From NCBI RefSeq assembly GCF_003692615.1, contig NZ_CP023540.1, positions 310,001 through 374,000 on the forward strand: a stretch of DNA of 64,000 nucleotides. Reading direction: 5' to 3'. Source of the DNA: Chryseobacterium sp. 6424. GTDB lineage: Bacteria > Bacteroidota > Bacteroidia > Flavobacteriales > Weeksellaceae. The position numbers were made by a program, and so were the translations under genes. Below, piece after piece: positions 1-64,000 of this stretch (position 1 is its first letter; the number at the start of each line of letters is the position of its first letter). The notes under the pieces were generated by a model, which was not told the DNA's origin, searched no databases, and saw only the letters and a program-made list of their open reading frames with translations.

Positions 1-664
<664 letters not shown>

Positions 665-843
665 TCAGTTTTTAATTTATTTTTCATTGAGCCTGTTCCA
701 AAGAGCAACAAGCTTCTTTTTTAATATTGTTAATTCAGCTAAAAAAACCTGATAATCATTGTCATCAATATAATCTAAGTCTCTAGCCAGAATTAATTGG
801 TTGCTCACTTAATATTGCCATCAGCCATATGCAATAAGCAGCC

Positions 844-1122
844 CTACCCAATAATTCCCAAAAGATCAGATTCCTTTACGATTAGATAATCTTTACCATC
901 GAGTTTAAGCTCTGAGCCTGAATATTTTCCGTAAAGCACTTTGTCGCCTACTTTCACCGTGGTAGGTTCGTCTTTTTTACCGGGACCTACGGCTACTACA
1001 GTGCCTTCCTGTGGTTTTTCTTTCGCGGTGTCCGGGATGATGATTCCTGATGCGGTAGTAGTTTCAGCAGCGATTGGCTCTACGAGCACACGGTCTGCCA
1101 ACGGTTTGAAGTTTACTGACAT
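844..1122 (-). CDS. groES: Co-chaperonin GroES (10 kDa)
   Basis: This 92-residue protein has the length and motifs of Gro[13 protein letters not shown] at the N-terminus, the mobile-loop region [12 protein letters not shown] around residues 20-31, and [12 protein letters not shown] followed by the C-terminal [14 protein letters not shown]. GroES forms a heptameric lid on GroEL and closes its folding chamber. It starts at the ATG at 1122 on the minus strand and is followed by groEL. No CIRCE (HrcA) inverted repeat is visible upstream; a 13-bp direct repeat is (separate entry). Identification is very secure. Confidence 0.98.
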
Positions 1123-1205
1123 AATATTCTAATTTTTAGTTAATTTTTTACTTGCCCGTTCATTCCCCAAAACTTTGCCAACGAAGATATAATGGTGTGA
1201 AAGTT

Positions 1206-1248
1206 AAATTTTGGCAGATTTTTGTTTAGGCAGTGAAATTTTGGCAGA
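1206..1248. promoter_or_regulatory. 13-bp direct repeat upstream of groES
   Basis: AAATTTTGGCAGA occurs exactly twice, at 1206-1218 and 1236-1248, so the copies start 30 bp apart (about three helical turns). They lie 84-126 bp upstream of the groES start, in the 294-bp spacer between the divergent groES and subtilase genes. The spacing would suit a dimeric regulator bound on one DNA face, but no known operator is recognised. The rest of the spacer holds no other clear element apart from a TATACTTG near-match to the Bacteroidota -7 box at 1392-1399, ahead of the subtilase. Confidence 0.4.
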
Positions 1249-1416
1249 GAATTTCGGTTGCAGATGGGAAGGATATAACCTATAAAGTGAGGAGAATGAC
1301 ATATAATACTATTTCCTGATAAAAAACTTGTATCCTGTGAATATTTAATAAAAAAATATGGGCATGAGTGATTTATTTCAATAAAATTATTTATACTTGT
1401 ACGATTAAAATAATAT

Positions 1417-4400
1417 ATGATTATGAGAAGAAAAAAGACTCTTTACAGGCTGTCAGAAGCGTTTAAGTTTTCTGTACAGCGTGTGATCGCATTAGCGCTT
1501 GCCCTCTTTGGGGTTTTGGGCTTTGCACAGATTAATAAGCTGGATCCGCGCTTTCAGGTCTTGCTGGACCATAAGGATAAAGTAGCCAAAGGCGAAAAAG
1601 TGCCGGAACTCGAACTCGAGTCCACAAGATTGGATAAGCACATGGTAGTCACCGGTAAAGGTGCGAAAGTGATGTATTCAAGTATTATCTATACGAAAGA
1701 TGCAAAAAGGCTGAAAGGTTTAGGTATTTTGGTGCAGAGCGAGATGGATACATTTGTAACAGCGCTTATTTCTACCGAAGATATTGAAAGACTGATGGCA
1801 GAGCCCAGTGTTGTTTCCATTGAAGCACCGGTGTTTGATGGGTTGCATAATGATGTGAGTACCGCGCAGTCGGGTGCTTCATTGCTTCATGCCGGCGTTT
1901 TGAATAACACAAAATTCACAGGTAAGAATGTGCTGGTGGGGATCTATGACTCAGGGATTGACTGGGATCACCCTGATTTCAGGGATCCAGTAGATCCTAC
2001 AAAAAGCCGAATCCACAGTATTTGGGACCAAACCATTACACCTACAGGTACTGAAACTTCCCCTGTCGGTTTTAATTATGGGGTGGAATATACCCGTGCC
2101 ATGATTGAGGATGAGATAGACGGTACGCCTGCGAATTTCGTTCGCCAAAAAGACACCAATGGACATGGGACACACGTGGCGGGCACCGTGGCAGGTAATG
2201 GTGCCGGACTTGCAACTAAAAAACACCGCGGATTCGCGTATGAAGCGGATATCGTGGTGGTAAAGGGTGGTAACGGCAGTTTTTCTCAGGCCAATACCGT
2301 TAACTCCCTTACCTATTTCCAGAACGTAGCTACCGCCTTAGGCAAACCTATTGTTGTGAATATGAGTATTGGCGGACAAGGAGGTCCGCATGATGGTACC
2401 GCACCGCATGAGGTAGCTGTAGATGATTTTACTTCATCGGCACCCGGTAGAGCAGTGGTAATTTCCGCAGGAAATGATTATGGCGCCAACCTTCATGCAA
2501 AAGCGGATATCCCGGCTGCCGGAACTGGCACTTTCGGGTTTACCGTAGCAACCAATACCACCAGTGCGGCCAATACGATTAATCAGTTTTTTATTTACGG
2601 AAACAATAATAATGATGTTGAAGCAAAAGTGACCGCTCCGGATGGTCAGGTGTATATATATCCTGCGAATGGCACTACTTCACATCTTATTTCAGGTGGC
2701 GCTTTTAAATTAGAGGGATATAATTATGTGTCCCCGGCTAATTACAAGAGATACATACAGTTTCAGCTTTCGCGTGTTGCTGGCTTTAATACCGACTCAC
2801 AGGGGACTTACACTATTCAACTCACCAATGAAGGCAGTACGCCCACCACACTGCATGCCTGGAAGCCGTATGAAACCGTAGCCACTACCGTGCTGAACGG
2901 AAATAATGAGTATATCGTAGGTTCCCCCGGGAATGCTACTTCCGCCATTACGGTGGCTGCTTATCTCGGAAGATCAAGTTGGTATAAAAATAACCCTACA
3001 CAAGGAGCTTATCTAACTAACAGCACTCCGCAGGAGTATATCGCGCCCTTCAGTGCCCAGGGCCCAAGAGCGGATGAGGTGTTAAAACCAGAGATCACTG
3101 CCTCTGGGATGTATGTGATTTCTTCTTTGTCTTCAGATTCGGGTTTGGCTGCCTCAAACACCAGCAATGTTGATGGTACGTATTACAGGATTAATCAGGG
3201 AACCAGTATGTCGGCTCCCGGGGTGGCAGGTGCTACCGCTTTATTGCTACAGGCCAATCCCAATCTTACCATTAGCCAGATAAAGCAGCGACTGACACAA
3301 AATGCATTTACTGATGCGGCTACAGGTACAGTACCCAATACCCGTTGGGGCTACGGTAAACTGGATATCTATGAGGCTGTTGCCGCTGAAATTGGCTGTG
3401 TGACGTCTGAAAAAGAAATCATCGCCTACGACGGACAGAATCTGACGAACTCAGAAACAAATCATATTATGTCGAATAATATGGCAGCCATACGGTTTAC
3501 CCCAAGCAAAACCGGTAAAATAGGCGGCGTATCACTATATACGCCCAATGGTGCTTTGAATAATTTTGCGTTGGAGATCCAGATCAGGAAATCTACCGCT
3601 GATAATCTGCCGGGTGAAGTTATTGCTTCAAAAACAATTAACCCTTCCGTAGATCTTTCGAGATTCACCTGGAATTATGTTGACCTGTCAGATCTTAATG
3701 TACAGGCGACCTATAATGAAGACTTCTTTATTGTCATCAATTCAACAGCAGGGGCGTTTTATTTGAGAGCTGAAGGCCTTTCTGTGGATAAAAGATCTTA
3801 TCAATCTCCTGATGGGTTAAACTGGTCTCTGATAACAACGTATGACATTAAAGTAAGGGCCAATATTTACGAAGACAGGCCAGAGATCAAAAGACTGGCT
3901 ACCGCGTCACAGCAAGCAACAGCTACCATCGCTAATGGTAAAAACTATTTCAGCAATAACTGCCAGTTTATTTCAAGGATTGAAAAAACGGCCAGCGGTA
4001 CCGTTTCCGGAGAAGTTACTGCCAAAGTTTGGGTAGATAACGCGGTGCAGCAATATGTTACCAGAAGATACGAGATAACGCCGGCTGACAATCCTTCGGG
4101 CGTTACGGGTAAAGTGACCTTATATTTCTCACAGGCAGAATTTGATGCGTATAATGCCAATAATGCTACTAAGTTGCCGACAGGCCCAACAGATGAAGCT
4201 GGTAAGGCCAACTTGCTGATTGATAAATATGCGGGGACCAGCACCAATAACTTAGGTACACCAGCATCTTATGCCGGTGGTTATGTGACCATCACCCCTA
4301 ATGCAGCGGATGTCGTATGGAACGCGACGTACAATTATTGGGAGGTTTCGTTTGAAACTACAGGATTCAGTGGCTTCTTCCTGAGGACTGCTCCCACGGC

Positions 4401-4644
4401 GCTCGCGACATCGGATGTTGCCAACAGAAACATCAACATCTATCCGAACCCTGTGAAAGAAACGCTTAACATCATGGCGCCGGCTGGTGCCAAGACAAAC
4501 GTAGTCATCTATGACATGAGCGGCAAAATGGTGAAGGAGTCTGATGCCAGAGCCATTAATGTAACCAGCCTGCCAAAAGGCAGTTATGTTGTGGAGTTAA
4601 CTACTGCCAATACCAAGGTGACCAAGAAAATAATTAAAGAATAA
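1417..4644 (+). CDS. Secreted S8 (subtilisin-like) serine peptidase with T9SS type A sorting tail
   Basis: The 1075-residue protein opens with a basic, hydrophobic signal peptide (about residues 1-37, ending GFA before QINKL). The S8 domain covers about 165-660 with an intact catalytic triad: Asp178 (GIYDSGID), His250 (NGHGTHVAG) and Ser597 (GTSMSAP), and an oxyanion Asn353 in VVISAGND. A long insertion of about 150 residues (360-520) separates the Asn and Ser motifs. Beta-rich modules follow, and the last 75 residues form a Por secretion tail (NIYPNPVKE, YDMSGK, ending TKKIIKE). The expected product is a peptidase exported by Sec, then by T9SS to the cell surface or medium. ATG 1423 is an alternative start. 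A strong terminator follows. Confidence 0.93.
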   Translation: MIMRRKKTLYRLSEAFKFSVQRVIALALALFGVLGFAQINKLDPRFQVLLDHKDKVAKGEKVPELELESTRLDKHMVVTGKGAKVMYSSIIYTKDAKRLKGLGILVQSEMDTFVTALISTEDIERLMAEPSVVSIEAPVFDGLHNDVSTAQSGASLLHAGVLNNTKFTGKNVLVGIYDSGIDWDHPDFRDPVDPTKSRIHSIWDQTITPTGTETSPVGFNYGVEYTRAMIEDEIDGTPANFVRQKDTNGHGTHVAGTVAGNGAGLATKKHRGFAYEADIVVVKGGNGSFSQANTVNSLTYFQNVATALGKPIVVNMSIGGQGGPHDGTAPHEVAVDDFTSSAPGRAVVISAGNDYGANLHAKADIPAAGTGTFGFTVATNTTSAANTINQFFIYGNNNNDVEAKVTAPDGQVYIYPANGTTSHLISGGAFKLEGYNYVSPANYKRYIQFQLSRVAGFNTDSQGTYTIQLTNEGSTPTTLHAWKPYETVATTVLNGNNEYIVGSPGNATSAITVAAYLGRSSWYKNNPTQGAYLTNSTPQEYIAPFSAQGPRADEVLKPEITASGMYVISSLSSDSGLAASNTSNVDGTYYRINQGTSMSAPGVAGATALLLQANPNLTISQIKQRLTQNAFTDAATGTVPNTRWGYGKLDIYEAVAAEIGCVTSEKEIIAYDGQNLTNSETNHIMSNNMAAIRFTPSKTGKIGGVSLYTPNGALNNFALEIQIRKSTADNLPGEVIASKTINPSVDLSRFTWNYVDLSDLNVQATYNEDFFIVINSTAGAFYLRAEGLSVDKRSYQSPDGLNWSLITTYDIKVRANIYEDRPEIKRLATASQQATATIANGKNYFSNNCQFISRIEKTASGTVSGEVTAKVWVDNAVQQYVTRRYEITPADNPSGVTGKVTLYFSQAEFDAYNANNATKLPTGPTDEAGKANLLIDKYAGTSTNNLGTPASYAGGYVTITPNAADVVWNATYNYWEVSFETTGFSGFFLRTAPTALATSDVANRNINIYPNPVKETLNIMAPAGAKTNVVIYDMSGKMVKESDARAINVTSLPKGSYVVELTTANTKVTKKIIKE

Positions 4645-4665
4645 TTAAAGATCACCCATAACCCC

Positions 4666-4696
4666 AGAGCGGCTGTTTTTGCAGCCGCTCTTTTTT
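4666..4696 (+). terminator. Rho-independent terminator after the subtilase
   Basis: A perfect 10-bp stem, AGAGCGGCTG (4666-4675) and CAGCCGCTCT (4682-4691), encloses a 6-nt loop and runs straight into a T-rich tail. It lies 22 bp after the subtilase stop codon and before recX, so the two genes are separate transcription units. Confidence 0.9.
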
Positions 4697-4781
4697 ATTC
4701 GTACCACACAGCGTAGCTTGTGGGTGGAATATCCACAAATCCGCTTAATTTACTTTAAATTTGTAGGCAATAGTTCACCGC

Positions 4782-5258
4782 ATGTCCGATAAAAAATCCT
4801 ATACTTTTTCAGAAATCAAGCAGAAAATGGCTGCTTACTGTACCTATCAGGACCGTTGCCATCAGGAGGTCGAACTCAAGATGCGTGACTTTCTGCTGAT
4901 CCCCGAAGCCAAGGAAGAAATCCTGCTGTATCTGATGCACGAGAATTTCCTTAATGAAGAACGTTTCACGCGCAGCTATATCCGGGGTAAATTCTACATC
5001 AAGTCCTGGGGCCGCAATAAGATCCGGAACCATCTCCGCCAGAAAGGCGTACCCGAAAAACTCATCACTACCTGTATGGACGAGATTGATAAGGCCGACT
5101 ATCACCAAACGCTCAATAAAACTTACATCAGCTACTACGCACGTCAGTCGGGCACCGGCTTCCAGAGAAAATCAAAAACCATCAAATACCTACTCGGCCG
5201 TGGTTTTGAATATGAGGAAATTTTGAGTGTTGCGGAACAAAATGGCTCTTCTGAATAA
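4782..5258 (+). CDS. recX: Regulatory protein RecX
   Basis: The 158-residue product has the all-helical three-repeat layout of RecX: an N-terminal segment with YTFSEIKQKMAAYC, the central LMHENFLNEERFTRSYIRGKF signature (given here as LNEERFTRSYI) around residues 55-70, and a basic WGRNKIRNHLRQKG segment near 77-90. RecX binds RecA filaments and modulates recombination and SOS activity. No recA lies in the window. A TAAATTTG -7 box at 4756-4763, just upstream of the ATG, fits the Bacteroidota consensus. Length and motifs make this secure. Confidence 0.9.
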   Translation: MSDKKSYTFSEIKQKMAAYCTYQDRCHQEVELKMRDFLLIPEAKEEILLYLMHENFLNEERFTRSYIRGKFYIKSWGRNKIRNHLRQKGVPEKLITTCMDEIDKADYHQTLNKTYISYYARQSGTGFQRKSKTIKYLLGRGFEYEEILSVAEQNGSSE

Positions 5259-5706
5259 GCATCGGTTCAAGAGTGATAAAGGGAGAGGGTTATTTAGTGG
5301 TAAAATTTATTAGGTGTATTCCGGGTTGATATGTTCAGCCTTACGCTTAAATAATCTGTTATCAGGTTAAATCAACCAGTTATGGAATGCCCGACATGAT
5401 AAGCTGTTATAAAAATCACCTATTCATAGTATTGTACAAAACTTTTTTTAATTAGTCAGTTTCTGTGATTTTATGTACGTAAAACACTGATTTGTATATA
5501 CCTATATTGCAGGTATTATAATCTAATATTACATTTGGTCATAAAATACAACCGATGATTTAAATACATTTTCCCGTTTTATTTCTCCCTTTCTTATTGT
5601 ATGATCTTAAGATTTCTGTAGTTATCAATACTGTATGAATCCTAATTATATAGTATTGGATTTCAGCACTATAAGATGTTTTCATTTATAACCATTACAC
5701 ACAAAT
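5259..5706. other. AT-rich intergenic region without a recognisable gene
   Basis: These 448 bp between recX and the large T9SS cargo gene are very AT-rich. I see no convincing open frame, RNA gene, strong inverted repeat or terminator. It presumably contains the promoter of the downstream gene, but no unambiguous TAnnTTTG box at suitable spacing could be chosen. Confidence 0.4.
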
Positions 5707-8700
5707 ATGAACAAAAAACGACACTTTATCATGAAACAGGCTCTGGCGCTGTTTATGGTGCTCTGCTCCGTATGGGGGTGGGGGCAGGAATATCATCTGG
5801 TAACATCCAGCGACCAGTTGGTAGATGGTGGAGAGTACATGATAGTAGGATCTACAAGCGATAATAGATGGTGGGTTTTATCAACCACTCAAACAGATAA
5901 TAACCGCTCTTCTGTGCAAAATGGGACTGCTGGTTCGCAGCCTTCCACGATTACTTATAAGAGTGATTATGCAAGTTTTATATTGGGCTCTTCAGGTTTA
6001 TACTGGACTTTATATGAGGGGAATCCCAATGGGACTGGCACATCTGGCGGAGGGACGGCAAATGGGGCTGGCGGTAATGTAGGATATCTTTATTCGGTAA
6101 GCAATCAGAACTATTTAAGGACGCAGGCTACTGCACATAATTGGTCGGTGGCAATTGATGCTGCTACATACGCTGCGACTATTAAGGCGTCCGTAAATGA
6201 TAGGACTATTAAACTTAATAATGGTGGTGGTTTGTTCTCTGCATATACATCAGGACAACGAAATATCTATTTGTATAAAAAACAATCAACGATCTCTGAA
6301 ATTAGTTCTGATATAAGTTCATTGACTGGATTCACTTATATCGAAGGTAGCGGTCCATCTCAGGCTCAAAGTTTTATAGTGGCAGGTACAGGCTTAACCG
6401 ATAATATTACAGTTACCGCCTCTGCAAACTGGGAGGCTTCCACAACATTAGCTTCTGGGTTTTCAAATAGAGCCACTCTTCCCGCGGAAGGCGGAACAGT
6501 TTATACAAGATTGGCTGCCGGTCTTGGCGTAAATGATTATACCGGAACGATTACTTTAAGTTCGGCAGGTACGACAGATGTAAATGTAGCGCTTTCAGGT
6601 TCGGTGACTTCGGTTCTTGCGCCACCTTCTGTGACAGCCGCCTCTCTTACGGGAACCGTAGGACAGCCATTTATGGCACAGATACAGACAACAGGAAGTC
6701 CGGAATCATATGCTTTATTCACAGGGTCTCTGCCGACAGGGTTGGCACTGGATGCTTCTACTGGACTTATTTCAGGCACACCGGCTGAAGCAGGTTCTTC
6801 CACGGCCCATATCACGGCCACCAATAATGGAGGTACTTCCGCTCCTGCAGCCATTGGTTTTACCATTGCCAAAGGGATACAGACGGCGACACTGAACGAT
6901 CGGAGGGTAACAGTGGGGGCGGCGCCCATTACCCTGCCGGATACCACAAGTGCTGGCTTAGCCATTACTTACGGCGGAGGCGATCCTGCCGTAGCGACAG
7001 TTTCAGGAAATACTTTAACGGTATTAGGAGCTGGAAATACAACCATTAACGCAACGGTAAATGAAACTGCGCATTACTTTGGGTTTGCTAGCAATTTTTC
7101 GGTATTTGTAACAGAATCAATTATCTTTAAAAAGATAAATTCATTGGCAGAGTTGACAGATGGTGAATATTTATTAGCAGATGCCAACGATGAAGTGATG
7201 GCTTCTAATACGATTAACAGTGGTGCATTAGTTACGGCTGCCCTTAATTCAACGGCAGGAGAAGTTGTAAATCCCCCAATAAGTTCTGTATGGAAAATTA
7301 CTAAGTCCGAGGGGAATTATATTATTCAGAATATGCAAAATTCCAACTACCTAAATTATACTTCCTCTACTAACTTGAGTCTTAAACCTTCAGTTGATAA
7401 TAATAATTCAAAATGGAAGATTAGTTATAATACTGATCATTTTACTGTCGCAAATGCTACCGTGGAGACTAGGATTTTAAAATATAATGCTGCGTTAAAT
7501 GTGCCTGGTTTTAAAGCTTATACATTATCCACTCAATCCCCTGAGGTAAGCTTATATAAAAAAATGGTATTAAGTGTCACCTGGAACGGCACTGCCTGGT
7601 CCAACACTACAGGTCCTGACGCAACCCTAGCGGCAATCATCGACGGCGATTATTCCGGTCCGGCATTCACCGCTCAGTCGCTGACGGTAAACGGGGGCAA
7701 AACCCTCACCGTGACAGACTATGTATCAACAGGTGACGTTACCAACCAAGGTAATATCATCGTGGCTGACGGCGCGAACTTTGTGCAGACGGGCACATTC
7801 AACGCAAGTGCGGCTTCCACCTTTAAAGTGAGAAAAGCCACCAAGCCGGTGAAGCGTCTCGCCTATATCAACTGGAGCAGCCCAATGAATAGTTCAACAC
7901 AGACATTGAAGCAGTTCTCCTTCGGTAAAAAAGCCGACGGCACCAACCAGTCCACCGAAGGCACTGTAAATTCACGCTTCTTTACTTATAAAGACAATGC
8001 ATTTGTAAGTGTTGATCCGGGAACAGCCTTTATTCCTGCGGCAGGTTATCTGATCCGCACGCCAAATGATTTTACTACGACACCTCAGGTATTCAATGCG
8101 CAGTTTGAAGGTCAGATTCCGAACTCCGGAACCATTAGTTACAGTCATGGCACGATTGGTGGTAATTTCGTCATGCTGGGTAATCCGTATCCTTCCGCCA
8201 TTTCAATCGCTGATTTTTTGGCAGCGAATACAGGTGTCACACCAACCGTATATGTGTGGAACAGCCAGGCTGAAATGGATGCCAATGGCCAATATACAGG
8301 TACCAATTACAATACGTACACCACCACAGGCGAAGTACCGTTAGGCACCATGGATGGGTATCTCCCGGTAGGTCAGGCATTCTTTGTGCAGCGAGACGGT
8401 ATCCCGGCAACGACACCGTTCGTGTTTAATGATACCATGCGCCAAACTGTACACGACGGCGTTTTCAGCAGAAAAGCAACAGCTGATAGGTTCTGGCTTG
8501 AACTTACCACGCCATCAGGTTCAAAACCTCAAATGCTTTTCGGCTTTAATGCCGCAGCCACCGCTGGATATGATACTGAATATGACGCTGGGCTCATCGG
8601 AACCAATGCGGATGCGCTGTACACCACTGTGAATCACCGGAAACTTGTAATCGACGCACATGGTGCGTTCTCTGCGGAGGACCGTTTTGCGCTACAGGCG

Positions 8701-9138
8701 GATTTCAGTACGGCAGGTATGTATACAATTCGGGTGCTTAAAGCTGAAGGAATATTTGCCGACAGTCAAAAGATTTGGCTGAAAGATCGGCAGACAGGAA
8801 CAACAATTCTTATCTCGGAACAGCCTTATTCATTCACGGCACAGAGAGGTTCGGTAACCGACCGCTTTACACTTCAGTTCAACCCGGACCAGGCACTTTC
8901 TACCGACACAGTAGTGAAATCTGGAGTTACGCTGTTCAGTACGGGTACGGAAATTCATGCAAAGTCAGCCGAGGAGATTACTTCGCTTGAAGTATATGAC
9001 ATGAGTGGCAAGTTGATGGCAGTTACACGCGCTTCCCAGAAAGAGTTTACGGTTCATGTACCTTTTAAAGGCGTTGTAGTGGTAAAAGTGAACCTTCAGA
9101 ACGGTGCGGTTCAAACTAAAAGACTAATACTTAAATAA
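5707..9138 (+). CDS. Large secreted T9SS cargo protein with putative Ig domain and repeated N-terminal modules
   Basis: The 1143-residue protein has a signal peptide (about 1-27, ending GWGQ; ATG 5731 is an alternative start). Two similar modules, about residues 28-195 and 470-620, each contain a DGEY-type start and end in xLYKK, so they look like an internal duplication. A putative Ig domain (He_PIG type, with LPTGLALDASTGLISGTP) lies around 300-390. A long beta-rich region follows, and the C-terminus (YDMSGKLM, ending QTKRLILK) resembles a T9SS type A tail. It is probably a surface adhesin or structural protein; no enzymatic motif is visible. The PID-CTERM-like gene follows after 5 bp and is probably co-transcribed. 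Confidence 0.8.
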   Translation: MNKKRHFIMKQALALFMVLCSVWGWGQEYHLVTSSDQLVDGGEYMIVGSTSDNRWWVLSTTQTDNNRSSVQNGTAGSQPSTITYKSDYASFILGSSGLYWTLYEGNPNGTGTSGGGTANGAGGNVGYLYSVSNQNYLRTQATAHNWSVAIDAATYAATIKASVNDRTIKLNNGGGLFSAYTSGQRNIYLYKKQSTISEISSDISSLTGFTYIEGSGPSQAQSFIVAGTGLTDNITVTASANWEASTTLASGFSNRATLPAEGGTVYTRLAAGLGVNDYTGTITLSSAGTTDVNVALSGSVTSVLAPPSVTAASLTGTVGQPFMAQIQTTGSPESYALFTGSLPTGLALDASTGLISGTPAEAGSSTAHITATNNGGTSAPAAIGFTIAKGIQTATLNDRRVTVGAAPITLPDTTSAGLAITYGGGDPAVATVSGNTLTVLGAGNTTINATVNETAHYFGFASNFSVFVTESIIFKKINSLAELTDGEYLLADANDEVMASNTINSGALVTAALNSTAGEVVNPPISSVWKITKSEGNYIIQNMQNSNYLNYTSSTNLSLKPSVDNNNSKWKISYNTDHFTVANATVETRILKYNAALNVPGFKAYTLSTQSPEVSLYKKMVLSVTWNGTAWSNTTGPDATLAAIIDGDYSGPAFTAQSLTVNGGKTLTVTDYVSTGDVTNQGNIIVADGANFVQTGTFNASAASTFKVRKATKPVKRLAYINWSSPMNSSTQTLKQFSFGKKADGTNQSTEGTVNSRFFTYKDNAFVSVDPGTAFIPAAGYLIRTPNDFTTTPQVFNAQFEGQIPNSGTISYSHGTIGGNFVMLGNPYPSAISIADFLAANTGVTPTVYVWNSQAEMDANGQYTGTNYNTYTTTGEVPLGTMDGYLPVGQAFFVQRDGIPATTPFVFNDTMRQTVHDGVFSRKATADRFWLELTTPSGSKPQMLFGFNAAATAGYDTEYDAGLIGTNADALYTTVNHRKLVIDAHGAFSAEDRFALQADFSTAGMYTIRVLKAEGIFADSQKIWLKDRQTGTTILISEQPYSFTAQRGSVTDRFTLQFNPDQALSTDTVVKSGVTLFSTGTEIHAKSAEEITSLEVYDMSGKLMAVTRASQKEFTVHVPFKGVVVVKVNLQNGAVQTKRLILK

Positions 9139-9143
9139 AAAAA

Positions 9144-9404
9144 ATGAAAAAATGGATAACATTGCTAGGGTTGGTGACTTTCACGGGTTGGTCTCTGGCA
9201 CAGTCAGACAATCGTTTTTATACTTCTGAAAAAGCGTATAATGCCCAGATGGAGAATCAGATGGAAAGTCAGGACCCTGGGGGTGGCGGACCTATCACGG
9301 GGGACGATCCAGTACCCATTGACGGTGGTGTTCCGTTGTTGCTGGCCGCTGGTCTGGGAATGGCCATATGGTATGCCCGCCAGCGAAGCCTCAGGAACGG
9401 CTGA
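9144..9404 (+). CDS. Small PID-CTERM-type sorted protein
   Basis: The 86-residue protein has an N-terminal signal peptide (MKKWITLLGLVTFTG, likely cut after SLAQ), a short acidic and Gly-rich linker, then PIDGGVPLLLAAG at about residues 57-69, a hydrophobic helix and a basic tail (RQRSLRNG). This tripartite layout matches what I remember as the PID-CTERM C-terminal sorting signal of Bacteroidota, thought to be handled by an exosortase-like system. The mature part between the two signals is only about 35 residues. It starts 5 bp after the T9SS cargo gene and precedes a terminator, so the two genes probably form an operon. The sorting assignment is from memory of the motif, not a database search. 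Confidence 0.72.
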   Translation: MKKWITLLGLVTFTGWSLAQSDNRFYTSEKAYNAQMENQMESQDPGGGGPITGDDPVPIDGGVPLLLAAGLGMAIWYARQRSLRNG

Positions 9405-9420
9405 TTGCAGCCAGTCAGTG

Positions 9421-9450
9421 AAAGACGCTCCTGTATAGGGGAGTCTTTTT
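9421..9450 (+). terminator. Probable rho-independent terminator after the PID-CTERM-like gene
   Basis: AAAGAC, a GC bulge and TCC pair with GGA-GTCTTT around a short loop and end in a T-run, 17 bp after the stop codon at 9404. It closes the two-gene unit before repeat array A. Confidence 0.7.
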
Positions 9451-9550
9451 GTTGTGGCTCCCCATAGCGTAACCTCGGCTAAAAATATTCAGAGGATCAG
9501 AGTGTAGGGCAGAGGCACCTGCTGAATGCCAAAATGGAAGAAGTGCTTTT

Positions 9551-9604
9551 CATGAACTATCCATGAAGTATCCATGAAGTAGACCCGTCCTTTACCCGTC
9601 CTAA
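9551..9604. repeat. 11-bp tandem repeats at the outer edge of array A
   Basis: Three 11-bp units (CATGAACTATC, CATGAAGTATC, CATGAAGTAGA; 9551-9583) run directly into two further 11-bp units (ACCCGTCCTTT, ACCCGTCCTAA; 9583-9604, sharing one base). The same period recurs with another sequence at 50147-50190, at the far edge of array B3. They resemble iterons or a short minisatellite; function unknown. Confidence 0.6.
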
Positions 9605-9605
9605 A

Positions 9606-9645
9606 ATAGCTATACAGGTTAATAAATAAATCCTGATATAGCTAT
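9606..9645. repeat. Imperfect palindrome at the array A boundary
   Basis: ATAGCTATACAGG (9606-9618) is matched by CCTGATATAGCTAT (9632-9645), its reverse complement with one inserted base, around a 13-nt AT-rich loop. It sits between the 11-bp tandem repeats and the first array A element. It has no T-run and no adjacent gene, so it is not an obvious terminator. Confidence 0.45.
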
Positions 9646-9962
9646 AGAATTGAGAGAGAAAAGAAGAAAGTATGAAGTATGTCCTGCGCTTCGATATTCG
9701 CTCATTCACCCTTTATCCTTCGCCTTGTCACGCTGAAAGCGTCTCACCAGTTGCGGAGGGCAAAAAGCAGTATAGATACTTTCAGAATGACCTACCGTGT
9801 GTAAGGGGTAAGCGTTCATTCACCATCACCATTGCCCTTTAAACACTATAATTGTCACGCTGAAGCGTCTCACCAGTTGCGGATGGTAAAACAGTATATA
9901 AATTCTTTCAGAATGACCTACTGTGTACAAGAGGTAAGCGTTCATTCACCATCACCACTCAT

Positions 9963-10021
9963 CATTCACCATTCACCATTCACCATTCACCATTCACCAT
10001 TCACCATTCACCATTCACCAT
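9963..10021. repeat. Heptanucleotide run (CATTCAC)n
   Basis: About 8.4 uninterrupted copies of CATTCAC fill a spacer of array A. Shorter runs occur in most other array A spacers, and five copies lie at 46779-46813 just before array B2. Runs of this kind expand and contract by slippage. Confidence 0.9.
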
Positions 10022-11288
10022 TGCTTAAACACTCCAATGGTCACGCTGAAAGCGTCTCACCAGTTGCGGAGGGCAAGAAGTATAGATTCTTTCAAAATGA
10101 CCTACTGTGTGCAAAAGGAAAGCGCTTCCTTTACCATTCACCATTGCCCATTTACCCCTTCACCATTCCCCTTAAGCACTCCAATTGTCACGCTGAAAGC
10201 GTCTCACCAGTTGCGGATGGTAACAACGGAGTATAAATTCTTTCAGAATGACCTACCGTGTGCAAGAGGTAAGCGTTTATTCACCATCACCATTCACTAT
10301 TCACTATTCACCATTCACCCACTCACCATTTACCATTGCCTCTTAAGCACTCCAGTTGTCACGCTGAAAGCGTCTCACCAGTTGTGGGTATTAAAAAAGT
10401 ATAGATTCTTTCAGAATGACATACCGTGTGTAAGAGTTAAGCGTTTATTCACCATCACCATCACCATTCCCCTTTAAACACTATAATTGTCACGCTGAAA
10501 GCGTCTCACCAGTTGCGGATGGTAACAACGGAGTATAAATTCTTTCAGAATGGCATATTGTGTGCAAGAGTTAAGCGTTTATTCACCATTGCCTATTCTC
10601 TATTCACCATTGCCCATTTACCCACTCACCATTCCCCTTAACCACTCCCATGGTCACGCTGAAAGCGTCTCACCAGTTGAGGGTATTAAAAAAGTATAAA
10701 TTCTTTCAGAATGACCTACCGTGTGCAAAAAGGAAAGCGTTCTCTTTACCATTTACAATTGCCCATTCACAATTGCCTACTCACCATCCATCATTCCCAT
10801 TGCCCCTTAAACACTCCAATGGTCACGCTGAAAGCGTCTCACCAGTTACGGTTGGCAAAAAGTATAGATTCTTTCAGAGTGACATATTGTGTGCAAGAGG
10901 TAAACGCTTCCTTTACCATTCACCATTTACCATTTACCTACTCACCATTCACTATTCCCATTCCCCCTTAAACACTCCAATGGTCACGCTGAAAGTGTCT
11001 CACCAGTTGCGGATGGTAAAACAGTATATAAATTCTTTCAGAATGACCTACTGTGTACAAGAGGTAAGCGTTTCTTCACCATCACCATCACCATCACCAT
11101 TGCCCTTTAAACACTATAATTGTCACGCTGAAAGCGTCTCACCAGTTGCGGTTGGCAAAAAGTATAGATTCTTTCAGAATGACCTACCGTGTGCAAGAGG
11201 TAAGCGTTTTTTTTACCATTTACAATTGCCCATTCACAATTGCCTACTCACCATCCATCATTCCCATTGCCTCTTAAGCACTCCAGTT

Positions 11289-11892
11289 GTCACGCTGAAA
11301 GGGTCTCACCAGTTGCGGTTGGCAAAAAGTATAGATTCTTTCAGAATGACATACTGTGTGCAAAAGGTAAGCGCTTCCTTTAACCATTCACCATTCACCA
11401 TTTACCTACTCACCATTGCCATTTAAACACTCATCAATTGCCCCTTAAGCACTCCAGTTGTCACGCTGAAAGCGTCTCACCAGTTGAAGGTATTAAAAAA
11501 GTATAGATTCTTTCAGAATGACCTACCGTATGTAAGGGGTAAGCGTTCATTCATCATCACCATCACCATTGCCTCTTAAACACTCCAATGGTCACGCTGA
11601 AAGGGTCTCACCAGTTGCGGTTGGCAAAAAGTATAGATTCTTTCAGAATGACATACTGTGTGCAAAAGGTAAGCGCTTCCTTTAACCATTCACCATTCAC
11701 CATTTACCTACTCACCATTGCCATTTAAACACTCATCAATTGCCCCTTAAGCACTCCAGTTGTCACGCTGAAAGCGTCTCACCAGTTGAAGGTATTAAAA
11801 AAGTATAGATTCTTTCAGAATGACATATTGTGTGTAAGGGGTAAGCGTTCATTCATCATCACCATCACCATTGTCTCTTAAACACTCCAATG
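11289..11892 (+). repeat. 302-bp higher-order tandem duplication inside array A
   Basis: The block 11289-11590, containing two elements and both spacers, is repeated almost exactly as 11591-11892, including the unusual AGGG stem variant and the CTCATCAATTGCCCC spacer. Element start spacing alternates 171, 131, 171, 131. This points to a recent unequal exchange within the array. Confidence 0.85.
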
Positions 11893-12348
11893 GTCACGCT
11901 GAAAGGGTCTCACCAGTTGCGGTTGGCAAAAAGTATAGATTCTTTCAGAATGACATATTGTGTGTAAGGGGTAAGCGTTCATTCATCATCACCATCACCA
12001 TTCCCCCTTAAACACTCCAATGGTCACGCTGAAAGCGTCTCACCAGTTGAGGGTAGTAAAAAAATATAGATACTTTCAGAATGACATACTGTGTGAAAGA
12101 TATAAGCGCTTCATTGCCCCTTCACCATTCCCCTTAAGCACTCCAATTGTCACGCTGAAAGCGTCTCACCAATTGCGGATGGTAACAACGGAGTATAAAT
12201 TCTTTCAGAATGACCTACCGTGTGCAAGAGGTAAGCGTTCATTCATCGTCACCATCACCATTGCCCCTTAAACACTCTAATTGTCACGCTGAAAGCGTCT
12301 CACCAATTGTGGATGGTAAAAACGGAGTATAAATTCTTGCAGAATGAC

Positions 12349-12687
12349 ATACTGTGTGCAAAAGGAAAGCCTTTTCTTTACCATTCACCATTGCCCATTT
12401 ATTATTCACCATCACCATTGCGCCTTAAGCAACTGTAGCTGTCACGCTACAAGAACTCATCACTGACATTAGAAAAGAGACGGCGAATAAACAGCGTCAT
12501 AAAATTCCTTTTTTTCTTACCTTTAGACCCGAAATTGTAATGTGGCCATAGTTGTGGTCGGCATCCCGGATCAAAACTTAAGAAGGTGAGGAAACCTGTT
12601 AACTTCCAGCCTCTCATGTGTCCAACGGTTGTGACGGATAAGGTGTTATACCCGGAATCTGAAAAAGAAAATAGCATCAGTTTTAGA
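12349..12687. other. Spacer between array A and the glycan locus
   Basis: The stretch begins with the last array spacer and a decayed half element (GTCACGCT at 12441-12448, with no matching stem). The rest is unique. An upstream in-frame extension of the epimerase to 12586 lacks the family's N-terminus and is not taken as coding. TACCTTTA near 12520 is a near-match to the -7 box and could be the promoter of the locus. Confidence 0.4.
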
Positions 12688-13656
12688 ATGGCAAATATAT
12701 TAATTACAGGTGGGGCAGGCTTTATAGGCTCCAATCTGTGCGATCGTTTCATCGCCAAAGGACATAAGATAACTTGTCTGGACAATTTTGCGACCGGCCA
12801 CCGACACAATCTTGCCGAACTTTTGCAACACCCAGACTTTACCCTGATGGAAGGGGATATCCGCGACGCTGAAACATGCCAGCAAGCCTGCGAAGGACAA
12901 GACTATGTGCTGCACCAGGCCGCGCTGGGTTCTGTTCCGCGGTCGGTCAATGATCCGGTAACCAGCAATGCCGTAAACGTAGGGGGCTTCCTGAATATGC
13001 TGGTAGCGGCACGTGATACCAATGTTAAACGCTTCGTCTATGCCGCGTCATCGTCCACGTATGGCGACTCCGAAAGTCTGCCGAAAGTCGAAGACGTCAT
13101 TGGCAAGCCGCTGTCACCGTATGCGGTGACCAAATACGTCAATGAACTTTATGCGGAGGTCTTTGCCAAGACGTATGGCATCGAATGCATTGGTTTGCGG
13201 TATTTTAACGTGTTTGGTCGTCGTCAGGACCCAAACGGGGCCTACGCCGCGGTGATTCCAAAGTTTGTGATCCAGCTGCTCCGACATCAGTCGCCCACGA
13301 TTAACGGCACCGGCGATTATTCACGTGATTTCACCTATATCGACAATGTGATCCAGATGAATGAACGTGCGATGCTGACCGATAATCCGGAAGCGGTCAA
13401 TACCGTGTACAATACCGCTGTGGGAGACCGTACCACGATTAATGACATGGCCCGGCTGCTCAAAGAGTACCTGTCTGCGTTCGATCCCAAAATCAAGGAA
13501 GTGGAAATCCTTTATGGGCCGGTACGTGCCGGTGATGTACCCCATTCGAAAGCCAGCATAGACAAAGCGGTCCAACTACTCGGTTATGCACCGAGCCATT
13601 CTTTCGCAACCGGACTTAAAGAAGCGGTGAACTGGTACTGGGATCAATTGAAGTAA
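12688..13656 (+). CDS. SDR-family UDP-N-acetylhexosamine(uronate) 4-epimerase, copy 1 (WbpP/TviC-like)
   Basis: I chose the ATG at 12688 because the family begins MANILITGGAGFIGSN; the frame is open upstream to 12586. The 322-residue protein has the NAD-binding GGAGFIG (8-14), the SSSTYGD segment and the catalytic YxxxK at Tyr145/Lys149. Family members interconvert UDP-GlcNAc/GalNAc or their uronic acids. It is very similar to the gene at 18890-19864, but its wording is more GC-rich, so the pair is either an old duplication or separately acquired. The partner dehydrogenase follows after 55 bp. The substrate (UDP-GlcNAcA to UDP-GalNAcA, as in Vi antigen synthesis) is inferred from that pairing. 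Confidence 0.88.
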   Translation: MANILITGGAGFIGSNLCDRFIAKGHKITCLDNFATGHRHNLAELLQHPDFTLMEGDIRDAETCQQACEGQDYVLHQAALGSVPRSVNDPVTSNAVNVGGFLNMLVAARDTNVKRFVYAASSSTYGDSESLPKVEDVIGKPLSPYAVTKYVNELYAEVFAKTYGIECIGLRYFNVFGRRQDPNGAYAAVIPKFVIQLLRHQSPTINGTGDYSRDFTYIDNVIQMNERAMLTDNPEAVNTVYNTAVGDRTTINDMARLLKEYLSAFDPKIKEVEILYGPVRAGDVPHSKASIDKAVQLLGYAPSHSFATGLKEAVNWYWDQLK

Positions 13657-13711
13657 AAAATTTCCCTGCATTCCATTCCAGCCAATACCTAAATAAACAC
13701 AAATATAAATA

Positions 13712-15472
13712 ATGACTTATAAAATCGCTGTGATCGGCCTCGGATATGTTGGCCTGCCGCTTGCCCGACTGTTTGCCACTAAATTTCCGGTAGTGGGTTT
13801 CGACATTAACCAGAGCAGGATTGATGAACTCCGCAACGGGACAGACACGACCCTCGAAGTCGAAGATGATCTCCTCCAGTCAGTCCTCCTCAACGAAAAC
13901 CCCTTCACTGTCCTAGCGGGCACCGACGGTGTAGCGCCCAGTCATGGCGGAGAGCAGCCCTCAGGCATGCACAGTCATTGCGAAGTGCGACCGAAGGAAG
14001 CACTGAAGCAATCCCAGCAATCAGAAACCCCTATCCCTTGTCATGGCGGAGAGCAGCCCTCAGGTATGCACAGTCATGGAGAGGAGAGACCCGAAAACAT
14101 AGTTAGCGACAAGCAATCATCGTCAGTCCCAACCCTTTGTCATTGTGAGGTGCGACCGAAGGAAGCGCCGAAGCAATCTCAGCAATCAGAAACCCCTGCC
14201 CATGGTCAAGGCGGAGAGCAGTCCTTAGATATGCACAGTCATTGCGAGGTGCGACCGAAGGAAGCACTGAAGCAATCCCAGCAATCAGAAGCCCCATCCC
14301 CCTGTCATTGCAGAGAGCAGCCCTCAGGTATGCACAGTCATTGCGAGGAGCGACCAACGGGAGCGAGGAAGCAATCTCAGTCCCAGGCGAAGCCAGGACT
14401 GTACTGTTCCACCTCCCTCACCGACATCGCCGGGGCCAACACCTACATCATCACCGTACCGACTCCCGTTGATAAAAATAACCGCCCGGACCTTACACCG
14501 CTGTACAAAGCCAGCGAAACCGTAGGCAAAGTCCTTAAAAAAGGCGATATCGTCATCTATGAATCGACCGTATATCCCGGAGCCACCGAGGAGGAATGCA
14601 TCCCGGTACTTGAAAAAGTAAGCGGACTGACGTTCAATGAAGACTTCTTTGCCGGCTATTCCCCGGAGCGCATTAATCCCGGCGACAAGGAACATACAGT
14701 GGAGAAAATATTAAAAGTAACCTCCGGCTCCACGCCGGAGACCGGGAAGGTGGTCGATGGACTGTACCGCTCGGTCATTACCGCGGGTACCCATCTGGCT
14801 CCGACCATTAAAGTCGCTGAGACTGCCAAGGTCATTGAAAATTCACAGCGCGACATCAACATCGCTTTCGTCAACGAACTGGCCAAGATATTCAACCTGA
14901 TGGACATTGATACCGATGCCGTACTCGAAGCGGCGGGCACCAAATGGAACTTCCTGCCCTTCCGTCCGGGATTGGTAGGCGGTCACTGTATTGGGGTGGA
15001 TCCGTATTATCTGGCGCAGAAAGCCCAGGAGTACGGCTACCACCCGGAGATTATTCTGGCGGGGCGTCGGCTCAATGATTCCATGGGCGAGTATGTGGCA
15101 TCACAGGTGGTGAAATGCATGATCAGGAATGGGATCAGCGTAAACGGTGCCGAGGTACTGATGCTGGGCATCACCTTCAAAGAAAACTGTCCGGATGTAC
15201 GCAATACCAAGATTGTGGATGTGGTGGCTGCGTTGGAAGATTACAACGTCAGGGTGAGTATCTGTGATCCGTGGGCCAATCCCGAAGAGGTGAAACACGA
15301 ATACGGCTTGGACTGTCAGCCTGAACTTACGAGAGAAGCCATCTACGATGCCATTGTACTCGGAGTCGCGCATAGGGAATTCCAAAACCTGGATTTGGAA
15401 AACCACAAAAAAGAGACAACAGTCGTCTATGATGTGAAAGGGATATTGGCGCAGGCAACCGCCAGATTATGA
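13712..15472 (+). CDS. Nucleotide-sugar dehydrogenase copy 1 (TviB/WbpO-like) carrying a 158-residue repeat-derived insertion
   Basis: The enzyme family oxidises UDP-HexNAc at C6 to the uronic acid with two NAD+. Rossmann motif GLGYVGLPLA (9-18), the PTPVDKNNRPDLTP segment (about 251-264) and catalytic Cys426 in GGHCIGVDPYY are intact. Compared with the 428-residue paralogue at 19948, the only large difference is 158 extra residues between about positions 68 and 226, encoded by expanded REP-like repeats (separate entry). The insertion is a multiple of three and stop-free, and it lies in the variable loop before YIITVP. The protein may still fold, but activity is uncertain. It follows its epimerase partner. 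Confidence 0.88.
   Translation: MTYKIAVIGLGYVGLPLARLFATKFPVVGFDINQSRIDELRNGTDTTLEVEDDLLQSVLLNENPFTVLAGTDGVAPSHGGEQPSGMHSHCEVRPKEALKQSQQSETPIPCHGGEQPSGMHSHGEERPENIVSDKQSSSVPTLCHCEVRPKEAPKQSQQSETPAHGQGGEQSLDMHSHCEVRPKEALKQSQQSEAPSPCHCREQPSGMHSHCEERPTGARKQSQSQAKPGLYCSTSLTDIAGANTYIITVPTPVDKNNRPDLTPLYKASETVGKVLKKGDIVIYESTVYPGATEEECIPVLEKVSGLTFNEDFFAGYSPERINPGDKEHTVEKILKVTSGSTPETGKVVDGLYRSVITAGTHLAPTIKVAETAKVIENSQRDINIAFVNELAKIFNLMDIDTDAVLEAAGTKWNFLPFRPGLVGGHCIGVDPYYLAQKAQEYGYHPEIILAGRRLNDSMGEYVASQVVKCMIRNGISVNGAEVLMLGITFKENCPDVRNTKIVDVVAALEDYNVRVSICDPWANPEEVKHEYGLDCQPELTREAIYDAIVLGVAHREFQNLDLENHKKETTVVYDVKGILAQATARL
13941..14378 (+). repeat. In-frame expansion of a long REP-like hairpin repeat inside the dehydrogenase gene
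   Basis: Hairpin units begin GTCATTGCGAGG or close variants and end AAGCAATCTC/AAGCAATCCC, at 13974-14015, 14139-14180, 14238-14279 and 14337-14378, with a decayed one at 14073-14120. Outer stem TTGC/GCAA and inner stem GTGC/GCAC pair; in the last copy the inner bases change together. They alternate with a second motif (GTCATGGCGGAGAGCAGCCC-like) at 13941, 14040, about 14204 and 14303. Translation gives recurrent SHCEVRPKEALKQSQQSE-like peptides. A closely similar hairpin is, from memory, a common intergenic repeat in Bacteroidota. Confidence 0.9.
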
Positions 15473-15740
15473 TTCAGTCATGCCTGGTCTTAAGGAATGA
15501 GTAAAGTATCAGACAAGACGGAGAGGGTGAACACGATTCGATACGCGGCATCATGTTGAAAAAGGCGATTGCCGATAAATTTCAAACATCATGGCGTTAT
15601 ATGAGGAAGAGAAGCAATCCTCCACCAAATTCATCTGCGAACCCAAATCCATTATTCAGCACAAACCAAGGAACAAAGCGGGTGGCGTTAAAATACACAG
15701 GGGATAGAAGGAGAGGTGCCACCACATAACGAATTTTAAT

Positions 15741-15748
15741 TATCTTTG
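15741..15748 (+). promoter_or_regulatory. Candidate -7 box for wza/wzc
   Basis: TATCTTTG exactly matches the Bacteroidota -7 consensus TAnnTTTG, 16 bp before the wza ATG. No clear -33 TTTG is seen at the usual distance. The preceding 15473-15740 stretch (about 270 bp) holds no gene I recognise; short open frames there are not convincing. Confidence 0.5.
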
Positions 15749-15764
15749 CCCCCAATCTGTACTT

Positions 15765-16541
15765 ATGAAACACGGCTTATTTTTACTTCTTATCATACTG
15801 GGGCTGGCTTCGTGCAAGCCAAAACAGAATATGGTATATATGTCCACAGGAAATTCCTCTGAAGAGATTGCCCAGGCAAAATATGAAGGAAACAGGATAC
15901 AGGATAGCGATGTGCTGCTCATCATGGTATCTGCGCTGGATGAGCTGGCGGTAAGGCCCTTTAATCTGAGCACCATGACGGCCACAAACACTGAAGGCGG
16001 CGGGGGCGCTGGAGCTGCTCCAAGTGAGTATATAGTGAATGCGGACGGTTATATTCACTTTCCTGTTCTGGGTTCAATCTATGTAAGGGGAATGACCCAT
16101 CAGCAGTTGCGTACCGATTTGGAGGGAAGGCTGAAGCGCTATCTGACAGAGCCCTTGGTTTCAGTCTCTTTAAAGAATTTTAACATCAGTGTTTTGGGCG
16201 AAGTAAAAAACCCTGGGCAGCATACAAGTACGACCCAGAAAGTGAATGTTTTTCAGGCCCTGGCACTTGCCGGAGACCTGACTGATAACAGCGACCGAAC
16301 CAAAGTGAAACTCATCCGGGCCCAGGAAGGCGCGCCGGATCTGGTGGTGAACCTGGATTTGTCCAATGCAAATATTACCACCTCTCCTTACTACTACTTG
16401 CAGCAGAATGACATATTGTACGCGGAACCTGATACCAATAAACAGATTGCTGCCAATACAAACCCAAACAGGAACCTCTGGTTTCAGATAGGCGGCGCTG
16501 CTTTAGGTCTGCTCACGCTAATCATCAGCATAACCCGTTAG
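15765..16541 (+). CDS. wza: Polysaccharide export outer-membrane lipoprotein (Wza family)
   Basis: The 258-residue protein starts with a lipoprotein signal peptide and lipobox LASC (Cys at about 17). A Poly_export domain follows (IQDSDVLLIMVSALDE through VNADGYIHFPVLGSI, about 44-110), then a SLBB-type segment with VSLKNFNISVLGEVKNPG (about 135-152). It ends with a hydrophobic C-terminal helix (about 237-256), as in Bacteroidota members. Wza-type proteins form the outer-membrane channel for capsule or exopolysaccharide. wzc follows after 6 bp, so the two are co-transcribed. Confidence 0.93.
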   Translation: MKHGLFLLLIILGLASCKPKQNMVYMSTGNSSEEIAQAKYEGNRIQDSDVLLIMVSALDELAVRPFNLSTMTATNTEGGGGAGAAPSEYIVNADGYIHFPVLGSIYVRGMTHQQLRTDLEGRLKRYLTEPLVSVSLKNFNISVLGEVKNPGQHTSTTQKVNVFQALALAGDLTDNSDRTKVKLIRAQEGAPDLVVNLDLSNANITTSPYYYLQQNDILYAEPDTNKQIAANTNPNRNLWFQIGGAALGLLTLIISITR

Positions 16542-16547
16542 AATTTT

Positions 16548-18890
16548 ATGGAATTACTTGAGCCAGTAAACGCTGCTAAAAAAAGTCCGCTGAATTTAAA
16601 AAAAGAAATCGCGAGATACCTGAAGAAATGGCCCTGGATGCTGCTGAGCCTCCTGTTGTTCTACATCGCGGCTAATGTATATTTACGCTACGCCACCGAT
16701 GTCTATCTTACAAAATCCAGTGTACAGATTGAAAACATGGAAAAAGGAAGTCTGGGGGCCATTCAGAATATGGGGGCCGTACCGGTAATGTCGAAACAGG
16801 GTTCCGGGGTGGAAATCCCAATCATCCTTTCACGGCCCATCCTGTACGAAGTAGTAAAAACACTCAATGCCGATGTGCGGTTTACAGTAAAAGGTCAGGT
16901 AAAAGAAGTAGAGTTGTATGAGGAATCCCCAGTGGAAATACGCATCCTGAACCTTAAGGATGCGGCCGGTTTTAGCGGCCAGACTTTTACTTTTACCGCT
17001 AAAGGGAACACCTCTTTCGAATTAAAGTCAGCGGAGGGCAAGGCCTATCATTTTCCTTATAATACCGTATGTACACTGGATTTCGGAACCTTTACCGTAA
17101 AGCCGAAAGCAGGTTTCCGTGCGATACAGCCGATGCAAGTGCACTTTATGAACGCCATAAAGGTGGCCGAAGGTTTACAGGGTGCCATCACCATTACCGA
17201 AAATGAGCTGAATACGGAGATTCTTGAGCTTGCCCACAGAACGGAAGTGCCGGCCAAATCCCGCGAGCTGCTCAATACGCTGATCATGCAGTACAACAAA
17301 GCCGATCTGGAGAATAAAAGAGAACAGTCCAAAGTATCGCTGGCCTTTATTGATGAAAGGCTGGAGGTACTCACGCAGGACCTGGGCGGTATTGAAAGTC
17401 AGAAGGAAGGGTTTAAACGCCAGAACAAGATTGCCGATTTAGCGGTGCAGGCAGAAATGTCTTTGCAGAATGCGAACGAAAACACCAAGGCGCTGTTAGA
17501 GCAGGCCACCCAGTTGGAAATGGTGAATGCGGTGCTGAATGCGGCCAACCGAAGCAGCCGCGAGCAGCTGCTGCCGGCAGGTGTGGGACTTCCCGATGGC
17601 GTGGATCAGGCTGTTACCCAGTACAACGACCTGATCATCACACGCAACAGGACCTTAAGGCAGGCCACACCAGCCAACCCGGCGGTGCAGGAGTTAAATA
17701 AAGAAATCACCTCACTGAAGTCACTGATTCAGGAAAACCTGACGAAATCAAAGCAGTCGATTCAGATGAACATCGCGCGGCTGAACGGACAGCTGAACGA
17801 GTCCAAAACAGATATTGCCAAATTCCCTACCCAGGAAAAGATTTTCCGGAATATCGACCGGCAGCAGAACCTGAAGGAATCACTCTACCTGTACCTCCTT
17901 CAGAAAAAGGAGGAAACCTCCATTGCCATGGCGGTAACAATGCCTAAGGTGCGCGTCATCAATCCGGCTTATACCATTTCAGGCCCGGTGGAACCCCAAA
18001 GCCAGCAGATACTGCTCGGCAGCCTTTTGGTGGGGCTTCTTCTTCCGGTTCTGGTGCTGTACGGTATATTTGCCCTGGATACTCAGGTGAAATCCAAAAA
18101 CGACATTACCGACCAGATGCCGGACCTGGCTGTACTGGCAGAAATACCGACCGTGGGCAAAGACGAAAGCGACCTTATTGGGAAAAATGACCTTTCTGTG
18201 TATGCGGAAGCGTTCCGGATACTGACTTCCAACCTGAAATTCATGGTGAAAAAGCAGGACATTGCTCCGGTATTTCTTTTTACCTCATCCGTAAAGGGAG
18301 AAGGCAAAACCACAATTTCCATTAACGCTGCCATGGCGCTAGCGTCCAATAAGAGAATTATCTTCATTGGGGCGGACCTCCGAAATCCGCAGCTGGGACG
18401 CTACGTGCCCAAAACCTATCTCGGGTTGTCGGATTATCTTGCGCAGGACGATCCGGAAAATTACCGTAAATTTATCCGGCAGTCCGACCTCCATGCCAAT
18501 CTGGACATCATGCAGAGCGGCAGTATACCGCCCAATCCTACCGACCTGCTCGAAGATGAAAAGCTGGGTCTGCTCCTTGACAGGCTGAAGAAAGAATATG
18601 ATTATATACTGATAGATTCGGCGCCGATGATGATGGTCAGCGATTCCTTCCACATATTGCGATTTGCAGACGTGGTCATTTATGTGGTTAGGGCAAACTA
18701 TACAGAGAAGGAACTTCTGAATTATGCCAAAACTGTTGCTGAAGACGAAAATGTGAAGAAGATGGCCTTTGTCCTGAATGACGTTCATAAGAATGAAATG
18801 CGCTACGGCTATGGCGGAAAATACAGTTATGGTTATACCGCGGAAAAAGAAAGAAAAGGTTTTTTTGATTTTCTCAAAAGAAATAATTAA
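16548..18890 (+). CDS. wzc: Polysaccharide co-polymerase and tyrosine autokinase (Wzc family)
   Basis: The 780-residue protein has a first membrane helix at about 27-47, a long periplasmic Wzz-type domain with coiled-coil stretches, a second membrane helix at about 487-510, and a cytoplasmic BY-kinase domain. Kinase motifs are Walker A SVKGEGKTT (about 580-590), Walker A' FIGADLRNP (about 604-612) and Walker B YILIDSAP (about 686-693), then a C-terminal Tyr cluster (RYGYGGKYSYGY). The protein sets chain length and drives export with Wza through cyclic autophosphorylation. Its stop codon overlaps the next start by one base (TAATG). Confidence 0.94.
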   Translation: MELLEPVNAAKKSPLNLKKEIARYLKKWPWMLLSLLLFYIAANVYLRYATDVYLTKSSVQIENMEKGSLGAIQNMGAVPVMSKQGSGVEIPIILSRPILYEVVKTLNADVRFTVKGQVKEVELYEESPVEIRILNLKDAAGFSGQTFTFTAKGNTSFELKSAEGKAYHFPYNTVCTLDFGTFTVKPKAGFRAIQPMQVHFMNAIKVAEGLQGAITITENELNTEILELAHRTEVPAKSRELLNTLIMQYNKADLENKREQSKVSLAFIDERLEVLTQDLGGIESQKEGFKRQNKIADLAVQAEMSLQNANENTKALLEQATQLEMVNAVLNAANRSSREQLLPAGVGLPDGVDQAVTQYNDLIITRNRTLRQATPANPAVQELNKEITSLKSLIQENLTKSKQSIQMNIARLNGQLNESKTDIAKFPTQEKIFRNIDRQQNLKESLYLYLLQKKEETSIAMAVTMPKVRVINPAYTISGPVEPQSQQILLGSLLVGLLLPVLVLYGIFALDTQVKSKNDITDQMPDLAVLAEIPTVGKDESDLIGKNDLSVYAEAFRILTSNLKFMVKKQDIAPVFLFTSSVKGEGKTTISINAAMALASNKRIIFIGADLRNPQLGRYVPKTYLGLSDYLAQDDPENYRKFIRQSDLHANLDIMQSGSIPPNPTDLLEDEKLGLLLDRLKKEYDYILIDSAPMMMVSDSFHILRFADVVIYVVRANYTEKELLNYAKTVAEDENVKKMAFVLNDVHKNEMRYGYGGKYSYGYTAEKERKGFFDFLKRNN

Positions 18891-19864
18891 TGAAAAAAGT
18901 ACTCGTTACCGGTGGAGCCGGTTTCATAGGTTCTAATTTGAGTGAAGCTCTCATTACACAGGGTTATCAGGTGAGATGCCTGGATAATTTTGCGACCGGT
19001 AAAAGGGAAAATTTGACAGAGCTTCTGAAATCAAAAAGATATGAACTGATTGAAGGGGATATCCGCAATTTTGAAACATGTCTCCAGGCCTGTGAAGGGA
19101 TAGACTATGTGCTGCACCAGGCCGCACTGGGTTCGGTTCCCCGCTCGATCAATGATCCCATTACAAGCAATGAAGTTAATGTAGAGGGATTTCTTAATAT
19201 GCTGAAAGCTGCATCCGAGAACAATGTTAAACGGTTTGTCTACGCGGCCAGCTCGTCCACCTATGGAGATTCCACCGCATTGCCGAAAGTGGAGGAAAAA
19301 ATAGGCAAGCCGCTGTCACCGTACGCGGTAACGAAGCTGGTCAACGAAATCTATGCGGATGTGTTCCATCGTACTTACGGAATTGACACCATCGGACTTC
19401 GCTATTTTAATGTTTTTGGCAGAAAACAGGATCCAAACGGCGCTTATGCGGCGGTTATTCCCAAGTTTACGATGCAGCTGATGAACTATGAATCTCCGGT
19501 AATCAATGGTGACGGCACTTATTCCCGAGATTTCACCTATATCGATAATGTGATCCAGATGAATTTGCTTGCGATGGAAACGGATAATACAGAAGCACTA
19601 AACGAAGTTTACAATACTGCTGTTGGCGACCGCACAACGATTAAGGATATGGCTGAACTGCTGAAAAAATACCTCAGTGAATTTGATCCGAAAATTGGTG
19701 AGGTGGAAATTAAAAACGGTCCTAACCGTCAGGGAGATGTACCGCACTCGAAGGCAAGCATCGAGAAAGCCCAGCAACTCCTCGGCTACCAACCCAGCCA
19801 CAAATTTGCAAAAGGTTTGAAAGAAGCAGTGGCGTGGTACTGGGAAAATTTAAAAAAAGTCTGA
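18890..19864 (+). CDS. SDR-family UDP-N-acetylhexosamine(uronate) 4-epimerase, copy 2 (WbpP/TviC-like)
   Basis: The 324-residue paralogue of the 12688 gene shows the same GGAGFIG (8-14) and Tyr145/Lys149 YxxxK motifs and the same YSRDFTYIDNVIQMN segment. It overlaps the wzc stop by one base, so it is translationally coupled to the export operon, and the matching dehydrogenase follows. It probably converts UDP-GlcNAcA to UDP-GalNAcA or acts on the non-oxidised sugars. The two copies may be redundant or may differ in substrate. Confidence 0.9.
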   Translation: MKKVLVTGGAGFIGSNLSEALITQGYQVRCLDNFATGKRENLTELLKSKRYELIEGDIRNFETCLQACEGIDYVLHQAALGSVPRSINDPITSNEVNVEGFLNMLKAASENNVKRFVYAASSSTYGDSTALPKVEEKIGKPLSPYAVTKLVNEIYADVFHRTYGIDTIGLRYFNVFGRKQDPNGAYAAVIPKFTMQLMNYESPVINGDGTYSRDFTYIDNVIQMNLLAMETDNTEALNEVYNTAVGDRTTIKDMAELLKKYLSEFDPKIGEVEIKNGPNRQGDVPHSKASIEKAQQLLGYQPSHKFAKGLKEAVAWYWENLKKV

Positions 19865-19947
19865 CCGTTCGAACACTGTAAAAACACACGGTCATTTCTT
19901 TCCCATAAGTAAGACGTGAAATTTTCAAAAAAATAAAAAAAACAGGA

Positions 19948-21234
19948 ATGAACCATAAAATAGCCGTCATCGGTCTTGGATATGTTGGATTGCCACTGGC
20001 GCGACTGTTCGCGACCAGGTTTCCGGTCGTAGGATTCGATATCAATACGGAGAGAGTACAGGAACTGGCAGACGGGCATGATGCGACGCTTGAAGTTTCA
20101 GACGAACTTCTCCAGTCTGTCCTTCTCGCAGATAGTCCTTTTAATTCCGGGAAAAACGGGCTTCTTTGCTCTGCAGACACTGCGGATATCGAAGATGCGG
20201 ATATCTACATCATTACCGTGCCTACTCCGGTGGACAAAAATAACCGCCCGGTGCTTACCCCTTTGATAAAAGCCAGTGAAACCGTTGGCAAAGTGATAAA
20301 AAAGGGCGATATTGTGGTGTACGAATCTACAGTTTATCCCGGAGCAACTGAAGAAGACTGTATTCCTGTCGTGGAAAAAATTTCCGGCCTGAAATACAAT
20401 GTAGATTTCTTCGCGGGCTACTCCCCCGAAAGAATTAATCCCGGCGACAAAGAACATACGGTAGAAAAAATTCGGAAAGTCACTTCAGGCTCCACGCCCG
20501 AAATCGGGAAAGTGGTGGATGATCTGTACAAAGCAGTGATTACTGCCGGAACGCATCTTGCGCCGTCCATCAAAGTTGCGGAAGCGGCTAAGGTGATTGA
20601 AAATTCCCAGCGCGATATCAACATTGCCTTTGTGAATGAGCTGGCGAAAATTTTCAACCTCATGGATATTGATACCCATGCGGTACTGGAAGCAGCAGGC
20701 ACCAAATGGAACTTCCTTCCTTTTAAACCGGGCTTGGTGGGCGGTCATTGCATTGGGGTAGATCCTTATTATCTGGCACAGAAAGCGCAGGAGTACGGTT
20801 ACCACCCGGAAATAATTCTCGCGGGAAGAAGACTGAACGACTCCATGGGGAAATATGTGGCAGAGCAGGTTATAAAGACAATGATTAAAAAGGATATTCC
20901 GGTGAAAGGAGCCGGGGTGCTGATGCTGGGGATTACTTTTAAAGAAAACTGTCCGGATGTCCGGAATACCAAAATAGTAGATGTCATTGCAGCGCTGGAG
21001 GATTTTGGAGTGAAGGTTACCACTTATGATCCATGGGCTGATCCTGCAGAGGTAAATTATGAATACGGTGTGCACAGCTGCACAGAAATACCTCAGCATA
21101 CATTTGATGCAGTGGTATTAGGCGTAGCTCACAAAGAATTTGTTGATCTGGATATCAGTTCCCTGAAAAAGCCGAATGCTGCAGTCTTTGATGTAAAAGG
21201 CATTCTTAAAGAGAAAGCAGATGCAAAATTATAA
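19948..21234 (+). CDS. Nucleotide-sugar dehydrogenase copy 2 (TviB/WbpO-like), normal length
   Basis: The 428-residue enzyme has GLGYVGLPLA (9-18), the VPTPVDKNNRPV segment (about 91-102), catalytic Cys268 in GGHCIGVDPYY, and the C-terminal KENCPDVRNTKIVDV region. This is the usual length of UDP-HexNAc 6-dehydrogenases that make UDP-HexNAc uronic acids. It lacks the insertion seen in copy 1 and so is the likelier main enzyme. It is followed with a 1-base gap by the first FdtA-like cupin when that gene starts at 21236. Confidence 0.92.
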   Translation: MNHKIAVIGLGYVGLPLARLFATRFPVVGFDINTERVQELADGHDATLEVSDELLQSVLLADSPFNSGKNGLLCSADTADIEDADIYIITVPTPVDKNNRPVLTPLIKASETVGKVIKKGDIVVYESTVYPGATEEDCIPVVEKISGLKYNVDFFAGYSPERINPGDKEHTVEKIRKVTSGSTPEIGKVVDDLYKAVITAGTHLAPSIKVAEAAKVIENSQRDINIAFVNELAKIFNLMDIDTHAVLEAAGTKWNFLPFKPGLVGGHCIGVDPYYLAQKAQEYGYHPEIILAGRRLNDSMGKYVAEQVIKTMIKKDIPVKGAGVLMLGITFKENCPDVRNTKIVDVIAALEDFGVKVTTYDPWADPAEVNYEYGVHSCTEIPQHTFDAVVLGVAHKEFVDLDISSLKKPNAAVFDVKGILKEKADAKL

Positions 21235-21235
21235 G

Positions 21236-21640
21236 ATGGAACCTAAACTGATTGACCTTCCCAAAATTATTGACAAAAGAGGTAATCTATCATTTTTTGA
21301 GCATCCACAGCAGCTTCCATTTCAAATTACCAGAACTTACTGGATTTATGATGTGCCCGGTGGAGAATCCCGCGGAAGCCATGCTTTCAAAGAACAGCAG
21401 GAATTTATTGTAGCATTGTCCGGAAGTTTTGATGTCGTGCTTCACGATGGAAGCCGGGAAATAAAATTTTCATTAAACCGTTCCTATTACGGACTTCTTG
21501 TACCGAAAATGTACTGGCGCCGCGTGGAAAATTTTTCAACCAACTCTTTGGCGCTGATTGTTTCAGATAAAAAATTTAACGCCGGAGATTATATCCGCGA
21601 TTTTGATGAATTTAAAAAATTGAGATATGTTCACCGTTGA
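21236..21640 (+). CDS. FdtA/QdtA-like cupin (dTDP-4-oxo-6-deoxyglucose 3,4-isomerase family), atypical active site
   Basis: I prefer the ATG at 21236, one base after the previous stop; an ATG at 21221 would overlap it. The 134-residue protein is a small beta-barrel cupin of the FdtA/WxcM family. Family members isomerise dTDP-4-oxo-6-deoxy-D-glucose to the 3-oxo sugar for amination by FdtB/QdtB. The usual RGGHAHK motif appears here as RGSHAFK: His49 is kept, but position 51 is Phe. The next gene retains both His. This copy may be inactive, altered in specificity, or a partner subunit. It overlaps the next gene by 14 bp. Confidence 0.8.
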   Translation: MEPKLIDLPKIIDKRGNLSFFEHPQQLPFQITRTYWIYDVPGGESRGSHAFKEQQEFIVALSGSFDVVLHDGSREIKFSLNRSYYGLLVPKMYWRRVENFSTNSLALIVSDKKFNAGDYIRDFDEFKKLRYVHR

Positions 21641-22040
21641 AGACTGTAAAATTGTAGAGCTGCCTATCGTTCACAACGATGCCGGCAATATTACGGTTCT
21701 AGAAAATGGAGAAAATATACCATTTGAAATCAAAAGAGTATATTATCTCTACGATGTTCCGATGGGGGCGGAGAGGGGCGGACACGGACATTATGAGCTT
21801 CAGCAGTACATTATTGCGGCCAGTGGTTCCTTTACCTTTGTGTTGGACGATGGTAAAAATAAAAAAGAAGTTTTTCTGAACCATCCGAATAAGGCGCTGC
21901 ATATTGTTCGGGGAATCTGGCGCGAAATGAAGGATTTTTCCAGCGGAAGCGTCTGTTTGGTACTGGCTTCTATGGAATATACCGAAGAAGATTATATGCG
22001 AACTTATGATGAATTTTTAAATTACAGAAAAAATGGCTAA
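21627..22040 (+). CDS. FdtA/QdtA-like 3,4-oxoisomerase, second copy with intact His pair
   Basis: The 137-residue cupin is related to its upstream neighbour and retains RGGHGH (His53 and His55), the pair expected in active FdtA-type isomerases. It should supply dTDP-3-oxo-6-deoxyhexose to the aminotransferase at 24361. Its end overlaps the acetyltransferase start by 8 bp, indicating tight coupling. The dTDP-glucose genes rmlA and rmlB are not in the window and must lie elsewhere. Confidence 0.83.
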
Positions 22041-22494
22041 AATTCATCCTTTGGCAGATGTGCAGACGGAAAAAATTGGTGAAAGTACCTCTGTTTGGCA
22101 GTATTGCGTCATTCTGAAAAATGCAGAAATCGGCGAAGGCTGCAATATCAACTGTCAGGTTTTCATTGAAAACGATGTGAAAATCGGTGATAATGTCACT
22201 ATTAAACCCGGTGTTCAGATTTGGGATGGTGTTACTTTGGAGGACAATGTTTTTATCGGTCCGAATGTAACGTTCACCAACGATCTGATGCCACGTTCTA
22301 AAGTATATCCAGAAGTCTTCGCTAAAACCTTGGTGAAAAAGGGCGCATCCATTGGTGCCAACGCGACCATTATTGCCGGAAATACTATCGGTGAAAATGC
22401 CATGATCGGAGCCGGAAGCGTAGTAACAAAGGATGTTCCTGCCAATGAAATATGGATGGGGAATCCCGCGAAATTCTATAAAAAAATTAATTAA
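22033..22494 (+). CDS. Left-handed beta-helix N-acetyltransferase (FdtC/QdtC/WbpD-like)
   Basis: The 153-residue protein is made of hexapeptide repeats ([LIV]GxxxxI pattern; [43 protein letters not shown]). Enzymes of this size and fold use acetyl-CoA to N-acetylate nucleotide-linked 3-amino sugars. With FdtA-like genes upstream and an FdtB-like gene downstream, the likely product is dTDP-3-acetamido-3,6-dideoxyhexose (Fuc3NAc or Qui3NAc). Which epimer cannot be decided from sequence. Confidence 0.85.
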
Positions 22495-22508
22495 GAACTT
22501 CTTCTGAT

Positions 22509-24374
22509 ATGGCTTTACGACAAGATTTCCGTTACGACATTTCTTTTTTAAGAATTATTGCGGTATTTGCTGTCGTATTTTTTCATTTTCAGCTGCCTTT
22601 TTTTAGTGGTGGTTTTTCGGGAGTGGATATCTTTTTCGTGATTTCGGGATTTCTAATGACCAAGATTATTCTAAATGGTTACGACCGGAATAATTTTAAT
22701 TTACTCGCATTTTACGGTAAACGGCTTCAGCGTATTTTTCCTGCATTAATAGGAATGGTTGCCGTGTTTTTTGCAGTAGTTTACTTTCTTACACCTTTGC
22801 AGCTACTGGCATACAGTCGAACGGCAGTTCAGAGCCTTCTTTTTATTTCGAATATATATTTTTATAATCATACCGGTTATTTTCAGGAATCAGCTCATAA
22901 TAATTATCTGCTACATACCTGGTCGCTTTCGGTAGAATGGCAATTTTATCTGATTTATCCCCTAATACTTTTGCTCGTACAGAAATCAGGTAAACAAGCA
23001 AGACTTCTTTTTCTTTTATCAGCTTCCCTTGTTTCTTTCTTAATCATGCTGTATATCGGAAGGTATGACAAAAGCCCTGCATTCTTTCTTTTACCGGCAC
23101 GCGCGTGGGAAATGATGGCGGGCGGAATTGCTTTACTGGTTTCAGATTATGTAAAAAAACTGCCTAAACCTGTGCTTTATACGCTTTATTTTGGCAGTTT
23201 TTTAACGCTATTATATTTTGTTTTTAAAGCCAATTCTTTCTTTTGGCCGGCTTATGACACACTTTTTCCTACCTTAGCTACTGCATTTATTATCAGTGCG
23301 GATCTGGATTTTAAGATTCTGAGAAGCAAAGTTGTTAAATATTTTGGAGATATTTCTTACTCGTTATACCTTTATCATTGGCCTCTTTTTGTATTAAGCC
23401 TGTTTCTTGGCAAGAGTTTCCAGTTAACGGATAAGGCATTTTTCATTGGATTGTCCATAATTGCTGCTGCCATTTCTTATCAGTTTGTTGAAAAAAGAAA
23501 TTACAGTAACTGTAATAAAACTATTTTAGCTGTTATAACGGTTCTGGTTCTGTTCTTCCTGCTTTTTACTCCTGTTACAAAACAAATTCTAAAGGACAAT
23601 TATACGCTGGCTTCTGTTGAATTAGATTATCCAAAAAGTGACGCCGCAAACGAACAGTATCTTATGGAAAAGCGACATTTTATGAGTACACAAACTCTAT
23701 CCGAATTTCCATATGATGAACTTGAAAAGCCTTCCAAAAGTAAAAAAAACATTATTCTTTTAGGTGATAGCCATGCTGGAATGTTTTCACAGACCGTGCG
23801 TAAGATTTGTGAAAAAAATAATTGGAATCTAATACAGATTACGGCAGATGCGACTTATCCGATGCCAGAATCTCCAAGCCTTTTTAAAGGTCCTGTGGAG
23901 TATTTCAATTGGTTTTATTCTTCTTATTTACCAGTCAATCAATCTGATATTGACATGGTTTTAATGAATATTAATTATGTTGGGTATAGCAAAGAAGATA
24001 TTTTAAAAAAAACAGCCAACACTTCTTCATTTTTTACACAAAAAAATATCCCTGTTATTTATATTGGTCTTACTAAGAGGTATGCTATTTCGTTTCCTTC
24101 ATATTATTATGCCACTAGAATTCAAGATAAATTTTTTGGGAATCAAAAAATTTTTGACAAGAGTTATTCGGAAACTAATGCTGCCTTAGCAAAGCAGTTT
24201 AATGATTATTATATCGATATTTATAGCCGTCCTGTAAAAGAAATATCACTAGATAAAATACCTTACATATATGATTCCAACCATTTAACTTTTTATGGTA
24301 CTGAACTTTACAGTAGTATAATTGAAGGCAGGATAAAAGAATTTTTTAAAAAACAGAATAATGAAGCAAATTAA
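22509..24374 (+). CDS. OafA/YrhL-type membrane O-acyltransferase with C-terminal SGNH domain
   Basis: The 621-residue protein has an acyltransferase-3 membrane domain of about ten helices (about 8-345), opening with the [11 protein letters not shown] and [20 protein letters not shown] region (His in the FFHFQ motif). A C-terminal SGNH domain follows (about 410-615), with GDSHAG near residue 420 and a late DSNHLT Asp-His pair. This architecture transfers acyl groups, usually acetyl, to surface glycans on the periplasmic side. It is AT-rich and overlaps the aminotransferase by 14 bp. The acceptor is unknown but presumably the polymer made here. Confidence 0.9.
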
Positions 24375-25467
24375 ATTTCTCGATTTACAGAAAATAAATC
24401 TTGCACATCAGCAGGAAATTGAAGAACGCCTTTTAAATACCTTCCAAAGCGGTTGGTATCTTTTGGGGAATGAAGCGAAAACGTTTGAGGAAAACCTGAA
24501 GAATTATATAGGAGCAAAAGATGTAATTGGAGTGGCCAACGGTCTGGACGCGCTGCGCCTTATTTTGCGTGCTTATATGGAAATGGGCGTGATGAAAGCA
24601 GGGGATGAAATTATTGTGCCTGCCAATACTTATATTGCATCAGTTCTGGCTGTTTCAGATAACGGCCTCGTTCCGGTTTTTGTAGAGCCTGATGATTCCA
24701 CATTCAATATCGATCTGAACAAAATTGAAGAAAAGATTTCGGAAAAAACAAAAGGCATTATGATTGTGCATTTGTATGGTCGTGCAGTATTTTCTGAAGA
24801 CCTGAAAAAACTGGCCGAAAAATATTCCCTGAAAATCATTGAAGACAATGCACAGGCAATTGGAGCCGTATGGAACGGCAAGAAAACCGGAAATCTGGGC
24901 GATGCTGCCGGTTTCAGTTTTTATCCTGGAAAAAATCTGGGCGCTTTGGGCGACGGTGGCGCGGTTTCCTGCAACGATGAAGAACTCGGTAAAACCATTC
25001 GCGCTTTGGCTAATTACGGCTCCAACCAGAAATATGTGAACATCTATAAAGGTTTGAATTCCCGTCTGGATGAAATTCAGGCGGCCGTATTAGATGTGAA
25101 ACTAAAATACATCAATGCGGAAAACGACAGTAGAAGAGCAATTGCGGAACGCTATATCGCAGAGATTAAAAATCCAACAATCATTTTACCTGAACTTCCC
25201 GAAAATCCAGCAGAACATGTTTGGCATTTGTTCGTGGTGCGTTCGGAAAATCGGGATCAACTGATAAATGATCTTTTGGAAAAAGGCATCCAGACCTTAA
25301 TTCATTACCCGATACCTCCGCACAAACAGAAGGCTTACGAGGAATATAACGGTCTTTCTTTTCCTGTTACCGAGAAAATTCATGAGGAAGTATTGAGTCT
25401 GCCGATCAGTCCGGTGATGTCGGATGAGGAAGTGCAGAAAGTAATTGCTGTGCTTAATTCGTTGTAA
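24361..25467 (+). CDS. DegT/DnrJ/EryC1/StrS-family sugar aminotransferase (FdtB/QdtB-like)
   Basis: The 368-residue PLP enzyme has the family's [11 protein letters not shown] segment and PANTYIASV motif, and the PLP-binding Lys191 in [13 protein letters not shown]. It should transaminate dTDP-3-oxo-6-deoxyhexose from the FdtA-like cupins, giving the 3-amino sugar that the 22033 acetyltransferase modifies. Gene order cupin, cupin, acetyltransferase, acyltransferase, aminotransferase supports this route. Its stop codon overlaps the Wzx start. Confidence 0.9.
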
Positions 25468-26945
25468 TGTCCGACCAAAAATCCTCATACCGTCAAATTA
25501 TGAAAGCAACCTCTATTTTTGGAGGGGTGCAGGTTTTTAATATTCTCATCCAGTTGGTGCGTTCCAAAGTAGTGGCGGTGCTGTTAGGGCCGGCCGGGAT
25601 GGGAATCATGGGTTTGTTTCAGACTGCTTTAGCCCTGGTTTCGTCCGCTACCAATTTTGGTTTGGGAACCAGTGCTGTACGGGATATTTCCGAAGCAGCC
25701 ACGTCGGATGATGAGGAGAAGATTGCCCAAACCGTCGGTGTTTTCAGAAAACTGGTATGGTTTACGGGCGGCTTAGGGCTGGTGCTCACGGCTGTGCTGG
25801 CACCGCTGCTCAGCAAAATCACATTTGGGAATTACGATTACACGTATGCCTTTATCATTCTTGCACTAACGCTGCTTGCGGGGCAGCTGTCATCGGGTCA
25901 GCTGGTTTTGCTGCAGGGCCTTCTGAAAATAAAGCTCTTGGCCAAAGCCAATATTATAGCTTCCCTTGCCGGGCTTATCGCTTCCCTGCCTTTATTCTGG
26001 TTTTTTGGAACGCAGGGTATTGTTCCTGCACTGGTTGTTATCGCGGTAATTACGCTAGCTATAGAATATTATTATGCCAGCAGGATTAAGATAAGAAGTT
26101 CAGCAGTTACTGTAGCACAGGCATTGGTAAAAGGAAAAGGGATGCTGAAAATGGGTTTCCTAATTTCACTCAGTGGTTTAATTACCGTTGCCGCATCGTA
26201 TGTGGTCAGAATTTTTATTTCCAATACCGGAACACTCGAAGACGTAGGCTTGTTCAGTGCGGGTTTTGCGATTATCGGAACCTATGTAGGGTTGGTATTC
26301 AGTGCCATGGGCACAGATTATTATCCAAGATTATCGGCTGTAAATCACGACATGAAGCAGGCCTCCGAACTCATTATTCAACAGGCTGAAATAGCCGTCA
26401 TCATTCTGGCCCCCCTTGTGGTAATATTTATGATTTTTATCGACTGGATTACTGTTCTTATCTACTCGCAAAAGTTTCTTCCCATCTCTGGCATGGTGCA
26501 CTGGGCAATGTTGGGGATTTTGTTTAAAGCCGTTAGTTGGGCGGTGGCTTTTTTATTTTTGGCTAAGGCAGATTCTAAAATATATTTCTGGAACGAACTG
26601 GTTGCCAATATATATCTGTTATTGCTGAACTGTGCGGGTTATTACTGGCTGGGGCTCAAAGGGCTCGGAATTAGTTTTATGGTCAGCTATTTACTGTACC
26701 TGATTCAGGTAGTTTTGATTACCCGGCTTAGGTATGGGATGTACATATCGCCACGTTTTTTTTTAATGGTTGCAGGATTTATGGTGCAGGCTGCATCTGG
26801 TTTTGCAATTGCGCATTATCTTGAAAGCTGGCCACGCTATATTGCCGGTATGGTGATTATAGGAATAACTGCAACTTTATCGCTGGTTCTGCTGAACCGC
26901 AGGATGCCCTTGTTGAATATGATAAAGACCAAAATAAAAAAATAA
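25467..26945 (+). CDS. wzx: O-antigen flippase (Wzx, MOP superfamily)
   Basis: The 492-residue protein is strongly hydrophobic, with about 12-14 predicted membrane helices, and opens with the MOP-type ATSIFGGVQVFNILIQLVRS region and GPAGMGIMGLFQ. Such proteins flip undecaprenyl-linked repeat units across the inner membrane. It is the only flippase in the locus. Start and stop codons overlap neighbours by one base (TAATG type), so translation is coupled. Confidence 0.9.
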   Translation: MSDQKSSYRQIMKATSIFGGVQVFNILIQLVRSKVVAVLLGPAGMGIMGLFQTALALVSSATNFGLGTSAVRDISEAATSDDEEKIAQTVGVFRKLVWFTGGLGLVLTAVLAPLLSKITFGNYDYTYAFIILALTLLAGQLSSGQLVLLQGLLKIKLLAKANIIASLAGLIASLPLFWFFGTQGIVPALVVIAVITLAIEYYYASRIKIRSSAVTVAQALVKGKGMLKMGFLISLSGLITVAASYVVRIFISNTGTLEDVGLFSAGFAIIGTYVGLVFSAMGTDYYPRLSAVNHDMKQASELIIQQAEIAVIILAPLVVIFMIFIDWITVLIYSQKFLPISGMVHWAMLGILFKAVSWAVAFLFLAKADSKIYFWNELVANIYLLLLNCAGYYWLGLKGLGISFMVSYLLYLIQVVLITRLRYGMYISPRFFLMVAGFMVQAASGFAIAHYLESWPRYIAGMVIIGITATLSLVLLNRRMPLLNMIKTKIKK

Positions 26946-27835
26946 TGAAAGACAGGAATCCTTTGGTATCGATAATTGTCGTTACCTACAACTCTGCAAA
27001 ATATGTTTTGGAAACATTGGAAAGTGCAAAAGCACAAACCTATCCAAATATTGAACTGATTGTTTCAGATGATGGTTCTCAGGATAATACAATAAAACTA
27101 TGTAAAGAATGGTTAAGGCAAAATGAAAAACGATTTATCTATTGTGAATTAATTTCTGTAGAAAAAAATACAGGTACTCCAGCAAATTGTAATCGAGGAG
27201 TACTTGCAAGCAGTGGGAAATGGATTAAAATTATTGCAGGTGATGATATTTTGCACAATGATGCAATTTCGTCACTATTAAATTTTGCGATTGTGAGCAA
27301 AAATAAATTTGTAGTTTCAGATGTAACCTTTTTTAATGAGAAAGGAATCATAGAAAAAGATATTAATAGCCGCGAAATACATCATTTTTTTTTCAAAGAA
27401 AAAGTAAAGGATAAGTACAAGAGTTTTTTGCGTTACAGTGTTTTTTTGCTTGCTCCCACTTTCTTTTATGCGAGAGAAGTTTATGACAAAAATGGTGGCT
27501 TCGATGAAGAATGTAAGCTGGTAGAAGACAGGTCGTTTATCTTAAAAACACTTGGAAATGGAATCAATATTGAATTCTTAAATAAAAAAACAGTTAAATA
27601 CAGGGTATTTTATTCGGAAATGAGTCCTGAAAAAAAACGCTTGCTCGATAATGATCAGATTATATGTAATAATAAATATGTTCTACCGGTGTTGAAAAAG
27701 GGCAATATTAAAGATTCAGTCTTTTTTGCTGTTATATATTGTTTAAATTATGCAAAAAAAAGGAGCGATGGCAATATCACTTTTTTGGAAAAGTTAGTTA
27801 GTAAAATATATCACCATATTCGTTTTTTTAGTTAG
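26945..27835 (+). CDS. Family 2 glycosyltransferase
   Basis: The 296-residue GT-A protein opens with PLVSIIVVTYNSAKYV and has the nucleotide-sugar-binding IVSDDGSQDN near residues 38-47 and a central AGDD (DxD-like) motif near 98-101. It is expected to add one sugar to the lipid-linked repeat unit in the cytoplasm. Donor and acceptor cannot be read from sequence. The gene is very AT-rich compared with the surrounding chromosome, typical of O-antigen genes. Confidence 0.88.
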   Translation: MKDRNPLVSIIVVTYNSAKYVLETLESAKAQTYPNIELIVSDDGSQDNTIKLCKEWLRQNEKRFIYCELISVEKNTGTPANCNRGVLASSGKWIKIIAGDDILHNDAISSLLNFAIVSKNKFVVSDVTFFNEKGIIEKDINSREIHHFFFKEKVKDKYKSFLRYSVFLLAPTFFYAREVYDKNGGFDEECKLVEDRSFILKTLGNGINIEFLNKKTVKYRVFYSEMSPEKKRLLDNDQIICNNKYVLPVLKKGNIKDSVFFAVIYCLNYAKKRSDGNITFLEKLVSKIYHHIRFFS

Positions 27836-27841
27836 AGAATT

Positions 27842-28747
27842 ATGCAACCTCTAGTAACAATAATCACACCTTCTTATAACCATGCGCGATATTTAGAAAA
27901 TACCGTGCAAAGCGTGCTGAACCAAACCTATCCTAATATAGAGTATATTATCATCGACGATGGTTCTTCTGATAATTCGCACGATGTTATTAAGGCATTG
28001 GCAGAGAAATATCCCCAAATAAAATATGTACTTCACAAAGAAAACAAAGGACACCTCCGCATTAATGAGGGTGTAAAGATGGCGCAAGGAGACTACATCT
28101 CCATCCTTTCATCAGACGACTGGTATCTGCCGGAAAAAATTGAAAAACAGATCAAAAAATTTCAGGAACTTGATGATTCGTATGGTGTTGTATATAGCGC
28201 TGGCTATCGTTATTATGAAGATACAAAAGAAATGCTGGAACCCTTCACGAATAAAATCATGAGAAAAGGTAATATCCTGAAAAATCTTCTGACGGAACCT
28301 TTTTTTATTTATCCTATCTCTCCGCTAATAAAAAAGGAATGCCTTGTGAAGTATCCTTTCCTTCCGGGTTACCGGGCTGAAGGTGAGGCTGTCTATTTTA
28401 GAATCGCAATGAAGTACAAGTTTGATTTTGTCGATGAACCATTGGTTGTTATGAGGGACCATTCAGGAAATACAGGTAAAGACTTATACAGAATGCATAG
28501 TGATAATATCAGTTTATTAACCAATTTGTCAAATTTGTCTGACTTTCCTACAGATTTACGAGGAGTTATTAATGACAAAATTGGAGATACTTATTTTTAT
28601 AATGGATGGCAGATGCTCAGAAATTATAATGACAGGCATGGTCTTTCACTTATTTATTGTGCATTGAATTTCAATAAAGGTAAACTTATCAATCCACGAT
28701 TTTTACTCTCTCATTTACTTTTTCTAACAGCGAGAAAGAAACTATAA
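27842..28747 (+). CDS. Family 2 glycosyltransferase
   Basis: The 301-residue GT-A protein opens with PLVTIITPSYNHARYLE and shows IIDDGSSDNS near residues 38-47 and SSDDWY near 92-97 as the metal and donor site. It follows the previous GT2 by 6 bp, and its stop overlaps the next start. It probably adds one residue of the repeat unit; donor sugar unknown. Confidence 0.88.
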   Translation: MQPLVTIITPSYNHARYLENTVQSVLNQTYPNIEYIIIDDGSSDNSHDVIKALAEKYPQIKYVLHKENKGHLRINEGVKMAQGDYISILSSDDWYLPEKIEKQIKKFQELDDSYGVVYSAGYRYYEDTKEMLEPFTNKIMRKGNILKNLLTEPFFIYPISPLIKKECLVKYPFLPGYRAEGEAVYFRIAMKYKFDFVDEPLVVMRDHSGNTGKDLYRMHSDNISLLTNLSNLSDFPTDLRGVINDKIGDTYFYNGWQMLRNYNDRHGLSLIYCALNFNKGKLINPRFLLSHLLFLTARKKL

Positions 28748-29865
28748 TGAAAATTCTATACGTGATAGAATCTTTGGGAAATGGTGGTGCAGAACGTGTT
28801 TTGCTCAACATTCTGGTTGTCCTGCAGAGAGAGGGGCACGAATGCCATGTTGCAACCCTATTTGATGATGATTTGCTTTTAAAGGAATTTACGGAAAATA
28901 ATATTACAGTTCACGAGCTTAAAATCGGAAACCGGTGGAATATAGTGGCAGCACTTTCCGGCCTTAGAAATCTGCAGCATCAATATAAGTTTGATATTCT
29001 TCATGCCCATCTTTTTTTTGCTCACCTTTATACTGGATTACTGAAACGGCTATTTTTGCCCCGGCTTAAGACCGTGGTCACTTTCCATAATATGGGTTAT
29101 GATGCAGATCCACCAGACAATTTGTACCGTAAAATCCGCCTTAAACTTGACTCGTATATTATTAACAACTGCTTTAATAGAAAAATTGCGGTAAGCAATG
29201 CCGTAAAATTACATTTCAAAAAGTTTTTAAAGTCAAAAGACATTAAGATTATTTATAATGCGTTCCCGATCAAAAATATGTTCGCAATGACGTCCGGACT
29301 TGCTGATTCTCCTGAAATATTCAAAAAATACCGGTTCAATATTGTTATTCCGGGCAGGTTGGTAAAAGAGAAAGGCCATAAATATATTTTTGAAGCGCTG
29401 CCTTTGCTCAATAAAAAGTTTCCGGATACAGGCTATTTCATAGCAGGTGATGGACCTTCACGGGGTGAGTTGGAAAATGAAGTACAAAAATTTGAAAATG
29501 TAAAACTTTTAGGGAGGCTGGAACAGAAAATACTCTTCGAACACCTGTTGGCAGCAGATTTGGTAGTAATTCCTTCTCTTTCTGAAGGTTTTGGGATGGT
29601 TGTTGGAGAGGCAATGGCATTGGGTAAAGCAGTTGTAACAACTAATGTTGGCGGTATTCCTGATATTGTGGATAATGGAATTAACGGCATAATGGTGAAT
29701 CCCGGAGATGCTGAAATGCTGGCTGAAGCCATTGCGGATCTTTTGGACAATCCCGGAAAAATAAAAAATTTAGAGCGCGAAGCTTCTCTAAAATCGAGAA
29801 ATTTTGATGTTGATAATGTGGCTGCGGAATTGATTAATGTATATGAAAATTTGATTCAGAAATGA
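28747..29865 (+). CDS. Family 4 glycosyltransferase
   Basis: The 372-residue GT-B protein opens with the ESLGNGGAERVLLNIL motif common in GT4 and has the donor-site EX7E region SEGFGMVVGEAMALGK at about 277-292. A 244-bp AT-rich spacer follows (29866-30109) with no convincing gene; it contains TATTTTTG at 29961-29968, a possible -7 box for the next gene block. Confidence 0.9.
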   Translation: MKILYVIESLGNGGAERVLLNILVVLQREGHECHVATLFDDDLLLKEFTENNITVHELKIGNRWNIVAALSGLRNLQHQYKFDILHAHLFFAHLYTGLLKRLFLPRLKTVVTFHNMGYDADPPDNLYRKIRLKLDSYIINNCFNRKIAVSNAVKLHFKKFLKSKDIKIIYNAFPIKNMFAMTSGLADSPEIFKKYRFNIVIPGRLVKEKGHKYIFEALPLLNKKFPDTGYFIAGDGPSRGELENEVQKFENVKLLGRLEQKILFEHLLAADLVVIPSLSEGFGMVVGEAMALGKAVVTTNVGGIPDIVDNGINGIMVNPGDAEMLAEAIADLLDNPGKIKNLEREASLKSRNFDVDNVAAELINVYENLIQK

Positions 29866-30109
29866 TTGCCATCTAAAAAACAACAATATTTTTTTAATGA
29901 AAATGCTGAAAAAGGAGATAATAGCATACGAAGATTTCAGGCGGGTAATTTTGTACTGAATATTTTTGTTTTTGTAAAATAAAAGATTTATTTTTTGGAA
30001 TAATTAAAAAGGAAGCTGTTTATTAAGACTGATTACGATTTCCCTGTATTTCTCATAATATAGATTGCTTCGATTTATACATATTCCTACAATGAAAAAA
30101 AAATATTGA

Positions 30110-31234
30110 ATGACAAATAAATATCAGCAGTGTACGCGCTGCGTAATGGATACTACAGATCCTGAAATTCACTTTTCAGAGGAAGGTTTTTGCAACCATT
30201 GTTCTGATTTTCTGACAAAAAGTAAAGAATTCGAAATGCGGTATAGCCGGAGTAGAATGGCGAATGTTGTTAAAGCCATGAAGAAGGCAGGAGCGAAATC
30301 AAAGTATGACTGCGTTTTAGGCATAAGTGGAGGAGTGGACAGCTGTTATACAGCATTAATGCTCAAAAAATTGGGAATCAGGGTTTTATTGGTTCATTTG
30401 GATAACGGTTGGAATGCTGAAAAAGCTGTTGATAATATACAGCATACGGCAGATAAATTAGGATTTGATCTTCATATTTGCAATGTTGACCGAGAATCAT
30501 TTCGTGATCTGCAGCTCGCATTTTTAAAAGCGTCAGTGGTGGAAGCAGAGACTCCAACAGATATGGCTATTTTGGGTGCGGTGCATAAAGTTGCCCATCA
30601 AAACAATGTAAAGTTCATCATCAGCGGCGGTAATTTTGAATCCGAGGGTATTCTGCCAAAAAGCTGGCATTATAATGCAAAAGATATGAAATATCTCACG
30701 GCAATACACCGTAAGTTCGGCAACAAAAAATTAAAAGATTTTTATACTTTCGGCATCACCGATGAAATTTTTTATAAATTTTACAGAGGAATCAAAATGG
30801 TATATTTTCTTAGTTACTTCAATTACGATAAGGAAGCAGCAAAGCAAACCCTGCGCTCCGAACTGGGTTGGCAGGAATACGGTGGCAAACATCATGAATC
30901 GCTCTATACCAAGTTTATCCAGAGCTATCTGCTGCCCGTTAAATTTAATATTGATTACCGGAAAGCAACGTTCTCCAGCTTAATCTGTGCAGGGAAAATG
31001 ACGCGCGAGGAAGCGATGGCGGTTCTGCAGACACCTCCATATGATAAAGATAACATAGACGCCCAACTGGATGCCGTCGCCTCAAAACTCGGTATTACCC
31101 GGCAGGAACTGGACGTTCTGGTAAAGGCTCCCGCTAAAAATTACCGCGATTACCCCAATGACGACGGAAAACTCAACCAACTCTACAGGATTTACAACAC
31201 TTTTTTTAATAAACGCTTTATCCCAGCAACCTAA
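30110..31234 (+). CDS. N-acetyl sugar amidotransferase (WbpG-like)
   Basis: The 374-residue protein has a Cys4 metal-binding-like N-terminus (Cys8, Cys11, Cys28, Cys31) and a PP-loop ATPase motif SGGVDS at 73-78, as in WbpG/PseA-type enzymes that form acetamidino groups on nucleotide sugars. WbpG normally takes ammonia from a HisH/HisF-like pair, and neither is present in this window. An AsnB-like gene follows after 3 bp instead and might serve as ammonia source, which is inference. The sugar substrate is unknown. Confidence 0.85.
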   Translation: MTNKYQQCTRCVMDTTDPEIHFSEEGFCNHCSDFLTKSKEFEMRYSRSRMANVVKAMKKAGAKSKYDCVLGISGGVDSCYTALMLKKLGIRVLLVHLDNGWNAEKAVDNIQHTADKLGFDLHICNVDRESFRDLQLAFLKASVVEAETPTDMAILGAVHKVAHQNNVKFIISGGNFESEGILPKSWHYNAKDMKYLTAIHRKFGNKKLKDFYTFGITDEIFYKFYRGIKMVYFLSYFNYDKEAAKQTLRSELGWQEYGGKHHESLYTKFIQSYLLPVKFNIDYRKATFSSLICAGKMTREEAMAVLQTPPYDKDNIDAQLDAVASKLGITRQELDVLVKAPAKNYRDYPNDDGKLNQLYRIYNTFFNKRFIPAT

Positions 31235-31237
31235 ACG

Positions 31238-33094
31238 ATGTGCGGAATAACCGGTTTTTTTGATTTTACCAGTACTGTTCGGGAACACGCAGCAGCAGAT
31301 ATGGCTTCTGCAATGCCGCATCGCGGACCGGATGGTCAGGGCCTGTTTTTTGAACATAACCACGGTACGAATATAGGTCTTTCTCACCGCAGGCTTTCAA
31401 TTATTGATCTGTCCCACTCTGCAGATCAGCCGATGTTTTTTGAAAATTTCGTAATAGTTTTCAACGGCGAGATTTATAATTATGCAGAAATAAAAAAAGA
31501 ACTTCTGGATTTGGGCCACACCTTTCAGACGTCTTCCGATACTGAAGTGATACTGCATGCATTCGCTGAATGGAAAGAAGCCTGCGTTCAGAGATTTATC
31601 GGAATGTTTGCTTTTGTAATTTACAACAGAGAGAATGGCGATATTTGGATGTTTAGAGACCGAACCGGCATAAAGCCGTTGTACTATTCTGTTACAGATA
31701 AGTATTTTATTTTTGCTTCGGAGTTAAAATGTTTTCACCAGTATCCGGACTTTAGAAAGGTTCTTAATCAGTCTGCCGTTGCAAAATTTTTGCAGTACGG
31801 TTATGTTTCAGGACAGCAGTCTATTTTCAGCGGTGTGGAAAAGCTGGCTCCGGGATGCTTTTTACATTTTAACTGTTCAGCACGACATGTTACCATAAAA
31901 AAATATTGGGATGCCGCTGCCTTTTATGAAAAAGAGAAACGCAATATCTCACTGGAGGATGCGGTACAGGAAACCGAAAGTATCATTGCGGATGCCTGTC
32001 GCTACAGGATGGTCGCCGATGTTCCTGTAGGCGTATTTCTGAGCGGCGGCTATGACAGTACATTGGTTACCAGTCTGCTCCAAAAAAACAATACGGATAA
32101 AATTCGGACGTTCACCATAGGCGTAGAAGATGAACATCTTAACGAGGCTGCTTATGCTGCTGAAATTGCAAAACACTTGGGAACCGAGCATACCGAAATT
32201 TACTGTACTGCGGAGGAAATGCTGCCGCTAGTGGAGCAGATACCATTTTATTTTGATGAACCGTTTGGCGATTCCAGTGCGGTTCCCACTATGCTTGTGA
32301 GCCGACTTGCCAGGGAGCACGTTACTGTGGCACTGTCTGCAGATGGTGGTGATGAGGTTTTTGGTGGCTATAACCGCTACGATTATACGCGTCATCTTCC
32401 AAAAATAAAGGCCGCATCATATTTGCCCTTGCCATACAAGTCTATTTTTTCTTTATTGAAAAAAAATTCTCAGGAGGCGGAACGTTTTGCCGCGATTATT
32501 AAAAATCCTGACGCTTATCACCTTGCAGATTTACTGAATGTCTCCGTATTAAATTCTGATATACACAGACTGTTTCTGAAAGACGTTGCAGATCAGAGTA
32601 TAACGCCTTTTAATAATTATAATATTAAAGGTGATCTGTCGAAAATGATGTACTATGATTACGTAACATACCTTCCTGATGACATACTGACTAAAGTGGA
32701 CCGCGCAACGATGAGCGCCAGTCTTGAAGGACGTGAACCGTTGCTGGATCATAGAATTCTCGAATTTGCGGCTACCCTTCCGGAAGATTATAAATACAGG
32801 GCAGGTGAGAAAAAATATCTTTTGAAACAGATTGTACACCAATATGTGCCGGCCAATATTATGGAACGTCCTAAAATGGGATTCGGTGTTCCGGTAAAAA
32901 GCTGGCTGGAAAATGCACTTTCTGAAAAACTTGATTATTACCTTAGTGAAGCGTTTATCACAAGACAAAATATATTCAGCTATCCGGAGATTACCGGTAT
33001 GAGAGACCGTATCATAAGCGGAAAGGATAAGCATTATCAAAAATTGTGGTATATGCTGATGTTTCAGATGTGGTATGAGAAATGGATGAATTAA
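31238..33094 (+). CDS. AsnB-like glutamine-dependent amidotransferase, copy 1
   Basis: The 618-residue protein has an N-terminal class II glutaminase domain with nucleophile Cys2 (MCGITGFF) and a C-terminal synthetase domain with SGGYDST near 270 and SADGGDEVFGGYNRY near 367-381. Proteins annotated as asparagine synthase in O-antigen loci often amidate sugar uronic acids, for example WbtH and WbpS (from memory). With two UDP-HexNAc dehydrogenases in the locus, a uronamide product is plausible. It directly follows the WbpG-like gene. Confidence 0.85.
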   Translation: MCGITGFFDFTSTVREHAAADMASAMPHRGPDGQGLFFEHNHGTNIGLSHRRLSIIDLSHSADQPMFFENFVIVFNGEIYNYAEIKKELLDLGHTFQTSSDTEVILHAFAEWKEACVQRFIGMFAFVIYNRENGDIWMFRDRTGIKPLYYSVTDKYFIFASELKCFHQYPDFRKVLNQSAVAKFLQYGYVSGQQSIFSGVEKLAPGCFLHFNCSARHVTIKKYWDAAAFYEKEKRNISLEDAVQETESIIADACRYRMVADVPVGVFLSGGYDSTLVTSLLQKNNTDKIRTFTIGVEDEHLNEAAYAAEIAKHLGTEHTEIYCTAEEMLPLVEQIPFYFDEPFGDSSAVPTMLVSRLAREHVTVALSADGGDEVFGGYNRYDYTRHLPKIKAASYLPLPYKSIFSLLKKNSQEAERFAAIIKNPDAYHLADLLNVSVLNSDIHRLFLKDVADQSITPFNNYNIKGDLSKMMYYDYVTYLPDDILTKVDRATMSASLEGREPLLDHRILEFAATLPEDYKYRAGEKKYLLKQIVHQYVPANIMERPKMGFGVPVKSWLENALSEKLDYYLSEAFITRQNIFSYPEITGMRDRIISGKDKHYQKLWYMLMFQMWYEKWMN

Positions 33095-33095
33095 G

Positions 33096-34283
33096 ATGAA
33101 ACAGAAAATTCTCTATTTAAGTTATAACGGGATGATGGAGCCGCTCGGTGCTTCCCAGGTGCTGAGTTATCTGTACCATCTGTCCGCAGACTATCAGTAT
33201 TATCTGGTATCGCTGGAAAAGCCGGCAGATTTGGCAGATAAGAGCGCTTTCCTGCAGCTGCGGACAAAGCTGAAAGAGGCCGGCATCGTATGGATTCCTA
33301 TTGAATACAGAACTTCCAAAACCGGAAAAGCAATTAATTTTGTTAGATTTTTGAATACAGCAAAAGTTGCTGTGAAAAAATATGGCATCAGATTCCTGCA
33401 CTGCAGAAGCTATCTTCCTGCTTTTGCGGCATGGCTCATAAAAAAAAATCATCCTGTAGAATATCTTTTTGATACGCGTGGTTTTGAATTTGACGAGCGT
33501 GCGGATGTTGGAAGTATCAGCCGGTCTTCCAGAATTTTCAAACTGATGAAGTCTCTGGAAAAGAAACTCTACCGCGATGCAGCTGGAATCAACAAGTTGT
33601 CGCGCCTCGGAAAAAAAACAATTGTAGAAAACGGACTGTTTAAGGGCGGAAATCTTTTGGAAGAAAGAATAGACGTTATACCAACCTGCGTGGATATTGG
33701 GCGTTTCCCGTATAAACCCCGCACTTATCGGGAACCGCTGAATATTGGTTATGTAGGTACTGCTGTTGGATGGTATGATTTTGACAAAACGCTGGATCTG
33801 GTTGAGGAACTCAGCAAAAATGTTCCCGTAAGTCTTACAGTCTATAACGGAAATGAACACGATTATATTCGGCAGAAAATTGCTGAAAGAGATATCACCC
33901 TGCACAATTTTACCTTGGAAAAAGTTCCTTTTTCTGAAATGCCAAAAAAAATGATGGATATTGATCTTGCAGTGTTCTACATCAGGCCGGTCTTTTCAAA
34001 AAGGGCCTCTGCAGCTACCAAACTTGGGGAGCTTTTGTCTGCGGGAATACCGGTGCTTACAAACGACGGTATCGGCGATCACAGGTTTTATATCGAGAAT
34101 TACAGGGCAGGAAAAATTATTGATTTTGATCATTTGAAACAGTATGATTTTAAAAATATGCTGCAGGGAATGGTTAGTCCCGAAGTTTCACAAAATTGCA
34201 GGCACGTAGCGGAAGAATTTTTCTCTTTGGAAAAAGGTGTAGACAATTACAAAAACCAGTACAGAAAGTTTTTTGGTATATAA
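33096..34283 (+). CDS. Family 4 glycosyltransferase
   Basis: The 395-residue GT-B protein begins KILYLSYNGMMEPLGASQVL, a start typical of surface-polysaccharide GT4 enzymes. It has a central IPTCVD linker near 200 and a donor-domain start NIGYVGTAVGWYDF near 218-231. The C-terminal donor motif is divergent from the simple EX7E pattern. One base separates it from the AsnB-like gene upstream, and the next start follows directly. Confidence 0.84.
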   Translation: MKQKILYLSYNGMMEPLGASQVLSYLYHLSADYQYYLVSLEKPADLADKSAFLQLRTKLKEAGIVWIPIEYRTSKTGKAINFVRFLNTAKVAVKKYGIRFLHCRSYLPAFAAWLIKKNHPVEYLFDTRGFEFDERADVGSISRSSRIFKLMKSLEKKLYRDAAGINKLSRLGKKTIVENGLFKGGNLLEERIDVIPTCVDIGRFPYKPRTYREPLNIGYVGTAVGWYDFDKTLDLVEELSKNVPVSLTVYNGNEHDYIRQKIAERDITLHNFTLEKVPFSEMPKKMMDIDLAVFYIRPVFSKRASAATKLGELLSAGIPVLTNDGIGDHRFYIENYRAGKIIDFDHLKQYDFKNMLQGMVSPEVSQNCRHVAEEFFSLEKGVDNYKNQYRKFFGI

Positions 34284-34589
34284 ATGAAAAGAATACTGTA
34301 TTTCACAAAATATACGCGGAAAGGGGCCAGCAGCAGGTTACGGAGTTTTCAGTATATCCCTTATCTGGAGGAAGCGGGTTACCGGGTAGAGATATTTCCG
34401 CTTTTTGATGACCGTTATCTTACCGATTTGTATAAGGGTCAGAAGTCACTTTCCAATATATGGTCAGCCTACAGAAGGAGATTCAGCGATTTAAAGAAGA
34501 TAAAGGAGGGCGATACGGTATTTATTGAATATGAACTTTTCCCATACCTTCCGGCCTGGGCCGAAATGTGGCTGAGAAGAAAAAAATAA
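34284..34589 (+). CDS. Glycosyltransferase family 4, N-terminal part (frame 1 of a split gene)
   Basis: The 101-residue frame (MKRILYFTKYTRKGASSRLR) is the acceptor-side start of a GT4 enzyme and ends in WLRRKK followed at once by TAA. The rest of the protein continues in the -1 frame from 34568. The break lies at a run of seven A (34580-34586). Reading through by -1 at this point would give an unbroken 355-residue GT4. Alone, this fragment is too short to act as a glycosyltransferase. Confidence 0.8.
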   Translation: MKRILYFTKYTRKGASSRLRSFQYIPYLEEAGYRVEIFPLFDDRYLTDLYKGQKSLSNIWSAYRRRFSDLKKIKEGDTVFIEYELFPYLPAWAEMWLRRKK

Positions 34590-35350
34590 ATTACATTGTG
34601 GATTATGATGACGCCATATTTCATAACTACGATAAGAGTTCAAACGGAATCGTCCGCTTTTTACTGGGAAATAAGATACCCCGGGTTATGAGAAACAGCA
34701 GCCTGGTTATTGCAGGAAACCAGTATCTGGCTGAAAAAGCAAAAAGATCCGGTGCCAAAAGAGTGGAAAAAATTCCTACTGTCGTCGATTTGGAACGTTA
34801 TCAGATGAAAGAACGTTTTAGTTCGCAAAATGAGCCGTTGGTTATCGGATGGATCGGTACTTTTTCAACCTTTAAATATGTGAAATCCCTGATTCCGGTG
34901 TTCGAAAAACTGGCAGAAAAAATCCCCCTTAAACTCCACATTATTGGTGCAAAAGAAGATTTGGACACTTTTTTGGAAATCAAATTCATTGATTGGGAAG
35001 AACATCTGGAAGCTTCAAGCATTCGTACCTTTGATGTGGGTATAATGCCTTTGGAGGATTCTCGGTGGGAAAAAGGTAAATGCGGATACAAGCTGATCCA
35101 GTATATGGCCAGCGGAATTCCGGTGATAGCATCCCCGGTCGGTGTTAATTCAGAAATTGTAGAAAATAACATAAACGGCTACCTGGCAAAAACAGTGCAG
35201 GACTGGGAAGATAAAGTACTATATTTGCATGAAAATAGAAATCTGCTGCAGATTTTAGGTGCTGCCGGTCGAAAGAAAGTGGAGGAAACATACAGTTTGC
35301 AGGTTACTTCAAATAAGTTACTTCAAATAGTAGATGGATTTAATATTTGA
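34568..35350 (+). CDS. Glycosyltransferase family 4, C-terminal part (frame 2 of a split gene)
   Basis: The 260-residue open frame carries INYIVDYDDAIFHNYD, which in complete family members directly follows the AWAE..L.RK segment found at the end of the upstream frame. It also carries the donor domain (VIGWIGTFSTFKYV, near 95-110) and a KLIQYMASGIPVIASPVG donor-site segment. The ATG at 34568 opens this frame only by chance and overlaps the upstream frame by 22 bp. The complete product is expected from frame change at the A7 run. It overlaps the following membrane-protein gene by 17 bp. Confidence 0.8.
   Translation: MAEKKKINYIVDYDDAIFHNYDKSSNGIVRFLLGNKIPRVMRNSSLVIAGNQYLAEKAKRSGAKRVEKIPTVVDLERYQMKERFSSQNEPLVIGWIGTFSTFKYVKSLIPVFEKLAEKIPLKLHIIGAKEDLDTFLEIKFIDWEEHLEASSIRTFDVGIMPLEDSRWEKGKCGYKLIQYMASGIPVIASPVGVNSEIVENNINGYLAKTVQDWEDKVLYLHENRNLLQILGAAGRKKVEETYSLQVTSNKLLQIVDGFNI
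34580..34586 (+). other. A_AAA_AAA slippery heptamer at the GT4 frame break
   Basis: In frame 1 the codons read AGA-AGA-AAA-AAA-TAA, so the seven A lie exactly in the X_XXY_YYZ phase of a -1 ribosomal slippery site with the stop codon immediately after. A -1 slip restores the reading Arg-Arg-Lys-Lys-Ile-Asn-Tyr of a normal GT4. No obvious strong downstream hairpin is seen. RNA-polymerase slippage, phase variation by A7/A8 change, or a sequencing error are alternatives. Confidence 0.7.
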
Positions 35351-36569
35351 TTTTTTCTGGACACTCTTGTTTTTAGCTGCCGCCATGGTTTTGCCTAAAT
35401 ACATCGTCTATCAGTTTTCACCGGCCGACAGAAGAAATCTGCAGTGGCTGGCGGTTTATCATTTTGTATTTGGAATTGTATTTTATTTCTTTACCCGAAA
35501 TGGAGGTGGGGACGCATGGACTTACTGGACAGCAGCCAAAGAGATGGCTCCGAAGGATTTCCGAAATTTTATTTTTACAGGTGAGGGTACACGTTTCATG
35601 GAAGCGTTTAATTATATCCCGGCGAATTTCTTTGGAATGTCTTTTTTTGCGAATACGATGTTGTATTCGCTGTTGGGATTCGTTGGTATATCCTGTTTTT
35701 ATTCTATTGCAAAGGAATTAATCCCGTACAACAAAATCTTCTTCGGTTTTATTATGTTTCCGCTGGTTTTCTTTCTTCCAAATCTTCATTTTTGGAGTGC
35801 AGGCGTTGGAAAGGATACAGTCCTTTTTATGTGCATAGGTATTTTCGCTTACGGTTTGCTGAAACCGCAGAAAAGAATGCCGTTCGTATTACTGAGTCTG
35901 TTTCTGTCGGCAGCTGTACGTCCCCATATTGCGCTTTTTCTCCTGGTGTCTTTCGGTTTGGCATATATGTTCGGCGGTAAAACAACGCTTTTTCAGCGTG
36001 CAGTATTTTCCGTTTTTCTTTTGGGTGCAGGTCTGGCCTTATTACCCGTAGTTACAAAATTTATTGGTGTTGAAGAACTCAGCACTGCTGCTGTTACTAA
36101 GAAAGCCGAAATTCAGGTGGGTAATTTAAAGCAGGGCTCCGGTTCTGCAGTTGATGTTACAGGCTATCCGCTTCCGCTGAAAGTGGTTACATTTTTATAC
36201 CGCCCGTTGTTTTTTGATGCTCACAGTATTGGCTCACTTCTATCTTCGGTAGATAATATTTTTCTTCTGATTCTGTCTTTTCTCGCCTTGAAATTCAGAA
36301 TGGTGGAAACCTTTAGAAATGCACCTTTTATCATAAAAGGATTTTTGTTTTTTGGCATTCTTGGAACTTTGGCATTTTCCACTTCGCTTGGAAATCTAGG
36401 CGTAATGGTGCGTATGAAAAATATGTTTACCCCCGGAATCCTGATTTACTTTATGTGGTGTTACTCGTACCGTCTTTATCTGGAGCGGGTTGTCCCTGCT
36501 CAACTGCAGAAAATTAATAGGAAGCTACAAAAAAAATCATTAAAAAACCCGGAAATCGTTAATACCTAA
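35334..36569 (+). CDS. Polytopic membrane protein, candidate O-antigen polymerase (Wzy-like), copy 1
   Basis: The 411-residue protein has about ten hydrophobic segments and a basic C-terminal tail. A conserved-looking loop FLPNLHFWSAGVGKD (about 143-157) and a RPHIALFLLVS stretch (about 200-210) recur as LPNFHFWTGIIGKE and RPHVSFILVVS in the protein at 38472, so the two are related. Position in the locus, size and topology suit a Wzy-type polymerase, but Wzy proteins are too variable to be sure. It overlaps the preceding GT4 by 17 bp and precedes an AsnB-like gene by 3 bp. Confidence 0.65.
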   Translation: MDLIFDFFWTLLFLAAAMVLPKYIVYQFSPADRRNLQWLAVYHFVFGIVFYFFTRNGGGDAWTYWTAAKEMAPKDFRNFIFTGEGTRFMEAFNYIPANFFGMSFFANTMLYSLLGFVGISCFYSIAKELIPYNKIFFGFIMFPLVFFLPNLHFWSAGVGKDTVLFMCIGIFAYGLLKPQKRMPFVLLSLFLSAAVRPHIALFLLVSFGLAYMFGGKTTLFQRAVFSVFLLGAGLALLPVVTKFIGVEELSTAAVTKKAEIQVGNLKQGSGSAVDVTGYPLPLKVVTFLYRPLFFDAHSIGSLLSSVDNIFLLILSFLALKFRMVETFRNAPFIIKGFLFFGILGTLAFSTSLGNLGVMVRMKNMFTPGILIYFMWCYSYRLYLERVVPAQLQKINRKLQKKSLKNPEIVNT

Positions 36570-36572
36570 TCT

Positions 36573-38453
36573 ATGTGCGGAATCAACGGAATCATAAAAA
36601 ATAATACAGCTGAAGAACAAATCCTGACCGCGCTGGAGCTCATGAACCGATGCATCATCCACCGGGGTCCCGATGAGGACGGTTTTTACGCAGAAGAAAA
36701 TTTAGGAATGGCGATGCGTCGGCTTTCCATTATCGACCTTAGTACCGGTAAACAGCCTGTGACTTCTGATCAGGGAAATTTGGTCATCGTCTTCAATGGT
36801 GAAATCTACAACTACCGGCAGCATCGTGACACGCTAATGAGCGAAGGGGTACAATTTAAAACCACTTCCGATACCGAGGTCATCCTGAAACTCTACGAAA
36901 AATACGGCACCGAAGCATTCGGTATGCTGGACGGGATGTTTGCTTTCTCCATTCTGGATAAAAAGAAGAACAAACTCTACATTGCCCGTGATTTCTTTGG
37001 GGAAAAGCCGCTCTATTACCAAAAATCCGAAGACGGCCTCATTTGGGCATCGGAACTGAAATCCATTATTAAAGTGCTCCCCCAAAAACCTCCAATTTCT
37101 CCCGAAGGGCTTAATCTCTATTTTCGTCTTACCTATATTCCCGCTCCCTACACCATTTATGAAGGCATAAAAAAACTGGAAGCCAATCATTTTATGGAGG
37201 TAGAACCCTCCTCCGGGAACATCACTCTGCATGAAATAAAAAGACAAAACGAATTTGAAAACAGACCGCACGGCACTTATCAGGATGAGACCAGATTTAC
37301 CCACGATTTGGTGATGGAAAGTGTGGCCAGTCGCTCGGTAGCAGATGTTCCCCTCGGAACTTTTCTTTCGGGTGGGGTAGATTCTTCTATTGTTTCGCTT
37401 GCCCTGGCAAAGCAGACTGAAGCGAAAATCAATACCTTTTCCGTAGGTTTCGAAAAAAAGTCCTTCGATGAAACCGATAAATCGCAGACTGTGGCCAAAC
37501 TCATTGGCAGCAACCACCATGAGTTTATCCTAAAACCCGGCGATTTGCAGGAGCAACTGCATGAAATTCTTCTGAACTTCGACGAACCTTTTGCAGATTC
37601 ATCGGCACTGCCAACCTACCTAGTTTCGGAAAAAACCCGGCAGCACGTCACCGTGGCGCTAACCGGCGATGGAGGCGATGAGATTTTCGGTGGCTACAAC
37701 AAATATTATGTCGGGAAACTGAACAGCCGTTATACCGCCGTGGTGCCCAGATCCTTGCATAAAAGCATGCAGAATTTCGGAAACACCTTGCTGGCAACCC
37801 GGGACGACAGACGCGGCAAACGCTTCCAGCTGCGTAAACTCCTGAATGCGGTAAATTATGAGGGAGATTTCTATTACAACATGATTTCCCTTGCCTTTAC
37901 CCAGGACGAAAAGAGGGAATTACTGCAGCAAAACCTCCTTACTGCAGACAGTTTTGCGCATTACCGAAGCCGGGTATCCGGCTGTTCCACGCTTACGGAT
38001 TTCAGGAATATCGACCGTTATTTAAGTCTGGAAGGCGACATGCTGGTGAAAGTGGACCGCACTTCTATGCTGGCATCGCTGGAATCCAGGGCACCTTTTC
38101 TCAACAAAAAACTTTGGGATTACACCTCTACGCTTCCCGAGAATTTTCTGATTAACGGCTGGAATAAAAAAAGAATTCTGAAAGACGCATTCCGCCATTA
38201 TTTCCCTGAAAATTTTCTGGATAAAAGTAAAAAGGGTTTTGGGGTGCCGGTGGGCGACTGGCTGCGCGGGCATTTGGCAAATGAACTGAAACGGTACTCC
38301 TCCGCAGAAATACTTGTTCCGCAGAATATTTTTAATGCAAGATATATCCAAAAACTCGTAGGCGACCACCTCTCAGGCAAAGCCGACAATACGTTCCGGA
38401 TCTGGACATTCTATTGTTTCCAGAAATGGTATCAGAATATATACAAACAGTAA
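36573..38453 (+). CDS. AsnB-like glutamine-dependent amidotransferase, copy 2
   Basis: The 626-residue protein has nucleophile Cys2 (MCGINGII) and the glutaminase segment FNGEIYNYRQH. Its synthetase domain carries SGGVDSS near 268-274 and TGDGGDEIFGGYNKY near 365-379. It could be a true asparagine synthetase or a uronic acid amidase of the glycan pathway; its place inside the locus between two Wzy-like genes favours the latter. It is clearly distinct from copy 1 at 31238, so it is not a recent duplicate. Confidence 0.85.
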   Translation: MCGINGIIKNNTAEEQILTALELMNRCIIHRGPDEDGFYAEENLGMAMRRLSIIDLSTGKQPVTSDQGNLVIVFNGEIYNYRQHRDTLMSEGVQFKTTSDTEVILKLYEKYGTEAFGMLDGMFAFSILDKKKNKLYIARDFFGEKPLYYQKSEDGLIWASELKSIIKVLPQKPPISPEGLNLYFRLTYIPAPYTIYEGIKKLEANHFMEVEPSSGNITLHEIKRQNEFENRPHGTYQDETRFTHDLVMESVASRSVADVPLGTFLSGGVDSSIVSLALAKQTEAKINTFSVGFEKKSFDETDKSQTVAKLIGSNHHEFILKPGDLQEQLHEILLNFDEPFADSSALPTYLVSEKTRQHVTVALTGDGGDEIFGGYNKYYVGKLNSRYTAVVPRSLHKSMQNFGNTLLATRDDRRGKRFQLRKLLNAVNYEGDFYYNMISLAFTQDEKRELLQQNLLTADSFAHYRSRVSGCSTLTDFRNIDRYLSLEGDMLVKVDRTSMLASLESRAPFLNKKLWDYTSTLPENFLINGWNKKRILKDAFRHYFPENFLDKSKKGFGVPVGDWLRGHLANELKRYSSAEILVPQNIFNARYIQKLVGDHLSGKADNTFRIWTFYCFQKWYQNIYKQ

Positions 38454-38471
38454 GTTTTTGCACCAACGGAT

Positions 38472-39551
38472 ATGTACAGGCGTAGAACTTTTTTTGTCAT
38501 TCTTTTTTTTTGGCATCATCTCATTGCTCTGGCAGCCTGCTACTATGTTCTCCAGAACGGCGGCGATGCATTACAATACTGGTTCACAGGCACTGACCTT
38601 TCTGCGGCGTCGTGGGGTGATTATCTGAATCCCGGCACCGATTTCATCCGGTTTTTTACCTTTCCTTTTGTGAAGTATCTGAACTTGCCGCTGTGGGCGG
38701 GCTTTCTCATGTTTTCGGTACTCAGCTTCCCGGCGGTCTGGCTGTTGTTCCGGATGCTCTGGCAGGTGGCAGATGGCAAAAAAATTCCGCAAGTCCTGGC
38801 AGTGTTGCTCATGCTGCTTCCTAATTTTCATTTCTGGACCGGCATTATTGGCAAAGAAGTTCCGGTGGTCACTGCACTGGTGGTGTTCCTGTATGAAGTG
38901 CACCGCCGGAGATACCGGAGTCTGCTGCTGATGCTTTCGGTGGTTGTCCTGGCGCTCATTCGTCCGCACGTGTCGTTTATTTTGGTAGTCAGCTATGTGA
39001 TTTCACTCATGCTTACCGGAACGCTGCCTCGGCGGCTGATGCTTGCTGCTGCGGGAATTACGGTTCTGCTGACGAGTGTTTTTACCGTCATCCTGTTACA
39101 GTTGCAGGATTTTACCGGCGGATTCGGCCGGGTCATCAGGAAATACGAGGCGCATATCCGTTATTTCCAAACCACCGATTCTTATGTTCCGCTGGATGAA
39201 TATGCTTTGCTTCTGAAGTTTTTTACTTTTTACTTCCGGCCGCTGCCGGGGGAGAAAGAGGGCCTGCTGTACGCCATTACCGGCGCCGAAAATATGTTGG
39301 TACTGTTGCTCATGCTCTTTGCGGGGTATGTTTTAATCCGGAAATTCCGCAGCATGCGTAAATCGATGCTGGTGGTCTTGCCCCTTGTCTTCCTGTTTTT
39401 GTTCGGAATGATGTATGTCTTTGCCTATGCCAATTATGGAATCATCATGCGCAGCAAAGTTATGGCGCTACCTTTTATATCTTTGTTTGTACTACAAAGT
39501 TTAAAGTCCCAAAGTTTAAATGACAAAAGACAGGGAATTTGGTTAAGATAA
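38472..39551 (+). CDS. Polytopic membrane protein, candidate O-antigen polymerase (Wzy-like), copy 2
   Basis: The 359-residue protein has about nine hydrophobic segments and shares the NGGDA start motif, the LPNFHFWTGIIGKE loop (about 116-129) and the RPHVSFILVVS stretch (about 157-167) with the protein at 35334. It is more GC-rich than the genes at 22-30 kb. Two Wzy-like proteins in one locus may reflect alternative linkages or a replaced polymerase. The assignment is by context and topology only. Confidence 0.6.
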   Translation: MYRRRTFFVILFFWHHLIALAACYYVLQNGGDALQYWFTGTDLSAASWGDYLNPGTDFIRFFTFPFVKYLNLPLWAGFLMFSVLSFPAVWLLFRMLWQVADGKKIPQVLAVLLMLLPNFHFWTGIIGKEVPVVTALVVFLYEVHRRRYRSLLLMLSVVVLALIRPHVSFILVVSYVISLMLTGTLPRRLMLAAAGITVLLTSVFTVILLQLQDFTGGFGRVIRKYEAHIRYFQTTDSYVPLDEYALLLKFFTFYFRPLPGEKEGLLYAITGAENMLVLLLMLFAGYVLIRKFRSMRKSMLVVLPLVFLFLFGMMYVFAYANYGIIMRSKVMALPFISLFVLQSLKSQSLNDKRQGIWLR

Positions 39552-39598
39552 GAATTGGAATAATAATTTTGTGTAAAAAAATAACTAATAATTATTGT

Positions 39599-39606
39599 TA
39601 TTTTTG
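39599..39606 (+). promoter_or_regulatory. Candidate internal -7 box before the initiating module
   Basis: TATTTTTG matches TAnnTTTG in the 108-bp AT-rich gap before the GT4 at 39660. It overlaps the edge of an imperfect AT-rich palindrome (about 39580-39602) centred on AATAATTATT. It could drive the last three genes of the locus separately. Confidence 0.35.
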
Positions 39607-39659
39607 GTAGTCGGTTTTTATGTAAAGATATATTTTAAGAATGATACATTATATTTTAA

Positions 39660-40859
39660 ATGTCTAGCAAAGTTATTATCCCCAAACTTCTCCGCGTTAC
39701 CACGGTACCATTATCCCTGAAAGTATTATTAAAAGGACAACACCATTTTATGTTATGCAACGGTTTTCAAGTGCTTGGTGTTTCAGCTCCCGGCAAAGAG
39801 CTTCAGGATGTTAAAAATGAGGAAGGTATTATTGTAGTACCGTTAAATATGACACGTACGATCTCCCCCCTCAGGGATATTAAGTCATTGTGGGATTTTT
39901 ACCGACTTTGTAAAAAACAGAAACCGCTTATTGTTCACTCACATACTCCCAAAGCTGGGATTGTAGGTATGTTAGGGGCTAAGCTGGCTGGCGTTCCGAT
40001 AAGAATGCATACCGTCGCAGGCATGCCGCTTATGGAAGCTACCGGTCTGAAAAGGAGGCTGCTGAATATAGTAGAGAAAATCACGTATGCGGCGGCAACA
40101 AGGATATATCCTAATTCTACAGGGCTGTACGCTTTCATCGTTAGACATCAATATGCACCCGTAAACAAACTAAAGGTAATTGCTAATGGTTCATCTAATG
40201 GGATTGACACTGCTTTTTTCTCGCCAGATTTGTACTCAGATTTGCAAAAGATAGAATTACACAATAAATTAAGCCTGGGTTCAAATAATTTTATCTTCAT
40301 CTTTGTAGGACGGTTGGTAGGCGACAAGGGCATCAATGAGCTGATCTCAGCATTTAAACAGCTTAACGGCACATCAGCGCAGCAGGTCAGCAAACTTCTG
40401 CTGGTAGGGCCGTTCGAAACCGCGCTGGATCCCCTGAAACAGGAAACCCTCGATGAAATTGACCGCAACCCAAACATCCTGTCACTGGGATATCAGCCGG
40501 ATGTTCGTCCGTATCTGGCAGTTTCGGATGCGCTGGTCTTTCCCTCTTACCGTGAAGGCTTCCCGAATGTGGTGATGCAGGCCGGAGCGATGGGACTACC
40601 AGCCATCGTAACGGACATCAACGGCTGTAATGAGATTATTGAAGAAGGAAAAAATGGCACCATCATTCCCCCAAAAGATGCGGAAGCCCTACAAAAAGCC
40701 ATGGAGCGTATGATGGCCGACCCTGCGTGGAGACGCGGCCTGAAGGAAAACGCAAGACCGATGATCGCTGCCCGATATGAACAGCAAATCGTATGGGAAG
40801 CACTGCTGGCAGAATACCAGACCCTGATCAACCAGTGGTCTTCCAGTGATAGAAATTAA
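39660..40859 (+). CDS. Family 4 glycosyltransferase (second-step, PglA-like position)
   Basis: The 399-residue GT-B protein has an N-terminal acceptor domain with HSHTPKAGIVGMLGAKLAG (about 98-116), a donor domain starting FIFVGRLVGDKGI (about 218-230) and the EX7E-type motif REGFPNVVMQAGAMGLP (about 300-316). It is followed after 6 bp by the initiating sugar phosphate transferase, the usual placing of the enzyme that adds the second sugar to the lipid-linked primer. Confidence 0.87.
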   Translation: MSSKVIIPKLLRVTTVPLSLKVLLKGQHHFMLCNGFQVLGVSAPGKELQDVKNEEGIIVVPLNMTRTISPLRDIKSLWDFYRLCKKQKPLIVHSHTPKAGIVGMLGAKLAGVPIRMHTVAGMPLMEATGLKRRLLNIVEKITYAAATRIYPNSTGLYAFIVRHQYAPVNKLKVIANGSSNGIDTAFFSPDLYSDLQKIELHNKLSLGSNNFIFIFVGRLVGDKGINELISAFKQLNGTSAQQVSKLLLVGPFETALDPLKQETLDEIDRNPNILSLGYQPDVRPYLAVSDALVFPSYREGFPNVVMQAGAMGLPAIVTDINGCNEIIEEGKNGTIIPPKDAEALQKAMERMMADPAWRRGLKENARPMIAARYEQQIVWEALLAEYQTLINQWSSSDRN

Positions 40860-40865
40860 ATTAAA

Positions 40866-41480
40866 GTGAAAGTGTACCGAAATTATATCAAACGCGGGAT
40901 GGATTTTTTTGCGGCCCTTATCGGGTTGCTGCTGCTGAGCCCTGTATTCATCATCGTCACCCTCGGCCTGGCGGTCGCCAACAGCGGAAAACCGTTTTTC
41001 GTACAGGCCCGCCCGGGATTGGACGCCCGGATTTTTAAAATCATCAAGTTCAAAACGATGAATGATAAAAAAGATGCTGACGGAAATCTTCTCCCCGATG
41101 CCGACCGCCTTACCCCGGTGGGAGCCTTCGTGCGGAAAACCTCGCTTGACGAAATTCCGCAGCTCATCAATGTATTGAAAGGCGATATGTCATTAATTGG
41201 TCCCCGGCCACTGCTGCCGGAATACCTGCCTTTATACAGCCCCGAACAGGCCCGCCGCCATGAAGTAAGGCCCGGGATTACCGGTTGGGCACAGGTCAAC
41301 GGACGTAATGCGATCAGTTGGGAAGAAAAATTCAGGCTCGATGTGTCGTATGTGGATCATGTAAGTCTCATTTTAGATCTTAAAATATTAATAATGACTG
41401 TACACAAGGTATTCAAATCAGAAGGTATCAATACGCAGGGGCAGGTCACCACCGAACGTTTTAAAGGAAGCGGCTTATGA
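40866..41480 (+). CDS. Initiating undecaprenyl-phosphate sugar phosphotransferase (PglC-like)
   Basis: The 204-residue protein starts at GTG 40866. It has one N-terminal hydrophobic (re-entrant) helix (about 11-35) and the conserved PglC/WcaJ C-terminal domain: RPGLDARIFKIIKFKTM (about 55-71), the catalytic Asp-Glu in TSLDEIPQLINVLKGDMS (about 96-113), LIGPRPLLPEY and PGITGWAQVNGRN. The short form without the extra transmembrane helices matches PglC-type monotopic enzymes, which start repeat-unit synthesis by transferring a sugar phosphate to undecaprenyl phosphate. It overlaps the next gene by 4 bp. Confidence 0.93.
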   Translation: MKVYRNYIKRGMDFFAALIGLLLLSPVFIIVTLGLAVANSGKPFFVQARPGLDARIFKIIKFKTMNDKKDADGNLLPDADRLTPVGAFVRKTSLDEIPQLINVLKGDMSLIGPRPLLPEYLPLYSPEQARRHEVRPGITGWAQVNGRNAISWEEKFRLDVSYVDHVSLILDLKILIMTVHKVFKSEGINTQGQVTTERFKGSGL

Positions 41481-42082
41481 TATTATTTGGTGCCAGCGGT
41501 CACGCAAAAGTTATACTTGATATTTTAATTCAGAACGGTATATCGGTAGAAGTAATCTACGATGCGGTACCTCCGGGAGATCACTTGTTTGGCATCCCTG
41601 TGCTGGCGGATGTGCGGCACACGCCTTTTTCTACGGATACAAAGGCCATTATTGCGATCGGTAGCAATGAGGTCCGTAAAAGCATCGCTGAATCACGCCC
41701 ACTTCATTATATCAGCGCCTTGCATCCTTTAAGTTGTGTGTCCCCATTCGCAGAGATTGGTGAAGGTACCGTGATGATGAGTCATGCAACAGTAAATCCC
41801 GGTGCGGTAATAGGTAAACATGGTATCATCAATACGGGTGCGGTGGTGGAACACGATTGCCAGCTCGGGGATTATGTACATATTTCGCCAAACGCGTCGC
41901 TGGCAGGCGATGTGCATGTAGGGGAAGGAACCCATATAGGCATTGGCTCAAGCGTTATCCAGGGAATAAAGATAGGGAAGTGGTGTACGATTGGTGCCGG
42001 AGCAGTGATAATTAGGGATGTTCCTGATGGCGCTACCGTAGTAGGCAATCCCGGAAGAATCATTAAAACGATGAAGCCGTAA
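41477..42082 (+). CDS. PglD/NeuD-family sugar O/N-acetyltransferase
   Basis: The 201-residue protein has the N-terminal PglD fold (MILFGASGHAKVILDIL) and a C-terminal left-handed beta-helix. The putative catalytic His lies in VEHDCQLGDYVHI (about 119-131), and it ends GNPGRIIKTMKP. PglD N-acetylates UDP-4-amino sugars used by PglC. The matching aminotransferase (PglE) and dehydratase (PglF) normally nearby are not seen downstream, where the repeat array begins. This is the last gene of the glycan locus. Confidence 0.88.
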   Translation: MILFGASGHAKVILDILIQNGISVEVIYDAVPPGDHLFGIPVLADVRHTPFSTDTKAIIAIGSNEVRKSIAESRPLHYISALHPLSCVSPFAEIGEGTVMMSHATVNPGAVIGKHGIINTGAVVEHDCQLGDYVHISPNASLAGDVHVGEGTHIGIGSSVIQGIKIGKWCTIGAGAVIIRDVPDGATVVGNPGRIIKTMKP

Positions 42083-42299
42083 AGCCCCATTGGTTATACC
42101 CTGTATTACCGGCGCTTCTGGCGGCGGAAAGCACACCACAAGACATCAGGAAACTGGGCGTCATAAGTTGTAGCCGCTGGCTCAAAAACCCCGCTAGACA
42201 CATCATCTGTTTGAATGGATGTATAGGATGTCTTGTTGGACGCTCGCTCAAAGGAACCCACCCATCAGCCCATTCCGACACGCTCTCAACAAAAAAATT

Positions 42300-42350
42300 C
42301 CCCTCCCTCGGAGGGGTGGCAAAAATTCGGAGAATTTTTGACGGGGTGGT
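42300..42350. repeat. Double-hairpin repeat of a third type
   Basis: Two adjacent perfect palindromes: CCCCTCC-CTC-GGAGGGG (42300-42316) and CAAAAATTC-GGA-GAATTTTTG (42320-42340), followed by ACGGGGTGGT. From memory, similar double hairpins are dispersed intergenic repeats in Flavobacteriia. The 218 bp before it, after the PglD-like gene, contain no recognisable gene. Confidence 0.75.
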
Positions 42351-42480
42351 ACCATCTTCCATCCTCCATACTTTCCTCCCCCGCTCCAATCCGCCGTGCC
42401 CTTCTGAAAGCATCCCCACTGCTATGGTCACGCGCTTTTGTCCCATCCAGTTTGTCCCGCTCAATTTGTCACGCGCTTTT

Positions 42481-44288
42481 GTCATTCTGAAAAAATCTCC
42501 ACTGCTATGGTCACACTCTGCTTTTAACGCCCAGCTTGTCCCGTCCTTTTGTCCCACCCTTTTGTCATTCTGAAAGAATCTCCGCTGCTTTTGTCGCGCC
42601 CTGCTTATAACGCCCAGTTTGTCGCACCCTTTTGTCCCACCAGTTTGTCATTCTGAAAGAATCTTGCTGTTATGGTCACGCTCTGCTTGTAACGTCCAGT
42701 TTGTCCACCAAGCTTGTCCCTCCTTGTTGTCATTCTGAAAGAATCTACTGCTTTTGTCGCTTCCTTTTGTCCCATTCAGTTTGTAGCGCCCAATTTGTCC
42801 ATCCAGTTTGTCCCGCCCTTTTGTCCCGCCCAGTTTGTCATTCTGCAAGAATCTCCACTGCTTTTGTCGCGCCCTGCTTATAACGCCCAGTTTGTAGCGC
42901 TCAATTTGTCACACCCAGTTTGTCATTCTGAAAGAATCTCCGCTGCTATGATCACGCGCTTTTGTCCCACTCAGTTTGTCATTCCGAAAGTATCTCACCA
43001 ATAATTACCAGCGCAGTTGAGACGCTTTCAGCGTGACAAAAAGGGCGTAGAGACGCCCAGTTTGTCACACCCAATTTGTCCATCCAGTTTGTCCCGCCCT
43101 TTTGTCCCCTCCTTTTGTCATTCTGCAAGAATCTCCGCTGCTTTTGTCGCGCCCTTTTGTCCCATCCAGTTTGTAGCGCCCTTTTATCCCCGCTCAGTTT
43201 GTCCCGCCTTTTGTCATTCTGTAAGAATCTCCGCTCCTTTTGTCCCACCCTTTTGTCATTCTGCAAGAATCTGCACCAATAATTACCAGCGGCAGTTGAG
43301 ACGCTTACAGCGTGACAAAAAGGGTGCGTAGAGACGCCCTGTTTGTAACGCCCAGTTTGTCACACGCTTTTGTCTCCGCGTCCTTTTGTCATTCCGAAAG
43401 AATCTCCGCTGCTATGGTCACACTCTGCTTGTAACGCCCAGTTTTTCACGCCCTTTTATCCCCGCTCAGTTATTCCCGCCCTTTTGTCATTCCGAAAGTA
43501 TCCCACCAATAATTACCAGCGGCAGTTGAGACGCTTTCAGCGTGACAAAAAGGGTGCGTAGAGACACCTATTTGTCATTATTGACCTCATTCACGATTGA
43601 CCATCCACGATTGACCATCCACTCTTAATACTCAGCTTGTCCACCCAGTTTGTCGCGCCCTTTTGTCCCACCCAGTTTGTCATTCTGAAAGAATCCCCAC
43701 TGTTATATTCACGCTTTGTTGTAACGTTCAGTTCGTAGCGCCCAATTTGTCACGCGCTTTTGTCATTCTGAAAGAATCCCCACTACTTTTGTCCCATCCA
43801 GTTTGTCGCGCCCAGTTTGTCCCGTCCTTTTGTCCAATAATTACCAGCGCAGTTGAGACGCTTTCAGCGTGACAAAAAGGATGCGTAGAGACACCCTGTT
43901 TATAACGTTCAGTTTGTCCCGTCCTTTTGTCCCACCCAGTTTGTCATTCTGAAAGAATCCACACTGTTATAGTCACGCTTTGTTTTAACGTTCAGTTCGT
44001 AGCGCCCAATGTGTCACGCCCATTTGTCATTCTGCAAGAATCTCCACCAATAATTACCAGCGGCAGTTGAGACGCTTTCAGCGTGACAAAAAGGGTGCGT
44101 AGAGACACCCAGTTTGTCCTTCTGAAAGAATCCCCACTGTTATGGTCACGCTCTACTTATAACGTCCAATTTGTCGCGCCCTTTTGTCCCATCCAGTTTG
44201 TCCCGCCCTTTTGTCCCACCCAGTTTGTCATTCTGCAAGAATCTGCACCAATAATTACCAGCGGCAGTTGAGACGCTTTCAGCGTGAC
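42481..44288 (-). repeat. Array B1: hairpin satellite with 14-bp monomers and REPIN-like elements
   Basis: The region is built of 14-bp monomers of the type CGCCCTTTTGTCCC or ACCCAGTTTGTCAT. About every 83 bp a hairpin GTCATTCTGAAAGAATCT interrupts them (starts 42481, 42564, 42647, 42729, 42837, 42922, 43117, 43213, 43388, 43679, 43762, 43943 and a variant near 44116). Complete inverted pairs lie at 42978-43037, 43255-43316, 43486-43546, 44026-44087 and 44227-44288, with a left-truncated one at 43832-43873. Read on the minus strand these begin GTCA-CGCT-GAA-AGCG-TCT like array A, so the orientation is opposite. The many short open frames here are translated repeats. Confidence 0.9.
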
Positions 44289-44478
44289 AAAAAGGGTGCG
44301 TAGAGACGCCCTGTTTGTTATTATTGACTTCATTCACCATTACCCATTCACGCTTAATACTCAGCTTGTTCACCCAATTTGTCCCACCCACTTTATCCCG
44401 CCCTCAAGCGTCCCACGTTGTAAAACGCTTATCACATACAGTGCAGGCCTGGGAAATCGGTGCATAAAGTTCACGCAT

Positions 44479-44514
44479 AAAAAAAAGTTTATTGAAACAG
44501 GTTCAATAAACTTT
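44479..44514 (-). terminator. Rho-independent terminator of the minus-strand unknown gene
   Basis: Read on the minus strand, a perfect 13-bp stem (AAAGTTTATTGAA and its complement, 5-nt loop) is followed by a run of eight T. It lies 77 bp after the stop of the gene at 44591-45346 and separates that gene from array B1. Confidence 0.85.
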
Positions 44515-44590
44515 AGCCAGTACAGCAATGGCAGGCAATAGTATTACCTCATATCTCCTGCCATCTTTTGTACTGTTTCATCCGCGACCA

Positions 44591-45346
44591 CTAAGGCAGC
44601 AGGTAACCAATCACCCCAAGCGCGTTATACTGTTTGTTCTTAAGCGGGTAGCGCGTACCGTTCAGCACCTGATAATATGCTGCGAGCAGCAGATAGAACA
44701 CCGGCAGTGTGCCACCCGGGATCTGTGACACGGCGAGTTGCAGGTCAACAGGGTCCGGGGTTTTAGGGACGGTCACATTGGGGCTTTCCGTCAACGTATA
44801 GGTGCCTTCACTGAAATCCACCTGCACGGCGATCAGCTGCAGGTCGGCTTCCGTAGCGCCTTCCGGGTACAGCAGGTGCTTCTGCGGAATAAAGGCAGGG
44901 TAGTTCAGCGTGCCTTCTTCCGCGTTCAGCGCTTGAAGCTGTAGAAAAACCTGCGCGATTTGTCCGTTCATATTAAACTCAAAACCGTTGAGCGCCTTGG
45001 GTCCGTCGGGGTGCTGCAAGCCGGTAGGGACGTTACGCGTGCCGCGTGGCGATACCTCATCCAACGCCTTGATGTCATGCATCACCTTGTTGAGCCGGCT
45101 GCTCGTGCGGTGGTCCTTCGCCAGTTCCACCTTGTCTGAAACACTCTTGCGGAACAGCTGTGCCATCTTTGCGCAGTGTGCGAACTCACTTCCGTTTTCA
45201 CGGGTTCTTTCAAAGGCCGGGTCCTTGTGGATACGCTCCTTGCTGACGCCCCCTTTGGTGCGGATCATCTGTCCGTCTTTTGACTTGTAAAAAGTCATCC
45301 CTTTTAATGTACCTTCAATCCCAAAGATACCGTCGAATCGTGCCAT
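44591..45346 (-). CDS. Conserved hypothetical protein of unknown function
   Basis: The 251-residue protein begins MARFDGIFGIEGTLKGM and has a KGGVSKERIHKDPAFERTRE segment (about 32-51). I recall similar N-termini in uncharacterised Flavobacteriia proteins but know no function. It is soluble, with no signal peptide or membrane helix, helical in the first half and beta-rich with Pro in the second. It lies between arrays B1 and B2, diverges from the gene at 45675, and has its own strong terminator, so it is a real expressed gene rather than repeat noise. Confidence 0.75.
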   Translation of the reverse strand: MARFDGIFGIEGTLKGMTFYKSKDGQMIRTKGGVSKERIHKDPAFERTRENGSEFAHCAKMAQLFRKSVSDKVELAKDHRTSSRLNKVMHDIKALDEVSPRGTRNVPTGLQHPDGPKALNGFEFNMNGQIAQVFLQLQALNAEEGTLNYPAFIPQKHLLYPEGATEADLQLIAVQVDFSEGTYTLTESPNVTVPKTPDPVDLQLAVSQIPGGTLPVFYLLLAAYYQVLNGTRYPLKNKQYNALGVIGYLLP

Positions 45347-45674
45347 AATACTAAAATTTAGTGGAGATCCCGTCCGACAGTGGCCTGCTGCGTCTGTTAG
45401 CTCCCGTTAATAAAATATGTTCCGGTAACACTGAGGCAAATGTAAGCGCCTCTAAACAGATACACAACAAGATACAGCCGTTACGTCACAAAATGGCAGT
45501 TTAGTCCTATATTGTCCGAAATGTCTTAAAATAATCACCAAAAATCGTAAGGAAGTGAATGGTGGAAAAGTTTTAAAATGCACAAAATCAATAAGATATA
45601 AATATACTATTTGCGATAATTTGGTGGCAAAGGAACGATATGCTATTTTTATCAGCACAATTAAAACACAAACA

Positions 45675-46673
45675 ATGGTGATTGATAATAAAACAGTCGA
45701 AAAAGCATTGAATGAGGTGGCACGTTCCATCCTGGACGAGCAGCAGTTAACTGAAACCAGCCAGCGCCTCACCGCTACCGCCAATCAGTTTATTGAAGAG
45801 CATACAGAGATGTTCACTTCAGCGGAAGAAGTATCGAATTATACCGAAGAACTGTGCGAACGGATGCAGCGTTATTTCGAAGCACTGAACGATTTGCTGT
45901 CAGGAGACAGATTCTATCACTCGGCGACCTCCGCCATACGTCATACCCTGTACAGCGACGATCTCAACTGGTTTTATATCAGGATTAAGGAACTGATGGG
46001 GGACATGCTGCTGGAAGTCTTTGTGAGTAATGAAACTGAAAATTTTAAAAATATCATCGGGCGGATTCTTAAACGTCGGCAGTGGAAACAGTTTGCACGG
46101 CTGCCTTTCATGGCGGTAATGAACCCGGAAATGCATACCATTCAGCAGGAATTGTTACACAGGATGCTTCGGGCATTTGAAGCGCAGTGCCTTGCCTATG
46201 AACCTGAACCTGAGCAACAGCGCTATGTTCACGGGTTGCTGGCTCTGCTGGCGGAGATGCGTGCCACGGTGGAAAGCATGATGTTTCACACGCAGGCAGG
46301 CGGACTGGCGGAACAGGCAGGCACTGCACCCCAGTACCTTGCGGAGGCCGTAGCCATTGATAAGTCTCCCGTGCAGCTACAGAGGCCTGAATTTCCGTCA
46401 TGGATCTTCTCTTCGGAAAAAGCCTTCGGCATCTTCTGTAAAGTGCATGACAGTTTTTGCAGGTCTGAAAGCGATCTGGCTTATCTGTATCGCCGCACCT
46501 CGGACGCACGTTTGGTCGTGTCGGGTATGGCGACATTTAAGGATTGGTACAACAACTGGGAGGGCCGCCGTTTTGAGACTTGGAATCATTTCCGCACACT
46601 TGCGCGGCTCGAGAATACCCGCCGTGCTACTTCCTACAACTTAGCCTGTGCACACGCTGGTTTCTCTACCTGA
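45675..46673 (+). CDS. Hypothetical protein of unknown function
   Basis: I chose the ATG at 45675 (MVIDNKTVEKALNEV); the frame is open to 45555, but that extension is AT-rich and unlike protein. The 332-residue product looks wholly alpha-helical and soluble, acidic in the first half, with Cys and Trp in the C-terminal third (FCKVHDSF, WYNNWEGRRFETWNHF). No known domain is recognised. It diverges from the gene at 44591 across a 328-bp AT-rich spacer (45347-45674) that must hold both promoters, although no exact TAnnTTTG box is seen. Repeats flank the pair on both sides. Confidence 0.72.
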   Translation: MVIDNKTVEKALNEVARSILDEQQLTETSQRLTATANQFIEEHTEMFTSAEEVSNYTEELCERMQRYFEALNDLLSGDRFYHSATSAIRHTLYSDDLNWFYIRIKELMGDMLLEVFVSNETENFKNIIGRILKRRQWKQFARLPFMAVMNPEMHTIQQELLHRMLRAFEAQCLAYEPEPEQQRYVHGLLALLAEMRATVESMMFHTQAGGLAEQAGTAPQYLAEAVAIDKSPVQLQRPEFPSWIFSSEKAFGIFCKVHDSFCRSESDLAYLYRRTSDARLVVSGMATFKDWYNNWEGRRFETWNHFRTLARLENTRRATSYNLACAHAGFST

Positions 46674-46778
46674 CCCCTGCGTCGGGCCACCCATCAACCC
46701 ATGGTATTAATCCACCCTTTACTAATGATCAATGATCAATGACCCTTTACCAATAATCAATGACCATTCACTATTAAC

Positions 46779-47730
46779 CATTCACCATTCACCATTCACC
46801 ATTCACCATTCACGCTTAACACTCAGCTTGTCCACCAATTTGTCACGCGCTTTTGTCACACTCTGCTTGTCCCGCCCTTTTGTCCCACCAGTTTGTCATT
46901 CTGAAAGAATCTCCACTGCTTTTGTCGCGCCCTGCTTATAACCCCCAGTTTGTCACGCCCTTTTGTCACACTCTGCTTATCCCGCCTTGTTGTCATTCTG
47001 AAAGAATCTCTACTGCTTTTGTCGTGCCCTTTTGTCCCATCCAGTTTGTCGCACCCTTTTGTCCCACCAGTTTGTCATTCTGCAAGAATCTCCACTGCTA
47101 TAGTCACACTCTGCTTGTAGCGCCCAGTTTGTCGCACCCTTTTGTCCCACCAGTTTGTCATTCTGAAAGAATCTCCGCTGCTATGGTCACACTCTGCTTG
47201 TAACGCCCAGTTTTTCACGCCCTTTTGTCACACTCTGCTTATCCCGCCTTGTTGTCATTCTGAAAGAATCTCTACTGCTTTTGTCGCGCCCTTTTGTCCC
47301 ATCCAGTTTGTCCCGTCCTTTTGTCCCACCCAGTTTGTCATTCTGGAAGAATCTCCGCTGCTATGGTCACACTCTGTTTGTAAAGTCCAGTTTGTCACGC
47401 CCTTTTGTCACGCGCTTTTGTCATTCTGAAAGAATCCCCGCTGCTTTTGTCGCGCCCTTTTGTCCCATCCAGTTTGTAGCGCCCAATTTGTCACACCCTT
47501 TTGTCATTCTGAAAGAATCTCCGCTGCTTATGTCGCACTCTTTTGTCATCCAGTTTGTACGCCATTTGTCACGCGCTTTTGTCATTCTGAAAGAATCCCC
47601 GCTGCTTTTGTCGCGCCCTTTTGTCCCATCCAGTTTGTAGCGCCCAATTTGTCCCACTCAGTTTGTCATTCTGAAAGAATCTCCGCTGCTATGGTCACAC
47701 TCTGCTTGTAGCGCCCAATTTGTCCCCAGC
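46779..47730 (-). repeat. Array B2: 83-bp hairpin satellite, preceded by a heptamer run
   Basis: Five copies of CATTCAC (46779-46813) lead into ten hairpins of the GTCATTCTGAAAGAATCT family starting at 46895, 46992, 47074, 47157, 47254, 47337, 47420, 47503, 47581 and 47665. Spacings are 97, 82, 83, 97, 83, 83, 83, 78 and 84 bp: essentially 83, or 83 plus one 14-bp monomer. No complete inverted pair is present here. Open frames across it are repeat translations. Confidence 0.9.
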
Positions 47731-47799
47731 GTGGTTATTACGAGGTTTCGCCTACCAATAAAAATCCGACATATTTCTATAAGATAAAAGAATCTAAGC

Positions 47800-47807
47800 T
47801 ATCTTTG
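47800..47807 (+). promoter_or_regulatory. Candidate -7 box for the GIY-YIG gene
   Basis: TATCTTTG matches TAnnTTTG exactly and lies 13 bp before the ATG at 47821, with unique AT-rich sequence between it and array B2. No clear -33 element is visible. Confidence 0.5.
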
Positions 47808-47820
47808 AAAAAACACAACG

Positions 47821-48141
47821 ATGGATCACTTTACTGAAGGTTTTCATACTTATTATGTATATATTCTCACCAATAAAAACAGAACCGTGCTTTATACCGG
47901 CGTAACGAACAATCTTCACCGGCGGTTGCATGAACACCATATCAAATTTAATCCCAGAAGTTTTACTGCCCGGTATCAGGTAGAATTTCTGATTTATTAT
48001 GAAAAATTCACTTGGATACACCATGCGATTGAAAGGGAAAAAGAAATCAAAAACTTAACCCGCCTGAAAAAACTTCATTTGATAAGAACGGCCAATCCAA
48101 ACATGACTTTTCTAAACCATATATTCAGCAATAAGGTATAG
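47821..48141 (+). CDS. Small GIY-YIG nuclease-domain protein (UPF0213-like)
   Basis: The 106-residue protein is essentially one GIY-YIG domain: YYVYIL (about 11-16, the GIY strand), LYTGVTNNLHRRLHEH (about 24-39, with the YIG strand as YTG and the conserved Arg), and a later Glu in AIEREKEIKNLTR (about 69-81). Small stand-alone members are common in Bacteroidota; their cellular role is unclear, and a metal-dependent nuclease is expected. It sits alone between arrays B2 and B3 with its own promoter. A link with the surrounding hairpin repeats is speculative. Confidence 0.88.
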   Translation: MDHFTEGFHTYYVYILTNKNRTVLYTGVTNNLHRRLHEHHIKFNPRSFTARYQVEFLIYYEKFTWIHHAIEREKEIKNLTRLKKLHLIRTANPNMTFLNHIFSNKV

Positions 48142-48186
48142 TCGAGGTCCCGCCCAGTTTGTCTCGCGCTTTTGTCCCACCAGTTT

Positions 48187-49994
48187 GTCATTCTGAAAGA
48201 ATCTCCGCTGCTATAGTCACGCTTTGTTGTAACGTCCAGTTTGTCGTGAGCTTTTGTCGCGTCCTTTTGTCATTCTGAAAGAATCTCCACTGCTTTTGTC
48301 GCGCCCTGCTTATAAACCCCCAGTTTATAACGCCCAGTTTGTAGCGCCTTGTTGTCATTCTGAAAGAATCCATACTGCTTGTCGCGCCCTTTTGTCATTC
48401 CGTAGGAATCTCCACTGCTAAAGTCACGCTCTGTTTGTAACGTCCAGTTCGTAGCGCCCAACTTGTCCATCCAGTTGTCGCGCCCTTTTGTCCCACTCAG
48501 TTTGTCATTCCGAAAGTATCTCACCAATAATTACCAGCGCAGTTGAGACGCTTTCAGCGTGACAAAAAGGATGCGTAGAGACACCCTGTTTATAACGTCC
48601 AGTTTGTCCCGTCCTTTTGTCCCGCCCAGTTTGTCATTCTGCAAGAATCTCCACTGCTTTTGTCGCTTCCTTTGTCCCATTCAGTTTGTAACGTCCAATT
48701 TGTCCCACCCAGTTTGTCATTCTGCAAGAATCTCCACTGCTAAAGTCACGCTCTGCTTGTAACGTCCAGTTTGTCCATCCAGTTGTCCCACCCTTTTGTC
48801 CCACCCAGTTTGTCATTCTGAAAGAATCTCCACTACTAAAGTCACGCTCTGCTTGTAACGTCCAGTTTGTCCACCCAGTTTGTCTCACGCCCTTTTGTCC
48901 CACCCAGTTTGTCATTCTGAAAGAATCTCCACTGCTATAGTCACACTCTGCTTGTAGCGCCTAATTTGTTCACCCAGTTTGTCCCGTCCTTTTGTCACAC
49001 CCAGTTTGTCATTCTGAAAGAATCTCCACTGCTAAAGTCACGCTTTGTTGTAACGTCCAGTTTGTCGTGAGCTTTTGTCGCGCCCTTTTGTCCCTCCAGT
49101 TTGTAGCGCCCAATTTGTCCATCCAGTTGTCCCGCCCTTTTGTCCCACCCAGTTTGTCATTCTGCAAGAATCTCCGCTGCTATAGTCACGCTTTGTTGTA
49201 ACGTCCAGTTTGTCGTGAGCTTTTGTCGCGTCCTTTTGTCATTCTGAAAGAATCTCCACTGCTTTTGTCGCGCCCTTTTGTCCCATCCAGTTTGTCGCGC
49301 CCAATTTGTCCATCCAGTTGTCCCACCCTTTTGTCCCACCCAGTTTGTCATTCTGAAAGAATCTCCACTACTATAGTCACGCTCTGCTTGTAGCGCCCAA
49401 TTTGTCCACCCAATTTGTCTCACGCCCTTTTGTCGCGTCCTTTTGTCATTCCGCAAGAATCTCCGCTGCTATGGTCACACTCTGCTTATAACGTCCAGTT
49501 TTTCACGCCCTTTTATCCCCGCTCAGTTAGTCCCGCCCTTTTGTCATTCCGAAAGTACCCCACCAATAATTACCAGCGCAGTTGAGACGCTTTCAGCGTG
49601 ACAAAAAGGGTGCGTAGAGACACCCTATTTGTCATTATTGACTTCATTCACCATTGGCCATTCACCGTTCACGCTTAACACTCAGCTTGTCCACCAATTT
49701 GTCACGCGCTTTTGTCACACTCTGCTTGTCCCGTCCTTTTGTCCTGCCCAGTTTGTCATTCTGAAAGAATCTCCGCTGCTATGGTCACACTCTGTTTGTA
49801 AAGTCCAGTTTGTCACGTCCTTTTGTCACACTCTGCTTATCCCGCCTTGTTGTCATTCTGAAAGAATCTCTACTGCTTTTGTCGCGCCCTTTTGTCCCAT
49901 CCAGTTTGTCCACCTAGTTTGTCGCACCCTTTTGTCATTCCGAAAGAATCTCCACCAATAATTACCAGTGCAGTTGAGCCGCTTTCAGCGTGAC
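48187..49994 (-). repeat. Array B3: hairpin satellite with REPIN-like elements
   Basis: Hairpins of the GTCATTCTGAAAGAATCT family start at 48187, 48269, 48354, 48394, 48633, 48716, 48812, 48911, 49008, 49156, 49238, 49347, 49445, 49755 and 49852. Typical spacings are 82-83, 96-99 and 109 bp. Complete inverted pairs lie at 48504-48563, 49543-49602 and 49934-49994, oriented as in B1. Loops vary (GAA, GCA, GTA, GGA) while the TTCT/AGAA stem is mostly kept. The sequence from 49995 to about 50146 is ordinary and without a gene. Confidence 0.9.
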
Positions 49995-50146
49995 AAAAGC
50001 CCTGTTTGTCATTATGGATACCATTAACCATTAACCGTTCCCCATTGCCCCATTCACCCTTTCCAGCATCCTGTCAAAAAGCACTGAAGTAACCCTAATA
50101 GGACAGTCCGCCACCGCCAGACAACCCATCCCTTACTAATACTTAG

Positions 50147-50190
50147 TACATAAAGGGTACATAAAGGGTACATAAAGAGTACTTAAAGGG
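50147..50190. repeat. 11-bp tandem repeat at the outer edge of array B3
   Basis: Four direct copies of an 11-bp unit: TACATAAAGGG twice, TACATAAAGAG and TACTTAAAGGG, then a partial TACAGG. They lie about 150 bp upstream of a small HTH gene and could be its binding sites, or a minisatellite like the one at 9551-9604. Confidence 0.7.
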
Positions 50191-50337
50191 TACAGGACAT
50201 CTACGGTGTTCTTACATCCTGAAAGCCATTATAAGCCAGAATTGCACCGTAAAAAATACAGGTATGGCTTAACATTCATGCAGTGATGGAGCCTCGATTC
50301 ACAGAAGAGAAGCCCATCTTTGACCAAAATAAATGTT

Positions 50338-50535
50338 ATGAGAAAAATAGTGAAAGCAGCGGATGTTGCCTTGCTGTTTGGTAAAAGTACAAGGCAGGCA
50401 TCACGTCTGTTATGCGCAGTAAAAGTTTCACTCGGCAAGCAGAGGCACCAGCACGTCACCGTTCAGGAGTTTGCGCATTATTACGGCATCCCGGAAAAGG
50501 AAGTGGAACACACCATAGAGTATAATGACAACTGA
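50338..50535 (+). CDS. Small helix-turn-helix-like DNA-binding protein
   Basis: I chose the ATG at 50338 (MRKIVKAADVALLFG), giving 65 residues; ATG 50320 would add six. The pattern VALLFGKSTRQASRLLCAVK (about 9-28) looks like a helix-turn-helix, followed by a second helical part VQEFAHYYGIPEKEV. Similar short proteins are, to my memory, common in Flavobacteriia and of unknown function. The 11-bp tandem repeats upstream are candidate targets. The 219 bp downstream to the DsbD stop hold no gene, only a 6-bp hairpin at 50682-50701. Confidence 0.6.
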   Translation: MRKIVKAADVALLFGKSTRQASRLLCAVKVSLGKQRHQHVTVQEFAHYYGIPEKEVEHTIEYNDN

Positions 50536-50754
50536 GGCTTGTGCATCATGCAGGTAAAAAGAGGCTGCACGGTAATGCTCACTTGCAGGGAATCATGCGG
50601 AAGGAATCCCCATACCGTCTGTCGCACCATAGGCTTGTTCTCCGCAAACTGATCGTGGAGTATTCCCTATGCGCCATGCTACTCCCACACCATCATGGGA
50701 GCCGTCTTTTGGGGGCAGACATTTGTATGAAGTGCCTTTGGGGATGCTTGAAGG

Positions 50755-52821
50755 CTATTTACTGTTCCTTTTATAAAAACCAATGCCGCAGGTCAGGAAG
50801 TTCTTGAAGTCCTCTTTCGACATATAGCCTGATACAGGGGTGTTGATGACCTTCCCGTCCGGTGTTACCAGCACGTAATGCGGCTGAGAGTTATTGTTGA
50901 AGTTAATCTGCTGGAAAAGGCTCCATTTGTCACCGATGGTCTTTATTTTCTTCCGCTGCCCGTTGCCCATATCCACAGAGGTTTGTTTCGCTTCTGGCAG
51001 CGCTTCCTTATCATCTACATACAGTGATGCCAACACCACATCGTTTTGCAGAATCGGTAAAATATCGGGCTCGCTCCATACAAATTCTTCCATTTTCCGG
51101 CAGTTTTCACAACCGTAGCCGGTAAAGTCAATCAGTAAAGGCTTGTTTTCCCTTTTAGCGGTTTCAATGGCTTCAAAATAATCATGCGAAGGATGCATGC
51201 CGAGGATGCCGTCGCCTTCTTGATGGAAATAACTCACATTGATCGGTGGCAGAATGCCGCTGAGATGCTGTAGTTTTGGGCGGTCACCGGGGATGAGACC
51301 CTGAATCAGGTAGATGATGAAACCGATGCCTGCGAAACCGAGGATTCTTCTGGTTAAGGAAATCTTTGGCTTTTTGTCGTCGTGCGGAAAACGGATTTTA
51401 CCGAACAGATAGAGCACCAAACCGATGGTGATGATGATCCACAGCGCGATGAACAGCTCACGTTTCAGAAAGAAGGTTTTTGAAACCAAATCAGCCTTTG
51501 ACAGAAACTTCAGTGCAAGTCCCAACTCAATAAAACCCAGGACTACTTTCACCGTATTCATCCATCCGCCTGATTTTGGCAGACGTTGCAGCGTTTGTGG
51601 GAAAAGAGCGAGTAAACCGAATACAATGGCCCAACTAAGCCCGAAACCTGCCAACGCGAAGGTCAGCAGCATGGGTACGTCTGCCGAACCTGTGACCGCA
51701 CTGCCCAGTAAACTGCCCAAGATAGGCCCGGTACACGAGAATGATACAATGACTAATGTAAGCGCCATGAAAAAAATACCGATGATGCCGCCCGCGTCTT
51801 CCGCCCGTGAGGAACGGTTCGCGATGGAACTTGGCAGGGTGATGTCGTAATATCCGAAGAAACTCCCCGCGAAATACAGGAAGATGACGAAGAAGGTCAC
51901 GTTCAGCCATACGCTGGTAGAGATCTGGTTGAAGATATTCCCCGCGATCCCGTCGATGATATGGAACGGCACACTCAGTAATACAAAGATCAGCAGGATG
52001 AAAAACCCATAGATAAACGCATCTCGTTTGCCTTTAGCGCTGCCTAAGGCCCCTTTAGTAAAGAAAGAAACCGTCAGCGGAATCATCGGGAATACACATG
52101 GCGTCAGCAGTGCGATAAGGCCACCGAAAAAACCTAACAGCAGGTAAGTCCAGAAGTTCTCGTCGTTGGTTTGGGCTTCAACACCACAATTGGTGAGCGG
52201 GTTTGCGAAATCCATCGTCGCTACTTTCAGCCCTTCCTGTCTTGCCATCGCTGGCAGTTCAGTTGCTGCTGTGGCAGTGTCTGCCGCGATAGTCATTACA
52301 GTATCTGCTTTAGCTACAGCTTCAGGTAGTGGTGTGGCTGTCGCGGAGGTATTGGGCCCCACCGGTGTGATGGTTTGGCTGAATTCCAAGGTGTTTGGTG
52401 CCAGGCAAATGCGGTCATCACACGTCATGTAAGTAATCTCTGCGGTGACTGTGGCGGGTGCTGCATTGTTTTTCAGTTTGAAACGCTGCTTGAACAGTAC
52501 CCGGTCAACAAAATAAACGATTTGCACACCGAAGGCTTCGGAGAATTCATCATGTTTCTTGCCTACTTCCACCACGCCGCCAATGGTTTGCAGGCCTGCT
52601 GTGGAACTTAAAGTCATTTGGGTCGGCACCCCGGAGTCGGGCGGCAGGTCTTTGGAATAGACCTTCCAGTTTTTATCGATAGTGGCGGTTAAAACCGCTT
52701 CATACTCATTATCTGAAAGCGTATTGATGCTGTATTTAAATTTTACGGGGTCTTTTATCTGTGCCGTTATCCCCTGAAACAGGAACATGAATGCGAGTAG
52801 GTACCAGGTTTTTAAATTCAT
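50755..52821 (-). CDS. Thiol:disulfide interchange protein DsbD family
   Basis: The 688-residue protein has a signal peptide, an N-terminal periplasmic DsbD-alpha-like domain (about 22-165, with a CDDRIC Cys pair), then a transmembrane domain with its two redox Cys in LLTPCVFPMIPL and SFSCTGPILG. The C-terminal thioredoxin-like domain has the active site Cys571-x-x-Cys574 (YGCENCRK). DsbD moves reducing power from cytoplasmic thioredoxin to periplasmic proteins. It is 27 bp downstream of tilS on the same strand, so they probably form an operon. Confidence 0.92.
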   Translation of the reverse strand: MNLKTWYLLAFMFLFQGITAQIKDPVKFKYSINTLSDNEYEAVLTATIDKNWKVYSKDLPPDSGVPTQMTLSSTAGLQTIGGVVEVGKKHDEFSEAFGVQIVYFVDRVLFKQRFKLKNNAAPATVTAEITYMTCDDRICLAPNTLEFSQTITPVGPNTSATATPLPEAVAKADTVMTIAADTATAATELPAMARQEGLKVATMDFANPLTNCGVEAQTNDENFWTYLLLGFFGGLIALLTPCVFPMIPLTVSFFTKGALGSAKGKRDAFIYGFFILLIFVLLSVPFHIIDGIAGNIFNQISTSVWLNVTFFVIFLYFAGSFFGYYDITLPSSIANRSSRAEDAGGIIGIFFMALTLVIVSFSCTGPILGSLLGSAVTGSADVPMLLTFALAGFGLSWAIVFGLLALFPQTLQRLPKSGGWMNTVKVVLGFIELGLALKFLSKADLVSKTFFLKRELFIALWIIITIGLVLYLFGKIRFPHDDKKPKISLTRRILGFAGIGFIIYLIQGLIPGDRPKLQHLSGILPPINVSYFHQEGDGILGMHPSHDYFEAIETAKRENKPLLIDFTGYGCENCRKMEEFVWSEPDILPILQNDVVLASLYVDDKEALPEAKQTSVDMGNGQRKKIKTIGDKWSLFQQINFNNNSQPHYVLVTPDGKVINTPVSGYMSKEDFKNFLTCGIGFYKRNSK

Positions 52822-52848
52822 TATAGATGTTTTATCCGTTTTAACCGG

Positions 52849-54138
52849 TTAAAATTTGATTAATATCTGCGCTGCTTCCGCGTCTTCTGCTGCCATAAAA
52901 CGCCGGTCCTGGCGTTTCGGGATGATGCCTAACACCCTGTTATCCGCATCACAGAGGAACCAGATTTTCTGCTGCGCTAAAATAGGCATTTTTTCATCCT
53001 TGAAAAACTTAGAGATTTTTTTACGGCCAACCATTCCCGAAGGATAAAAATAAACCTCAGGCGCTATACGGCACAACCGTAAGGGCAATCTAACTTTGCG
53101 GGCATCTACAGCCCAGGTCTGGGAGGTTTTAAATTCCGCAGCCACATATCCTTCAAGCGAGATAGGGGCAGTAGGATCCGCCTGTAATATTACTTCTGGG
53201 GATTCTGGCAAAGCGTTCTTTTGTTGAATGATATAATGATGACGGTCCACCGTTAAGGTAAACGTGCCTGAACGGAAAGTTTTGCCTTGTCCTGCTTCTA
53301 CTATTTTGCTAATTTCCGTGGCACTCTCGAAGCCATACTTCCTAAGAATGCCGAACTGTACAAACGGAGTTTCTTTTAGCATCAAGTTTTTTTGTATCAA
53401 TGTTTTATGGGCCTGTGTTGAAGTCATCCGCATGGCCACATCCTGCATTTGATCATTAATAAAGTCACGTGCCTGGTTTAAGTACGACAGGCTCTTACCA
53501 AAATTTTCAAGGAAGTGGGTATTGGTTTCGAATAGTTTTGGGGCAACCTCATGCCGGATGAAATTCCGCAGATAGTCGCTTTTTTGGTTTGATACATCTT
53601 CACGATAAGGTACTTTATGCCGCTCGGCATATGCATAGATGTCCTCTTTGCTGAAGTTCAGCAAGGGTCTGATGATGCCGTTGTCATTAGCAGGGATTCC
53701 GCTGAGGCCGTTCAGCCCCGCCGCTTTCGACAGGTTTATCAAGAAGGTTTCGAGTTGGTCGTTCAGGTGATGTGCAGTGACCAGATAGTGTAGGTTGTTT
53801 TCTTTCTGGATTTTGCGGAAGTAGCCATAGCGCAGGTCGCGCGCCCATAGTTGTACCGAATTCTCAGGTTTTTGGTCTTCGGCAGTCACTTCATAGACAT
53901 GTAGGGAAATGGCGTGTTCATGGCAGAATTCTTTAACCGTTTTTTGGTCAGCGTCAGAATCTTCGCCCCGTAGTTTATAATTCACATGCGCCACCTCAAA
54001 CCGTATATCTGCCTGGTGGAACAGGTGCAGCAACACCATCGAATCGGCACCGCCACTCACCGCCAACAGAAAAGAATCTGCCGCCGCGTCGGGACAGAGT
54101 TGCCGCAATGCCGCAAGGAAAGTAGTGTAAGTCAGCAA
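52849..54138 (-). CDS. tilS: tRNA(Ile)-lysidine synthetase TilS
   Basis: The 429-residue protein has the PP-loop SGGADS at 28-33, the family's HVNYKLRGEDSDAD segment (about 51-64) and a TilS C-terminal domain (about 345-425). TilS attaches lysine to C34 of tRNA-Ile(CAU) so it reads AUA, an essential function. The N-type ATPase motif plus the HHLNDQLETFLINL segment separate it from other PP-loop enzymes. A perfect minus-strand -7 box lies 19 bp upstream. Confidence 0.93.
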   Translation of the reverse strand: MLTYTTFLAALRQLCPDAAADSFLLAVSGGADSMVLLHLFHQADIRFEVAHVNYKLRGEDSDADQKTVKEFCHEHAISLHVYEVTAEDQKPENSVQLWARDLRYGYFRKIQKENNLHYLVTAHHLNDQLETFLINLSKAAGLNGLSGIPANDNGIIRPLLNFSKEDIYAYAERHKVPYREDVSNQKSDYLRNFIRHEVAPKLFETNTHFLENFGKSLSYLNQARDFINDQMQDVAMRMTSTQAHKTLIQKNLMLKETPFVQFGILRKYGFESATEISKIVEAGQGKTFRSGTFTLTVDRHHYIIQQKNALPESPEVILQADPTAPISLEGYVAAEFKTSQTWAVDARKVRLPLRLCRIAPEVYFYPSGMVGRKKISKFFKDEKMPILAQQKIWFLCDADNRVLGIIPKRQDRRFMAAEDAEAAQILIKF

Positions 54139-54156
54139 TTTTTAAGGATTATTTAG

Positions 54157-54198
54157 CAAAGATAATTGTTCTGCTTTAAAATGAAATCTCTATTTTTG
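54157..54198. promoter_or_regulatory. Divergent promoter pair between tilS and the OmpA-family gene
   Basis: On the minus strand TATCTTTG (54157-54164) lies 19 bp before the tilS start. On the plus strand TATTTTTG (54191-54198) lies 20 bp before the OmpA-family ATG, with TTG at 54166-54168 as a loose -33. Both match TAnnTTTG exactly and face away from each other in a 79-bp spacer. Confidence 0.6.
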
Positions 54199-54217
54199 GC
54201 TGATTAAAATGTAATTT

Positions 54218-55051
54218 ATGAGAACAGGAAAAATTTTTGCCATCATCGTGACCGCTTTGACGATGACTTCATGTGTGAGCAAAAAGCAGTTTGATGCTTT
54301 GAATGCCAATTATAACCAGTGTATCACCAATATCGGCGAAAGACAACGCGAGATCCAAGATCTGAAATCAACCAACGCGGGACTGTCCAGCGAAAACAAC
54401 CTGCTAAGAAACCAGAACGAAGCCCTGAAATCTTCACTTGATGCCTGTCTTTCAAACACCGGAAAAGGTTCCGCCAACATTGATAAGTTAATTGGGGAAA
54501 TCAATGCGTCTAACAAATATATCAAACAATTAATCTCTACCAACGCGAAGAATGACAGCCTGAACCTCGCGCTTTCAAACAAACTGAAACGCTCGCTCGA
54601 CAACATCGCGGATAATGATGTACAGGTAAAAGTGCTGAAAGGGGTGGTGATGATCTCGCTTTCCGACAAGATGCTTTATAAAACGGGTGATTACAACGTG
54701 TTGCCAGCCGCACAGGAAGTTTTGGGTAAAGTGGCACAGGTTATCAATGATTATGATACTTATTCCGTACTTATTGAAGGGAACACAGATAACGTACCTT
54801 TAAACTCTAACACACTGCCGAAAGACAACTGGGATCTATCTGCGCTAAGGGCGACTTCGATGGCGAAGATCCTACAGACCAGATTTGGTGTAAACCCTGC
54901 CAGAATTACCGCCGGCGGACGCAGCGAATACAATCCTAAAACAACCAACGCTTCAGTTTCCGGCAGAGCGGAAAACAGAAGAACAGAAATCATCATCATG
55001 CCTAAACTTGATGAATTCATGAAACTAATGGATATCGCTCCTGCAAAATAA
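54218..55051 (+). CDS. OmpA-family outer-membrane lipoprotein
   Basis: The 277-residue protein has a lipoprotein signal peptide with lipobox MTSC (Cys about 19), a long coiled-coil region (about 25-115) and a C-terminal OmpA-like peptidoglycan-binding domain (about 140-262) with IEGNTDNVPL and the late NRRTEI motif. It probably anchors the outer membrane to peptidoglycan or acts as a spacer. It is monocistronic, with a strong terminator after it. Confidence 0.92.
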   Translation: MRTGKIFAIIVTALTMTSCVSKKQFDALNANYNQCITNIGERQREIQDLKSTNAGLSSENNLLRNQNEALKSSLDACLSNTGKGSANIDKLIGEINASNKYIKQLISTNAKNDSLNLALSNKLKRSLDNIADNDVQVKVLKGVVMISLSDKMLYKTGDYNVLPAAQEVLGKVAQVINDYDTYSVLIEGNTDNVPLNSNTLPKDNWDLSALRATSMAKILQTRFGVNPARITAGGRSEYNPKTTNASVSGRAENRRTEIIIMPKLDEFMKLMDIAPAK

Positions 55052-55070
55052 CCGCATCCAAATCCTACAG

Positions 55071-55107
55071 GCGTTGCCGGTACACCAGTGCCGGCAACGC
55101 TTTTTTT
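55071..55107 (+). terminator. Rho-independent terminator after the OmpA-family gene
   Basis: A perfect 10-bp stem, GCGTTGCCGG (55071-55080) and CCGGCAACGC (55091-55100), is followed by seven T. Confidence 0.93.
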
Positions 55108-55119
55108 ATGGCAAATCCT

Positions 55120-55127
55120 TACCTTTG
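55120..55127 (+). promoter_or_regulatory. Candidate -7 box for the O-methyltransferase
   Basis: TACCTTTG matches TAnnTTTG exactly, 13 bp before the ATG at 55141 and just after the terminator of the preceding gene. Confidence 0.55.
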
Positions 55128-55140
55128 AATAAAAAATTAC

Positions 55141-55788
55141 ATGAGTTTTTTTGAAGAACAATGTCCTGAAATGGACCGTTATCTGGAGAACCACGCTTCT
55201 GAAGAGCCTGCGCTTTTAAAAAAACTGCGCAAAGAGACCTTCCAGAAAACCACCCAGCCCCACATGATTTCAGGCTATCAGCAGGGCAGGCTGCTAGCCA
55301 TTATTTCGCAGATGCTGCAACCCAAACGCGTCCTCGAAATCGGTACGTTCACCGGTTATGCTACCCTTTGCCTTGCCGAAGGTCTGGCTAAAGACGGCAC
55401 AATCACCACACTTGATGTAAATGAAGAACTCGCCTGGTTGCCCCGAAAATACTTTGCCGAAAGCCAGTTCTCAGCTCAAATAGACTTTAAAATTCAGGAT
55501 GCCAAAGCGTATCTGAAAAACACCGATGATTATTTTGACCTGATATTCATTGATGCGGATAAAGAAAATTACGCCGAGTATTTCAAACTCCTTCGGCCAA
55601 AAGTAAAAACAGGTGCGGTGATCTTGTTTGATAATGTGCTGTGGTATGGTAAAGTCCTCGAAGAACAGCCCAAACAGAGATCTACCCAAGTCATTAAAGA
55701 ACTCAACGATATTATCGCCCGCGATGGGGATTTTGAAAATCTTATTTTACCTTTGCGCGACGGGGTGAATCTGCTGCGAAAAAATTAA
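55141..55788 (+). CDS. SAM-dependent O-methyltransferase (catechol/caffeoyl-CoA O-MT family)
   Basis: The 215-residue protein has the class I SAM-binding motif VLEIGTFTGYATLCLAEGL (about 61-79), the LDVNEE acidic loop, and DLIFIDADKENY (about 133-144), whose acidic residues bind the metal in this family. The substrate is unknown; related bacterial proteins act on diverse small molecules or tRNA. It starts a plus-strand series with the NlpC/P60-like and waaA genes, 15 bp before the next start. Confidence 0.88.
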   Translation: MSFFEEQCPEMDRYLENHASEEPALLKKLRKETFQKTTQPHMISGYQQGRLLAIISQMLQPKRVLEIGTFTGYATLCLAEGLAKDGTITTLDVNEELAWLPRKYFAESQFSAQIDFKIQDAKAYLKNTDDYFDLIFIDADKENYAEYFKLLRPKVKTGAVILFDNVLWYGKVLEEQPKQRSTQVIKELNDIIARDGDFENLILPLRDGVNLLRKN

Positions 55789-55803
55789 TAACAATCAAGA
55801 TCT

Positions 55804-56496
55804 ATGGAAAAAGGCGTTTGTAAAGTGCCGGTTGCTGCGGTACGTGTAGCGGCCTCGCATCAGTCGGAGATGATATCGCAGATCCTGTACGGAGAAACCG
55901 CGCAAGTCTATGAACGCAGTGGCGCATTTGTCCGTATTGTGATGGATTTTGATGGGTTTGAAGGCTGGGTGGACCGTCAGCAGTTAGGTTTGGTGTCAGA
56001 AAGACACGACAGTCGGTTGCTTACCGAAGTTTTCAGTTATACCGATACGCCCGATGGCAAAATGCTGCTTTCTGCCGGAAGCGAAGTGGCAGCAGGGGAC
56101 AAGGTAACGCGATTTCAGAGCGACTTCACTGAAACCGCCAGCCATTTCCTACATGTTCCATTTCTGTGGGGCGGACGCTGTTTTTTCGGAGTCGACAGCA
56201 GCGGTTTTACACAACTCATTTATAAACTTCATGGGCATACACTTCCGCGGGAAGCCAATCAGCAGGCCGATAAAGGAATTGTTTTGGATTTTATCGAAGA
56301 GGCAGAAGCCGGGGACCTCGCTTTTTTCGAAGATTCCGACGGGCACATATCCCACGTAGGGATGATGCTTGAAGAACAAAGGATCATTCATGCCTACGGC
56401 AAAGTGCGTATCGATCATTTGGATTCGTCTGGTATTTATAACGCGGAACTGCGTCGGCACACACATCAGCTGCGGTTTGTGAAAAGGATGAGATAA
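55804..56496 (+). CDS. NlpC/P60-family protein with SH3 domain; catalytic Cys replaced by Ser
   Basis: The 230-residue protein has an N-terminal bacterial SH3-like domain (about 5-60) and a C-terminal NlpC/P60 domain (about 100-228). The usual GxDCSG catalytic motif reads GVDSSG here: Ser132 stands where the nucleophile Cys is expected (codon AGC for TGC). The conserved His region (HISHVGMM, about 179-186) and following HAYGKV are kept. No signal peptide is evident. Family members cut gamma-D-Glu-diamino acid bonds in peptidoglycan; this one may be inactive and binding only, or may be a sequencing variant. A second Cys lies seven residues earlier (GRCFFG). Confidence 0.87.
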   Translation: MEKGVCKVPVAAVRVAASHQSEMISQILYGETAQVYERSGAFVRIVMDFDGFEGWVDRQQLGLVSERHDSRLLTEVFSYTDTPDGKMLLSAGSEVAAGDKVTRFQSDFTETASHFLHVPFLWGGRCFFGVDSSGFTQLIYKLHGHTLPREANQQADKGIVLDFIEEAEAGDLAFFEDSDGHISHVGMMLEEQRIIHAYGKVRIDHLDSSGIYNAELRRHTHQLRFVKRMR

Positions 56497-56508
56497 ACGT
56501 AACTATAG

Positions 56509-57744
56509 ATGAAAACCATTTACCGTCTTTTTATAAATCTGTTGGTCAGCGCGATGAAGATCGGGGCGCTTTTTAATTATAAGCTCAAAAAAGGGCTTGC
56601 TGGCAGAAGGCAAAGCTGCGAGATTGTACAGCGTGCCTTCTCTCCGTCAGATAAAGTCATTTGGATGCACGCGGCCAGTCTTGGGGAATACGAACAGGGT
56701 ATGCCTGTGCTCGAAAAGCTCAAAGAAAAATTGCCAGAGCATAAAGTACTGATTACATTTTTTTCTCCTTCTGGCTACGAATATGTGGTGCGCAGAAGCC
56801 ATCTGGCAGATGCGGTATGTTACCTTCCGTTCGATACCGAAAAGTGGGTAAAAGCGTTTACGGCTCATTTTACGCCTGTAATATTTATCACGGTAAAGTA
56901 CGAATATTGGTATCATCTGCTGGCCGAAGTAAAAAATAGAGGCGCGAAAGTATATGTGGTCTCCGCGCTGTTTTATGAAACACAGCTATTCTTTAAAACA
57001 TACGGCAAATGGTTTGTGAAGCAGCTACAGCAACACGTGGACTGGTTTTTTCATCAGACCAAGCATTCTACCGCACTGGCCAAAAGCCTGGGGCTTCATC
57101 AATCTTCCACGGCCGGTGATACCCGTTACGACCGCGTGAAGAAACTGCGTGAAGAACCGCACGAGATAGATTTCATTGCTGATTTTGTGCAGGGCAGCAA
57201 AACCGTCGTGTTCGGGAGCTCCTGGGAGTCGGAGGAACGGCTTGCCGAGATTGTACATTCCAAAAACCATGATATAAAACTGCTAATCGCTCCACATGAT
57301 TTAAAAAGAGTGCCAGCGCTGAAACAACTCTTCCCGAATGCTGTGCTGTATTCGCAACTCAGCGGTGGTACGCCCTTTCATCATTCCAATTCACGGGTGT
57401 TGATTATCGACTGCATTGGGCTGCTTTCAAGGCTGTATTCTTATGCGTCGGTAGCGGTGGTAGGTGGCGGATTTCATACCAAAGGGCTACATAATATTCT
57501 GGAGGCTGCCGTTTTCGGCGTGCCAGTCCTTTTTGGAGCCCAGTATCGCAAAAATCCTGAAGCTGATGCATTGGTTGCCGCGCATGGCGCAAAGTCTTTT
57601 GAAGATGAATTTTTTGCTGCCCCTTTTTTACTGGGTTTGCTTAAAGATGAAACGCTGCGTCAACAGATGGGGCAAAATGCCGCTGAATTCATTTTGCAGC
57701 AGCCTAACGCGACTGAAAATGTTTTGGCGAAACTGTTGCCATAG
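56509..57744 (+). CDS. waaA: 3-deoxy-D-manno-octulosonic acid (Kdo) transferase
   Basis: The 411-residue protein has an N-terminal membrane-anchoring helix and the GT30 start IWMHAASLGEYEQGMPVLEKL (given in part: MHAASLGEYEQG, about 49-60), with the conserved Glu. A GT-B donor domain follows, with VVGGGFHTKGLHNILEAA (about 321-338). WaaA adds Kdo to lipid A precursor, linking lipid A to the LPS core. It ends 2 bp before the convergent glycosyltransferase gene. Confidence 0.93.
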   Translation: MKTIYRLFINLLVSAMKIGALFNYKLKKGLAGRRQSCEIVQRAFSPSDKVIWMHAASLGEYEQGMPVLEKLKEKLPEHKVLITFFSPSGYEYVVRRSHLADAVCYLPFDTEKWVKAFTAHFTPVIFITVKYEYWYHLLAEVKNRGAKVYVVSALFYETQLFFKTYGKWFVKQLQQHVDWFFHQTKHSTALAKSLGLHQSSTAGDTRYDRVKKLREEPHEIDFIADFVQGSKTVVFGSSWESEERLAEIVHSKNHDIKLLIAPHDLKRVPALKQLFPNAVLYSQLSGGTPFHHSNSRVLIIDCIGLLSRLYSYASVAVVGGGFHTKGLHNILEAAVFGVPVLFGAQYRKNPEADALVAAHGAKSFEDEFFAAPFLLGLLKDETLRQQMGQNAAEFILQQPNATENVLAKLLP

Positions 57745-57746
57745 AT

Positions 57747-58499
57747 TCAATTAAATATTTTTGAATATTTCAGGTAACCGTTAACAGCCCAGTTAATGGT
57801 ATAGTACATGGATTTTACTACCGAAAATTTCATGTGTTCACGATACACGAGATACTGATCTTTTACAATGTTTTTCTTTTTTCTTGAAATACTGTTGCCA
57901 TGCATACGATAACGTGCCAAAGTCTTTGGTAGTGGTTGGCCCACCGGAATCTTTTTCAGCAGGTTAAGCCACATCACATGGTCCTCGCGTTTACTGCCCG
58001 CCGGGAAGTATTCGATGCCCGCCGCTTGTGAATCGTACATCGAACTTAGTAAAGAAAGCCGGCAGGTTTTCAGTAAATTACTGAAATTCACCTTACAGTC
58101 GGCCTTGAAATCGTCCAGAACGGGTTGCAGGTTTTCATCGCACCGTGCGTAGCCTGAGTAGGCCAGTGTTACCTGTTGGGTTTTCATAAAGTTCACCATT
58201 TCATCCAGAAATTCAGGTTCCCAGTAATCATCCGCGTCAAGAAACGTGATGTAACGTCCGGTGGCCTGCGCCAATGCCAGGTTCCGGGCGGCACCCGCAC
58301 CGATATTTCGTGCAGATGAAATCACTTTTATACGTGCGTCACCTGTACTCTTTAGTATTTCGGCTGAGCGGTCGGCTGAGCGGTCATCCGTTATCAGCCA
58401 TTCCCAGTCTGCAAATGTCTGTCCTAATACGCTACGCATGGTATCCGGCAGAAACTTTTCGGCATTATATACTGGCGTGATGATCGAGACTTGGGGCAT
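57747..58499 (-). CDS. Family 2 glycosyltransferase
   Basis: I start at the ATG at 58499 (MPQVSIITPVYNAEKF), since the frame upstream to 58577 would add an unlikely 26 residues and overlap the promoter region. The 250-residue GT-A protein has WLITDDRSADRSAEI (about 34-48) and FLDADDYW (about 85-92), and a C-terminal hydrophobic stretch. It is separate from the main glycan locus and may act on LPS core or another glycan next to waaA. Confidence 0.88.
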   Translation of the reverse strand: MPQVSIITPVYNAEKFLPDTMRSVLGQTFADWEWLITDDRSADRSAEILKSTGDARIKVISSARNIGAGAARNLALAQATGRYITFLDADDYWEPEFLDEMVNFMKTQQVTLAYSGYARCDENLQPVLDDFKADCKVNFSNLLKTCRLSLLSSMYDSQAAGIEYFPAGSKREDHVMWLNLLKKIPVGQPLPKTLARYRMHGNSISRKKKNIVKDQYLVYREHMKFSVVKSMYYTINWAVNGYLKYSKIFN

Positions 58500-58514
58500 C
58501 TGGTGAGTTTTGCG

Positions 58515-58590
58515 CAAATATAAAAAATTAGTGTTCAGGGATGCGAATTTAGTGAAGCAGCAAATTTTCCGTTGCAAAACCTTAAATTTG
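58515..58590. promoter_or_regulatory. Divergent promoter pair between the GT2 gene and leuS
   Basis: On the minus strand TATATTTG (58515-58522) lies 16 bp before the chosen GT2 start, supporting that start. On the plus strand TAAATTTG (58583-58590) lies 13 bp before the leuS ATG. Both match TAnnTTTG exactly. Confidence 0.6.
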
Positions 58591-58603
58591 TGACTTAATA
58601 TAT

Positions 58604-61423
58604 ATGAAAATGTTCTACGACCATCAATCGATCGAAAAAAAGTGGCAAAAATTCTGGCGCGAAAATCAGACTTTCAAAACCGAAAACAATACCGAGAAAC
58701 CGAAGTTTTATGTTCTCGATATGTTTCCCTATCCCTCTGGCGCGGGTTTGCATGTTGGGCATCCGCTGGGATACATCGCGTCTGATATTTATGCGCGATA
58801 CAAACGGCACGAGGGCTATAACGTGCTTCATCCGGTAGGTTACGACAGTTTCGGGTTGCCTGCGGAGCAGTATGCGATACAGACAGGCACTCATCCGGCG
58901 ATCACCACGGAACAGAATATTACACGGTATGAAGAGCAGCTTCGGAAAATTGGTTTTTCTTTCGATTGGTCGCGCGAGGTCCGCACTTCGGATCCGGCTT
59001 ATTATAAGTGGACGCAATGGATATTTATTGAACTTTTTAATTCATGGTACAATAAAACGACTGATAAAGCCGAGCCAATCAATAGTTTGATTGAATATTT
59101 TAAGCAAAACGGTTCGCAAAACCTTTCTGCCGCACAAACCGAAGAATTGAATTTCACTGCCGATGAATGGAATAATGCTACAGAACTTGATCAGCAGGAC
59201 ATCCTTCTGAACTATCGCCTTGCATACCGAGCCGAAACTACCGTCAACTGGTGCCCGGGACTGGGAACGGTTTTGGCCAATGATGAGGTGAAAGACGGCA
59301 AGTCGGAGCGTGGTGGTTTCCCGGTTTTCCAAAAGAAAATGATGCAGTGGAGCATGCGTATCACCGCCTATTCTGAAAGACTTTTGCAGGGATTACAACA
59401 TATCGACTGGCCGCAACCGCTGAAGGATGCGCAGGAATACTGGATCGGGAAATCTGTGGGTGCGAAAGTAGACTTTAAAGTTGAGGGGTCTGATGCCACT
59501 ATTTCGGTGTTCACCACGCGCCCGGATACGATTTTCGGCGCTACCTTCATGGTTCTGGCACCAGAGAATCCTTTGGTGGAAACCATCACGACCGATGCGC
59601 AAAAAGCGGAAGTTGAAAATTACATCTTAGAAACATCAAAGAAAACGGAACGCGACCGCATGGCTGATGTGAAGAACGTCAGCGGTGCTTTCACAGGAGC
59701 TTACGCTGTAAATCCGTTCACGGAAGAAAAAATGCCGGTTTATATTTCAGATTATGTGCTGATGGGTTACGGTACCGGTGCGGTGATGGCGGTTCCCGCG
59801 CACGACGAGCGCGACCACCGTTTTGCGAAAAAATTTGGGTTAAAAATCAGAAATGTCATTGAAAATGATCAGGATATCAGTGAAGCGTCGTTTGATTCCA
59901 AAGATTCTGTTTGTGTAAATTCAGGGTTTTTGGATGGTTTGAATTTTAATGAAGCCAAAGAGGCCATCATTCAAAAGATAGAAGAGCTCGTGATCGGGCA
60001 GGGAACCACAAATTACCGCCAGCGCGATGCTATTTTTTCGCGTCAGCGCTACTGGGGTGAGCCGGTTCCGGTATATTATAAAGAAGGGATGCCTTACACG
60101 CTGCCAGTTTCGGCTTTACCGCTGGAACTTCCCGAAGTGGAGAAATATCTGCCGACTGAGGATGGTGACCCGCCTTTGGGCAACGCCAGGAATTTTGCAT
60201 GGGACGAAAAAAATCAAAAAGTAGTTGCTACCGACCTGATTGACAACCAAACTGTTTTTCCGCTCGAATTATCTACGATGCCTGGCTGGGCGGGCAGTTC
60301 GTGGTATTTCTTAAGATATATGGATCCGCACAATGATGAGGTCTTTGCAAAAAAGGTTATTTCAGATTATTGGGAGCAGGTTGATCTGTACATCGGCGGT
60401 AGTGAGCATGCGACCGGGCATTTGCTGTACTCGCGTTTCTGGAATATGTTTTTGAAGGATCGTGGATTTATCAATCATGATGAACCTTTTAAAAAACTTA
60501 TCAATCAGGGAATGATTTTGGGGATGAGTGCGTTTGTGTACCGGATCGAAGGTTCAAATAAATTCGTCTCGAAAAATGCCGCAAAAGATTATCAGACGCA
60601 GAAAATCCACGTCGATGTTTCATTATTAAAAGGAACAACCGACGAGCTTGATACCGAAAAGTTCAAAAACTGGCGTCCGGAGTTTGCCGATGCTGAATTT
60701 ATTTTGGAAGAGGGCAAATACATCTGCGAACGTGAGGTAGAGAAGATGTCGAAATCAAAATACAACGTCGTGAATCCCGATGATATCTGTGAAGAGTACG
60801 GCGCGGACTGTCTACGGCTTTACGAAATGTTCCTGGGGCCTTTGGAACAATCGAAGCCATGGAATACGCAGGGTTTGAGCGGCGTTTATGGCTTTCTGAA
60901 AAAATTCTATAATCTTTATTTTGAAGGAGACGCATTCAAGGTTTCAGACGAAGAGCCGACGAAGGAAGAGTACAAAATACTGCATACGCTGATCAAAAAA
61001 GTGGTTTCGGATATTGATAACTTTTCTTTTAACACATCGGTTTCATCATTTATGATCGCGGTAAACGAGTATCAGAAGCTGAAAACTAACAAACGGAAGA
61101 TCCTGGAGGCTCTTGCTATCGTGGTTTCGCCGTACGCGCCGCATCTGTGCGAGGAACTTTGGAGCCTGCTGGGTCACGGTACGTCAATTGAGTTTGAAAA
61201 GTTCCCGGAATTTGACGAGAAATATCTGGCGGAGGATGAATTTGAATATCCTGTCAGCTTTAATGGGAAGATGCGCTTCAAACTTTTGCTTCCGGCAGAT
61301 TTATCAGTCGGGCAGATTGAAGAACGCGTGATGAAGGACGAACGTGTAATAAATCAACTTGCCGGAAATAGCGCAAAAAAAATCATTATAGTACCGAAAA
61401 AAATCATTAATATTGTCTCGTAA
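58604..61423 (+). CDS. leuS: Leucine-tRNA ligase
   Basis: The 939-residue class I synthetase has the HIGH-equivalent His50-Val-Gly-His53 in GAGLHVGHPLGY, an editing (CP1) domain with FTTRPDTIFG and GTGAVMAVPAHDERD, the KMSKS loop Lys714-Ser718, and a C-terminal anticodon-binding domain. It charges tRNA-Leu and is essential. ATG 58610 is an alternative start. The 256-bp AT-rich stretch after it holds no gene. Confidence 0.97.
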   Translation: MKMFYDHQSIEKKWQKFWRENQTFKTENNTEKPKFYVLDMFPYPSGAGLHVGHPLGYIASDIYARYKRHEGYNVLHPVGYDSFGLPAEQYAIQTGTHPAITTEQNITRYEEQLRKIGFSFDWSREVRTSDPAYYKWTQWIFIELFNSWYNKTTDKAEPINSLIEYFKQNGSQNLSAAQTEELNFTADEWNNATELDQQDILLNYRLAYRAETTVNWCPGLGTVLANDEVKDGKSERGGFPVFQKKMMQWSMRITAYSERLLQGLQHIDWPQPLKDAQEYWIGKSVGAKVDFKVEGSDATISVFTTRPDTIFGATFMVLAPENPLVETITTDAQKAEVENYILETSKKTERDRMADVKNVSGAFTGAYAVNPFTEEKMPVYISDYVLMGYGTGAVMAVPAHDERDHRFAKKFGLKIRNVIENDQDISEASFDSKDSVCVNSGFLDGLNFNEAKEAIIQKIEELVIGQGTTNYRQRDAIFSRQRYWGEPVPVYYKEGMPYTLPVSALPLELPEVEKYLPTEDGDPPLGNARNFAWDEKNQKVVATDLIDNQTVFPLELSTMPGWAGSSWYFLRYMDPHNDEVFAKKVISDYWEQVDLYIGGSEHATGHLLYSRFWNMFLKDRGFINHDEPFKKLINQGMILGMSAFVYRIEGSNKFVSKNAAKDYQTQKIHVDVSLLKGTTDELDTEKFKNWRPEFADAEFILEEGKYICEREVEKMSKSKYNVVNPDDICEEYGADCLRLYEMFLGPLEQSKPWNTQGLSGVYGFLKKFYNLYFEGDAFKVSDEEPTKEEYKILHTLIKKVVSDIDNFSFNTSVSSFMIAVNEYQKLKTNKRKILEALAIVVSPYAPHLCEELWSLLGHGTSIEFEKFPEFDEKYLAEDEFEYPVSFNGKMRFKLLLPADLSVGQIEERVMKDERVINQLAGNSAKKIIIVPKKIINIVS

Positions 61424-61679
61424 AATAATTTTTTTGCAGATTAAAAGTGTATAAATCGCAAAAAAAGCGGAATATATTAGTAGTTTTCTAAGGTTATTTT
61501 GCAGAAGCGAAAAATTTGATAAAAAACACGAATATTATTATCAATTATATAACACAACTTCGTTTTAGTTAAGGAAAAATAATAATTAGGTCATCAAAAA
61601 TGTTTGCACGATAAATTATTTTGACTTTATTTTACAGCGCGAAAATTTAAAAAATATAACAATTATAATTTAGTTTAGT

Positions 61680-62549
61680 ATGGAAATGAATGTTTCAAAC
61701 AACGAGGAGCAAGTAGTTGCTAAAAAAGTAGGAGGGTTAAATCCTGCATTAATTATTCCGATCCTTATTGCTATAGGTATCGCTATTTATTTATTCGTTT
61801 TGGGTAGCCCGGGGAATTTCAAGGCTGATCCAAGACTAGAGGGTTTATCGTCTGTTGCTTTTTCCGGTTTGGAAACTAAGGAGCTTCATCCTGGTGATGG
61901 TTTTATGGGTATTATTTACATGGGAGGGCCAATCGTTCCGATTTTGATTTCCTTCATGATCATCGTAATCGTATTCTCTATCGAGCGGGCTTTGGTTCTT
62001 AGAAAAGCTGCCGGTAAAGGTAATGTAGATAACTTCGTGCTTACTGTAAGAAGATTGCTTAACCAAAACAAAATTGATGAAGCTATTGAAGAGTGCGACA
62101 GACAAGAAGGTTCTGTAGGTAATGTAGTGAAAGAAGGACTTACGACTTACAAAGCGCTTTCTCATGATAACACCCTTAACAAAGAGCAGAAAATGGTTGC
62201 CCTTAACAAGTCTATCGAAGAGGCTACAACTCTTGAAATGCCAATGCTGGAGAAAAACATGATGATTCTTTCCACACTTGGTACTGTTGCGACCCTTGTA
62301 GCGCTATTGGGTACGGTAATCGGGATGATCAAGGCGTTTAGCGCATTAGGTTCTGGTGGTGGTACCCCGGATTCTGCGGCACTATCAATCGGTATCTCCG
62401 AGGCACTTGTAAATACAGCTTTAGGTATTGGTACTTCTGCTGTAGCGATTATCCTTTATAACTACTTTACTTCTAAGATTGACGGATTAACGTTCAAGAT
62501 CGACGAAATCGCCATGTCAATCCAGCAGTCTTTCGCAGAATTCCACTAA
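61680..62549 (+). CDS. exbB: MotA/TolQ/ExbB proton channel family protein
   Basis: The 289-residue protein has three membrane helices (about 20-40, 80-100 and 198-220) and the family core LGTVATLVALLGTVIGMIKAF (in part: LGTVIGMIKAF) and ALVNTALGIGTSAVAI. ExbB forms the pentameric proton channel that, with ExbD, energises TonB for outer-membrane uptake. The gene order ExbB, ExbD, ExbD, TonB supports this over MotA or TolQ. Confidence 0.92.
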   Translation: MEMNVSNNEEQVVAKKVGGLNPALIIPILIAIGIAIYLFVLGSPGNFKADPRLEGLSSVAFSGLETKELHPGDGFMGIIYMGGPIVPILISFMIIVIVFSIERALVLRKAAGKGNVDNFVLTVRRLLNQNKIDEAIEECDRQEGSVGNVVKEGLTTYKALSHDNTLNKEQKMVALNKSIEEATTLEMPMLEKNMMILSTLGTVATLVALLGTVIGMIKAFSALGSGGGTPDSAALSIGISEALVNTALGIGTSAVAIILYNYFTSKIDGLTFKIDEIAMSIQQSFAEFH

Positions 62550-62637
62550 GAATCAGCGAATGTATGCAGGCCGTCGTTTAATTTTAACATCCAACGGCAG
62601 TCTAATCAGTGAAGTATAATAAAAAAATAAGATAATA

Positions 62638-63240
62638 ATGGCGAGAGTCAAACCAAAAAGACATAATATAAGGGTCGATATGACGGCGATGACCGACGTA
62701 TCCTTTCTACTCCTTACGTTCTTTATCCTCACGGCTCAGTTTGCAAAACCTGATGTTGAGACGATAACCACGCCATCTTCCATCTCAGAGAAACTTCTGC
62801 CAGACGCAAGTCTGATGACAGTTCTGGCCACTACCGACGGTAAATTCTATTTCACACCGGTAGAAAACGGAACTGAAAGAATGCAGCTTTTGGATAAAAT
62901 GGGAGAGAAGTATGGGATAAAGTTTACCGATGCGCAGAAAGCAAATTTCACCAAAGTGCAGTCGGTAGGTGTTCCAATGAATCAGCTAAGAGGGTACCTG
63001 GATCTGTCGGATGAAGACCGTAAAGCGTTCAAAGCGCAGAACGGTATCCCACTCGACAGTACCAACAAACAAGTGATCGACTGGGTACAGCAAAGTTTAG
63101 CCGTGAACCCTGATTACAAACTGGCCATCAAAGGTGATGTACAGACGGAGTATCCTAAAGTGAAAGCTTTATTCGAAGGATTGCGAGATATTGATTTCTT
63201 GAAATTCTGGTTAATAACAAGTCAGGAAGTGGCACAATAA
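62638..63240 (+). CDS. ExbD/TolR family biopolymer transport protein, first copy
   Basis: The 200-residue protein has one N-terminal membrane helix with the essential Asp in MTAMTDVSFLLLTFF (about 15-29), then a periplasmic domain. At 200 residues it is longer than classical ExbD (about 140), with an extra middle segment (about 75-150). Two ExbD genes in tandem are usual in Bacteroidota TonB clusters. Confidence 0.92.
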   Translation: MARVKPKRHNIRVDMTAMTDVSFLLLTFFILTAQFAKPDVETITTPSSISEKLLPDASLMTVLATTDGKFYFTPVENGTERMQLLDKMGEKYGIKFTDAQKANFTKVQSVGVPMNQLRGYLDLSDEDRKAFKAQNGIPLDSTNKQVIDWVQQSLAVNPDYKLAIKGDVQTEYPKVKALFEGLRDIDFLKFWLITSQEVAQ

Positions 63241-63247
63241 TTTAGAA

Positions 63248-63823
63248 ATGGCAGAAGTACAAGTAAAAGACAGTAGCGGGAAAGGTGGTAAGGTGCGCTC
63301 GCAGAAGCAGCCGCCGCACGTAGACCTGACCCCAATGGTGGATTTGGCGTTCCTTTTGATCACGTTCTTCATGTTGGTTACCACGTTTAACAAACCGAAT
63401 GTGATGGACTTAGGTCTTCCGGCAAAACCGAAAGATGAAAACCAGAAGCCACCACCAACAGAAATTGATTTATCAAACTCGATTTCATTAATCATAGGAA
63501 AAGACAACAGAATTTTCTATCACCAGTTAGACCAAGCGGGCCTTAATGAGCAAACGCTACAGGAAACATCTTTTGATAGAGAAGGGATTACAAAAGTAAT
63601 CGAGCAGGCAAAAGCAAGAGCTAAAGATCAAACTAAGTTTACCGTGATCATCAAGCCCACTGACGATGCCGTATATAAGAACTTTGTAGACATTCTCGAC
63701 GAGATGGCCATCACCAAGAATGAGATTTATGGTATTACCGATATTAAATCTTGGGAAAAGGCTATCTATGACAGAAAAGTAGGTGGTTCTGCTCCGGCAG
63801 CACCGGCCGCGGATACAAATTAA
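63248..63823 (+). CDS. ExbD/TolR family biopolymer transport protein, second copy
   Basis: The 191-residue protein has the Asp-bearing helix DLTPMVDLAFLLITFFMLV (about 26-44), a Pro-rich linker and a periplasmic domain ending in an Ala/Pro tail. It follows the first ExbD by 7 bp. The two differ in length and may form a mixed complex with ExbB. Confidence 0.92.
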   Translation: MAEVQVKDSSGKGGKVRSQKQPPHVDLTPMVDLAFLLITFFMLVTTFNKPNVMDLGLPAKPKDENQKPPPTEIDLSNSISLIIGKDNRIFYHQLDQAGLNEQTLQETSFDREGITKVIEQAKARAKDQTKFTVIIKPTDDAVYKNFVDILDEMAITKNEIYGITDIKSWEKAIYDRKVGGSAPAAPAADTN

Positions 63824-63840
63824 TATTTAAAGAAAGAATA

Positions 63841-64000
63841 ATGGCAGATAATAACACATACAACAGTAATCTAGGTTTAGATGATATTGTATTTGAAAAC
63901 CGAAATAAAGCCTACGGAGCCTACGACCTGCGTACCAGTTACCGGCCTATGCTTACCAAAGCTTTTATATTTGGAACCATTCTGTTTCTGGTGGCCGCCA
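63841..64000 (+). CDS. tonB: TonB-family energy transducer, N-terminal part, cut by window edge
   Basis: The 53 residues visible begin MADNNTYNSNLGLDDIVFEN and carry NRNKAYGAYDLRTSYRP (about 21-37), the conserved cytoplasmic N-terminus of Bacteroidota TonB proteins, followed by the start of the single membrane helix (FIFGTILFLVAA). The remainder lies beyond the window. It follows the second ExbD by 17 bp and completes the ExbB-ExbD-ExbD-TonB unit. Confidence 0.88.
   Translation, partial: MADNNTYNSNLGLDDIVFENRNKAYGAYDLRTSYRPMLTKAFIFGTILFLVAA

Follow-up and report, generated by a model that had tools for sequence, protein, structure and literature searches.

The closest described relatives of the repeats reported here are the CGTC-tagged REPs (Di Nocera et al. 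2013, PMC3733652), a superfamily with an unpaired CGTC head (often TGTC or CCTC), a stem of 8-9 bp that opens with A and T residues, a loop of 4-5 nt and a tail fitting CCA. According to that paper, dimers and clusters of these elements occur, Bacteroidetes are among the phyla having them, and they apparently lack a dedicated transposase. Intragenic copies are known as well, including RPE-4 and RPE-6 of Rickettsia conorii; the larger intragenic clusters named there encode 43 to 82 aa, and one case of REPs at about the same site is given, in recB of two Xanthomonas species. The same source describes REPtrons, in which genes for RAYTs (Y1 transposases) are flanked by REPs. RPEs are intergenic palindromes that also occur fused in frame to conserved protein genes (Delihas 2007, PMC2229807), and an RPE-carrying guanylate kinase is reported there to be translated and active, with a changed affinity for its substrate. 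That a repeat can be turned into protein is already known, as these two sources describe for RPEs and intragenic REPs.

Here we analyse a GTC-headed hairpin repeat within a nucleotide-sugar dehydrogenase gene of Chryseobacterium sp. 6424. The window, a stretch of 64,000 nt (G000:C1:310001-374000), belongs to a single contig of 2,586,303 bases that represents the whole genome (G000). The gene (13712-15472, + strand) encodes 586 aa with the N-terminal, central and C-terminal UDPG_MGDP_dh domains, and it scores 380.7 bits against the nucleotide sugar dehydrogenase model TIGR03026, passing the cut-off of 189.8. Its score against the TviB equivalog NF011729 (UDP-GlcNAc C-6 dehydrogenase), 545 bits, is under the cut-off of 592, and therefore "TviB-like" is the limit of naming. 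As the initial annotation had pointed out, an insert-free paralogue lies 6 kb away (19948-21234, + strand, 428 aa). The two proteins differ in length by exactly 158 residues; residues 1-74 are 69% identical and those from residue 224 onwards 77%, and their alignment places the insert at 13907-14380 (+ strand, 474 nt, residues 66-223). The initial annotation had delimited the repeat as 13941..14378; the repeat units do begin at 13941, but the insert itself starts 34 nt earlier, at 13907, and ends at 14380. Its count of exactly 158 added codons without a stop is borne out, with no stop in the coding frame versus 6, 2, 10, 11 and 2 in the other five frames. The nucleotide-binding motif GLGYVG (residues 9-14) and the catalytic Cys426 (codon at 14987-14989, + strand, in GGHC) are intact, as it had also stated.

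Comparison with four orthologues and the paralogue gave pN of 0.11-0.22 versus pS of 0.66-0.96 (near saturation) on both flanks of the insert. Judged from these values, purifying selection acts on the host gene on either side of the insert, and the enzyme seems to be maintained. In the phylogenetic tree, the second copy in the window is placed in a different part from the insert-bearing gene and is therefore not a recent duplicate of it. By sequence reading, an NAD-dependent epimerase-like gene lies directly upstream of the insert-bearing gene (12586-13656, + strand) and a second, similar one precedes the paralogue (18890-19864), and the two-gene module of epimerase-like gene and dehydrogenase thus appears twice in the polysaccharide locus.

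Behind its first 34 nt, the insert is built of units each headed GTCA, with lengths, in order from 13941, of 33, 66, 33, 66, 66, 33, 66, 33 and 44 nt. All of these units share one codon phase, and the in-frame hairpin repeat claimed by the initial annotation is real; its multiplication within the gene, likewise claimed, took the form of 99-nt (33 + 66) units. Type A units of 33 nt are found at 13941-13973, 14040-14072, 14205-14237 and 14304-14336, and type B units of 66 nt at 13974-14039, 14139-14204 and 14238-14303, with a partial copy at 14337-14380 (all + strand); a diverged 66-nt unit occupies 14073-14138 (+ strand). The type B unit contains a GTC-ATTGC..GCAAT-CCC hairpin (13974-14015, + strand), and the general form of the repeat is GTC-[A..T hairpin]-CTC/CCC. 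The insert contains three strict hairpins of this form and the window 55, versus a mean of 0.6 in 20 mononucleotide-shuffled windows; their abundance in the window is not due to chance. Differences between units point in opposite directions, with pS of 0.26 and pN of 0.09 among the B units and pS of 0.08 and pN of 0.15 among the A units.

The insert peptide contains no F, Y or W and has S, E, Q, P and H in abundance, a composition that suggests disorder; it is also HSHC-rich, which would make metal binding conceivable. When residues 60-230 were compared with 5.8 billion proteins, candidates being limited to 0.55-1.75 times the query length, the sole match was the 380-aa protein of the same genome. 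RNA structure was rejected as the function of the insert, since the RNA of 13941-14380 folds no better than its shuffles (z +1.59, with 94 of 100 shuffles equalling or bettering it). In addition, there was no excess of promoters or terminators in 12400-15600.

The repeats resemble CGTC-tagged REPs, as described in PMC3733652, in being small GTC-headed hairpins that are mostly intergenic and sometimes lie in frame within conserved genes, but they differ in several respects. The base before GTC, which is C in the CGTC tag, is A in three and T in one of the four hairpin copies in the gene, whereas at the genome's own GIY-YIG locus (2428508-2428885) the copies read have C or T there; GTC itself was required by the search. 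The contiguous outer stem is 5 bp in the window, as against 8-9 bp, and encloses a long interior in the gene. The first stem pair is always A-T, as required by the search, and is followed by a T-A pair in the ATTGC and ATTCT stems and not in ACGCT. The tail is CTC or CCC instead of CCA: the 55 hairpins of the window came from a search for these two tails, and CCA was seen at one locus of the class-wide set described below (L251). Stems and loops differ also. The insert of 158 aa exceeds the 43 to 82 aa of the clusters named in that paper, two loops of one enzyme are reused genus-wide, and a GIY-YIG gene is linked to repeats of a kind described as apparently lacking a transposase. With RPEs, as described in PMC2229807, our repeats have in common that they occur both between genes and, in frame, within conserved protein genes; however, RPEs are rickettsial elements of 105-146 bp, whereas the present units are of 33 and 66 nt, belong to Bacteroidota and multiply in tandem. 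In our literature search, nothing nearer was found on such repeats in Flavobacteria or Chryseobacterium. Meanwhile, by title or start of abstract, no paper joining GIY-YIG proteins with REPs or palindromic repeats was found in a coverage that leaves out preprints and most subscription journals.

Elsewhere in the genome the repeat is mostly intergenic, in agreement with the initial annotation. An array of GTC-ACGCT..AGCGT-CTC hairpins lies on one side of the polysaccharide genes (9727-12301, + strand); the other side has an array (42564-44288) comprising GTC-ATTCT..AGAAT-CTC as well as GTC-ACGCT hairpins, which continues around a GIY-YIG gene (46895-49870). All 76 genome matches to the patterns of these two short-stem families fall within a 40-kb stretch, 319,727-359,994 (9727-12301 and 42564-49870 of the window), and bracket the polysaccharide locus. 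Between the parts of the second array are two ORFs of 251 and 372 aa (44591-46673) with no Pfam match over cut-off, and runs of CATTCAC/ACCATTC 7-mers stand beside the hairpins at 9943-10022 and 46742-46820. The ATTGC hairpin has 16 matches in the genome, three of them in the dehydrogenase gene, seven at 2428159-2428970 around a GIY-YIG gene and six elsewhere. Among the last six, two overlap antisense ORFs of spurious appearance and one lies in a 215-aa ORF without a Pfam match (L301:908-1555, - strand; G000:C1 about 1,880,107-1,880,754), where the antisense hairpin is in frame (ERLLRSARND); this ORF is a possible second coding insertion in the genome. Downstream of one conserved gene, EF-G-like by reading and present in 32 of the 36 genus genomes, ATTGC hairpins are present in four of 30 genomes, namely our own and three sisters, of which one has an imperfect stem; the other 26 lack them. 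In G029, a GIY-YIG gene also occupies that spot.

GIY-YIG homing endonucleases consist of a single small GIY-YIG domain. The genome has two GIY-YIG genes over the PF01541 gathering score of 22.6 bits (52.7 and 53.7 bits), which are like them in this respect, except that here the gene is flanked by hairpins. The gene in the window (47821-48141, + strand, 106 aa, 52.7 bits) lies in the short-stem array, and the other (G000:2428508-2428885) is surrounded by ATTGC hairpins; a match to a group I intron endonuclease model was also seen, below cut-off. The arrangement recalls that of REPtrons, as outlined in PMC3733652, in that a small nuclease gene is flanked by hairpin repeat copies, often inverted. 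However, the REPtron gene is a Y1_Tnp gene, and Y1 transposases, present in 30 of the 36 genus genomes, were rejected as mobilisers here on account of the lack of GTC-hairpins within 400 bp at all 22 genus Y1_Tnp loci examined.

The linkage between hairpins and GIY-YIG genes holds across the genus. With a relaxed tail, hairpins were found within 400 bp of the GIY-YIG gene at 22 of 23 loci, on both sides at 14, versus three of 60 asnB and dsbD control loci under the same rule, all three with AT-rich stems unlike the repeats. One query protein found all the linked loci tested. The relaxed version was set after the strict motif, which missed other tails, had found 16 of the same 23 loci in 1.5-kb flanks (10 of 16 and 6 of 7); the strict counts were 0 of 7 for weak GIY-YIG relatives, 0 of 30 for asnB, 2 of 30 for dsbD and 7 of 29 for the flanks of the dehydrogenase gene. 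Weaker relatives also had no hairpins within 400 bp at any of five loci, two more being too short. In the GTCATTGCGAGG..GAAGCAAC repeats of the single miss, L129, the outer pair is mismatched, and L138 is counted as positive on the strength of a stem (AGGTC) that resembles none of the others. Stops in the matched frame, some of them just in the pre-start leader or at the end, were noted in 13 GIY-YIG stretches (L122, L123, L124, L126, L127, L131, L133, L137, L147, L148, L150, L241 and L247), and some copies may be decaying, as expected of mobile-gene turnover. GIY-YIG matches (E <= 1e-15) lie within 50 kb of the dehydrogenase in 13 of 23 cases, versus 0.8 expected at random placement.

Outside the family, 12 GIY-YIG loci were taken at E <= 1e-30 from 295 genomes of the class. 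Hairpins are present at all 12 (11 genomes of 11 families), on both sides at 10, with a density of 5.28 per kb within 500 bp versus 0.09 farther out. The type of stem tracks the nuclease clade: in the ATTGC group, taken together with its relatives from the class-wide set, 21 of 22 loci have an NNNGC stem, and in the other group none of 11 (Fisher 6e-8, a value that ignores shared ancestry). This count leaves out L129, which has no strict hairpin, and L138, which groups with unlinked relatives.

The comparison of orthologues that the initial annotation had proposed, extended to sister species, revealed other repeats at the same two sites of the enzyme across the genus; this recurrence and the GIY-YIG linkage had been overlooked in that annotation. 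Site 1 is the loop of the 158-residue insert and site 2 is near paralogue residue 382. Site 1, we take it, is flanked by a helix ending LLQSVL and by the strand GLYCS; site 2 presumably separates a helix from the strand DAIVLG. In Rossmann folds, helix-to-strand loops of such type lie on the face opposite the cofactor, and a surface-loop position of the insert would fit this topology. From the 36 genus genomes, 30 orthologue loci were returned (one per genome); 17 of them have at least five extra residues at site 1 or site 2, and eight have an insert with a strict GTC-hairpin. Among the remaining six genomes, G025 and G022 also have extra residues, and an open frame of 428-440 aa is present in each of G004, G024 and G035; in G026, nothing matched the dehydrogenase at E <= 1e-60. 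In G022, the dehydrogenase is split across two contig ends (L292 and L293) near site 2, as if repeats had broken the assembly.

In a wider set of 68 distinct ORFs, some from loci picked for looking long, there are 43 inserts totalling 5,400 bp. A sense hairpin is found in 11 of these and an antisense hairpin in none, versus 0.41 on average, and never more than 2, in 100 dinucleotide shuffles. The hairpin sequences of the inserts vary between species, and simple repeats of other kinds were seen within some sister inserts. On a protein tree of 51 rows, with the site-1 and insert columns removed and 19 of 48 inner branches weak, hairpin presence requires a minimum of five changes at site 1 and of two at site 2, gain and loss being indistinguishable; in two of the rows (L019 and L031) the script did not pick up the site-1 hairpin, which was identified by eye. 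Four insert types from different species (L012, L014, L015 and L019/L031) set in at one and the same codon of site 1, after NP[FS], and may reflect an old insertion with later divergence. A survey of hairpins in other long ORFs of the examined loci gave 42 rows, in which, by eye, repeat-derived sequence is confined to the dehydrogenase and one leader before it (L016).

Several other explanations of these observations were weighed. It is possible, though on balance unlikely, that the two loops are simply permissive. Slippage or illegitimate recombination would then bring in whatever repetitive DNA lies nearby, and the GIY-YIG genes would be passengers that share the variable region. The 32 of 43 inserts that lack a strict hairpin, several of them simple repeats such as PQPQPEP and HPAPST, show that the loops are permissive in general and accept other DNA too; moreover, no GIY-YIG match was found in four of the nine genus genomes with a strict hairpin insert (G009, G023, G033 and G034), and a resident nuclease and an insert are thus not strictly paired. 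Permissive loops, however, do not lead one to expect hairpins that are all in the sense direction, several site-1 hairpin inserts of different species setting in at one codon, or linkage of hairpins and GIY-YIG genes in 11 other families at loci chosen regardless of dehydrogenase proximity. Against a spread by the nuclease, no target duplication was identified.

The remaining explanations concern the insert-bearing copy itself. That it is a decaying duplicate, in which chance has kept the frame open and which survives thanks to a working second copy, is very improbable. The paralogue 6 kb away invites this reading, and the insert stays stop-free in 20% of runs of a neutral simulation, so that the open frame alone is weak evidence of selection; yet on either flank of the insert pN falls well short of pS, the conserved motifs are intact and the two copies are not recent duplicates. 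Furthermore, in six sister genomes (G005, G018, G023, G031, G033 and G034) the sole close copy of the gene itself contains a strict hairpin insert, and tolerance through redundancy, as suggested by the initial annotation, was rejected on these grounds. Very little credence can be given to translation from Met207, within the insert, which would yield a 380-aa protein with most of the insert as leader. The database protein P0001 (380 aa) begins at this residue, which hides the fusion in the database record, but such a product would be devoid of GLGYVG, and the first 62 codons of the ORF are conserved and subject to purifying selection. The chance of an assembly artefact is close to negligible: long tandem repeats are prone to mis-assembly, but the genome is a single contig, the frame is exact and sister genomes have analogous inserts.

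We regard as somewhat probable the explanation in which a mobile REP-like hairpin entered a permissive dehydrogenase loop in frame and grew by 99-nt duplication, with a GIY-YIG nuclease spreading the hairpins. Of this, the sequences themselves show how the repeat is built, that the frame is open, that repeat-derived inserts recur at two sites in sister species, and that hairpins are tightly linked to GIY-YIG genes with a matching stem type. In outline, a short mobile GTC-[A..T hairpin]-CTC/CCC repeat would enter the loop in frame, and the insert would then grow by duplicating its 99-nt unit; the unit lengths of 33 and 66 nt are multiples of three, and the frame would thus be kept during growth. 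The GIY-YIG nuclease (for the ATTGC repeat, that encoded at G000:2428508-2428885) would cut at or near hairpins and thereby spread them, mostly between genes and around the polysaccharide locus, and coding insertions would survive where the loop tolerates them and the frame remains open. The cell would make the 586-aa protein as an active enzyme, in which the insert would form a disordered excursion on the side that faces away from the active site.

As CGTC-tagged REPs are described as apparently without a dedicated transposase, the linked GIY-YIG nuclease becomes a candidate mobiliser of the hairpins. A broader proposal, to which we give about even chances, is that small GIY-YIG nucleases are dedicated mobilisers of GTC-headed hairpins in Bacteroidota, each clade reading its own stem (NNNGC or ATTC/ACTC type), that the gene travels between inverted hairpins, and that the repeats become protein where they land in frame in a tolerant loop. 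As far as our searches extend, the length of the insert, the two recurrent sites across a Bacteroidota genus and the GIY-YIG link appear to be new. At two loops of a metabolic enzyme, hairpin DNA repeats have time and again become protein-coding sequence, and the genus offers a natural series of insert lengths and origins for probing what an enzyme tolerates. Meanwhile, a concrete candidate for what moves CGTC-type REPs is at hand in a GIY-YIG nuclease some 100 residues long that is accompanied by matching hairpins.
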